Position numbers and translations under genes: made by a program. DNA of 57,630 bases from Heterotrichella gracilis (taxonomy: Eukaryota > Sar > Xanthophyceae > Tribonematales > Xanthonemataceae), in NCBI GenBank assembly GCA_032358255.1, contig JAULBX010025696.1, forward strand, positions 1 to 57,630, in the 5' to 3' direction. Under the pieces are notes generated by a model. The model searched no databases, was not told where the DNA came from, and saw nothing but the letters and a program-made list of their open reading frames with translations. Within the stretch, counting starts at the first letter, position 1. Every line of letters begins with the position of its first letter. Positions 1 through 57,630 of the stretch are shown one piece after another.

Positions 1-186
1 GTGGTACACTGCTTTTTACATTACTTAGCGTACAATTTTTTATATTACAATAACCAAGCCAAACCAGACAGAAAAAACTTCGACCGGGAGGCCACGACCC
101 CGTATACTTAGTGTACTGCTGCAAGCACTTGACAGCAGCAATTCTAGGTACACAGAACTTGCATTGAAAACGCTGAGCAATATTGA

Positions 187-795
187 TGGACTACACCGTC
201 CGCTGAGGAGCAGTGGCTGCCCGACAGCACCATGATTGATCAGTGCAATGCATTGCTGGAAGACCGCGCCATTCATGAATATTGGCTGTCCCTCTTGGAG
301 TCACAAATGCTGCCAACCTTGCTGCGCTTGGTCAAGGCAGATGGCTCCACAGTAGGACATATGGAAGGCACTCGCTGGATGGCCCTCAGAGTCCTGTGTC
401 GCTTGACCTTCGCAGTGCTGCTTGTTGGCGTATTTGCCCGAGACAATGATCAAGCTCAGCGCATTAAGGACAAACTTGCTGAGCAACGCATTATTCCAGT
501 CATGGTTTGGCTGATGCGGCATGAGCGGGAGGATGTGCGAACAATTTCAACCTGGATCCTGCAGCATCTGGCTTGTGGTACACAGCAGCGCTGGGAACGG
601 GTGTACGCGGCAATTGTGCTAGAGCACGGGGAGAGGTTTGCACCGCCCTGGCAGCTTATTCGCCACCTGAACAATGCGGTGCGTACGCTTCACCATTTTA
701 TTGTGTCAGATATGCGCAGCCCAATTTATCATTTTGCCACGTATATGTCTAAACTATATAGATTCATGCCTGCTGACTATGCGTATGGTGGGTAG
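187..795 (+). CDS. 3' part of an armadillo/HEAT-like gene, partial and possibly disrupted
   Basis: A helical, Leu-rich reading frame runs from just after a TGA at 184-186 to a TAG at 793-795. It has the texture of ARM/HEAT repeats (for example a LLESQMLPTLLRLV stretch and an EDVRTISTWILQHLA stretch). Immediately upstream another frame (116-190) also reads as an ARM-like helix pair (LLQALDSSNSRYTELALKTL), so the gene probably begins left of the window and changes frame near 150-190. A short intron (GT at 148, AG near 206) or a frameshift could explain this. Possible donors near the end lie at 783, 788 and 792. A later piece at 1213-1430 may be its last exon. No specific family is recognised. 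ARM-like is inferred from sequence character only, and the exact protein cannot be built. Confidence 0.35.
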   Translation, partial: WTTPSAEEQWLPDSTMIDQCNALLEDRAIHEYWLSLLESQMLPTLLRLVKADGSTVGHMEGTRWMALRVLCRLTFAVLLVGVFARDNDQAQRIKDKLAEQRIIPVMVWLMRHEREDVRTISTWILQHLACGTQQRWERVYAAIVLEHGERFAPPWQLIRHLNNAVRTLHHFIVSDMRSPIYHFATYMSKLYRFMPADYAYGG

Positions 796-1212
796 CAGTC
801 AGCTGTTTAAACTGTTGTAGCTGGAGCGTGTTGCATCATATTGCCATCGTGATTCCTTTATGTGGACTAGTCCTGTCATTAAGCAAAAACATGGCAAACT
901 GCCGTATTCTTGCTAGTAGCATGTATCCAGGGTGCTTTTAAGTTAATCATGACCTATGGGTGTACCATCAACTATGCTTTGGATGCCATCCTAGTATTGC
1001 GTATGCTGCCACTCATCAGTATTATTCTGCCAGATGTAATAGGTGAAAAATTTGTAACAGGTGTGCTCTGTACTGACTTGTTCAATAACATATGTACAAA
1101 TTTCCACTCTGGATAGACATAAATCCAGGAAACGTTGTACAAGCTAATATGAACATCTGTGGCAACATACTATACTCATTACACACAAACATTTACGATA
1201 TCCATTCAATGC

Positions 1213-1430
1213 AGGACGCTGCGGAAGCTGCCGGTGCTGGTGCTTCTACTTCTACTTCAAACATGAGTGACCTGCATGATCAGTTCAATATTTTACAAAG
1301 GGAAGGCGGGATGTTTGAATTGTGGACTCGGCCCACAATGCAGGCGGCAAGCGTGGCAAGCGTGGCAGCAACAATCACGCTGTTTGCGGGTGTGGCCCTG
1401 AACTTCACACTAAGGAGGTCCGGCCGCTGA
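1213..1430 (+). CDS. possible terminal exon with a C-terminal membrane helix
   Basis: After an acceptor-like AG at 1211-1212 an open frame runs to TGA at 1428-1430. It has an Ala/Gly/Ser/Thr-rich start, a charged middle (DLHDQFNILQREGG), and a hydrophobic segment of about 18 residues (ASVASVAATITLFAGVAL) followed by a basic RRSGR tail. That is the layout of a tail-anchored or single-pass membrane end. It may finish the armadillo-like gene upstream, but phase with 187-795 could not be made unambiguous. A second open stretch in another frame (1414-1689, EELASILLMHGDEQFDAHRR and onward) also reads like helical protein, so this end may be frameshifted or have another intron. Confidence 0.3.
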
Positions 1431-1689
1431 GGAGCTTGCATCGATCTTATTGATGCACGGAGATGAACAATTTGATGCACACCGGCGTGTATACAAAGTT
1501 CTTGAAGATGTCAATCAGCAGCTCCAGTCTGAATGGTTGTCCGGCACTCAAGAGTTGAAAATTAATTACATTTCACTTTTGGAAATATCGATTGACCTTT
1601 TTCACAATATTGCACAGAGATCAAAGTACTTTTGTGGACATCATTTGGCATGCCTGTTTTGCATCTTTTGTGCGAGCCAAACAGTCTGA

Positions 1690-3702
1690 GCCATCTTGAT
1701 TGCCACTCTGCCTAGAATGAACAATCTTTTTCCGCTTCTCAGGCGACATTTGTTGTTTTTAGACTTACTAGACTCTGTCATTCTACAATTTTTATTAACT
1801 TCCTTGGTTGCTATTAAGCATCCTGTCATTATTCCTGTGACCAAGCAGTACATTCAAGATCAACATGCTATTTGACAAACACATTCAGGTAGCCAACGCA
1901 GGCTTGCAAGACTTTTGGAGGGACACCAATCATTAAAACTCAAAACATTGTGATTTAGGGTCTAGGGTATTTATTTTAGACCCATGTACTTGCAAGTTCC
2001 TATGCAGGATACACAGGGATATTGCACAATACTACTGCATAGTTAGAGCTCAAGGAATGCAATTGCCATGCTATCTCTTCTGGGATCAGTGGATTTACTC
2101 CTGTAATGGCCAGGGCATGTTGACGTTTGGACGCATGTCAGACGATAAAATACTCGAGTGTATTACGTTGATAGGACAACAGGGCAGTTCTCAAGAGCCA
2201 CATGGGCTGACATTTAGCTGCGTTGACACCGCCGGTGCAGAAATGGTATAAGCAGTGCCAGGTTGGGTTGGTTGGCGCAAGGCATGAAGGACAACTGCCA
2301 GTCTAGATTTAGGTAAATCATTTAATTCGATCATAATATGGCTGTACTGCTGGAACGCATGGAAGTTAGGAAGTAATATAGAGCGTCTGCCTCAACCACA
2401 CCCATCCAGCTCATCGCTGCCGAGCCACGCGCTTGTTGATGCCACCTCGGCACTACAAAATCTGCAAGAATCACATAGTTGTAATTCAAGTCACAGTGAC
2501 TGAGATCTCTAAAGGTCAGGGAGGCAATTTTGGCTATGGGGAGGCGCCCTGTGCCGCAACCAAGCAGGGTGCATGGTTGGTTGCACAACGAGTCCACCAG
2601 GCTGCCAGTGGTGTCCATTGGGCAAACAGTGAGAGAGCGATGGTGCACTACTTGAAGCTGAGGGTGGTGCATGGAGACTGAGATGTGGGGTGTGTGCCTA
2701 TTGCTGAATTTGGCGATGGTGGTGAATTTGGTCTTGGGTAGGTACTGAACCTGTGCTGGGGAGGGGGAAGTGTATAATGTGGGTTTTTTTGGGGAGTACT
2801 CCACCTTATCAGGAACCATGTGGCAGCGCTGGCTACCACTATCAGCTGGGCCAGTGCCTGTCCTACGATGCTACATAAGCAGCAGCATATCTTGCAAGCT
2901 GGCTAGCAAAGCACACCTTGCCTTCAACATGGGCAATTTGTTTAGGGTTTAAGGTTTAGGGTTTAATGGTGTGTATTTCCTGCAATTTGCGCGGATCTAA
3001 AGGCTTGACCATCAAGTTGACGCCCCAGCCCTTCCTGTTCCTGTTAAACCAGTCAACGTTTTTGTTTAACCAGTGCTTGGTATCGTTTCTTCTGACACTG
3101 AAGGGCAGACTCTATGCTGACTTATCGGCACTTTGTTCGGGGTGGTGCTTTGCTATGCACAAAAAACAATTTGTTGACTGGATCCGTTCTCAACTAGTGC
3201 ACTCGTCACCCGTGTACCGTGAGTGGTGGTGCAGTCGAGTGGGTGCCGCTGCTGCAACATCGCTTTGTGCACTTTTTAGTTTTGGAAATACTAGCAACGA
3301 CTGCAATGGCGTTCCCAGGCACCCCTCATTAGGCACCCACCAAGGTACCCACCACGTCTGCAGCTTTGCCTTTTGTTGCGGACAGCCCGGCAGGAGTCAG
3401 TTGTTTGTTTACCGAAGCTTTCAGTGAAAGGCAGTGCACGAAGCTGGTGCCAGCCTTAGTAGCTCGCCTCATCTTGTGCTGTTCTTCCTAACCGCAGCCA
3501 CCACTCTGAGGAGCCCACAACACCACTGGGTTGCAGTTATACGGAGGTGTATGAGCCACTGAAAGCCAACGGTTCCCGTGGACTGCCCTTGGGGGTCACA
3601 GTCATTGTAGTGGTCACCGTCTGCACTAGCCCCAGCCAGTTCAGGTCAACCCCAGACAAGATCATATCGATCCAGGTCACGACAGCCGTCAAACCAGCCG
3701 AA
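1690..3702. other. intergenic, no supported gene
   Basis: No exon with convincing protein texture or splice signals was found. Contents noticed: one copy of a dispersed repeat core near 2265-2300, two TTTAGGG-type telomere-like units at 2940-2966, and the upstream region of the PC-esterase gene. The open frame at 2966-3427 has low-complexity shadow-like composition and was not called. Confidence 0.5.
2940..2966. repeat. interstitial telomere-like repeat
   Basis: Two plant-type TTTAGGG units separated by a few bases, continuing into a partial unit. It is far too short for a telomere, and similar single units recur along the window. Confidence 0.6.
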
Positions 3703-6700
3703 ATGGCGCACCGCATAGCAGCCATATGGCTCTGCTTGGCGCTGCTGCGACTTCCTCTGACAGATTCACTCATTGACCTGTCCTGGTACGAAGGCTTCCT
3801 ACCTGCATCCCCCACTGGCAGCAAATGGACATGCCCACAGCTGTTCGCCTGGGCAGCATCCACTCAGTGCGATTCATTGCGAGTCAAAGCCCAACCAGAG
3901 ATCCTGGTAAGCCAGCATCTTCACCCTTTTCAAACGTTTTGGACCACCTCTATATATTGATGCATTGTGCCGGCTAGGTGCATGTGCCATAGCCTGTTCA
4001 CCCCTTGTGGGGTAGTGTTTCACCTGGGTCTTAACTGAGTAGTCAGCCTGTATTTGGCATCACCACCGCTGTGGGTTGCTGCAGATCGACCTGTGCGCCT
4101 TTGACCAAGGGATGGGTGTTTTCGTGATCAACCACCCAGAAGTCAGCGACGCAGTGGGGCAGGACGTGTACAGGGTGCGCTTCGTCGGCCCAACTGTGCA
4201 GCTGGGGGAGGTCCACTACTGCACTACCACAATGGTAGGGCGCTAGGTTTGTTGAAGGGTTGGGGGACTGGCAGTGCATAGGGTTTGTTGAAGGCTGCTG
4301 TAGGGTTTTGGTGTTGTCACTGGCCTACCATGCAGCTTGGGGATGTGCTGTTGGCGCAAGGCACGCTAGGCAGACTGGTTATCTGGCTGTCTTGCTGGAG
4401 CGCCACCAATTTATGTACATACTGCAGCTGGGGGAGGTCCTGCCCCTCCAGACCTCAGGAGCGCTGGGAGTTGTATAGTGTACATCTAGGGGCCGCTGCC
4501 GGGTGCAGGTTCCAGTGTGTGGTCAAGGTTGTGGCCCTCTTGGGTACCTGGACACTGCTGGAATTTCACCCTCGTACCAGGGTGTGGTCCCTGACCCCCT
4601 CCCCTCTCCCCTGCAGGCCTTTGTCCCCTTTGAGCTCCCCAAGCCTGGCCGCTACCACGTGGAGTTCCTGTACCTGTTCTCCAACTTCACCTACGAGCAC
4701 CACCCGCAGCTGCAGGACCTGCTGTTCATCACAGGCGCGGACCTGCAGGTGGAGGACGCAAAGCACACGCTGCCTTGCGTAGGTGGGTGGCGGTTACTGC
4801 GGTGGTTGAGGTAGTAAATGCATGGTGGTTGTGGATGTAGGTGTGGGTATTTCGTGGACGAGCCCCACCACTGCGTGTGTTTGGTGGGGTGGGGGGTGAT
4901 GACACCATAGGCGGTGGATAACGCCAAGCACGCGCTCCTGTGGGTAAACCTGGTGGGCGGCACAGATGTGGGGTGATCGGACTAGGCCACACGCTGCTGT
5001 GCGTAGTTGGTGGGAGGGTGCTGTACGCTAACCTGGCCCACCCCATGGCATCCCGCAAGACAGGCGTGATATGAGCAGTGTCAGGATAGCAGTGCTTTGG
5101 GCCGCTTTCCAATACAACCTGCTGCAAATGCTGGATCGCATGCTGCTGACTAGGACTATGGTGCAGGCATCGATTGCCCCCTGTGCAATGGCGTGTTCCA
5201 CCGAGGCACGTGGGTGTCTCGCAAGCCCGTCAACATACTCAAGCGCACCTGCCTGTACACACATCCTGAGGACTTTGGCTACGAGGTAGGGAGAGGCAGT
5301 CCCTGAACACAAGCTACATCCACAATCCTAGACATAACCCTAATACCCTGGAGTGCATGTCTGATCTCACCAAGGATATGGCTTCTAGGTTGAGGAGCCG
5401 GAATGCAATTAAAACCCTACACAAATTATTAAAAAAACGAGTCATACTAATCTTCACCGGGCCATGGTCCTCGTCATCACTTGTCACTTGGTGGGAGTAT
5501 TATATTAATTACTCCCCCTGGATGCTGTGCTGTGCAGTGTGACGAGCTGCGCATGTCCCGCCTGGCCAGGGAGAAGGACGGGCCGCTGTTCTTCCAGCCG
5601 CAGGGGTGCTCGCTACGCAGGGAAAACGAGGTGAGCAGGGACATGATGTGTGGGTGGTATACTATTTCACCTGCATGGGTCTGGAGGGTCAGGGTTCGTG
5701 GCTGGGTGCTTTTCAATCCCTGTGTTGAATGCTAGGTGGGGGGCTACTACACATGTGTGCCCATAGCTGCAAGCCAAAGTAGGCATTTTTATAATGTCAA
5801 TTGGCGCAGAATTTGCATGTCACCACATTGCACTGCCGCCCCACTGATCTTTGCATGCACAGCCACGCGCCCTCCCCACACACCGCCCCCGCCGCCCGCA
5901 GGTTGACATCGCTGGCTGCACCAGCAAGGGGGTGCACTTTTGCTTTGTGGGTGACAGCCACATGCGCCACTCGTACAACGGCCTGGTGGCACTGCTGGAC
6001 GGATCATGGTAGGACTGGGGCAGGAAAACCTCTCGACCATACTTATTGCACCTGCAGCAACGGGTTGCGGCCCGCACCCACAGATCGTCCCATGCCTGTG
6101 GATGTGTGGTGGTTGCTGTGTACTGACTATGCTTGCATCCATGTTCATATCCCATCTCATGCATTGCTTGTCGGCCTCTCGGACTAGGGGAGCTGAGCTG
6201 GAAAGGGGCCACAATGCACTGAACTATAACAATCCCAAACCTTTACCCTGACGCCATAAAATCCTACACACCAAGAAAAAAGCAAGTCCCGCTCAGTCCA
6301 CTGCCTGCTGTCCAGGTGGCATAACAAGGAGCGGGGAGCTGAAAAAGTGACCACCATGCATCAAATCAAGGTCTCCCCCCACGCGCGCTACATCGCAGAC
6401 CAGTTTGGCAACCACACGGAGTGGGGCAACTGCACGCACATAGTGGCGAACTTTGGGCAATGGCCTGCCAGCGCACTGGCGGGGCCTAAAGCCTGGTCCC
6501 CCGGAAGATACGCGCAGCAAATGCTGCATGTGGTGGGGAAGCTGAAGGAGGTGAGGGGGTTGGGGTTGGGCAGCGCATGCGGGGTAGGTGGAGGGGGTGC
6601 ATGGACAGGATTTATAGGCAGGGGTGTGTGTGGGGTTTAGGGCGAGATGCACAGCGGAGGGGATGGCGTAGTTTGGGATGGACATGCAGCATAGGCTATG

Positions 6701-7901
6701 CAGCAGGAGCTGCACGCAATGCAGATGCGCTTGGCACCATAACAGTATGACCCTGCATATGCTGGATCTTGGAACTCAATTGCCGAGCTTCAGGCGCATC
6801 TGCGGATGCTATATGATAATACAAAAGGCATTATTTCACATGTAATTGACCATTTTCATCTAGTGTGATTATAATGACCGTGTATCAAAGTAATCCTACT
6901 TTCTATCTCTCCCCCGTGACACATCTAATGCACAATAGTAGCATGCAGAGTGCCGCGGAAAAAATACCTGGACTCAGCGTGTGTGAGTTGCTGTGAGAGT
7001 GAGTGAGCTCACTCAGTAATTGAGTGGATTGAGCAAATGAGCACACCCACAGCCCACGTGACCCCATGAGGGCAATCGCCTCAGAGAAACCTAATTAAAG
7101 AGAACCTATCCCAAGGGTTCCTAACAGGTTCCTTACATATCCCACCTTCACAGGCGCGTAACCGAGGCGCCAAGGTGTTTTGGCTGACCACCAATGCCTT
7201 CCCGCTCAACTTCTACTTCCTGGGCCAGGCAGCAGTGCGGCGCGAGTGGCGGGCAGACCCAGTCTTCCTCATGTACAACACCATCGCAATGGGGATCGCG
7301 GGGCAGCATGGCATCCCCGTGATTAATTCCTGGGACGTGACGGCTCCCCTGCTGGACGCCACTTATGACCAGGGGCATTATGTGGGGCCAGTGGGCTACT
7401 ACGTGGACCTGCAGGTGGGGGTAGAGGGGGTATCCATGTTAGGGGATGTGGGATTTGCAAGTTGTGGTGGGTGGCGGCTTTTTACCAGGTTGGGTACTTG
7501 AAAACGGTCATTACAGGTATTGTGTAGGGCCAGTGAGTTTGGATGGGGGCCAAAGAGTGGATCTGTAGGTGGTTGTATTGAAGGTTGTTGGTCATTGGTT
7601 ATGTGTTGGTGTGGAGGCGTGGATTACTGGCAGAAGCTGTAATATGTTTCACCATTCACCCTAGGTACATACGCCCCAATACCCACCACTTTCTCCTGCA
7701 AATCGTCATGGCAGGATTTCATTTGTATGGTCAGTGCACTCACACCCTAGGTATGCACCCTGGACATACGCTGACCCCCTTTCTCCTGCTCGGTTGCAGA
7801 TCCTGAATGCGCTGTGCCCCTCTGACGGCGCGCGTGACCAACAGCAGCGCAGCCAAAAACAGGCGCAACTACGGCAGGCCAGGCGCATGACCAGCCACTA
7901 G
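3703..7901 (+). CDS. PC-esterase / SGNH-hydrolase-type secreted or Golgi protein
   Basis: Exons: 3703-3906, 4085-4234, 4617-4778, 5154-5285, 5538-5630, 5902-6008, 6316-6550, 7154-7414, 7800-7901; the 5902-6008 and 6316-6550 exons share one split codon and all phases agree (481 aa, TAG stop). A hydrophobic N-terminus (MAHRIAAIWLCLALLRLPLT) is a signal peptide or anchor. The SGNH nucleophile motif is GDSHMRH at about residues 264-270, followed by NFGQWP at 328-333 and a late D-x-x-H dyad (D433, H436). Together these match the PC-esterase fold used by plant TBL/PMR5-type glycan O-acetyltransferases and algal relatives. Cysteines around 200-260 suggest a lumenal, disulfide-bonded domain. The inferred role is acyl transfer to or hydrolysis from cell-wall or glycoprotein sugars; the substrate is unknown. 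The fourth exon start (after AG at 5152-5153) was chosen to keep phase. Confidence 0.85.
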
Positions 7902-9178
7902 CAGCAGCGGTGCAGCATGGAGTCACGAGTGACTGGCTACACACAGGTGGCGGACACAGGCAATCTTATTGCCATACCAATGGATGTGTCATTGTGGGGT
8001 TCAAGCTAGCATGGTGGGATATGGGGGCAGCGCTGGGATTGTGTCACTTGAGGCATGTGGTCGATTTTGGAAGCATTTGTGCAGAGTCCAGTCGGCAGTT
8101 GCTCGACAAAATGTGTGATTTTACAAATGCTGTATTGCTCACTGCCCGATTTCAACTTCACATGGCTTTTTCTTCATCTCAATGTGCCATGGCTTTTTTC
8201 TCAGTCCGCATCTGAACCCCTTTCAAGTACAATCGCCTTGTATGTGTGCAAGGACATTGTCACAAGTATTCCTGCTTTTTAAAATAGCATCAATGATGTC
8301 ATTGACACACTGAAGCATCTGAAGTTTCGCCAATTATCAAGTGGCATCAGGGCATGCGGCAACTGCACAAGCTTTAATGCTTGCCATTTGGATAGATTAA
8401 TCTAACATGCGTTCCTTTCCGCCACGGTTCATGACGACCATGTTCAACTTGTTTGCTGTCACCAGCTATTCCAACTTTGTCCCCGATATCTCTTCCCAGA
8501 CCTTAGGCTAGCCTAGTAACACATAATATGGACCAATGTCAACTTTTATCACTGTCAGTTGGTTGCATCACCCCACAATTAGTAATACGTGATAGTCACT
8601 CAAATAAGCTTGCCGCATGGCATGCCAACCAATATGGTACATGCATGCATACTATTTTTGTAGCACGAGGCAAAGCGGCAGCCGCTCTCGGCCACCTGAC
8701 AGGGGATCCAGCAGCTAATCACCCTGGTTAATGCTGGAATGTATGGCGCAGTCCGACCCTGTGCTATTGTGCACAATGTGTACGAGACATGGCAACATTG
8801 TCACAGTAGCACATGACATGTGCTACTGTGACAATGTTGCCATGTCTCATACTCAATGCTTGTGATATTATAATACTTTGCAATATTCATCAATGGGGCC
8901 TCAGGCAGCGTGCAGGCTGCACGCTGCGGCATGATGAAATCAACCAGCCCACCACAATTTGTATATACCACTCGGATATCAGCAGATGAGGCCCCAGGAG
9001 GCGCACAATGCAATTGCCATCGATGATAATGGCAATGATGGCCCCCGGACCGTGTCAAGTTAACATGTTGCATTACGCCACGCGGATGCCATATGATCTG
9101 ACCCATGGGTTGATGGATCAAATTTTGGCGGTACATCTGAGCCCCTGCAGTGGGCCCCAAGGATGCGCACCCCAGTGA
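7902..9178. other. intergenic between convergent PC-esterase and hydroxylase genes
   Basis: Holds the 3' untranslated regions of both flanking genes. No coding exon is supported. It contains a long near-perfect palindrome (8784-8848) and a small hairpin at 9013-9036 (8-base arms, 8-base loop). Confidence 0.5.
8784..8848. repeat. near-perfect 65-bp palindrome (32-bp arms)
   Basis: Left arm 8784-8815 and right arm 8817-8848 are exact reverse complements separated by one base (A8816). After one mismatched pair, three more outer bases also pair. It is too perfect to be chance. It could be a foldback or MITE core, or a small-RNA hairpin, though the loop would be only a few bases. Confidence 0.9.
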
Positions 9179-12100
9179 TCACTGTGGCCTGCTGCCTGTG
9201 CCCAACCCCTGCTGCGTCAGCGACGTGCAGTACGCCCTCAGCTTCTCCACCGCACCCCCAAAGCTGTCCAGGACCATGTACTCCTTCTGGAACCCGTCCT
9301 TGTACGACATCTTGGGCTGCGGGGCAAATGGGTCGAAGGGGCGCAGGGAGGGGCCGCCGCCGCGCATCTGTGCCAGCTCGCCAGAACTGGAGAGGACACC
9401 TGTGCATGGTAGGGGGAAAACAGCTCAGCAAGGTAAACCAGCGCACACTGACGCCCTGATAGTCGTGCTATAATCAAGAGGTGTAGAGCCAGAACATGCA
9501 AGATGATAACAATCCTCCCATTCCAACATAGGCCTAGGACTTTCCCCGGGATGTACAGAGGGGCGAGTGCCCCTTATCCTGGAACATATGCCACTTCTAT
9601 GGAATTGATATTGGGACTCATATGCAGCACTAGTACCACAGGGACTTTGAGCTCCAGCACAGAGTTTTGCTCACCTGCTCCGAATGCCTTGACCTCGCCC
9701 CCCTCCCGTATCACCCCAAACTCCACGGTGTACCAGTACAGCTTGGTCAGGTGCCAGATCTGCTTCTCATCCGCCCCCAGGGATGCCACCCCAATGGTTT
9801 GGACCAGGTCGCAGAAGGCGGGGTCAGCAAGCATGGGCACGTGGCCTGCAGGCAACATGGCAATATTGAAAACCCTAACCAAGAGCAAGGAGATGTCCCT
9901 AATGATTGGCCACATGGGCAGGGCGAGGGTGGTACCCGATACAAGGTAAGGATGGGAACCCTAAGCGAGGGCATGGGTGAAAACCCTGAGCCAGGGTAAC
10001 GGTGGAATCCTAAGCAAGGTGGGACTACTGAGACCCCTGATTTCTGATTGTCAAATGGTGCCTGTGCTAGATGCCATGGTGTAGCCCATGTACTACACAT
10101 TTTCAGGCCACCATCTGGGACTGGCAAGCACGTGGTGCATTTGTTGGGGCGATACGTGGTGGCGATGGTGGGTGCAGACAAGTAGGGGGTAACAACATGG
10201 GTGAAAGGCCCTCCAGTGAGAACCGCAAGGTGCACAGCCCATCCCGGTGTGTTGACCTACCCAGCAGCTCGTGCACCACGTCAGGCTCCGGTGTGTACAT
10301 TGGCTGGCTGTGGTGGCGCATGTACTGCGTGGAGTGGAAGGTGCGGAAGGCCAGGCCAGCAAGGAAGTCACGCGGGTGCAGCAGGCCAGCCACGGGGCGG
10401 ATGTTCCAGTTGGTCAGGCCCTGGACAAGATTGAGGGGGGCGGGGTAATTCTAGATGAGGGTGGGAAATATATATAAAAGATATTGCATTAGCCTCGATT
10501 CTAATGGATGTCGAATTAGTTGATAACAGCATGTGCAAATGTCCCAAGTCTGTATACTTTGTGATATATTCTTTTCTAGATATTCACAAAAAAAGACGTA
10601 AAAGTTGTTTCTTTGAGCAAGCCCTGGGGCTGGGTAGGCTGGGCAGGCCGGGGGAGATGTTCCTACTGGAGAGGATTTTGAATGTGCTCATAAAAATGCA
10701 TTGTATACCCTGGCGCACCTTGAGCAGACAGTGAAGGTCCTCCAGCTGGGGCACCTCGTCCTCCCGAAAACCAAATTTGGGGAAATGTTGGAGGAATTGC
10801 GCGCATGCGTGGGTGGGGTACAGCTTCTGCAGCTGCCTGAGAGATGTGCCCCAAGTGGCGACTTCTTTGGGCATGTAGGTGATGCGCGGGATGGGCTGGC
10901 CACTGCGCATGAGGGACAATTTCAGACAGTATGTAATCATGCAGCTTTTGTGTGTGTGCACCAGGAACACTGTGTATAACCCTATAGGGTTTGGAACTGC
11001 ACACGCTTTTAAGGTATAGGGCTCTGGCAACGTACATGTTGTGTGTGCGTGCCACGTTGACTATGTCCATCCTCCTGCGCTTGTACTCCGGGTCGAGGAA
11101 ACCCTGCCAAGGGGGTACAGACAGAGGTAAAAGTAGTGAAGGGTCAAGAGTATGCATGTTTAACCCTGGCAAGGGTGTGGAGATGGCAATGGTAGTGGGC
11201 GCAGCCCTGGCAAGAGTATGCATGTGAAAAGCCTGGCAAGGTATGCAGGGGCCGGTAATAGAGGGTTCACTCTAGCATGAATGCGCGAAGGTAAACAATT
11301 CAGCAACTCATGCGCTGGCTGCCCTTGAACAGGAATATGGAAGACGAGTTTGCAAACACGAGGCACCTATCCAGCAGGCATACGAACAAATATAAACTCT
11401 AGAAAGGGTACATATGTGCAGACGCCCATACCCAGGCGGGCCCCAAACCCTAGCAATCCTGGCTTAGAGCTCAGGGTTCAAAGCAAACCCTAGGGTCTCA
11501 CCGGGTGGTCCTCAGACAGGTCCGCCCCAAACCCTAGGATCTTGCCGTTGTCCACCTCAGCAATGGAGCGGGGTATGCGCAGCTCCTGATTGGGCGAGGG
11601 GGCAGGTGCAGCGCCTGCAGGCAGGCGAGTCAGGTGGGAAGGCATGACGGGCAGGCGTGCAGGTGTGGCCTCGTGCTGTAATGAATTGAGCACGCAAGGC
11701 AATGTGGCAATGATGCGTTGAGGAAAAGTACTAGGGTTGAGTTGCCATTTGACATGGTTCCCAAGGGTAGGATTATGGCTTTTAATTTGGCATCATCCAG
11801 GATAGCATTAGGAAGACACTTCGTGGCTGGAACCACCCACTGTAGCAAGCTTTCAAGGGTTAGGGTCCAACAGGATTTGGGCTTTAAGAATTGGCTAATT
11901 TGCTACCACCCAGACTCTGGGCCAGAGTCCATGGTTTGGGATTGGCATGAATAATCTGCCACAGTGGCACTCCCCGTTGCTGCGCACCTGATTGGTTCCC
12001 GGCCCTGATGATCACCCTCCCTCTGCGATCAACTCCCCTTCTCCCCCTGCCCGCCTGCTCCATGTCCCAGTGACAGGAGAAATTCCTGGATGTCGCAGGG

Positions 12101-12246
12101 GGTGCAGAAATTCCGCGCACATGCACAAATGCAGGCCCTCGAGCACGTGGCTGTGGGCTGTTGGCTGTGGTGAACCTGGGGGTGGGGCCGCTGATTGAAG
12201 CCCTGGGGGTAAGCAGGGCTGCTGAGTGGGCTGCCATGACTGTCAT
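9179..12246 (-). CDS. AAH: pterin/folate-dependent aromatic amino acid hydroxylase, plastid-type
   Basis: Exons on the minus strand: 12246-about 12016, 11675-11502, 11103-11036, 10902-10719, 10420-10261, 9845-9675, 9399-9179 (about 402 aa, TGA). The catalytic core matches phenylalanine/tyrosine hydroxylases: the TWG...[10 protein letters not shown] block, a GLAFR.FH.TQY block, the iron motif H269-ELLG-H274-VP and E314 in YWYTVEFG. The spacing of the three ligands (5 and 45 residues) equals that of the human enzyme. It converts Phe to Tyr using molecular oxygen and a reduced cofactor. No ACT regulatory domain is seen. The first about 75 residues are Ala/Ser/Pro/Arg-rich, as in chloroplast transit peptides, which fits reports that algal and moss enzymes are plastidic and folate-dependent. 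The end of exon 1 is uncertain: a donor at 12015 keeps phase, while the stronger-looking donor at 11987 does not. Confidence 0.92.
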
Positions 12247-14340
12247 CACACTGGCAAGGTGAGTTTTACTGGCCTTGCCCACTGAAATTGCTGAAATGGC
12301 GCCCTCAGGTGGTAGCGACTACGCACTGAGCTGGCAGCGCGCTCCTTCAATATGTGTGTCCAATACGGCGCCCTGCCTGCCTGGCTGCCCGCTGCTGAGG
12401 TAGTTTGGTACACTTGTGAGTAGCTGTAGGGCTTTGTGTTTGCTGACAACCCACAGTCGCTGCAACACTTCGGGGTCTGTGATGCTGCCGGGACACGTGT
12501 CAACTATGTGGTCCTTCCCCCTTGAGGATACGTGACCACTGGAGGGGCTAGCCCTGGTGAGGGTGCGTGTGATTGGTGCCAGGCTGGGATTGGTTGCACT
12601 GACTGATATAATGCCACGGGCTCCAGCTTGGAACCTAGGCTGTCTGTGAATGGCTCCAAGCGATGTTGGCAACAGAGGCCTGCAGTGGGGCAAAGCACCT
12701 GTTCTCAAAACCATGTGTGGAGGAACTGTGTACAACAAGAAATATGGGGTGCATTTGTAAGCAATATGGGCAGGTATGCAGGAGTGAGAATGAAAACAGT
12801 GGTGCAACGCCCCTGGTGACGGGCACACACCGGTGCTGTTGGCTGCAGAATAACCGCAGACTGCCTGGTGTACCCGGTCTATAGACACACCTAACACTGG
12901 CCAATGGGTGTGTCTGTAAACCAAACAAAACTAACATTTGTTCGGTTGCTGCGTGAACGGCTTGAACTAACAGCTACTCGAGAATGGGTGCCTAGTGGTT
13001 AAGAAGTGGCAAGTTACCAATGCCATGCCGCCTTGTGAAAATGCAACCCACATAATATTAATTGACACATTCAAACATAGAACATAAACGGCGGCAATGG
13101 TCACATGCCTTCTTGTGAAAATTTGTGCCCAAGACATATGCAGCCCACAAAACTGCATGTCCTGTGCAAATATATACCATTGCCGCAACTGCTTTAACAA
13201 GGGTCGTGGCATGCAATGCATGCATATGTGTATCGAGTTAGAAAAACTAAAACAAGGCCCACGGCAGAGGCACGCAGTATGCTACAGTTTGTGACAGTAA
13301 CAACCGCCTAACCGTGCCATTTTCAAAGCATTGCACTGTACACGCGTGCCTGCTGCAGCTGGCAGCATGTGAACGGACTGTGGGTGGAAGCTGCAGAGTC
13401 CACAGGTCCACCGGCTCGCCTCGCACTGCATTTGCTCGCCCACGCACGCAAGATATGATAAGATGGTAGTTATTGGTCCCAGGAGGAGATTGAGTACCTC
13501 TGTGGAAGGTGCAAGCCACTATTGCATGCTCTGCGAACTGACTCGGATGCCCAGTCAGACGGACATGCCGCGACTGCACCCAGAAAGCTTTTTGCCAACA
13601 CACGCAACGGGGTTGCTTCTAACTTCTGGTAATTGTTTTGCGTACCTTCCGAACGCTCGTAGAGATACACTGCTTCCAGCTACGCACTGCACTTGCACTT
13701 GCACTTGTGGGGATACAGTATCTGCTTGTTGTCCTTGGAAACCCAACCGTGATTGGTGAGGGATAAGACTTGCTCTCGGTGTTATATACTAATTCCTATG
13801 ACGTGTTCACCTATGTCTGCCTACGAAGGAAATTATCGGGTTCCCCTCAAGCTGGTACCAGTATATGTGGGTTTGCACTCTGCAAGCTCGTCCCCGTGGC
13901 GTTTCCAGGGAGTGGACGGGCCCCGGGACGGGCCTGGCCCAGGCCCCAGAAAAATAAACACCTTTTATTTTGCAACTTTTTTCGAACTAATATTAGTCTT
14001 GTGGGCCGGGTTGGCTCCCGGAATGTGACTGTTAAAATAAATCTTGTAAGAAAATATGACGGTGGGAGAGCATGATGAGGACTTTCCTTGTGCTAGCGTG
14101 GAACACAGCTCAGCATCTACATCAAAATAACATAATGGTGACTAGGGTGCAGCTCATCCTTGTTGCAGTTGCAAGGGGAAACTTCATATAATAAATATTA
14201 TAACCCAGCCCTTGGTAACTATTGAGAATATTTAAGAGGTGAGATTCAAGTAAGCACTGGGCACTATTGGGCAGTCCAAGGTGTGAGCGTTCAATGGTTT
14301 TCAAGCAGTTGATATGGTAGATTAAATCTATCTTGCCAGT
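12247..14340. other. intergenic, no supported gene
   Basis: Lies between the starts and ends of two minus-strand genes. A 201-codon minus frame (12319-12924) was examined and not called; part may be 5' leader of the hydroxylase gene. A GC-rich imperfect palindrome lies near 13916-13945. Nothing else with exon character was found. Confidence 0.45.
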
Positions 14341-17133
14341 TCACAAGTCCTTCATGTCCACCACCTGTGCCTGCGTGACCAGCAATCCCACACGGGCATA
14401 CCGAATGCCCCGCCACCCCTTCCAGGTCTGCATTTCACTGCCATGGCCCTCTGCTGTGCTTGGCTGCAGATCAAATAGACACGCATGCAGCAGTGTGACC
14501 AGCTCAGCCTCCTTTGCAACTGCCCTTCGCTGCTCATCATTGCGCAAGAAAAAGAACTCACAATTGGAGGCTTCAGCCGCACGCAACACAGCTTCAATGA
14601 TGATGCGGCAATCCCTCAGCCTGGTATACTCGTTGAGCTGCACTGTACCCCAGCATCTTTTGCTATCGCCTACATCTCCGCTACTGAGCACTATGCCAAC
14701 CTGTATACCCAAACTAGGCTGCTGTAGTGAGATTTGGTACACCAGCTTCTCCCCAGGAGTCAAGCTGGCCACCTGCTCTTCAGTCAGCACAGTCTGGACC
14801 CTGGTGACGCCTGTCAGGAACTGTACATCGCCAGGCTTGCTGGATGGGTGATATTTCAATGTGCCGTACCGCACCGCCACGGTCTGCAAATGCGTTGGGT
14901 ATTAGTAAGAGACTGCAAGAAATGTGCATGCCATGTCTGCCATGCCATTATGGTATATGCGACAAATCGTATAGGCATGGGGCACAAAATATCATGCAGC
15001 CGGAGTAGCCGGAGTGGCCGGGCTCGCATGAGACTAGAAGACCTAGACGACCCCAGATGGCGGCGAGTTCAGGACTTCCTTAATTCCTGAAATTCATTAA
15101 TGCCCATGCAAGTTGCATGGTGTTGCCACATGTCCAAGCTGGGCGACAATGCACGCAGATTACACAGATCAGTGATGCCATAATGTACATACCAGACAAG
15201 TCCAGTTGAGGCTGATGGAAAAGTCATTCAGGTAAATGTAGTTGCGATACCCATTGACTGCCCCTGTGCAACGCCACCACGATGTCCCAAACAGCCAGTC
15301 AAGCGCAGTGGGGCTGCAAAGACAACCTTGGCTGGTTTCTGGTTCAAAATCAATGTAGTCCTGGTGGGAGTACCTGAACTCTGTACAGAAAGCAGCTGTT
15401 TGCTAGCAGTACTTCGTTCCATAGGGTGTGGCCGCCACATAAGGTCCACATGGGTGCAGGCATGGGAATGGGCACTCAATGTACCAGAAGCCACAGTCTG
15501 TAGCTTGCCAGCATTGCGGAATATAGCAATGTCCAGTCCTGCTATAGCTTTCAACCTTGTCAACATCTGGGACAGCATTGCCGTGCTTGCTGGCTGCTGG
15601 ACGACATTCCCACCCCCCTAAACCACAAAGGCCAGGCCATTTCTAAGCCATTTCGTGGGTTAGCATGTGCGCAACAGGGTTGACTACGTAGTTGACATAA
15701 TTGACAGCAGAGGATGGACGCACACAAAAGGCTCACAGTGACGTACGTGCTCCGCATCGGGTGTCATTGCCCAGAACAAGGTCTTGGCTATTTGCAACCC
15801 AACAAATTGTACGTGTTGGTCTGTCAGGCTAGTTAGGCAACTGGCGCCCTCCAAAGACCCTGCACATACATGCAGCGATGAATGCCAGCAGGGTAGGGAT
15901 GTAAAATACCACGTATTGCGGAAAATAAATATGCAATACCACGTATTTTTTTTCAATTCCGATAATACGGTACGTGGATAATACATTAGAGATACGTGAA
16001 TTAAAAAATTGAATGCAATTAATCCACTATTAGATTTCCAAGTACATATCTCAGCACAAGAGCCATAATATTTATACATGCTGGGCTTACAAGCCTTCAT
16101 GCAACCATTTTGCTTGCAAAATAGGGGGTAAATGAATTAAGAATTAAATGTCAATCTCCAGCGCATTTTCTATAATAGGCAGTTTGGTGGCCATTAGACA
16201 GTGAAACTGTGCTGTATTGAGTCCTAATTGGCAGTTGAGGGTTGCGTGTGACCTTGTGGGACATTATTCAGGCCAATTGATGGAGTTTTTAACTTCAACG
16301 TGAAAGGCCATCACAAACATTATCAGTTCAGTGTTATTTAATATCGCATTTTCAACGCATTCTTCCATGCAAATAAACAAATACCTAATACAGCGTATCG
16401 CGTATTGCGTATCACATATTTTGCATCCCTAAACAGTAGGCCAGGTAAATATCAAACGGTGCAATTTTATGAGTTACAGTAGTCTCACTAACTACGCGAT
16501 CAGCCTGGTCGGTAGGCAAGAAAGCCAGTGGCACCAGTACTTGGGACCAGCTCTGTCCCACCCCTGGTGCTAGCGCTAGAGCTGTTAGGCAGTAGTGCCC
16601 AGCCTCGCCATCACTCACTGATTGATAACCCTTCGGTGCTGTAGTCTGCGTTTCAACAAAGCATCATACTCTGCTTGGCTACATACAGAAGCCTTGTCCA
16701 CCACCCTGCTTGCCTTTACAGTGTCAAACTGATTGCTGAGGGCCACAGCTGCACATAGCACCATTGTCAGCAGAGTGACAAGTGCCAAAGATCCTATATA
16801 GGCAGTTTCTCACCCAGGCTGCCTATAAGCAGTTTCCTTACCCCCTTGGAATCCACGCCCCCCATCAAGCAGGGTGGACGGGCTGATGTAGATATAGTGT
16901 TGCACCTTCACATCGTACTCCAACTCCGACTTCATCAAGGTGTTAGTGTCAGACATGCGAGTCTGAAACCCCACCACACGCCCAAGTGCTGGAACGGTGC
17001 CTCCATTTTCAAACAGAAACGCTTCACCAATCAGCACAGGGCCAGTGCCACGAATGTGAATAGCCAGGATGCTCGGATAACCAGAGCCATTGGGTGGTGG
17101 CGTAAGAAAGCTGTCAAGCAAAGTGCAGTCCAT
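14341..17133 (-). CDS. single-pass membrane protein of unknown function with an in-frame TAG
   Basis: Exons on the minus strand: 17133-16842, 16793-16619, 15840-15743, 15497-15193, 14883-14341. With these joins every phase matches (471 codons including TGA stop). A transmembrane helix, SLALVTLLTMVLCAAVALS, lies at about residues 99-117, so a type II topology with a large lumenal part is likely. That part has a Cys/Trp/Tyr-rich stretch (CPFPCLHPCGPY, later DWLFGTSWWRC). Codon 220 is TAG (15405-15403). The reading continues cleanly on both sides, so this is a nonsense allele, a recent pseudogene, readthrough, or a base error. The third exon boundaries are the weakest: GTACGT at 15746 is the prettier donor but puts the next exon in a frame that ends before its donor. 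No family was recognised. Intron 2 carries a transposon-like insertion. Confidence 0.6.
15894..16431. mobile_element. hAT-like non-autonomous element (MITE) inside an intron
   Basis: AT-rich block of about 538 bp with terminal inverted repeats: TAGGGATGTAAAATA at the left end, and the complement of TAGGGATGCAAAATA at the right (one mismatch). Flanking octamers CCAGCAGG (15885-15892) and ACAGTAGG (16433-16440) agree at six of eight positions, like a decayed 8-bp target duplication. Subterminal ACGTATT/ACGCGTAT motifs are repeated at both ends. There is no transposase frame. Confidence 0.7.
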
Positions 17134-18391
17134 GCGGGTTTTTCAAATGTGTCACCCAAATTGAGATATCACACAACTCCGCATCACAAGAAGCCAGCGA
17201 CCGGTTAACCTTGTTGTAGAGGAGAGGGTGGTAGTGGAGTGCGAGGTGTTGCACAGCTGTCGAGGATACCGCGACTTCTTCACCCTTTTATATCCCCGAG
17301 CAGTTCTTTGAGAAATATATGGCCTGTCGTTTACACAACCCCGGCCTGAATTCGTCGTTGAAAGTGTCACAGTAACGTGCTTGCCAACAAACCTTTCACA
17401 CCAGGTCGTGATGCCATTGGCCCATGTGTGGCATTGTACATGCCGTTCAAATCATTGGCTGCAATCAAGATTGTCTAACCCCTCACACCAATTTACTACG
17501 CCTAGGTTGTGATTTCAGATATTTGGTTGCGACAGAAAGATCAAGCACGTATGAGGGATCCCTGACTACAAAATATTTATTTGTTTATAGTAAATTAATT
17601 GCTTACAAATAAATCAAGATTTTGCAATCTTGTATTTATTTAATTCGTTTTTTCCAGGAATTTCTGAGACAGCCAAGAAAGAGCCAACCCAAGGGGAAGA
17701 TTTGTACTCCCATTGTACTATAATGATATATTAATTAATATATCATTGTACCTTCTAGTATCATTACCTTCAAAGTAGGGACCCGGTCCCTGGCCAATTG
17801 GGATTAAACTTAATTAATATGTGCAGGGCAAATTTCCAAACAGTGTCAGTAAAATACTGGTAGACGCTGCACCGCAACATTAGTCTTTGGTCATTGAATG
17901 TGCTGCCAAGGTCAGCCGCTGCTGTAAGTTATCCCAACGGGGCCAATGGTGCGCCAACAGTGACCCACCTGGACAACATATTGTAGGTGTTTATTTGTGT
18001 GTCCAGGCAGCCATTTATATATACATATGTTTGGTCTGTGATTGACAGTGTGTGCTAATAAGGTTATGCATGATCCATACGGTTCCACATAATGCTTGGT
18101 GCCATAACTGAATATTCTGCCGAGACAGTGTCACACTTGCCACGTAATGCGGCTCTAGCTAATTGTTCCTCTGTGATATCTGTGACTCGGTTGTCATCAC
18201 ATGCCATGTGACATTGTGGCATTCAGTGGCATGTGGTAATATGACATTACACTTCCAAGCAAAAGTACATTACAGATATACTTCAACTATTGTGCGATAG
18301 CAGCAATGCCAACATCATCCAGAGCTGTGGCTCTCAGTCCTGCCTGTGAGCGGCAAGTATGTTATTTCTTGATGGTTTTAATCTAGGTTTT
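17134..18391. other. intergenic, AT-rich, no supported gene
   Basis: Upstream of the unknown membrane-protein gene and downstream of the JmjC gene. It is markedly AT-rich between about 17500 and 17830 and contains a 26-bp perfect palindrome at 17722-17747. No exon character was seen. Confidence 0.5.
17722..17747. repeat. 26-bp perfect AT-rich palindrome
   Basis: The AATGATATAT half-site is mirrored exactly around a TAATTA centre. It could be a cruciform-prone spot or a transposon remnant; no function is shown. Confidence 0.8.
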
Positions 18392-21300
18392 TCACCCATT
18401 CACAGATGCTGCGCTGGGGCGCCACTCCTTTCTATAATCCCCATGAAGCGGCATGTTGACCCCCGGGATGGGGATGGTACTGACGGCCTGGGGCACGGTC
18501 CACCCGTTCGCTGCGCACAGGGGGGCAGTGAATGAGTCCATGAGAAGAAAGAATCACTACACTTCCATTGCCCATACTTTGACCCAACAAAAAAATACGA
18601 GGAGGACGGGCGGGAGGAACCGGGGGGTGATCATGTTTAGGCTGGAGTGCCAGCTCAATGCGAGTGTGTACCACGGGATATAGTCATGGTGAGCTAGGTA
18701 CATTATATGTGTTTTATTTATTTAAACGCACAATGCATTGCTGTGCTCTGGTATCTCATACACGAGTGTGAGGCTAATTATTCTGCCCATGTTTCATTAT
18801 AGCCAGCTTTTAGATAGGCTATGCTTATTTCTCCCTGCTACCCTCACACCCTTTCTTCGTCAGGTCACTTCGGTTGCCACACGGGTCCCCGCCCCCAACT
18901 CACCTTCCAGCTTCCTCCTGAACAGCTCTGGATACTTCTTCTCCTCTTCGGTGCGGTTGTCCTGGTACACAACCGGCTGGTCGGTCAGGTACAGGGGCTC
19001 GCGGAAGTCCTGCAAGGGGGGAGAGGGGATGGGTCAAATAGAAAGGCAATGCCATGTTACTAAAATGCTACAATTATGCAGCGGCAGGACAAGGCTGGTT
19101 GGTGCAAGGCATGTAGAACAGACTGGCTGCTTCGCTGGAATGTGTGTAAGTCTTAAAAATTAAAAATAATGCCAGTGAAAACATGAAGAGGTATTACCAG
19201 GTACACCAGCGTTGTCATTTTAGGTATGACAATATATGATAGAAAGTCCACTCTGTGTAGGCTGCTGGAACCATAAAAAACATGTGGCATGTGGTGAATT
19301 TAAGGTGCTTCAAGGCTGGTTTGTTAAAAATTTACCCATTTACATGTCAAAAATTGGCCACCCACCTTGTTGAGCCACGTGGTAGGCAGCAGCCTGCCTG
19401 TGCACATCTCAGGCAGAAGCTGTGCCCAGGCATTTTCCCCAAGGTGCACCTCAATCTCATCCCTCACCCCCTGGCACAGACAGATGCGCCGGAAGCCAGG
19501 CACAGTGGACAGATCGATCCATGCATGTTCCTCCCCGTGGCCTGCAGCAAGGGGTGGGGAGTGTCAGGGCAATGCATCAACAGAGAAACAAATGAGTGAC
19601 TCTTTGGGCATGGGCGCTTTGGGCAGAGATACAGCAAGGAAAAAATGGCTGTTGCAGGACACCACGAAGGGTTGGGGGTTCATATGTGTAATGCCTTGGC
19701 CCACCTATAATCTGCAGCCAGTGCCTGACATCCGCCACCCCTTCCAGGTCTGCCACACGTGCCTCAATCACCCGGGACAGCTGCAGCGGGATGGCGTCCC
19801 GGGGGCGGCGCTTGGTCCCCGGGCCAAGGTTGAAAACCAGGGAGATAGTTTCATCCTCGAGGTTCTGAGAGTGGACAAACCTGAGGGGAATGGAACAGAG
19901 TTGGAGATCATGTGGGCAGGTCATGTACCGCCAAAAGGAAATGCGGTATCAATGAGGCCAATAGGGAGCCTTTTTGTAGAATTGCATGATGTAGTGGTGC
20001 TGCGCTGTGGGCATGAAGGCCCGATGCATGCAAAGCAAGGTATTAGATTACTCATAATTATTAACCAATGTGAGGTTTGAATGATGATGCCATTGCATCA
20101 GCATGCAATGGGCAAGAACCGAAAATGCAATGAAAGAGTGAATGTTTTTTATAGACTTTGCAAACGACTACATTTCTGGTAACAAAAAAATGAACTTGCA
20201 TATGCACAGTGTGCGCAAACTCACCAGAACTGCGGCACATACAGCACATCGCCTGGCTTGAGGATGACGCTCAACCCCTGAACACCCTCAAACCCCTTCC
20301 AGCGCTCCGCCGCATCCCCCGCCTCCAGGTCCACCATGGAGTACTTGTCATATGTGTGGTGCACAGGGTAGGGGTACACACCCTTGAAGGAGTAGGAAGG
20401 GGGGATGAGGAGCAGGCGCCGCCGGCCACACACCTGCCAAGGCAGCGGTTAAGGGTGCAGTCAGCATTACGTAGAAAACGAAGTTTGCTATGGCGCATAT
20501 GATTCATGTGATTTGAATGGGTTTTCCACTTATGGGTCAACTACATACTACAAGCTTCTCCGTTTTGCCATGTATTTTTCATTAGTGAGCGGCACTAAAA
20601 TGTAGGATGCAAGCCAGGTTACCTTGCAGCCTGCATGCCATTGGCCAACCTGCCAAGCACACACCAACGACCACCATATGTAACAGTGGCCACGGGTTGA
20701 CACATGCAATGGTGGTAATGAAAAATCAATGGTGATGCTGGTAAGGGTAATAAATGTTGCCGCTTACCTGTGCTACCACCCTGTCGTGCACCTCGTAGCG
20801 CGCAGGCTGCAGCCCATTCTTAACTCCCGCCTCAAGGTCCACCGACAAGCACCTCCCAAGCTTCTGGGAGCTGCAGAACGCATCCATCCACTTCCAGTCC
20901 AGCCCATTCTCAAGCTCAGCAGCAGCAGGCTTTGGGAGGAATGGGAGGGCAGGGGGCGGGGAGTCCTTGGGGGTGTCGGCCGTGGCCTTCTGGAGCTGCG
21001 CCTGCAGTGGGGCACATGGGTAGAGTATGTAACATGTGGTGTTGCAAAACTTTCTCGCTGCACCACAATCCTAGCATGTGTAGTAAAGTGGATATGAGAT
21101 GAGCAGCTGGGCTGCATATATGACCCCTGCCCATGGCCTGAGTTCTGCAGAGCCAATTGTGGCATTTGCGAATCAACCCGGTCAACTCTGATCACACCAC
21201 CACCTCCCATCCTTGCACCTTGATCATGACGCGCTTGTTGGTCCAGCGCTGCGCACACGCCACAAACTCGGTGAAGTCCATCTCTAGCTGCATGGTCTCC

Positions 21301-22826
21301 GGCTCCCTGACATGGTAGGCGGACCCGTACACATTGCGCTCCTCATCCCACTGGTAGAAGCGATGGCGGGTGGCGTCGGAGCACAGCACTGTGAAGGCAT
21401 GGCCTGGACCAATGCAGGATGCCTGGAAGGCGGAGGATGGAGTCTTATTCATACCATCACAACAGGGGCGCAACCAGATTTGTATTGGATTTGCAGGTTA
21501 TATTGTTGCCTGGGCTGATGAACGGCGCTTTCAGCTGGGACTACATTATTCTAGTAAGTGAGAAATCTTATTGCACTGGGATTTTCTCTTGGGTTGTGAC
21601 AAGACAATGGGTGTTGTTCAGCGTGGTGCGCTGGTGAACGGAGGATTTTGCTGGAGGTGAATATCACAGGGATGTTTATAGGCAAACGACCCATAATCAC
21701 CCACCAGGTGCTTGAGGCTCCAGCGCCCAATCAGCCCCGCCACCAGGGATCCTCCCCGCAACGCCACAGGCTGCGACGCACGCACAAGTGCCAGAGCCTG
21801 GTAGACCTGCAGGCACACAAAGGATGAGTACATGTCCTCCTTCACTATTAAATGGTTTAAAACATTGCCAAGGCAAACAAGGAGTTGATCAATTTATTTG
21901 CAGCACTAGCTATGTATGCAAGGCTGACTGGTACTGCATTCTGCTGGAAGGCATGCATGTGTCACAGCAACCGACCTGCGCCGGTGTGTCCAGTGAGCAG
22001 GTAGCCACCCAGTCGGAGTGCAGGTGGGGCGCATGACGCACAGGCGGGTCACTCTCCTGCTCGCCATGCAGGAAATCCCTGGGATGAAGGATGGGGGGGA
22101 TCAGGGGGTGACAGAAGTAAAGGAAAAATAGCCATTTTCCCCACTGAGTGGGTCCCAAACAGTAGGGCTGCAGCTACCAAGTGTGCAGGGGGTGGAGACA
22201 AATGTAGGGTGGTGTTGGGTATGCATGGGGCGATGGCTAGGGTAACCGCCATAGGATGTCATTGGAAGAGGTAGGCGGTGTGTCACGATGAGGCTGGTTG
22301 GCCCAATGGTCATGCAGTGCATTGACCTCGTCCATGCGCAGATAACATATTGCAGGTTGACACAAATATTTCAAGAATAGTGTACCCTTAGGAAGCACAA
22401 GTGGCACAGCCACTGCATTTAGGCCCTACGTGGCATGCGATGCAAAGTTGTGCTTACAAGATGGTCAATAGGGTGGGTAGCACTTGCTGCCCCTGGAGGC
22501 TTGCCAGGGCTCAATCGCGTACATACCTCTGAACAATCAGGTGTGATGGTCTAGGGTATATAGTCTAGGGTTTAGGGCGCAATTGCGTACTTGTATGAGA
22601 CCGCGGCAAGGCGGGGCCTCAGCAGCACTTTGCCCTTCTCCATCTGGGCTTTCCGGGGCTTCACTTTGCCCCTCCCCTTGCCTGTTTCCTCCCATTGTAG
22701 CGCAACTTCACCCCCGCACTTGATGGGGTCTTTTGATTGGGATTTATGTGGGCTGGAGGGAGGGAGCTGTTGAGACGTTGCAGCTGAGGAATTCTCAGGT
22801 TCAGATTGTGGTTTGTCGGTTGTCAT
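18392..22826 (-). CDS. FIH-like JmjC/cupin_8 protein with altered iron-binding residues
   Basis: Exons on the minus strand: 22826-22591, 22078-21976, 21806-21705, 21422-21219, 21001-20768, 20433-20225, 19880-19705, 19541-19366, 19009-18904, 18510-18392; phases agree (554 aa, TGA). The JmjC core aligns with factor-inhibiting-HIF: YPYPVHHTYDKYSMVDLE and KPGDVLYVPQFW correspond to FIH YPYPVHH... and GPGDVLYIPMYW. In FIH the HxD iron pair sits in PAHYDEQQNFFAQ; here the matching stretch is PARYEVHDRVVAQ, giving R283 and E285. After QFW the distal His segment appears two residues short (WFVHS). A typical 2-oxoglutarate/iron dioxygenase site is therefore doubtful. The first exon frame stays open upstream to 22931, next to an AG, so a further 5' exon is possible; ATG 22826 is the first clear start. 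Confidence 0.82.
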
Positions 22827-24802
22827 GACTGATGCTTGCCCTTTATAGCAGTCTAGTAAGGAATGGGCTACAGCCGTTGAGCTAAGGACGTAGCCTTGGT
22901 GCTGGCTGTGTTGCGCAAACAAGTCGGACAACTGCGCTCTGTGGAATGTTGTTGCAGCCCCACCCAGTGAACGCAGTGGTTTGTGTGTGGAAGGTTGTCA
23001 GGCGCAGCTGCTGCACTTAATTGCGGCCTTGTGAGGCATGGAAGTGTAGCTTTGAAGGTCTGGCTGGGGATGGCGAGTTCCAAACATGGCGTCCTGTATA
23101 GTGCGGGACTTGCTGCACAGCCCAGGATATGCAGAAAAGGGCCTGCAAGCGGGAACCGGGGATGGTTTGGCAGTGGTGCACACAGCGTGTAGAAGGATAT
23201 ATGTGGAATTCGCAGGAAGCTCTGATAGTATCTGTGGGCGAACGCAAGGCCTTGGTCTGACCTGCAGAGCGCCTGAACAGTTGCCAATGTGTGGCGTTCC
23301 AGAGGCATGATCAAGTGGGGAAGTTTGTACACCGACAGATCTAGACGGTATAGACTGCTTTTTAGTAAATCTCGTTGACTGAAATATGCGATACTAAGAC
23401 CACCCTTGCACGACCAAAGGGTCCGCATCTGCAGGGCATCTGAAGGCATGTCCGTGGCAGATTGAACCCGCGAACAGGTTGGCAGCCTCGAACTGGGTAA
23501 ACGGAACCATGGCCAGTGGAGCTGCTACATCGAGTTAGTAAGGATCTGTGTTGTGGGCGACTGTGGGTTCTAAACTACTGGAAACGGCGCGAGTACCGCA
23601 CTACCGTCTGTGTGTGTGTGTGTGCGTGTGTGTCTTTAGGGGCCTGCGGTAAACACCCACAGCCTGGTGTATACACCCCACTCACCCACTTGTAGCTACA
23701 ACGTTTCATGGAAATAGTTCAGGGAACGTAGTTGAAACGATGAACCTCCAAACTGCATCTGACCTGGTCTACCTCTATATCGCCTTTTATGCGCGCTTGA
23801 GTGAACCCCTCCTTGTTATTGTCAAGTCTGCACTGACAGAAATTAACTGTGAGATGTTCGAAAGTCACCTTGTGGGCTGGGTCCTGGTCAAGGTTTTCAG
23901 GTTGTTGTAAAAGGGCGATGTGGCGATTGGACGAGTATACTGAGAATACAACTATAGGGCGACGGGGAAGTCGTTTACCACTGTGGGACTATGTGTAACG
24001 TTAGCTTTAGAAAAACACACGGTCGGGAACAGAACTGCGTTCAGGTTCGCATTTTCTTGGCACCTCTGTCGGTTTGGGTGTACACATGTCGTTTTCGCTG
24101 AGCCTGCATGCAGGCGCACCCGTACCCCCAGCGTTAACCTACGGTTTAGAACCCATCAAGGCCCTGCATAGCCTTAAACAGTGTTCTCACCGCCTGGTGC
24201 CGGATGGAAGTGCACCAGTTGAGTTGAAGTTTGGATAGTGCAAGAAAATAATGTGATTGGGTGGCCCATGGTGACATCTCTTTGGCATGCCATGCTATTG
24301 CATCTTGCAACTGCCCAAAACCGCATAGTTCAAGGCAGGTTTTAACCGTCGGTAGTCTGCGTGGCCTGTATTTCGCGCCTAGCCCCTAGCACCCTGGTGC
24401 ATGTACATGGCGCAGGCTGGGGCCCAGTTGGCACAGGACACACCCAGGCCCCTACACACGGCAAGGGTGCCCACTTGCTCAACATGCCACAAGTATGCCA
24501 ATGTGACAGGAAGCCTACGTTTGAGATCCAACCCACACGGTATGTTTGTTGCAAATTTGCGTGCACCTGCTTTTACTGGCGCCTGCAACTCAGAAAGTGC
24601 ACTTGCTTGCTTGCACTGCAACTGCGCGTGCACTGCAAACGGCACATCTAGGTTGGTATTGGTCCCGGAGCTACATAGGGGGTGGGTGGAATAAGCTAGT
24701 CTATTGAAAATACAGTGCTCAGACAGTATCCACGCTCCAGGCAGGCAAGCGCACCCGCAGCAGTCAACCCCCTGGCTGCCGAGGCGGACACTCGCCCAAG
24801 CC
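22827..24802. other. divergent intergenic region between JmjC and DUF262-HNH genes
   Basis: About 2 kb that should hold both promoters, since the genes point away from each other. A 193-codon minus frame (22868-23449) lies here and could hide an upstream exon of the JmjC gene, but evidence is insufficient. It contains a (TG)n tract at about 23608-23633. No TATA-type box could be assigned with confidence. Confidence 0.45.
23608..23633. repeat. (TG)n microsatellite
   Basis: About twelve TG units with one TGCG interruption. Confidence 0.9.
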
Positions 24803-27800
24803 ATGGGGGCTGATGTTGGGGGGGACATGAGTGATGATACTGATGAGGAGGAGGGGCTTGACGTCGTTGAAGACGACAGCCAGAAGGGACTAGACTTTGG
24901 CACTGTGGGGCATGAGCACATTAGCTTCACCATCAAGGGGCTGGTCGACAAGGTGGGGGTTGGGGTTGCCGAGCCAGTTGAGTACACCACCTTGAGTGGT
25001 GTACTGAGTGTATACAGGCACTTGCTTTCCTTTGTTCCAAGTAAGTGTCATGGGAGGGGCGGCAGCAGGGCAAACTGATTACTATGTCACCTGTACCACG
25101 CATTACTATATAGTATATATGCACATATGTTACATGTACCATGGTGCACCCTCCTGCGCGACAGGATGTGTGGTAGCTGCAGCTGCTGCAGCGTGGGCCG
25201 CGAGTAGCGGGCCTAACTCACACTCGCCAATAACTATCCAACAACTAGCTAGGCGTGTGTACATCCTCCCCTCTTTGCCCACACTGTGTTCTAAACCCCT
25301 TACAATCCTGCACAGCGGACTGCCTGAGTGCACACCCTGCCGTTCAGACGATACTATCCGCCCAGGCCCAATGTGCACCAGTAACACACAAAGACACACA
25401 TATGTGTGTATACATCCAACCGCCCTAAAGCCCCAACACACAAACACGCCTCTGCGCCCCACTGTCCCTTTTCCACTCTTTCACAAGTGTGCCCTGCAGA
25501 TTGATGACGGGGAGATCAACCTTGCCCCTGTGTACCAGCGATCCTACATCTGGCCCCTTGAGAAGGCACATCGCCTGGTGGAGAGTGTCCTCTGTGGTCT
25601 GTTTGTACCATCGATTGTGCTGCATGAAAAGGAGGATGGCAGTTTTGATGTGGTAGATGGAAAGCAGCGCCTGACCACACTGCACAGCATCTTCAAGGGT
25701 ACGTGTTCAGTTTGGAATTAGGAATTGGGATGCATGGCAAGCACAGGGAGGATTCCACTCGAAAGCTATTTATCTTGGCTTTTGCTGGCTTGACTCTCAC
25801 TTTGTAAACATTTTTCAACAACAATATCCTGGAAGGTAACGGTCGGCGTTCAGCATACATCAGCATGGCAGCAGTTTACCATGGGGAGAACCATTACATA
25901 AAAAAAATATATATATATATTTTTTTTTCAGCAGGGATTGTAAAATCCAGCATAAATTATCAAAATCAGTAGATAGCTTGATTTGGTACACAAGGGGAAA
26001 AGGCACAATGGATAAATAGGGAGTAACGATGGCCGAATCAATGGGATCCTGCAACTTGAGATGCCCCAGGAGGTTGTTGCATGTGTTATTGCAATACTGC
26101 TGGATGACATCCAGTGGGTATTAATTTATATGCAAAATGTGCAAGTGGTGCAGGCTGCTTCCCCAATAACAAGGCGTTTCGGCTTAATGGCAAGTTCATG
26201 GATTGCCTTAAGGACATGGATGGCAAGGCGTATGAGGACCTGGACCTTGGGGTGAGTAATGCAAACAGGTTTAGGGTACAAAGCCACACTAGCCACATTG
26301 CACACCGCGACGCTTGTGATGGGAGACTGGATGTACTGTTTCTTATCCTCCAAATGTAAATGGCTAACAACACCTTGCTAAAAGTGTAATAGGTTAAGGC
26401 ACCTGGTGTTCACAGCAAGAAGAAGCACTGTGATGTAGATTGGTCAAAACTCCGGCCAGTCTCTTTGACTCAACATTGGAAGTGTTGTCAATGGTTGGCG
26501 CATAGTTAAAATCAGCAAAAATTGGGAAGTCAGTGAAGCAATATTTGATGCCTCTGCAACTCGATGCATTTTCAATGATCTGAAGCCCCTACTGCACATC
26601 AGGGCCCATGCAGCAAGCGGAAGTTCAACAACTTCAACATCCCTGTCAGCAAATTTGCAAGCAATACAACCGGCAGCGCAATATTGAGAATATACGAGGA
26701 CCTAAATTGCGGAGCAGGTGAGGGATGTATATCACATATGTGCGTTATAGGTTTCATGGCCCAAGTATGTCCATGTGAAGGCATCAAACGGTCCACAGCA
26801 AAGTCAGGATAGTCCACTTCATTTACACTAGCTGTGCAAGTTCATCTGCCAATCTGGCAGTCTTTTAAGTCTTTGCTCAAGTTCCTGTCTTGCTGTATCG
26901 TCATCCTTATTATGATAATTTAAAAGTTTGCAGGATTTTAATTATCTTATTTGACAGTCACACGTCTGAAATTTTCAGGGATTATTATTGGTGCAATTTG
27001 GTTTCCCTTGCCTCTTATTACCGTATATAACATCATCGATTATGATCAACAATTGATAGTAAAACCTTGCAAGGTGATACCAATTAGTTGAACACCTCCA
27101 TGATCGATCACTTACCTTCTTTGATCGTCATATTGGATGATCACATGCCAATCTCATCACCAACAGCTAGCAGCGGACTCTAATGCCGTTGTGAAATGCC
27201 CCTTGCCCCATGCGCAGAGGTATTGAACCCCATGCAGCTCCGCAAGGCCGTCTATTGGGGCCCATACGCGCAAATGCTGGAGGACATTGTGCACGATGAA
27301 AACTCATGTTTCAGGAAGATATTGGAGGGGCACGGCAAGCAGGCGGGGACTGCCAAAGGGACTGGCAAGAAGGCACAAAGCAAGCAGGCGGGGACTGGCA
27401 AGGAGATGCCGCCCAAACAGTTTCCAGACCCTGCTGAGGGTGACCGGGAGCTGGTGCTTCGATATTTTGCCCTTGCGAGGAGCGGTCCCGAGGGGTGAGT
27501 GAAGTTTGTTGGCTGGTAGGGAGGCTATGCTAGGCTTAGCATGATAACCAGGCAGGCAGGCATGTGGGTGTATACGTACACGTGGATACTAGTGGATGCC
27601 ATTCTGTCAAGCGTAATGATTGCTCATGCAGTAATGCGTTAAGCGGCATTCAACATGGGGGGTTCAAGATAATGTTGGCTACATGGAAGTGTCTGCCTTG
27701 GTGGCAGATCAGGATGCATACAATAGATCGGCCACTGTCTCAACAATTTGTTGGACATCCAAGGACAGTAGCAGACTCCTGATCCTACACACAATAAGAT

Positions 27801-30563
27801 AAAAATATGATTGGCATCTATAGTAGCAAAAACGGCGCCTATTTGGCACACTCATTTACAGCTGTTTGGAAAGGCAGTAGAATCATGATAAGCTCCACTC
27901 CTGGCTTGTAAAATAAATGCGAAATCTATCTCCACAGATGTATCAGATGTATTGTTTCTTTGTCTGCATGCCGGCGTGCTACGTGCATCAATGTGAATGT
28001 ATACCATACACACACTGGTGACCACCAGCATATTTTGGCAACGTGCTTGCCAAGTTGCACTATCACCGCCACGCACATGCGTCCTTGATTGCATTTTTAG
28101 GTATTTATATGCATTTACATTTTCTTTGTCTCCTTAGGTACGACACTCCTGTGAAAACCTTCCTCACCCTGGAGCTGTCCAATCACCGCAACCTGGCAGA
28201 CAAGGAACTGGAGAAATTGAAAAAGGTAGGTCACCTGGGCGTGGGTGATGCGCAATTGCACCACAGTAATGGATAGGATTCAGGGTTGAAACCACAACAA
28301 GCATGTTTTCACTGGGGTTTTAGGTTCCTCGGGTGGATCCATTGCATTGCACAAACTGCAACACCTCCCCCCCTGTTTTGGTAACCCTTTTCAGGTGTGA
28401 ACACGTTGGCTGCAACCCTGTTCTATAGCTAGCTAGGTTTTGCAAACAATGCACATCTGAAGTCAGGATGAGTTGTGCTTATGATATGTGCATGTGCCTT
28501 GGTGGTTGTGCGAGCGGAATCATGTATGGGAACCGTTCGATATTGAGGCAGGATGCTGTGCCTCCTCAATTGAGAATCTTGCAAGTTAGAGTTACCATAC
28601 ACACATACCTCTATACATGCAGGACTTTGAGTCCACCATGAGAAAGTGCTACGAGGTGTTTGGACGAGATGCATTTCGCACCCTTGGCAAGGGCGGCAAG
28701 CGAAGCCAGATTATCAAGCCAACCTTCTTTGAAACCCTGGCGTACGTCATGCTGGAGGTGTCTATGGAGGATGTGTCACGGTAGGGTGCAGGGTTGAAAG
28801 GGTTTTTTAGTTCATGTTTGAACACTTTTGGCCATGGTGAGCAATGTCTTCTTCCCCCACCTTGCATGGCGTAAGCAATGGCCAGGCTGGTGGGTAGCAC
28901 AGGCTGCTGTAGATGTTATTGGTACAGATATCTCTAGAGCCACCACTCCTCACCCCCAGGGAGGCAAATGGTGTACGGTACAAGGTTTGCCCCCGTCTCC
29001 TCCTTGCTACAGCCCTTTCCCCTCTGCCTACACTCACCTTATCCACGGGTTGGCCCAATGCCATACTGCAACGCATCCACAACCCACGAGCTTGTTGGGA
29101 CCAAAATACAGAGGTACCCTCAAAAAAAGTTAAAATGTGGCGCTCAGCGCTATAAGGTAGAGGGCAAAGACCATGCAATTTGGGAAGCTTTTGGGGGCAG
29201 CCAACAAACTTTGACAAATATTGGGAATCAACATTCCCTTTGTTAGTCAAAAGAATGCTTGGCAAATCCCATATCCCATTAAAATATGTACTGTCTCGTA
29301 ACATTCAATCTAAGTAACTAACACCTGTTTTGTTTCTTTTTCAAAAAACATTTCGACACCATGGTCTGCAGAAAATAAAATAAAATGACCATACCCTGTG
29401 CTTTTCTTTTCCTTACCTGAACTCTGGGACCCACAGTGGGGACACCCCCGGACTCACAGAATGGGACAAACAGGATAGTAAATTACATCTGACAATGCAA
29501 TTGAACGGTTGACGGTGCAAAAAGTTTGCAAGTATAAAGTTACAGACAAATTAACCATGTACCTATTAGGTGCATTCCAGCGTCAGGGCCAGGTGAGCAT
29601 GTCTGGGTATGCCTCACCCCAGACCTAGAGCCACAAGGCGTATCATACACGTTTTCCAGTGTAACAGATGGTGACAAATTGGTGATGTCGCTTGCCGTGA
29701 TTTTTGTGCTACCCATTTATAACCCCGGCGTAAATGTCAGGGCAGTGGGGAGAAATCGCCACCCTCAGGACTCATACCGTATGGCTTGCGGCCCTTTGCT
29801 TGGTTGAACTCCACACTCAGGTGCTGAGCCACTGGCTGGGTTGGCCAATGGAGGGAGGGATCTATTTAACCGTTTGTGTGTGTCTGATGAAAAATGAGTT
29901 TGCACCATATACGCATTTGCTACTGATACTCACTCAACCTGTAATCTCTATGAAACTCTCCCACTCTTCCTCCCAGACGAGCCGATGCCATCCGCACAGA
30001 GGTGGACACCCTGCTGCAAGAGCCCGAATTCACAGATCTGCTGAAGAAGGCAAAGCAGGAGCCACTGGCTAAACGGGTGCGGATGTGCAAGGAGCGGGTG
30101 CTAGTGCGAGCGCTAGACTCCCCGACAAGCGCATTTGGCAAGGCAGTCAAACGGAGGTGATGGGTGGGTGATGTTGGGTGGTCATGGTGTATGTGGTGGG
30201 AATGGGTGCTTGGTGCTTGTGGCCACATTGTGAAGGTACCCGGGTGTTTGGGGTGACATGTGTGTATACCTTGCGGCAACATATATGATTTTTGTCCACA
30301 ACAAACAATTGGGTCAAGATAGATTACAATGCATTAATGACGGTCATTTCACACTGCCATGCAGGTTCTTTTCTTCGCTTGAACGTGACACCCTGTGGAC
30401 ACAGCAGCAGGGGGTGTGCGCGCTGTGCGGCAATGTGATGCAGGACATCACTACCACCCATATAGACCACATAATACCCTTCTCGAAGGGAGGCCCCACC
30501 ACCATGGACAACGCGCAGCTGGTGCACGAATATTGCAATAGGAAAAAGGGGGCTAGGATGTAA
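24803..30563 (+). CDS. DUF262-HNH nuclease-like protein (GmrSD/type IV restriction-like), intron-rich
   Basis: Exons: 24803-24952, 25500-25698, 26154-26251, 26603-26717, 27218-27494, 28138-28225, 28623-28780, 29977-30156, 30365-30563; all phases agree (487 aa, TAA). After an acidic leader, the DUF262 domain opens with VYQRSYIW (61-68) and has the signature D103-GKQR-107 followed by LTTL, which in bacterial relatives is the DGQQR nucleotide-binding/hydrolysis motif. An ILRIYEDLNCGAG...LNPMQLRKAV block continues the fold. The C-terminus is an HNH endonuclease: C440-x2-C443, D456-H457 in THIDHIIPFSKGG, N471, then H476-x2-C479 and NRKKG. In bacteria this pairing marks enzymes such as GmrSD that cut modified phage DNA. 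A Lys/Gly-rich repeated insert lies near residues 246-268. Its role in the alga is unknown; DNA cleavage is inferred from the intact HNH residues. It converges with the next gene, with 231 bp between stops. Confidence 0.9.
25901..25928. repeat. A-tract/(TA)n/T-tract hairpin in DUF262-HNH intron 2
   Basis: A run of A, alternating TA and a run of T form a self-complementary AT tract within the intron. Confidence 0.85.
27335..27397 (+). repeat. 18-bp direct duplication inside the DUF262-HNH coding region
   Basis: The 18-mer beginning GCAAGCAGGCGG occurs at 27335-27352 and again exactly at 27380-27397. It encodes a repeated KQAGT motif in a Lys/Gly-rich linker that interrupts the exon. Confidence 0.85.
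29588..29616 (+). repeat. dispersed 29-bp repeat copy
   Basis: Matches 57602-57630 with one mismatch; the shared core is GCATGTCTGGGTATGCCTCA. This copy lies in an intron of the DUF262-HNH gene, and the other is cut by the window end, so the repeat may be longer. Confidence 0.75.
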
Positions 30564-30794
30564 ATGCGCAAATTGCATGCAGCAACTTGTGTGGGGCCAG
30601 CGGAGGAGTGTGTAGGGTAAGATCTGCAGAGGTACTCGCTCTGTACTGATGTGGGTGTACGTTGTTCCTTTAAAAGGATTTCCTGGCATGAGTGGAGGTT
30701 ATGCATTACAGCTGAGGAGGTGTACGTACATTTAGGTAAATTTGCACATACTTATAGTGATAATATCATACATGCTCCTTTTCAAGTTGCCGCA

Positions 30795-33700
30795 TCATTG
30801 CCCAAACCTTCCAGTGGTTTCAATTTTACCATGCATGTTCCTTTCTTGGATAATTGACACTGTAAAGCTCGAGTCATGACTCCCCAAAAAGGCTGTTGCC
30901 CTCACAGCAATCTCTTGCTCAATCAAGGCGTTAATGAAATTGCTTTTATCGCCAAGGCTGCTCGAGCTATCATAAACTGCCGGTTGTACACCAATTTTAT
31001 CAAAAAGAAGAAAGAGGTTTTGGCGAATGCTTGGCGGGCTTAGCAAAAAGACCTTGGTCAACGAAAACTTTTGCAAGTATTTTTGTGCATGCTTCGGAAT
31101 CCTCACATCCAAGCGCTTAGCTAAATGTTTGCAGTGAATCTTCTCCTCTGTGAGGTTCAGTGGGGTGATTTCCCACACCTTCACACACTTATCCTTAAAA
31201 GGGCGAACATGCACCGCCAGGAATACGCCTCCGTTGCCAAAAGTGGACGAGATATATGCCTGAGCTTGCTCCTGTATGTATTTTGCCCTCTTTAAAATAC
31301 CACCAACCTGCATGAAATGACTGTGGCATGGGGGCTCATGGTGCTTCTTCTGGGCAGTCATCGAGTAAAGGTCTTTGATGTATTCCCCCTGCAACAGCAA
31401 GACTCCTTGATTTAAATACTGGCATTCACTGTTCCAGTTGAAATAATTCCTATTGAAGACGTGGTGGTATCGCCCTTGCATTTACGGATATGCGCAAAGT
31501 GGTTATAATGGAACGTCTGGTGGTATCACCCATGACGAGCATTGCCGAAGTGGTGATAATGGTTCAATTTGTGCATGGTCTCAATTGGACCAATGAGAAC
31601 ATTTGGTTGACTTACATGTAGCATGGGAAGGTGGGCACAGTTTTTTGTTTTCCCATCGACGTATAATTAACTAATTCAAATTTACAACGTTGAATTTTGG
31701 AACTTGGTATGAATGAGGTGTTGGTGGGAAGATAAAAACTGATCTGACTGCATTGCACAAAAGGTGGCGTTTGTTTTGACAAATACACAGCAGATATAAA
31801 CCTCCGTTGCCCGTGCACCAGCAAGGTACCGTATCCGCCTTTGAAAGGACTTCCAATGAAGGATTAGTGATCAGATAATGGTGTTGGCAGTGCGTTGTTG
31901 TGAGTGGTGGGATGGGAAAGGGGCGCACCTGGAACAGCATCCCCACCGCCTCCTGCCCCTCAGTCACCCTCCTCAGCCACCTCACACCAAAGTCGCTGCA
32001 GCCTTCGCATGCGCGGTGAGCGCAATCCCCCGCCCTCACATTCAGGCGCGTGGTGTTCCCCAGGTGCAGCCCCAAAGCCTGCGCCTGCCAGCGGCTGTAG
32101 GGCGCGCTGCGGCTGTGCTCTGAGTTGCATGGAAATGAGTCGCATGGAAATGCAGGAGTAAAATGAAATCTTACAGTAGCGGATATCCTTCTATACCTTT
32201 TTATTTGGGTGTAGGGCTTTAAATCGTAGATCATGTCCTACAACCAGTTTGATTAAGGTGTAGAAAATATTTATTCACACCTATTATGCTTATAGTAAAA
32301 TAACTCGAGAAAAGGTTGTGCGGCCTCACGTTCTTTGTCACAAATTATTTCAAGTGGATTCTGAAGCCAAGTACCATACATTCCACATTACGCCTGGTTT
32401 CAACCAACACAATTGAAACCCCCAGGTATAATTGCCACTCCTTGCCGCATGTAAACGCTTACACTTGGTGCATACTGTTGGAGGCGCACTGGCACAGCCC
32501 TCCCTACACTTACTTGTGTTGTACAGCTCGATGTCAAATTTCCCGGACCAACCCTTTGCCTTCAACTCCTCAACTGTCATCACCTGGGCAGCAATCACCA
32601 ATTCATTTAGTCAGTGTCTCGTTCATTACAGCAATAGAGCCGCATCAGACAGGCTAGCATACAATCTGTCCTTTCAGACATTTCCACCATCACCGTGTGG
32701 AACCAATGGAATGTGGCATACCGCCGCACCGGAGTAGACCATACGTTAGAATAAACGGTAATTGCTTAACATTATTGCTGTACCCGCCAAAACTATGACC
32801 AGGCTATTGGGTGTGGAGGAAAGTAGGGGCTCAGGAGACGCACATGACCAAAATCCTAATGCGATTTATGTGGAGTTATGATTGCAACCCTCTGGCCACA
32901 CGTACCTTGACATATTGGGCAAGGGAGGAGCGGTCAAAAGTTTCTTCGAAGGTGTATACAGGTCGTTCTTTCTCTCTGACAGAGTAGTGCGTAAAAAATA
33001 CTGGGAGGATAAGCGTGCGGTTGAGCAGGCGAGCCAGGGCAATACCCTCTTTGAACCCCATGAACTGGTTGTTGGGGCCCAGTTCGGGGAATTTGAAGAC
33101 ATAGCCCTGTGTGACAACCAGCGTTGTTAAGGTGACAGGGTTGAAGATGTAGGGATGGCATAACCAATGCCAGGACAGAGCTGGGTGGCGCACGGCATGT
33201 AGTGCGGACTACTGATTCGCATGTATTGCCGGAACACACGGGGTTGTAACCTACTCAAGGGTAAGCGCACCAACTCGTTACTCTAAGGGACACTGTGCAA
33301 GGACGAGGATTGGCACAAATGGGGCTTCATGGGTGTCAAGTGCAACATGGGAGGGATCGCAGACGAAGGGCTTGGTGGTGGTGAACCGGAATTCCTCAAG
33401 GTGTGCCCAAGCAACACAGTGGTGCCCAGCAGCAATCTACAGGCTAGGCGCAAAACAGCTGGCGCGGATACTGCCAACCGTGACATATGTACAGCAGGTG
33501 TGCATATAAACAGCTTCAAACATATTTGCAAACGCACTGTGGGTGGCACAGTGTGCAGCTGACACACCCGCCCCTGTGGCACACAACCCGTATGTATGTC
33601 GCGAGCTCTTCGAAGTTCCAAGTACAACATTATTCCTAATAAGTCCAGCAGTGGTAATTTGGCCCTTGCAGCAGCTGCACTTAGAACTGGCGAGTGCCCA

Positions 33701-34046
33701 CAGATGCATGCACTTTTACGCATGCATATGCAAGTTGCCATATGCACTCAAACAGGACTTGTGCCAACTAAACCAAGTACCCAATTAGATGATAGATCTG
33801 CTCGAACATGCATGTAGTGAGTGGCGGGTGGCTGACAGCACCACCTGCGCGCGTCTGCGTTTTGCATACGGGCGATCTCGTTTGCATGCATGGATATCCG
33901 AAGTTGTGCCCAATCGACCCAACAACGGTGGCAACCTTCGCCGCGAGCAGGCACCTCACCTCATCACCTGTGTACCCGTCCCTTGGCCCCAGGAAAGCGT
34001 GGACGCCGTGCAGCAGCGCCAGTAGAGCTACCTGTAGGTGCCACAT
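30795..34046 (-). CDS. O-fucosyltransferase-family protein
   Basis: Exons on the minus strand: 34046-33960, 33106-32906, 32583-32439, 32119-31929, 31388-30795 (about 405 aa, TGA). The N-terminus, MWHLQVALLALLHGVHAFLG, is a good signal peptide or anchor. The opening domain (FKFPELGPNNQFMGFKEGIA then LARLLNRTLILPVFF) matches the start of the GDP-fucose O-fucosyltransferase family. Exon 4 has LNVRAGDC and exon 5 has AVHVRPFKD, the Arg-containing donor-site type motif. The C-terminal DSSFTVSIIQERNMHGK region fits the family's conserved end. It would act in the ER/Golgi lumen, transferring fucose or a similar sugar; the acceptor is unknown. The donor of exon 3 is the least certain: AGGA|GTGGCA was chosen because it keeps phase. 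Intron 1 is 853 bp. Confidence 0.8.
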
Positions 34047-34914
34047 TTGTGCTGGCCACCGTTGCTACCGTGGTCCGGCACGGCCAGTCCCTGTAGCTTC
34101 CAACCGCAAAGTCTGCAAGGTCATGTTGTGCAAACGCCCTGTCCCCAGCGATAAGTCCACAGTGCAGTGCACAGGCAGCCCGATAGGGTTTGTCGTTGCT
34201 GTGGAGACCGAAGTGACGAATACCCCCCTAGACTCTGGGCTAGAGTAACAGGCCAGCGTTTGCAAGTGGGCTTTGTACGGTTCGTCAATGACCTGTGCCT
34301 TTGGCGCAAGGCAGCCCTTTCACAGAGGGTTTATATCCCTTCAAACCCTCGGCAGCTGCCTAGGTCCCTCCCACGGGGGTTTGAGAATACGGGGCGCAAG
34401 TGCAGTGCTGGTCAAGACTGACTCACCTAGTTGTTGAGAACTCTTGAGGCAGCCAGAGTGAGACCATGGTGTTTTGCTGTATGCAAAGAAAGTGCTGATC
34501 GCGGTATACAGGGCAAGTGTATATACCAGCATAAACAGGCTTTGTCACGTGAGTCTTACAACCACTTGCAGTGTGGCTGGCAAAAGTCCAGGCAGTACAA
34601 GCACAGCTGACCACGGCATTGCGCCACCACTCAGCCCTGTACCTGCCCCACAGTCAAGAATACAGCTCGCTACATGTTAAAGCTGTGAGCACCACCATCA
34701 TGGTGGGACTGCAGTTCGTTAAAATTGTGACCCAGGCACCGTGCTCTTTCCAGAACGTCCCAGCTCTAGCCCCAGATCTGCAACAACGTGACACACCTCG
34801 AATCCATTGCACTAGCGTCCATTGCGTGTTTCCATCCCTCACCCCACCCCCTTCCTAGCGCCCCCCCACCCCCTCCTCCCCCCAAATAAGTGCTGTTGAG
34901 GTCGCAGCTGAAAC
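34047..34914. other. intergenic between two minus-strand genes
   Basis: Upstream region of the O-fucosyltransferase-like gene and 3' region of the coatomer gene. A pyrimidine-rich C-tract lies near 34845-34885. No exon character was seen. Confidence 0.5.
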
Positions 34915-37900
34915 CTAGGCTTCCTCCTCTGCCTCCTCCTCATCCTCCAGGCCCCAGTCGTCGTCCTCCTCCCCCTCACCGCCATCCACATCATCATCGC
35001 CCTCCTGGAGGCCAGCACAAAGGGTTCAGAAACAAGTACGAAAACTCGCCAGCAGCACCTATTCCATGGCCTGCTAAATAAGTGCCAAAACCCCCCAGTC
35101 AGATAGGCCTGGGACTCCCATGGTGGCGCAGTGGCGCTGCAGGGCAAACAGGGGATGTCCCCTTAACGGCGTGCAAACCCTAGACGCCCCTACAACATGC
35201 AAACCATGCACAATCTCTGCAACAGCATGCAACCAATTTCCTGTTTGCTCTATTGTATGGCGTAGGTGCGCACTTCAGTATCCCGGCAAGGTCAGGCTAC
35301 ACAGGCATCACCCTTAGCCTCTCACCTCGCCATCGTCAAACAACTCCCCGTCATCCGCTACCTCTTCCTCCTCTGGTGCAGCAGGGGCAGCCGGGCTGGG
35401 CTCTGCCGCGGGCGCTTCATGCACGGGTACATCCCCGTTGCTCTGCAAGTGACACGATCCCCGGTTAGTGTTGCCAGCAAATGTCACAACCTGTGGTGGC
35501 TGTTGGCAGGGCACACAGCGGTGTTCGGATTGAAAGCCTTTCAATCTAAGAGCCACAATGACAACCTTGAGCATCTTATGCGGCAAGGGCCAGTGAGCAG
35601 CCAGCCGGTGCACCCATGAAGCCTAGCTGGCCGCGCCACCCCTTTGTCCCCACTGCCCTGCTCATAACACCAACCCTGCTGAGTGCTGGATCTAGTCGCA
35701 TATTGCTTATCAATGAGGTGGTGCTGGGTTCGTAAGCTTTGCTTATTATAGTACTTGTGTTTGTGGATGCCACCAACCCCATCACGCAGCAACAACAGAG
35801 CAAACACCGTTGCCCACCCCCGCCCTCACCTCTGCCACCTCCTCTTCCTCCTCCTCCTCCATCTCCTCTTCTTCTTCTTCCTCCTCCTCCTCCTCCATCT
35901 CCTCCTCCACTTCCTCTTCCTCGTCATCATCCACCTCTACCCCACCCTCGGCCGCAGCCGCCGCCTCAGCCAAGGGGTCTATGGGGGGCAGCTGGGAGAG
36001 CGAGGCATACTCGGAGGCTGGCGGCCTGGGCGGGGAATGGGCGCCAGGGGTTGGTGGTGCGGGTGGGGGCAGTTGGTGGTGCCGTTGCAAGCAGGGGTGC
36101 ATGTAAAGTACACTTGAAATGCAATGCAGGATTTCCTGTGGCTTCAGCCTGTCTGCAACTGTTACAAAGTTAGCCTGCCCATCGCATGCCTTGGCTGTGG
36201 CACCCTGCACTACCAGGCCTGCGCAACCAGCCAAGGCGCAGCCCCCAGTACAGCACCGTCTAGATGCGAGGTGTGTACCTGCTCATGCGGCAGCAATCTG
36301 GTTGGAATGCATTTGACTACCAAAGGGTGTGCACCAGGTCGCCTGCCCAGGGTCTAGTGTGTACCTTGAGGCCAGCCTGGTCGCCTGCTGCTGCTCCGCC
36401 TGCAGCGCCAGCTCCAGGTTGGGAAACAGGTTAGGGTACTTGGTGGGGTCCGCCAGGGCCTCAGCTGCCTTGGGGTTCACATGGCTCAGGTCCTTGCGCC
36501 ACTGCTGGACAACCTGGGAGTAGGGGTTGGAAGAGCTGGGGTCAGAGGGGAAACCCTCCAAGGAAGGTGTCGCAATACGGCGTGGAAGTGGATGCAATCT
36601 GCGCAAATGGAAAAGGCACCCATGACACAAGCGCACACCCTGTCAGCAACCCTACCTGGCCCATTTGTGTTGGCGTGTATGTGCGCGCGAAGAAGGCCGC
36701 CTCAGGCACGCGCCCACACGCGCACAGCAGCGCCACGCACTTGTCCATGTCCGCCAGCAGGAAGTGGCACAGGAAGGCGACGTTGGCACGACCAGCCTCC
36801 TCAGCCTCGTCAGCAAGCTGGCGCAGGCCCTCCGCAGAGCCGCGCGCGGAGTAGAGCAGGAGCATGCCGGACAGGTCCTTCGCCTTGAGCAGGCACTGCT
36901 CAGCGACCTGTGGGAAGAGGGGTGTTCTAAGAAACCGATTACCATAAGTCACACCATTTCCCCCTTCATAATCACCCTTGCATATAAAGTGCAAAGCAGG
37001 GACATGGTCAACAGGTCTATCCCGCGCATGCATTGCTTAAGACCTGTGAGGCAATAGGATGTTCGCACACAAACATTTGTCACACATTTGAATGCAGTCA
37101 TTAATGTGGCGACGGGTTACTGATGACTTCCTGCGACACTTGCCGGGCCCATTCCTTCCTCCCTCCCTCCCGCGACCCCTCAACCCTGATTACCCCTTAC
37201 TCACCCCTAGCTTGCCCGCGCTCATGGCCAGCTCACTCAGCTGCCGCCACTTGGCCTCGCTGCCCGCACTCTCAGCAATCCCCAGCGCGGCGCCCAGGTC
37301 CCCCAGCTGCATGGCCAGCTCAAACTTGTAGTCTGGGTCCGTGGCCACAAGCACAGCCTCAGCCACCAGGCCGCGCGCCTCAAGGAACTTGGCGATGCCG
37401 TTCAGCTGGTCCTGGTGGTGGGGGGCAAAGGGGGGGTGGGCGATCTGGGGTGTGGTTGGTTTGATGCAGCAGGTTGTGCGGAGTAGGGACGATGCACCCA
37501 TTCTCATTGTACATCCGGTATCTGCCACAGCGCCCCCTTCCCAAACCCCATCCACCACCCACACTTAATGCACAATCCCTACTCAATACATATTCATAAT
37601 ATCAGCAGTAACACCTCCTCTCCCGCCTCCTCTCCCACCAATCCCCACCCCCACCCCCACCTGCGCCTTACCTGCGATATCTGCGGCAGCACCTTCTTTG
37701 CCTCCTCCAGGTCCCCGCGCATGACCAGCGTCTTGAACTCAACCACCGCCAGCTGGACGGTGTAGCTCACCAGGGAGAACTCCTTGTCAATCAGGTACAC
37801 GCAGGACTGCAGGAGGAAACACAGGTGGGGGCGTCAGAGGTGAGATCCACATGTTTGCAACCAGGGGCACGCACCACCCCAAACCAGGTGGTGCATTCAC

Positions 37901-40900
37901 CAATGTGCAGCAGTGCCTTGGCTCCACCCAAGAGGGGCCCTGTCACGACCCAAACCCTGAACAAACACTCGTCCCTGGAAACAGATGTGCTCGGCATGTC
38001 TGTCCATATGGTACAGCAGGCTCCAGAGATGTACCCAGCCCTAGCCCAACCGTAGGCAACCCCCTCACCTGCGACGACAGGTATCCCAGCAGATACATTG
38101 GCCTGTCCAGGTGATACAGCGTGGTCACCTCCCCTCCAATGCAGTAGTTGAGCCGCCACGCGCTGTTGTTGTACACAAAGCAGTCGCCAACCCACAGGCC
38201 TGCGGGGCAGTGAGGGGCAATGTGAGCAGGTCTGCTGCAGCTTTTCTCAGCACGCAGCATAACTATGATGGATAATGATAGCTCGGCAAACTGGCATCGC
38301 TGTTGCCAGTACTGCGTTTCACCCTCTCAACGCAACCCAGGCAAACAGACCCTCTTCTTCGCAAAGCCTCCCACTCACACCCACCCCACCCCTCACCCTA
38401 CCTGTACGCACTGCCTCCGACACCTCGTACAGCAGGTCAAAGGCCTCCTCAATGCCGTCGTCCTCGTCCACCTGAAGGGGAGATTATACGTGAAGAAACT
38501 GCCAAAAATACCAGTTAAGGTTCTTGTAAGAGCTTCAAACATTAACGAAATATATAATATAATTGAATTATTCTTAGGTTTTTTTTCAAGTTTAAACATT
38601 TAATTACAAATATATTATGTCTCTTTACAAACAAATTTCATGTTTAAAGCACGATGTGTACATTTTGTTGCCTTGTTACCTCTGCCCCTCCATTCATTGC
38701 GTCCGCCACCGCCTCTGCGCTGAACTGCAGGATGTAGAAGGACTGCTCACTGGCGATGGCAACCATCTCGCCGTTCTCCGACCAGTAGATGGAGCGCACG
38801 GGCACGTCGATGCGGCGGATGAGCTGGGGGAGGGGGAAGGGGAGCGGGTCAGGTCCTCACGAGAGGTGACCAAGTATTGTTGAACCTTGCATCACCATCA
38901 ACAAGCATACAGCCTACAATTCCACAAAGCACCCAATACCGCCACCGCTGCTATCCTCATAGCACAAAACCAGCCCTCACCTGGCCTGAGTCCCAGTCGT
39001 AGAAGCACACAAAGTCCTGGGACCGCACGGACAGCAGCGCCCCCCCGTAGATGGCCTCTGGTGTGAAACCCAGCTTGAGCGTGATGGCCTCCTTGAAGTT
39101 CTTAAAGATCTTCACGGCGCTGCCGCTCTCCCTGAGGGCGGGGCGGAAATGCGGGGATTGATGATTGTGTCACCAAGTTGGGAAGATGGCAGCGGCTTGA
39201 TTTGACCACAGAGGGATTGCGATTGGTGGATGCATCCCAATCGAGGTGCGCGTGTGGACAATACAGATGCAGGCTGTGGATTAGCTGTGGGGGTACGCTT
39301 TTACTTGGCTGATGGGGTGGGTGTATGCATTCAAGGCACATGCCTTGCCTATTGCTGAGGATCAGCTGTGTTTTCAGGAAGCAAGGGTCATGCCTTCTTA
39401 AATCTTACTATATTCGAGCAGACCAGCCGCTGCAGTTTCCCTGCCGCTCACCCACCCACCCACCTGATGGCATACACATTCGAGTCCGCGCCCCACACAA
39501 ACTCCAGCGCCGCGCCAAACGACTTGTTCCTCCACGCCAGCGCGGTGTAGATGATGTACTCCCCATCACCGCACACCGTCACAAAGCGGCCGTTAGGGTT
39601 GTGGCTCAGTGACTGTGGGTACAGGTCGCAGGAGCCAAGGTCCTTGATGGCCAGGGGCAGGCGCTCGCCATCAGCCTGCAGGAAGCAACATGAGGGTCAG
39701 GGGGTGGTCGCAGGCCGCGGAGGCTGTGGTGGAGGCAATCGCTTGCCGCCTGCCTGTGCAAGACCTGGAGTGCATGGTCCAAACGAGCTGCACATGGCAA
39801 CACCGAGGTGCGTGACATACATCAAGATGTGCTCGCCGCCTCCCGCCGCATAAGGGTGTGGTCTGGACTGAAAATAGTATGTAAATGCAACTATATATAT
39901 AAACATGCATTCCCGCTCGAAAGCAAGACGGGAGTAGAATATACCATGTGTTTTGAGATGAATGGTAAAGAACTACATGTCATGCGCAAGCGAGTGAAGA
40001 GTGCAAATTAGGGTCTGGTGTAAAGCTGTTGGTCAGCCCCCATATAAAATTATAGGGTCTATGCCAATGACGTGTGGTGCCTCACCTCTTCCATGTCAGC
40101 CGGCAGCGCCTTCACGTTCACCGTCTGCACTTCGTTGTGACGCGCGTAGATGACCTTGCCGCTCCCGTCCATGGAGGCCACGGGCTCCTCACGCCCCACC
40201 TTGATCTGGACGCAACCCTCGTCGTAGCCGGCAGCGATGCTGCAGGGGATGGGGGAGGATGGAAAGCGCGTTGACTGGGTATGGGTAGCTAGGATAACAT
40301 GCATTCTGGCACAAAGGCCAGATCAGCAACCAGTCGTGCACAAGTTTGCTACACTCAGTTCTGTCCTGGCTAATTCTTTAGATAAGTTTTAACATGTTTT
40401 ATTTATTAGATGTACAATATTAGTATTTATAGCTATTTTCCAAATGGAGAGAACGAAAACAGTGCTGGAGAGCTCGGCACATATATGTTTCCGGCTGGAG
40501 AACGGCCACCTCCCCCACGGCCCCCTCCCCTGTACCACCGTGCACTCACTTGTTGCTCCCCTTGACATATGCGATTGCCCACACACGCTCCATCCCGTAG
40601 TTGAGCGTGTTCTCCATGCGATAGGTGGTGGAGTGCCAGATGCGCACGGTGCCTGGGAGTGTGGTGGGCGGGGGTCACGGGTCAGAAGGTACGGGCACAC
40701 GCATGGAGCAGGCACTTGCACTTGAAATCTTGTTGTCTAGGTTTGAATCATGCAGTTGGGCGTAGGCCATAATGTGATAGGGAAGGGAAATTGAACACCG
40801 GTCCTGATGCAGAAAGCATGCCACTGCCTATTGGGCGATGCTGTCATCTCCCTGCCCTAAACTCTTATCTCTAGACATTGACCCTATGCCAGGCGAGCAT

Positions 40901-43623
40901 CGCGCTGCCTGCCGACTCCATGCATGACAACGCCCCATGCTGGAGGTAAAGTTGCCTTCAGGGTTTACGATGGTGGGGACTCAACACCCCGCGGCCGCAA
41001 AACTACGCTGGCTGGAAACAAATGCTATGAACCTCCCTGCCGCCATCCCCTCCCAGCCCCAACCGCCATCGCTGCGCACCATCCTCTGACCCGGAGATGA
41101 TGATTGGCAGCTCGGGGTGGAAGCACACCGCGGACACATTGTTGGTGTGGCCCTCCAGGGTCTGCACACACGCCTTGGTCTGGTAGTCCCACACCTTGAT
41201 CAGCTTGTCATCGGCGCCGGACAGCAGGTAGGGGCGGTCCCCTGGAGGGATGTGGATTATGAGGGTGGGATGCAGCGGTGGGTGCAGGCAGCATGAAACG
41301 CTAGGTACATGTTGGACTAGGCGTGTGTGAAATGGAGGGTGCGGATGTGGGCTGGAAGGGGGGTGTCTCCACACATCATGCCATGCAACGCTGGCATCAT
41401 CTCGTTCCAACTTGCACCCACTTAGCTGAAAGCAGTGTTCCCACTTGACCGCATCACCATGGTCCCCCAGAAAATATGAAACTCTTTGGGAAATTTCACA
41501 TAAATCCATTGGAAAATCCAACTTTGACCTGGGTGCTTGCCCCCCACCCACCGGCCCCCACCCCCTTCACCACCCCTGCACCCACCTCCTTGGAAGTAGT
41601 CCACGCAGTTGACTCCCTTGTCGTGCCCCTCCAGAGTGAAGTTGGGCGCGGGTGAGCCCAGGCTCCACACCTTGATGGTGCGGTCCAGCGAGGCGCTGGC
41701 AAAGGTGTTGCAGTCCTTGGGGTTGAAAACAACCTGCGCAGGAAAGGAGGGGGGGGTAGGGACAGGCTGCAGGGGAGGGGTCTCAGGTGTTACATGCAGG
41801 TGCCGTCTCCCAGGTGGTCAAGGGGGTCAAGGGGGGCAAGGGTCTTCGGCGTGCAGTGGGGGTGCAATGCCCCAGGTGGACTTGCTGGTGCCTGGAGCTT
41901 TTGTGGCCCTGCTCGAGGGGTGTGCGGTGCCCCTGTGTGATGCGTAGGGTGGTGTTGTGCAAGCTTGCTACACCGTGCATACCGATGGCAATGGTGCAGC
42001 AAGGCAGCACCACAGCACTGGTAGTCTGCTTACCAAGCCAGTGCACGTGCACCAAGAGCTTGCTTCATAACCCACCCAGCCATTTCTGAGAAAGCCACTT
42101 GGGAGCATACTACCCTGCTTGTACCTAAGGCTGCCGCAAGTGGACTTTGTGCACGTGCGCCTTTGCGCACCTAGATTGGCCCTCCAACCACCATGCTCTA
42201 CTGCTGCTTACCTGCATGACGTAGTGCGAATGTCCCTCGAACACCTGGGTGCACTGCCAGTTCTGCACGGGAGGGGCACGCGTGTTAGGTCCACAGGTTT
42301 ACAGGCCTTCCAGGTTGTTTCTTGCTTGCAAACTGTCCAGAAAAGCCCTTGCAAGGTGGGCGCTCAAGCTGCTCGTAACAGCGTGTCTGATGCCATGGAT
42401 GCTCGTGAAACTGTACGCAGATTAAGGTGAAGTGCAAGTGCAAAGCGTGCGGCCTGGCCAGTGTTTGCTGTAAACACAGATACTGGTTTGTATCCCCCAG
42501 TGCTGTTCTGTTGCTGGGGTTTGACAGATCCCCCACAGCTGGTCTCGATACTGCGCGAGGATTGCTGGTTTGCAGCGTTATCCCTTTGTTGGTTGTTCCA
42601 TGGACTTGCCCATAGTGGTGCACACTGTGGTCTGGCAGGTCTGTGTGGTCGGGCATGCCCTGGCTACCTACCTTGTCCCAGTCCCATAGCTTGATCAGCA
42701 TGTCATCTGACGACGACAAGATGTATGGCAGTGTGGGGTGGATGGCAAGAGACCTGCACCATCAAGGTGAGGCGCTCACAACAGGATCTTATGATGATCA
42801 CACCTACAGATCCCCGCGGTATGCTACTGTGTACATAAGTCACAAACCTGCCCAAAGTATGTGTTGCACAACAAGGTGGATCATACCTGATGTAGTCTGT
42901 GTGGGCCTCAAAAGCCTTGACCTTGTCCATGGTATTGTAGTTAAATACTCGGATGAACATGTCATCCGCACCACAGATGACCCATTGCTTCCTGGCGATG
43001 AACTTTGAAGTTCGGACTACACAGAAGCAAACAATGTGAGGGCAGATGTTTATAATAAGCTGGGATCAAACAGGAAACCTGAAAACTGTGGCATACCTGG
43101 CAGCTCAGTGACTTCGAAGGACTTGACCAGCGTCTGCAGGAAAGCCACAGCGGTTTGAACAAACTGCAACCTTGCCAAAGCCATGTAACCCCTTGTAAAT
43201 GAAACCTTACCTGTTCAGCATAGTTCCAGATGTACAAGTTTCCACTGTACAAGTTAGCCAGCAGCCTACACAGGCACAAAGTTTCGTTACCCAGATGCCC
43301 CACTTGTAGAGGAGAATTGAGAGCAAGGTGTGGAACCCTCACAACCCATAATCGTCATTTTGACAACGGTAGCGTACCATGGCTCTGTAGGATGCAGATC
43401 TACTCCTTTCACGCGGTCTGACCTTTGCAAGAACTGCCTCTGCAGGTTCCAGGTGTACAGGTATCAATACCGAGCAGTTGAACAATGACACAACACAATG
43501 CATGCAAAAGCCTGAGAGAACGCCTACCTTAATTTCCAATCTTAATGGCTGCAAAAGAAGAATTAGTATGTTAGAGAGAGTTTCGATACACCAGCAGCGC
43601 AAAATCAGTCCAAATCTTACCAT
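34915..43623 (-). CDS. COPB2: coatomer subunit beta' (COPI), WD40 and alpha-solenoid protein
   Basis: Minus-strand exons: 43623-43621, 43548-43528, 43439-43378, 43265-43211, 43133-43097, 43016-42887, 42753-42672, 42262-42212, 41733-41586, 41241-41080, 40652-40550, 40239-40086, 39675-39464, 39131-38981, 38823-38680, 38471-38402, 38199-38069, 37806-37672, 37411-37205, 36907-36656, 36513-36365, 36025-35830, 35442-35326, 35004-34915. All phases agree (953 aa, TAG). The start MPLRLEIK, the [17 protein letters not shown] repeat, [30 protein letters not shown] and [16 protein letters not shown] are diagnostic of beta'-COP. The second propeller and helical solenoid follow to about residue 820. It coats Golgi-to-ER vesicles and binds dilysine cargo signals. 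Oddities: the first coding exon is only the ATG, the second is 21 nt, and the last about 130 residues are extremely Glu/Asp-rich. Confidence 0.97.
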
Positions 43624-45134
43624 TGTGCCAAGATGGAGTGTGCAAGTTGCACCCTTCCCACCGAGCTATGTCCCGCTGCGTCAGCTGCTACACGTTGCCT
43701 TGTGCCCAGACATGGATCAAGCGTAGCTAGTGCACAACAAGCAGCCAAGGTGCGTCCCAGCACGTTTGTGTGGTCTGAGGACAGGTGGCAAGGTGATGAT
43801 GCAGGTGCTGCTTTTCAGTAGCGATCAGAGACTGGGCAGCCACTGGCTGCGTCCCAAGTACTGCCGCACGGGCACTGTAGGTTCAGTGTCGCTGGAAACA
43901 ACACAGACTGGTTGAAACTACACAACCCTTTGAGAAGGCGCTCTGCCTGTTAGTACTCGAGGCATGGCACTTTCAGAGGCCAAGGGGGGATGTTATCGAA
44001 GCCGCAAACCAGGAGTAAGGGATGCGGCAGGCGGGCACAAGACCGCCAGCCGTACAATGCCATGCATATGCGCACTGGCCGCCGCCAACTCTGCGAACTG
44101 CGAACTGCTTTGACGGCACTGACGCGGTGCGTGCTTCCTATATCGCCGAGACGAAGGACACTGGGTCGTGCACTATAGCAACATAAAACACGCACCCACC
44201 CAGGCACAGGCCAACCAAGTTAGCCCATCGGTTCAACGCCAACTTCTGCCGCCACGCTCCCCTCGTAGGTAAGCCCACAGATTGACTGGCATACAGCTAG
44301 CTTTTCGCATGTGACCCACACCTGCTTTCGAACCCGTCGCGTGACTGCTCCGTACTTGACTTTGCCCTAGTGCTGCTCTAGTACTCGGCACTCAGCTCTA
44401 GGGAGTACTGGTACTACTGCAGTTGTGTACGATTGAAGGAAGGAGCTTTGACTCCTGTGTCCTTTGCATAGCCTTAACACCAGTCGCACTTGCACGTCAG
44501 TCCGGCAATACGTGTTGTTCGAGCTATGATTTGCTCCGGGAACAAAGGTAGTGGGCTGGCATGCACAATGCCGTTTTCCTACGGTGCCCCGCCGCAACTC
44601 TCACTTGAGTCCTTGAAGTTTTAAACCATACTATCCGTTCCCCGTTGCCTTTCTGTTGCCCGCCCACTAGGCGTGCACATCACAACCACGCCAGGCTTCT
44701 AGCACCTAGTGGGCCAGAGGTTCCCTTCGAACCCACAACCTAGTGTAGGTGTGGGCCCTACTTTGACCAACATAGGGAGCTTTACTGGCTAGGATTAAAC
44801 ACTGTGGTAATAGTAGCAGTGCCTGGGCAAGGGATTAGGGAAGACATCTCGGGTGGGCGCCAGCAGCCTGCTGGCTGTGCAGCCCCTGTTATATCTACCT
44901 ATGAGTGGTGTACTGTTTCTACTCCGCCCATTTCTTACTGTTTGGTATCCGCGTTGCATCCTACCAGCAACGGCTGGGTTCGGTCACCGAGCGTCATCTC
45001 ACTGGGGTTTTGCCGCGTTCCACCTCGCTTTCTGCACCACAGCTGCCGCACAGCAATGAATGAACCACTCCTTACTGCCGCCATTGCTTGCAGACAAGTC
45101 CTTTGGGGGAGTTGATAGGGTCCAGCGCCTAGCC
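43624..45134. other. divergent promoter region between coatomer and FKBP genes
   Basis: About 1.5 kb separating two genes that start in opposite directions, so both promoters and 5' leaders should lie here. No open frame with protein texture was found. Two TTCGAACCC stretches (near 44332 and 44731) were checked as tRNA T-arms and do not fold as such. Confidence 0.5.
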
Positions 45135-48100
45135 ATGGCTTCACCAACCTTCTGGGCGGCTGAAGTGAAACCCGGCAAGGTGGTTCCGTATGTGCCACCA
45201 CCAGATGCTGCCAAGCTACACTTGTCACAGGTGACGCCCTGGCACCACATAAACCCTAGCACAAACCCTAGCACAAACCATGGTTGAAAACTCAACTGCC
45301 TGTGCGCCCCACCGCACTGGGTGGTTGTGCCAGTTACAGTTACATGTATGCCTCCTGAGGGATGCTTCTAACGTGTGCCAGTCTCTGGGGCGTGTTGATT
45401 CGCTATGCCAGGTCCGCTGGTGTGATTTTTGGCCCGACTACTTGGCTGTCATCATACGCATAGTGTGCTTTGTGACGTCTCTTCCTTGCCCATCGCCTGC
45501 AGGCGTCCCTAGGCTCCGCGCCAGCTTCTTCTGCTGGGGGGAGGATCGTACTCTGGGCTAAGGTGAGCAACAGAAGTAAATGATACCTCAGAAACAGCAT
45601 GGGCGCCTGGTGGCACGCGTGCATGCAGATTGGGCAAGTGCAGTACAAATGCCGCATCTGAAGTGCAGAGCACAGCCAAGTTGCAATGCCGCCGTTCTCT
45701 AAGCTGCACACATCCGGCCAGCGTGCCGCACACCGCCGCATGAGATTGCATGCGTTACATCTTACTGCGTTGGAGAAATTGGGATGAATATATCATACAT
45801 ACCCGGTGACGTCTATGCCAACCTTGATGCATATCTGCCACTGTGCAGGTGGCGGATGGTGTGGATGTGGCTGTGGCAGCTCTGAGGGACGGCGTGACAG
45901 AGAGCGTGAACCTAGACCTCATCTTCGACCAATATTCAGAGTTCAACGTCACAGGAAGCGAGGTGCGCGCAGACCCTAGGTTTGCAAACCCTAACAACCT
46001 GCTGCAACCATAAACCCTCTTCATGAAACTCTTATTGGCTGTTGATCAACCAGGGGCACAATACGATTTTTAAAGTGCATATTCCCGAGCTATGCGCCCA
46101 TGGAATGTCATGTTGAGGCCCTGCATGGGCGGTAAATGCTGTGCCATGGGCTACATATTCTGCATATGGAGGGGTGGCTGTTGCCAAGCTGTGGACCTTT
46201 TGTTGCTTCTTACTGCTGACTTGAAATATCTCACACATGGCAATGTGGTAAATAGCAAGTAACAATGCTGTGGCTGCCTGCTGGGGTGGTTGTTGATAAG
46301 AACAAGCTGTTTGTCATCAGTTTTTCAGCAGAAAAAGTCCTCCTTTGTTGATTCCTGCCATGAAGTGCCGAATTTGCTTGTGCTGAGGAAGATGCCGACA
46401 AGTATGAACTGTGTTCCTTGTGCAGCCTGTTTACCTGTCTGGCTACTTCATGCCTGAGGTGATCGAAGGGGGGGACATGGAAGATGATGAAGACGAAGAG
46501 GACGATGACTATGACCCACATGGGGTAGGTGGCTTGTGAGCACTGTGAGTACACCCAACGTCCCCACATCATTGCCGTGAGGTGCATATTTTGAACTGAC
46601 ACGCTCAAACAACATATCTCTCGTTATTTCTTTGTGCTCGACACATACATGCATGATCACATTGCATGGTACCTGTGTCAGTACAGTGCAGCGAATTATT
46701 CCCTGCTTTCCTGAGTAAGATACGAGGAGCATGCTGGTCCAAGGATGCTGTAATTTTCCGGAGTCTGGCTGTGCTATTGATTGCATCATTCAGCTAATTA
46801 GCATGCGTCCTCCCAGGATGCGCTGGCATCCTTGAAGCAGTACATGCTTGGCCAAGGGGTGGAAGTGAGCAGCGATGACTCAGGGGAGGAAGATGATGAC
46901 GACGACATGAGTGAGGATGAGGAGAGCAGCGAGGAGGAGGAGGAAGCGGGTGCAAGGGGGAACAGCAGCGTAACAATTGAAGAGGTGAGGGGCAAACACT
47001 TTGGGCGTGCTGCATGCACAATAGGGCGCCAGTTTGCTTTTCCATGCCGCGCTGGAGATGGATGTTGCTCTGCCCGGAATGTGCATGTGGTGCAGTAGCC
47101 TGTGGTGGAATTCTGCCATGGTTGTGTTTTTGCATTTCTGGATGTACCATCAGCGTGGGACTTATTGTGCAAATTCTTCATCCAATTCGCGGTTCTGACT
47201 CTGCCCTGGCCATGCAAACGTAGACATTTCAGAACATATGTGAACCCAGGGCATCAGCCGGTGCATGGTTTGGCGCATATTTGCCACCTTTACTGAAAGT
47301 CGCCTAAGCTGCGGGCAGGTTTCTTACCATCTGTTGTGGTATATGTAGTTGCAGGAGGAGGACAGTGAAGAGGATGAGAGCGAGGAGGATGAGAGCGAGG
47401 AAGAAGAGGAGCCAGTAATTGAAGCCAAGGGGCGGAAGGCCAAGGCAGCAAATGGGGCAATCAAAGCACCACCTGCCAAGCCAGACGCAGCCCCAGGTGG
47501 ACAATCAGGACAGAAACGTAAAGGGGAGGAGCTGCCTGCTCCAGTGGACAAGAAGGTGGCTCAGGCTGTTGCTGCAAAGTAAGTTACCCCCTGATTCTAG
47601 GCAAACCAGGCTCTTGTTGTTAAATGGTGGAACAAATTGCACTTTGACTCCCTCCACCACAATGATAGCGTATGGCATCAGCCGGCACTTGGCTTGGAAA
47701 TTTTGTAGTTGTAAATTGCCTTAGCCTGGGGGTGGAGGCGAGCCGCTATCATGTACTTGTATGTACCAGCTCAGAAACAAGCAATGCGATTGTTACTTGC
47801 TTAGGGACCTCTTTCGCGCTCATCGTATCTCCACTTGCACAGGCCCTCAGTCCCAGTTGCCGCGCCTGGCAAGCAGCAGGCAGCCACACCTGGCAGCAAG
47901 GCACAGCCACAAAAACAGCAGCTGGAGAAAACTCCCGCTGGCAAGCCAACCCCTGGTGCCAAGACACCGACAGGGGAGAAGACACCGGCTAACCAAAAGA
48001 CCCCAACTGGCAAGCAGCCAGATACCCCGCTAGCTAACCAGGTACGCTGGAAATAAAAGGAAATGAAATGGTTTGCGGGCAGTACTGGGCGGGGCATAGT

Positions 48101-48930
48101 CATTGTGCGCCTGCTATCTGCGGCCAACGGTTGGCTTGCATCATTCCAAATGCATCACATATGGGATAACAGCACTCCACTCTGGTGTCCCTGCCAAATG
48201 GCATCCCAAGGGCAATGAAGAGAGTCAAGCAAAATGCACTTATGCGTGCAGCCTTGCTGGGTTGATGAGTGTAAGATTAATGATGAAACAGTGATATTGC
48301 ATGCAAGGTTGCTGGTGACACGCGCCCCTGCCCACCTTGCCACACCACCCCCTGCTCCAGGTGCACACCGCCCGCAAGAACGTGCGCAAGTTTGCCAACG
48401 GCTTTGAGATCCACGACCTGGCCATGGGCCAGCCCGATGGCAAGCTGGCCAAGCCTGGCAAGAAGGTGATTGTCAAGTACGTGGGCAAGCTGCAGTCCAA
48501 CAACAAGGTGTTTGACGAGACCAAGGGGAACAAGACGTTCAACTTCAGGCTAGGTGAGCTGCCTGCCTGCATGCGTGATGTAGCGCCCATGGGGCTCCTC
48601 GTTACTGGCAAACTGTATGTTCAACAATGTAATTCCTGCATGATTCATGCTCTAGTACGCTATTTCTTTGTTGGTTGCTATTTTTGCTGTTCTGGCAGGA
48701 AGATAAAAAAAACAAGTGCAGCAAATTCACCTGCCTGTTTCCCCTGTTCTGTCGCAGGCGTAGGGGAGGTGATCAAGGGGTGGGACCGGGGGGTGGAGGG
48801 TATGCGGGTGGGGGACAAGCGCAAGCTGGTGGTGCCCCCACAGATGGGCTACGGCAGCAGTGGGGTGAAGGGGGCCATACCGCCCAACGCCACGCTGGTG
48901 TTTGATGTGGAGCTGGTGGACGTGAAATGA
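45135..48930 (+). CDS. nuclear FKBP-type prolyl isomerase with nucleoplasmin-like N-domain
   Basis: Exons: 45135-45230, 45503-45562, 45849-45962, 46426-46524, 46817-46984, 47355-47578, 47843-48041, 48361-48553, 48758-48930; phases agree (441 aa, TGA). The start, FWAAEVKPGK, is the typical opening of plant FKBP43/53-type nucleoplasmin-like domains (about residues 1-115). Acidic tracts follow at about 105-215 (histone-binding type), then a Lys/Pro linker with repeated KTP motifs (about 254-315). The FKBP domain spans about 335-441. The catalytic and drug-pocket residues are all present: Y360, F371, D372, F380, V389, I390, W393, Y416, F433. A histone-chaperone and chromatin role in the nucleus is inferred from this architecture. 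An in-frame ATG also lies upstream at 45060, but the domain begins at 45135. Confidence 0.93.
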
Positions 48931-50250
48931 GTGGGGAAACCCTGAACCCTAGATGTCCCCATGTGTGAACCCTCACCTGGGATGCGTATTGGATTGAGTG
49001 GTAGTAAATGTGACCTGACCCAGGGTGTGAGGGTCCCCACCAGTGTGGTGATTTGCCAACAGTTGCAGTAAAATATTCTATATAGGGGGCACGAGGAAAT
49101 ATCCAGATATTTTTTATGTAGAGCAGGAGTATCATCGAGTAGTTCCTTGTGGTGACTGGCGCCCACCGCCATTGCATGGCGCCCAGCCATGATGACAACC
49201 TGTGTCTCCTGACCCTGTGGGTACCTGCCCGCACTCACCTGTGCCAATGTGAGGATTGCTGTTGCAATCATTGTGCAGTTGTCAACCGTGCCCAGTAAAG
49301 TTTGACATTGTTGGTCAAGGTTGGGCCCATCGTTGAATATGAATATACTTGGAGTTTGGCGCTGCCATTCCCGGCCATTAGTATATGCCCTGCTGTGCGT
49401 GCGCCCTGCCGTGGTTGTTGAACCAGGTTTATTGTAACTTGTTGAAGGCCTTGCACTCGTGCCAGCATGTCTGCAAGGAGAAAAACTCCGTATCTGCAAA
49501 CACCGCACCTGATTTGCAAGTTCAAACCCTTGCCCTAGGGTTTAGACACACTGCCAGCTGGCACAGTGGAGGAGCAACGGCAGTTCCAACGAGAAGCAGC
49601 TGTGTGTTGACGTGGGTGTAACAAGACCAAAGTTGTATGCCTTTGTTGTTGTTGTATGGAGAGTTGTATGTATGCCTTTGTTGTTGTATGCCTTTGTTGT
49701 TGTTGTCACAACAGCCAGCAGGTGTGCTGCTGGTGACATCACCTGTCGAGGCCGTGTTGTGATACTCCACTGGGCTCCGCAAGCACCGCGCGCACGTCTC
49801 AGTCGGCCACAAGTTTTCAGCAGTTTATTGTGACGCGAAGGTGGTTTCGGAGCGTTGCAGGGGTCATTTCAGGTGAATACGCTCGTGCATGCATTGCATG
49901 CATGCAGGCCCCCAAAATGGGTATTGAACGGGTTCCAACAACATATGTTCCCACGCGTATGTTTGGCACAGTGCTTGTTCCATTTACACCCATCACATCT
50001 GACAGGGCTCGCACCTTTCAAAGCCATGGGGTAGGGTGGACACTTGTCCCTCAACTGCCTACTCAGGGTTGACACTACTGCAGTAGCCGCACCCACAGAC
50101 CGCTGCGCATGCACACAATATGCCACGCTTGCACTTATACCCGTCCTGGCGCAGGGGTTACCCCACGGGATGCCAAGCTCAGGGCAGCGTGCCAGCCCTG
50201 TACCAGTGTACCAGTGTCCCAGCCCAGTAGTTGAAACCCCGCACCACGCA
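48931..50250. other. intergenic with a TTG-rich minisatellite
   Basis: 3' region of the FKBP gene and upstream region of the next gene. It holds a short minisatellite (49634-49706) and a TAGGGTTT motif at 49536. No exon is supported. Confidence 0.5.
49634..49706. repeat. minisatellite, three units
   Basis: Units of the form TGTATGCCTTTGTTGTTGT occur three times with a small insertion between the first two. Confidence 0.8.
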
Positions 50251-51409
50251 ATGAAGCGGGGTTTCTTCGACACGCCGCCCAAGAAGCCAAATACGAGCTC
50301 CAGCAGGGCACAGTCAGCACCCACACCGCCTCCACCTGCACCACCACCCGCGCCCACCTCATCCTCAGCACCACCACCCCCTCACACCAGCAGCAGCAGC
50401 TCGAATGCCCAGCCCCCAGCAGACCGCCAGCTCAAGGCAAACTACCTGTCGATTACCAACCAGCTCCTCATGGCCTGCTTCTTGCGTAAGACACCCCCGC
50501 CAGTGGTCTGTGACGCCTATGGCGCCACCCCACACGGCTCGCGCCATGCCGCCGCAGTGTTAGCATGCATCGGCATGGCAGCTGAGTTTGATCAGGTCAC
50601 AGTGCTTGAAATCCAGAAGGCGCGCATCGACGGCAGGCTCCAGCAGGTGCTCAAATGCTCACCCATCATCGCACACCGGGCCTTTTTCGAAGCAGCTCAA
50701 GAGTCTGGCTACGATGTGACACCTGAAGAGATTGAGGCGGTGCTTGCTGACGGCGGCGTTCGCGCGCCAAAGGGGTACCCCCCCGCTGCCTGCAGGCTTC
50801 CCACCTGCCAGCCTGGAGGAGGAGCTGACCACTGCGCACTACATCGGCATGGCGCAGCAGCTGGTCAAGGCTTGTTTCGATGACATATTCCCTGACGATG
50901 CGGTGTGCAAGGCGTATGGGATCTGGCCGCGCGGCTCGCAGCATGAGATTGCGGTGTTTGGGTGCATCCAGGTAGGACGGGAGTGTGCCGCAGGGCCCAC
51001 TGCATACACCATGGCAATGCAGTGCATGGACACATGTGGTGATCGGCCACAGCTTGCAGTGGATTGTCGCAGCTGCGCGAACGGCACAGAACCCCTCAAC
51101 AACCTCCAGGTTATGACAAGCACATGGTTGAAAATGCCCAGACCAGGCAAATGACCTTGCCAAGTACACTTGCTGGTCTACAGTGTACACGTGGTCAATA
51201 GGTGTATTCCCCCGCAGGGGGCTGTCAAGGGCTGTGGTGTCAATGCTGGGCATTTGGAGCGGGCCCGCAATGACGGCAGGCTGGAAGAGATGCTGTTTTC
51301 GCACAAGCGGCTGCGCCCTTGCGCATACGCAGAGAGAATTCGGCGGGGGGTGGGCATAAAGGCGCCAAAGGGGAGGGAGGTGCCCGCTTTTGTAGCACCT
51401 TTTCTGTAG
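50251..51409 (+). CDS. unknown protein with duplicated domain; frame broken at a seven-C run
   Basis: Exons 50251-50971 and 51218-51409 (TAG). As written the frame from ATG 50251 stops at 50881-50883 after 210 residues. Ignoring one base of the C run at 50778-50784 gives one continuous 303-residue protein whose phase fits the intron, so the break is probably an error or a recent indel. A Pro/Ser/Thr-rich leader (MKRGFFDTPPKK...) precedes two copies of a roughly 105-residue module. Shared features are C(D/K)AYG-x2-P-x-GS-x-H followed by AV-x2-CI, then R-x-DGRL and a closing (V/I)-(R/K)-APKG. The first copy spans about 61-175 and the second about 190-292. No known family was recognised; the modules are predicted helical. 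The KKP-rich start could be a nuclear signal. Confidence 0.65.
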
Positions 51410-52652
51410 CCTGCTCATCCTGGCAGGCAAGCTACGGGCAGCACAGCCATCAGAGGATTGCTGCTGCACACAAGTTGTGATGCATAGCAGTTTGTGCTGG
51501 GCTTTTGCCAGGAAGGGGAGTGCATCATGCTGATACACCATTACGGTACTCGCAACAAATGCATTGCCGAGGAAAGGCAGCCTGGTTGCACCAGTACTGT
51601 CGATAGTGCACGGCGTCATTAAAAAAAATTACACCTAGCTAGCCGCAATGTCAAATCAGTACATGGGACCACCAGTGGGGACATCCTGACCATGTCGTTT
51701 TTCCCTGCACAATTATGTCAGTGAGGTATGGCAATGATGGCATACATGGCATCATTGCGGCAGTGCTTGGCAATATTGAGAAGTCAATGTCTGGGAGCAC
51801 AGATGGCATCAGTAACACTGTGACGCCACGTTTTTGATGAGCATATATGTAGGGGGACTGTCACACGCAGTGCTTGGTCATCCTAGGTATGTGAATTTTA
51901 AGGACGGGCAAATATTATATGCCATCAGACGGATCCGCGCATCATCACGCATCACCAGTGGTACCACCAGACTGTCCGATGGCATATATTCGAAAATGGG
52001 CCAATCTCACGGCGTTGCATGATGCTCATGCACGGTGGATGCCATCATTGACAACCTTTGTTGTACTGTTAATAACCAGTGGTCACGTGGCTACCATATG
52101 GACGATCATTGATGACAACTTGAATTTCAGAATCTGGATTTTACGAGGTGCGTATACTGTAACAGAAACATGTTTGATACACTCTGTGAAAGAGCGCGGC
52201 GCGGCAGTTCAAAACTAAAAGTTTAGAGCCACCCGATTGGTATTGATATAACAATATCATGCCAGTCATGACTATGCCATCATGGTGATCAGTGATAAAG
52301 CACATGCCCAGGCCATGCGAATATTGTTTATTAACTGCAATAGCTTCTAGAAACGTTTTCTTGCCAATCGGGCACCGCTGCTCAATGTTGACAAAGAAAT
52401 TCATGCCTTTTAATGGACCATCTCCACTAGATGGCCACATTCTGATGCCGGCCGGCACCCGCCTCTGGGGGCCAACCAGCCCTATGCTCATTGTGCTCGG
52501 AGCTCCCAAATATGATATTTACCAGGAACAAGATAAATGATATTACAACCTGAGGCCAGTGTCAGTGGCTCATGCCATGCTGGGACATAAGGTGTGTGGC
52601 ACAGTGTGTCACCAGCAAGCGGTACCCGCAGGCTTGCTTTTTAATAGCTGTT
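51410..52652. other. intergenic repeat-rich block between convergent genes
   Basis: No coding exon found. It contains several small inverted repeats built on ATGCCATC/GATGGCAT: one at 51735-51762 (9-base arms), and one near 51917-51984 with arms of about 15 bases and one mismatch. This resembles degraded foldback or MITE DNA. Confidence 0.5.
51917..51984. repeat. imperfect inverted repeat
   Basis: TATATGCCATC near the left end is mirrored by GATGGCATATA at the right; the pairing continues GAC/GTC after one mismatch. Confidence 0.65.
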
Positions 52653-55600
52653 TCACGCGTCTGCTACCTTGAAGCGCGCGATCTCAGCCCGGTACTTTGC
52701 TGGCACCCCTGCCGCCTCCACCTCTGCCAGCTTGCGCGCCTTGACCTCCTCCAGCAGGGCGCGGCGCTGCGCCTCCGCCTGGCGCTGCCTGCGCCCCTCC
52801 TCTGCCTGCTGCGCCGCCAGGCGGGCGCGCTCCTCCTCGCCACTGGCCATCTGTGTGAGCAGCTCCTGCTTGTAAGCAACCACACCGGCGGCGTGGCGCT
52901 CGACCTGCATGTGCCAGGGGTTCTGAAAACCTGATAACATAGGCATGCATGTAATATGTAACATTGCGTTGCATTCCAGGGGCTTGACACTGCTGCAGGT
53001 GTGTGGGAATAGCGCTTGCGGGGCATGGTGGTACCAGCGCACCCAGCATCCTGTATCCTGATGATACCCAGTACTAGCCCGCTTTCCACTGTAATGACGC
53101 CGTCCAGGCTACTTGCATATACCATACAGGTTGTCTGGCACAAGAAAGTGTGCGCTGGCCACACACGACGCACCTGCTGCAACTCCACCTGCGCTTGCGC
53201 CTGTGCCTCAGCTACAATTCGCGCATGCTCCCTTGCTTGCCGTGCCCGCTCAGTCTCCTCCTGCTCCTGGCGCCACCTGTCACAATGTACACAAAAATAC
53301 ACATCAATTTCATCTATAAATTGGTCAGTAAGTATTTTTGAGTGCCAAGGCAACAATTTAAAAGACATTTGGGAGCAGTTTATGGAAGAACATATTCAAG
53401 GGAAATCTGCCAGGTCATTCCCTTGTGTACTGTACTTAATTGCCCAAAACCCAAGGGCAATTTCTTGAAGCCCTGCTTACAATATCTGATAACTATTTCC
53501 TTATTCATGCATCGTGCCCCACCTGCGCTGCGCATCCCTTGAGTTGGCCATGTCACGGTATGCCGCCTCCTGTCGCTGGGCTTCAGCAACCTCCTTGGCA
53601 CGCCACTCGCGCTCCTTGGCCTCCTGCGCAGGGGCGGGGAGTGAATGTCACATACTTGCAGAAAGCACGTGCGCCATTTGCTATCATGTGACAGCAAGAC
53701 CCGAAACCTGTGTCCAGTAGGGTCCTCTGTACCAGGCACTGCCATGGATCCTGACGGCAATCGTCGTCCACAGCGATTGTTGCATGGGATAATCAGGATG
53801 ATGCTTGGCGATTTAGCTGAGTGCCAATTCCACTTCCTGAGTACCAAAGTGATGGGCAGAGCTACCTTCAAAATGGTTCTACCATATGACTTCAAATCAA
53901 TCTTGCTTTTATTGGAAGTACAAACTGGTTTCACACTTCCACCCCTTGAAGAATGGCGCTGCAATTCCATCCCTCCGCCCCCCCATGTCAGTGCCCACCT
54001 GCCACCTCCTTGCCCTCAGCGCGTCCTCCTCCCCCCGCCGGTCCATCTCCTTCTGCTGCAGGGCGCGCAGGCGGCTCACCTCAAGCTCACGATCGTGGGC
54101 GGCGCGCGTCTTCTCCTCAGCAAGGGCCTGGGGAGTGATCACATAGATTTACAAAGTTGTTTGAAAATTTAGGCAGTTGAATACATGAAGACTGGGTTTA
54201 TAAAGACAATCCCTTCAGTATTACTGCTGTTATTTTTCTATTTTTTTTTATTCTTCAGAGAGCAGACAATCCAAGCACATGCTAGCGCCTCCATCTCAGT
54301 ATTCTTATACTCGAGGAGGAACACACACATTGTCCCCTCCACCCACCCCCCTCACCTGCTCCCTGAGCGTGCGCTGTGCCTGGTACTCTGCTATGCGCGC
54401 GTCCTCCTCAAGCTCGCACATGCGCGCCTGGGCCTTGCGCGCAATGAGCGTCTCGTTGGACTCCGCCACCTGGCGCAGCAGGGCGGCGGTGGCCTCATGC
54501 TTGCGCACCTGGGCAGCTGACTCCTCCTGCACATGGTACAGGGGCGGGGTTGGAGATGTTTACATACTGCCTGCCCGGGGCCTTGGACAGACTTTAGGTT
54601 GGGAAGAGGATGGCGCCAATCTATTGCACGATGCTTCTATGCATATACATGTGTGCCAATGACCAGTAGTCAATGGCTGGCCGCCGGCATGCCCAAGGTT
54701 TGCTTGCAACCTCCTGAGAAGCACCTTTGGAAACTGCATGCAATGTAGAATTAGGGGCTCCTCACCATTTTCAGCCTCTCGATCTCCTTTGCCAGGTGGC
54801 AGCTCTCCGCCTCCCGGGCCGCTGCCTGCACTGCCCGCTGCTGTGCGCGCTCCTCCAGCTGGGCCTCCAGCACAGCGGCACCTCGCCGCATCTCCTCGCG
54901 CCGCTGGGCCTCACGCAGCTGCAGACCAGGGGTGAGAAGAGGTCAAGAAGAGGGGGGGCGGCACACTCCGTATAATTCTTGGTGTGTACCCAATGCAAGC
55001 AGGCTGGGGTGGAGTCCAACATGCTTTCAATCGTAAAATTGCGTTTCCGCTGGCGACCGGGCATATGCTGACAGGACCCTCCCCATAATTTATGTCAGTG
55101 TTGGGAAATTGTAGGACCAAAGATGGCATGGATTTATCTTGGCTAGGCTGCTGGCAGCCTGGTAGGAAAGTATTGCATGCAACCCAGCTGGGACTGCGAG
55201 GTAACTGCGATTGCAAATGTAATTTCCCTCACCGCATATACTTGCAGCGCCTTCACCCTGTCAACCTCCATGGCTTCCTCGGTGGCGCGCTCAGCCTCCC
55301 GAGTGGCCACCACAGCTACACGCTTAGCTTCAACCTGCACGTTTCATGACTTTCTATTGGAAGTGCTGCTGCTCACGGATTGGGCAGAGCTGTTGGCAAC
55401 GCACACTTTGTGCCATTTTTGGCGTGGCATTTGCAGTTCAGCAGTCACTGCTTGATACCTACTGGTGCATGTAGTGCATTGCAAATGCCCAGCATTCCGA
55501 GGCAGAAAACCACCCACCTGCGCATCGCGGATTGCGTAGCATTTGCTGCTCAGCACCATCTGGTTGATGTGCTTCACCTCATCCAGCTGCTCCAGCATGG

Positions 55601-57048
55601 ACAGCTCAGCGGCAGCCAGGGCGGCGGCGCGCGCAGCGGCATCGGGACTGGAGGCGGCCAGTGCTGCTTCCTCGGCCTGGCGTGCGGCCCAGGCCTGGTG
55701 AGGCAATGCACGTATGATGTGGGTTTGCGCATTGGTTGCATATATACTTCACGGTGATGCATCACATTGGTTAGTATGTCGGGCATATCTATGCAGCAGC
55801 TGAAATCAACATCATTGTGACCAAGGGCAAAGAAAACCCAGTAGCAGCTTTTGCCATTCCTCTTCCATGCGCATGCATTACATGCATTTAGCCAATGCTG
55901 CTGAATGCTAGGGGGCTAGTCACTCGCTAACAATGATAGTATAAAATCACAGGGTGCAAGCGATCACCATTCTCGCTAACATTTAGCATTTCAGTCTTCA
56001 CAAATCTGACGCAAACCTGACACTAGTGTGTTGGAGCAAATGTAACATTATTAACCTCGTCTAATTGTCCCACAAGGCGGAGATATTTATTGTACAGAGG
56101 CATTGCAAGGCTTTCGCGTGGCGTCAAGGTATGTTCTCATGTTCTCACCTTTTCCTTTTCAGCTTGTTCTTCATTAGACTTCATCTGCCACTCTTCTTGG
56201 GCTGCCTTCTTCAGCCGATGCCGCTCTTCCGGTGCAACAATAGGTGAAGGTTTCAGCATGCGTGCCAAATCATCCTTGGTCAGCACAGCAACCTGGTTTG
56301 GGCTGTGCTGACCCTTGCCAGCTCCTGCTTTGTGTTTAGAGTTTGGGCTGTTTTCAGCCCCACGTCCTGACTTCTGCAACGACTTTGTTGAACTTCCTTG
56401 TTTGGAGGGGCTTTTGGAAGGGGAGGATGGTGTGGAACCAAAGAGGCTCTCATCTACACTGCTGGCCCCAGACACACGCTTGTACTTCCTGAAGCAAGGA
56501 GCGCAGGTGTCAATCACCTTTATACCAGGTGTTCAGCAGGTGATTGGTCTATGGCGCAGATGCAGTAGAGTATCCTCCAGGGTTTGCTGATTACCACGCC
56601 TCCGTTCCTAGGGCCTGCTGCTAGTAACCCCAGTGTGACCTGGCTAGCTCGTTCAGTGAGCCCTGGCCGGTGAATGTCAAGTGAACACCTGCGCAAGCTA
56701 GTGTGCAATTCTTGCAGTAACTTGCAGCGCAGTGTAAGCTGGGCTGAGCTGCAGCTAGTATGCTGGGCTGATACATTGGCATAGAACACAGGCTTATACT
56801 CACAGACACCGAGTGGCTTAAACGTTTTGCCAAGTGAAGTGTACTGGTGCTGAGCTCGTGTGTGTTGCAACTTTGTTGCAATGTGCACTTTGGTGTGTGC
56901 AAGTACAACTTGTGTAAAGCATATAGACCATTATTTACCAGGCAACAAGCAAACTAGCTTGCGCAATGCAAAGGGAGAGATGATACCTGGCAGATGGGTT
57001 TCCAGACTTTGATGACTCTCTGGAGGTTGTAGACCGCTGTACCGTCAT
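52653..57048 (-). CDS. CFAP45: cilia- and flagella-associated protein 45 (microtubule inner protein)
   Basis: Minus-strand exons: 57048-56987, 56488-56149, 55694-55518, 55334-55233, 54918-54766, 54526-54356, 54127-53999, 53623-53523, 53276-53174, 52922-52653; phases agree (535 aa, TGA). A Ser/Lys-rich leader is followed by VLTKDDLARMLKPS (about 97-110), then the family motif INQMVLSSKCYAIRDAQ ending near residue 193, where CFAP45 relatives have a similar L-x2-A/S-KC-x3-RDAQ block. The rest is an almost unbroken Glu/Arg/Ala/Gln coiled coil to the end, with the closing AAGVPAKYRAEIARFK typical of the family. CFAP45 lies in the lumen of the doublet B-tubule of motile cilia. Other coiled-coil ciliary proteins are possible, but the RDAQ and C-terminal motifs favour CFAP45. 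Confidence 0.82.
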
Positions 57049-57553
57049 CCTGGCAGCAGTACGCAGCCTATGTCAGGAGTTGAACGTAACAATCATATTT
57101 GAAGACCATACGGTTTGGTGGAACCTGTAGTTTCAAGGACGTTGTATACTTTACGATGCGCCCTTCGGGAACACTCGGTTTGAAAGCGTGACGAACGTGT
57201 CCTCTTCTTAAAAGTTCTGACTGACTGAAAGTTAACGGTGTAACTAACACGGTCGCATCCTCTTGGGAAAGTGGGTTGCTGTGGCGAACGGTACTGACTG
57301 AAAAGGAACACTAGGGTTTTCACATGTGGGATGCGAGCCTACATGCGGGATGCCAACACTGCCCAATTCCAACGGGACGGACGCGGTGAGGGACGCAGCT
57401 TTTCTGGCAGATACGTTCAACATATACCGTGCAAAGCTTTCTAATATTGTGCCGGAGGTTGATGATCAAGGGGTGATGTGATAAATCAGATTCTATATGA
57501 TATTCTCAGATATTCATTGTGATAAAACCGCTGATCATGATCATGGCATTGGC

Positions 57554-57592
57554 AAGTAAGTAAGTAAGTAAGTAAGTAAGTATTTGCTTTCC
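57554..57592. repeat. (AAGT)n microsatellite
   Basis: Between nine and ten perfect tetranucleotide units. Confidence 0.95.
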
Positions 57593-57601
57593 AGCTTCGA
57601 A

Positions 57602-57630
57602 GCCAGGTTAGCATGTCTGGGTATGCCTCA
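57602..57630 (+). repeat. dispersed 29-bp repeat copy, cut by window end
   Basis: Partner of 29588-29616 with one mismatch; it may continue past the window. Confidence 0.75.

What the first reader, a model, noticed from the sequence alone, without database searches (positions are those of the whole stretch)
24803..30563. Intron-rich nuclear DUF262-HNH gene resembling bacterial modification-dependent restriction/defence enzymes
The gene has eight phase-consistent introns, yet encodes a DUF262 domain with DGKQR and LTTL plus an intact HNH nuclease (CxxC, IDHIIP, HxxCNRKKG). In bacteria, DUF262 proteins with a nuclease domain (GmrSD, SspE, BrxU types) cut modified or foreign DNA. A spliced eukaryotic version could be a domesticated anti-viral or DNA-surveillance nuclease in an alga. 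The number of introns argues for old acquisition rather than contamination. Defence function is inference.
Basis: partly seen in the sequence, partly recalled or inferred. Interest (0 to 1): 0.78.

Follow-up and report, generated by a model that had tools for sequence, protein, structure and literature searches.

The report
Spliced algal restriction-like DNA nuclease gene
A green alga's nuclear genome carries an intron-rich gene for a seemingly intact DNA-cutting enzyme of a kind related to bacterial defences against foreign DNA; relatives of it occur in other green algae and at least one diatom, and what algae use it for is unknown.

Summary
Nine exons (24803-30563, +), joined across eight GT-AG introns that all hold in-frame stops, encode 487 residues: a DUF262/GmrSD_N domain with DGKQR and an intact C-terminal HNH (PF01844). 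A profile of 20 relatives runs through all junctions (373.7 bits spliced; single exons sum to about 278). The contig carries eukaryotic genes and the assembly green-plant CP26, so this is most likely a green-algal nuclear gene. It falls in a eukaryotic-type clade (100/99) with Chlorella, Micractinium, Edaphochlamys, two Chlamydomonas species and the diatom Seminavis. All 22 rows of that type read DGKQR; 36 bacterial-type rows read DGQQR. Nearest bacterial kin are free-standing DUF262-HNH proteins (PADLOC 'NsnA'), not GmrSD, BrxU or SspE, whose nuclease half is DUF1524. Best reading: a nucleotide-gated HNH nuclease that inspects DNA. Antiviral use is unproven: 2 of 12 bacterial loci sit in restriction operons, and many diatom-type members have presequence-like N-termini, so organelle-DNA surveillance is a rival. 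A 2015 paper already listed DUF262 homologues in diatoms and green algae; I saw no description of this spliced DUF262-HNH family beyond that. New eukaryotic variant of a known kind.

The parts
24803..30563 (+). Whole coding span of the DUF262-HNH gene, ATG to TAA, 9 exons
   Evidence: splice model, 487 aa; profile of relatives runs through all junctions, 373.7 bits
24803..24952 (+). Exon 1: acidic N-terminus and start of the DUF262 domain (residues 1-50)
   Evidence: first in-frame ATG after a stop at 24692; no signal alone, -3.4 bits
24953..25499 (+). Intron 1 (547 bases, GT-AG, phase 0)
25500..25698 (+). Exon 2: DUF262 core, PxYQR...W and DGKQR (codons 103-107 at 25656-25670)
   Evidence: 102.1 bits alone
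25699..26153 (+). Intron 2 (455 bases, GT-AG, phase 1)
26154..26251 (+). Exon 3: DUF262 domain
   Evidence: 0.6 bits alone; aligned in the full protein
26252..26602 (+). Intron 3 (351 bases, GT-AG, phase 0; 7 in-frame stops)
26603..26717 (+). Exon 4: DUF262 domain, YEDLNCG
26718..27217 (+). Intron 4 (500 bases, GT-AG, phase 1)
27218..27494 (+). Exon 5: end of DUF262 (profile ends near 27255), R-x-A-V-Y-x-G-P-Y motif, and a Lys/Gly-rich insert of about 30 residues absent from the 15 relatives
27495..28137 (+). Intron 5 (643 bases, GT-AG, phase 2)
28138..28225 (+). Exon 6: linker
28226..28622 (+). Intron 6 (397 bases, GT-AG, phase 0)
28623..28780 (+). Exon 7: linker (FESTMRKCYEVFGRDAFR)
28781..29976 (+). 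Intron 7 (1196 bases, GT-AG, phase 2)
29977..30156 (+). Exon 8: linker
30157..30364 (+). Intron 8 (208 bases, GT-AG, phase 2)
30365..30563 (+). Exon 9: HNH nuclease (Pfam match at 30417-30557): CALC, IDHIIP, N, HEYCNRKKG, stop TAA
   Evidence: 91.9 bits alone

Best explanation
The gene encodes a nucleotide-gated DNA nuclease of a eukaryotic DUF262-HNH family. The ParB/Srx-type DUF262 half binds a nucleotide in the DGKQR pocket and senses a feature of DNA. This licenses the C-terminal HNH domain, joined by a helical linker, to nick or cut that DNA. In this alga the product has an acidic N-terminus and no obvious presequence, so it probably acts in the nucleus or cytosol as a DNA-surveillance nuclease, plausibly against foreign DNA. 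Shown here: the splice model, both domains, the active-site residues and the clade. Inferred from the SspE/BrxU/GmrSD literature: nucleotide gating and mark sensing. Not shown: substrate, place in the cell and biological role.
Against: No biochemistry, transcript or localisation data. DGKQR differs from the bacterial-type DGQQR in every row of the clade, so nucleotide use may have changed. 7 of 12 bacterial loci show no PADLOC match among the neighbours scanned and two more only weak ones. In the window the identified neighbours are housekeeping genes. No partner or modification enzyme was looked for in the alga. The fold matches are middling and Foldseek gave none at E <= 0.001.
Confidence: 0.55

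Rival explanations
1. It is an organelle-DNA nuclease: family members enter mitochondria or plastids and destroy or police organelle DNA (foreign, damaged, or unmarked DNA of one parent), with the alga's copy targeted through an unrecognised signal or an extra 5' exon.
For: 11 of 15 diatom-type rows with a start have at most 2 acidic residues in the first 45, against at least 7 in 36 of 36 bacterial-type rows; Edaphochlamys has 0. Two unnamed HNH-less relatives (P0162, P0163) start with transit-peptide-like sequence. A bacterial restriction system acts in a katablepharid mitochondrion, and its authors mention methylation/nuclease functions in uniparental chloroplast inheritance of Chlamydomonas as an unclear mechanism (PMC8099122, abstract and passages).
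Against: The alga's own N-terminus is acidic (14 of 45), as are those of Micractinium (14), Chlorella (10) and, less so, the two Chlamydomonas proteins (6, 7); four diatom-type rows are acidic too (6-11); starts are unverified gene models; the reading as presequences is by eye, no predictor was run.
Confidence: 0.22
2. It has been domesticated for an internal DNA-repair or structure-specific nuclease role (as the HNH of human ZRANB3), with no link to foreign DNA.
Against: The known spread looks patchy, though it is a lower bound (searches scored only candidates sharing most words); the fold matches are general to HNH domains.
Confidence: 0.15
3. It is a decaying or recently captured bacterial gene without function.
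For: Long end branch (1.7 and 1.31 changes per column); four other rows of the clade lack a complete HNH in their models.
Against: All active-site residues intact; eight introns in three phases; clade shared with other green algae and a diatom. The two Chlamydomonas proteins are 88, 83 and 86% identical over DUF262, middle and HNH regions, against 75% in the N-terminus and 56% in the tail, a modest contrast.
Confidence: 0.06
4. It is bacterial contamination or an assembly artefact.
For: The assembly does contain at least one stretch of bacterial type (C760; thymidylate synthase, HipA-type and helicase ORFs without introns).
Against: Introns with stops; contig C318 carries COPI beta', O-fucosyltransferase and FKBP exons; the tree places it with algae.
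Confidence: 0.01

Closest known systems
Bacterial free-standing DUF262 + PF01844 HNH proteins (PADLOC model PDLC03877 'NsnA'; named in sources 'HNH endonuclease family protein' or 'DUF262 domain-containing protein')
   Same: Same order of domains, similar length (about 450 aa), homology over 23-398 (E 4.2e-53) plus the HNH; the acidic N-terminus is shared
   Different: 26-31% identity for the 14 best bacterial loci; DGQQR not DGKQR; Arg at position 182 in 36 of 36 rows; the HNH lies outside the PADLOC match; I could not find what the label NsnA stands for
DUF262 (GmrSD-family) homologues of Chlorella variabilis, Coccomyxa subellipsoidea and Thalassiosira oceanica listed by Machnicka et al. 2015 (PMC4619093; section 12 and passages)
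   Same: Green algae and a diatom; the Chlorella protein may be the P0159 of my tree (not checked by accession)
   Different: Reported there as GmrS/GmrD-family members in a distribution survey; the passages seen say nothing of a PF01844 HNH, of introns, of a eukaryotic clade or of DGKQR
GmrSD / BrxU / SspE (type IV and phosphorothioate-sensing restriction enzymes)
   Different: Their nuclease half is DUF1524 (PMC10952713 passages); here it is PF01844. Sequence match to SspE only 1.2e-4
PD-T4-2 (antiphage system; origin by functional selection is recalled)
   Same: Its A protein model matches residues 51-217 (E 9e-20); listed as a DUF262 system
   Different: Listed with a HEPN domain and without DUF1524; the match is confined to the DUF262 part
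HpaII-type restriction-modification system of katablepharid mitochondria (PMC8099122)
   Same: A bacterial restriction enzyme kept in a eukaryote, cited as the exception by a review
   Different: Encoded in mtDNA with its methyltransferase, an HpaII-type enzyme; ours is nuclear, spliced, of another family and seen in several lineages

Membership tests
Bacterial DUF262-HNH proteins (PADLOC NsnA-like) | Homology over DUF262 and linker | tested here: met
   PDLC03877 E 4.2e-53, residues 23-398; e.g. Flavobacterium P0022 30% over 92%
Bacterial DUF262-HNH proteins (PADLOC NsnA-like) | C-terminal PF01844 HNH with catalytic DH and N residues | tested here: met
   (CxxC and the last C are also present here; 18 of 36 bacterial-type rows have S and F instead)
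Bacterial DUF262-HNH proteins (PADLOC NsnA-like) | DGQQR pocket | tested here: not met
   DGKQR in the alga and all 22 eukaryotic-type rows; DGQQR in 36 of 36 bacterial-type rows
Bacterial DUF262-HNH proteins (PADLOC NsnA-like) | Companion genes of the NsnA system, if any | not testable with these tools
   The meaning of the label was not found
GmrSD / BrxU / SspE | N-terminal DUF262 domain | tested here: met
   PF03235 E 2.3e-22
GmrSD / BrxU / SspE | C-terminal DUF1524 nuclease | tested here: not met
   Pfam scan to E 1 gives PF01844, PF14279 and PF13395, no DUF1524
GmrSD / BrxU / SspE | Cleavage dependent on modified DNA and NTP | not testable with these tools
   Needs enzyme assays
Eukaryotic DUF262-HNH clade (defined in this report) | Groups with algal homologues apart from bacterial-type rows | tested here: met
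   100/97 (15 rows) and 100/99 (16 rows); of these rows only the alga and six others are of known organism
Eukaryotic DUF262-HNH clade (defined in this report) | DGKQR and no Arg at position 182 | tested here: met
   22 of 22 rows (21 of them were in a tree). P0162/P0163 have K105 but keep Arg182 and lie elsewhere, though one clade with them is not rejected (p 0.235)
Classical restriction-modification system | Cognate DNA methyltransferase with the nuclease | not tested
   No methyltransferase was sought in the genome; the 10 other ORFs of the window scanned gave none

The most novel reading that the evidence does not exclude
Green algae and diatoms keep a nuclear-encoded, mark-sensing restriction-type nuclease that acts on organelle DNA. 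It would be a molecular candidate for the restriction-type mechanism once proposed (recalled; touched on in PMC8099122) for the selective destruction of one parent's chloroplast DNA.
Probability: 0.1. Interest if true: 0.9.

Novelty: new variant of a known kind. Interest (0 to 1): 0.52.

Why it matters
[quoted passage not shown] A spliced, seemingly intact restriction-type nuclease family in green algae and diatoms would qualify that statement. A 2015 survey (PMC4619093) noted DUF262 homologues in these groups but, in the passages seen, did not follow them. This gene gives named active-site residues for testing whether eukaryotes use mark-sensing nucleases against viruses or on organelle DNA.

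Tried and rejected
Contamination: rejected (introns with stops, eukaryotic neighbours, tree). Viral origin: 37 loci in viral contigs matched; 33 by a DUF262 part and four (L027, L028, L030, L032) only by an HNH of a short ORF; in none does the best ORF span both domains. The scan used two peptide patterns, and virus groups were not identified. Second copy in the alga: the only other PF03235 match is on C760, of bacterial type. Cyanobacterial (plastid) origin: cyanobacteria are among the best full-length matches, but the alga does not group with them. Sister group of the clade: not resolved. Green rows as one clade: the free tree splits them weakly (84/50); one clade is not rejected (p 0.102).

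Organism: the 18S search (RF01960) did not complete. PsaA/B found nothing, so the plastid genome is not in the assembly or was missed. One LHC fragment of the 43 matches was compared with PDB: CP26, best to 9is4 (265.6 bits), 6kac (262.9) and 7pi0 (255.9), less to 8bd3 (232.8). By recall 6kac is Chlamydomonas, 7pi0 Dunaliella and 8bd3 Chlorella ohadii. This sits uneasily with the gene grouping with Chlorella and Micractinium; I give no class, and I assume one eukaryote in the assembly.

NsnA: two literature searches found nothing.

Literature: one search listed 14 papers with DUF262, eukaryot and HNH; I saw passages of six (PMC4619093 with section 12 in full, PMC13251355, PMC10952713, PMC3710099, PMC12707154, PMC3874153) and only the listing of eight. 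PMC4619093 reports eukaryotic homologues in Bacillariophyta, Chlorophyta and Heterolobosea; PMC3710099 mentions a HEPN protein (VNG7073) fused to DUF262 and an HNH of another type (DUF2081). Searches asked for some of several terms and list only the top papers, so a paper with DUF262 or GmrSD and one other term could be hidden; one search shows that no held paper has all of DUF262, diatom and alga. (38 papers) was seen as a listing, apart from papers named here. One search found 0 papers and one search listed 12 of 62, of which passages of two were seen (PMC11249213, PMC13142454). PMC7641849 passages mention GmrSD once, in prokaryotes. Subscription papers are not held. When I checked the draft of this report, PMC4619093 showed that the presence in diatoms and green algae is in print; I lowered interest from 0.6 to 0.52 for that.

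Rows left out: tree 2 (53 rows) drops from tree 1 (58 rows) P0004, P0007, P0013, P0065, P0094, P0010, P0014, P0107, P0113, P0117, P0122, P0138, P0139, P0157, L044, L046, L048, L050, L060, L062, L064, L071, L072, L077 and L083. P0175 is but in no tree. P0001 was cut to its first 420 residues in trees and 430 because its model is fused to an integrase. P0013 (a fragment) is left out of the N-terminus count. 30 of 107 flanking bacterial ORFs were scanned against PADLOC. Searches were capped at candidates sharing most words, so the spread is a lower bound. 'Diatom-like' and 'mamiell' (P0162/P0163) are my labels; of that group only Seminavis robusta is named.

Full report
What is there. The stretch 24803-30563 (+) holds nine exons that join in frame to a 487-residue protein. 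All eight introns are GT-AG, 208-1196 bases long, in phases 0, 1 and 2, and each holds 5 to 13 in-frame stops, so an unspliced bacterial-type gene is impossible. Pfam finds GmrSD_N (DUF262) at residues 44-200 (E 2.3e-22) and HNH PF01844 at 440-486 (E 1.6e-12). A profile built from 20 relatives without this sequence covers residues 24-487 and all eight junctions at 373.7 bits; the exons taken singly sum to about 278, with no signal in exons 1 and 3 alone.

It is nuclear. The window is contig C318 of a 68.5-Mb, 903-contig assembly. Exons on the contig match COPI beta' (TPR_COPA_B; PDB coatomer beta'), O-fucosyltransferase, Armadillo and FKBP. The assembly has 43 light-harvesting-protein matches; the one compared with PDB is CP26 of green plants. 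The assembly also holds a stretch of bacterial type on C760, with the only other DUF262 match, beside thymidylate synthase, HipA-type and helicase ORFs without introns. Contamination exists, but not here.

Its kin. A protein search gave 235 relatives (7998 candidates scored, the rest not), the best being Micractinium conductrix (36% over 74%), with Seminavis robusta further down and many unnamed or bacterial proteins. A search with the Micractinium protein added Chlorella variabilis, Edaphochlamys debaryana, Chlamydomonas schloesseri and C. incerta. Maximum-likelihood trees put the alga in a clade apart from bacterial-type rows (100/97 with 15 rows; 100/99 with 16 rows), next to Micractinium and Chlorella (97/89). 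All green rows as one clade is not rejected (p 0.102). Two unnamed relatives without HNH and with transit-peptide-like starts (P0162, P0163) fall in a cluster with cyanobacteria and a Pyrinomonadaceae bacterium; putting them with the clade is not rejected either (p 0.235). The clade has its own signatures: Lys in DGKQR in 22 of 22 rows against Gln in 36 of 36 bacterial-type rows, and no Arg at position 182 where all 36 have it. Only seven of the 22 are of known organism (this alga and six named). The HNH set is complete in 18 of 22; P0001, P0159, P0168 and P0175 are truncated or mis-modelled. Old descent is the simplest reading; transfer between algal groups is not excluded.

How it may work. 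In SspE the DUF262 pocket recognises a DNA mark, hydrolyses GTP and so licenses the HNH nuclease; mutation of any of the three steps abolishes defence (PMC13251355, passages). The same parts are here in a shorter protein, so a nucleotide-gated DNA nuclease is the best reading. Whether Lys for Gln in the pocket changes nucleotide use is unknown.

Defence or not. Of 12 bacterial loci (30 of 107 flanking ORFs scanned, 2 to 4 per locus), two are clear restriction settings: L049 (Flavobacterium celericrescens; DrmD-like SNF2 helicase and two type III methyltransferases) and L053 (HsdS- and HsdR-like genes, GIY-YIG-type T5orf172). L051 lies beside a Fic-domain candidate; L054 and L048 have weak matches; the other seven have none, with neighbours such as a tRNA synthetase or an isocitrate/isopropylmalate dehydrogenase. 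This is mixed support. Diatom-type members often begin with acid-poor stretches: 11 of 15 have at most 2 acidic residues in the first 45, against at least 7 in all 36 bacterial-type rows. That suggests organelles in that lineage, by eye and without a predictor. The alga's own start is acidic, as in Micractinium and Chlorella, and its ATG is the first in frame after a stop, so organellar targeting is not indicated here unless an upstream exon was missed.

Novelty. A review states that restriction-modification has not been documented in eukaryotes save one case (PMC11249213 passages), a mitochondrial HpaII system (PMC8099122, abstract and passages). Yet a 2015 survey of the GmrSD family already lists homologues in Chlorophyta, Bacillariophyta and Heterolobosea and names Chlorella variabilis, Coccomyxa subellipsoidea and Thalassiosira oceanica in an alignment legend (PMC4619093, section 12 and passages). 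So the presence of DUF262 in these groups is in print; the DUF262-PF01844 architecture, the spliced gene, the clade and the DGKQR signature are not in the passages I saw. The homologues stand in databases as hypothetical or domain-named proteins. I rate this a new eukaryotic variant of a known kind, of moderate interest.

Noticed in passing
G000 contig C760 70000-79999 (L003): A dense stretch of bacterial type in the algal assembly: thymidylate synthase, HipA-type, helicase and a short DUF262 ORF; a contaminant or associate.
   Followed up: partly
P0162, P0163 (unnamed metagenomic proteins): DUF262 proteins with transit-peptide-like starts and no HNH, nearest to cyanobacterial-type proteins: possibly a second, plastid-targeted eukaryotic line.
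   Followed up: partly
P0001 (Micractinium conductrix): Database gene model joins the DUF262 protein to a retroelement-type integrase (PF00665); probably a mis-joined model.
   Followed up: no
L043-L046 (cyanobacteria): Homologues whose HNH has lost the Asp456 and Asn480 equivalents (A and H instead): degenerate or non-cutting versions.
   Followed up: no
window 27218-27494 (residues about 225-262): Lys/Gly-rich, internally repeated insert of about 30 residues, absent from the 15 relatives; it could be a nuclear-localisation-like stretch.
   Followed up: no
window 50035-51154 (+): By eye, two overlapping ORFs seem to repeat a module with A-C-F ... C-x-A-Y-G ... G-S-x-H ... C; the first has no Pfam match.
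   Followed up: no
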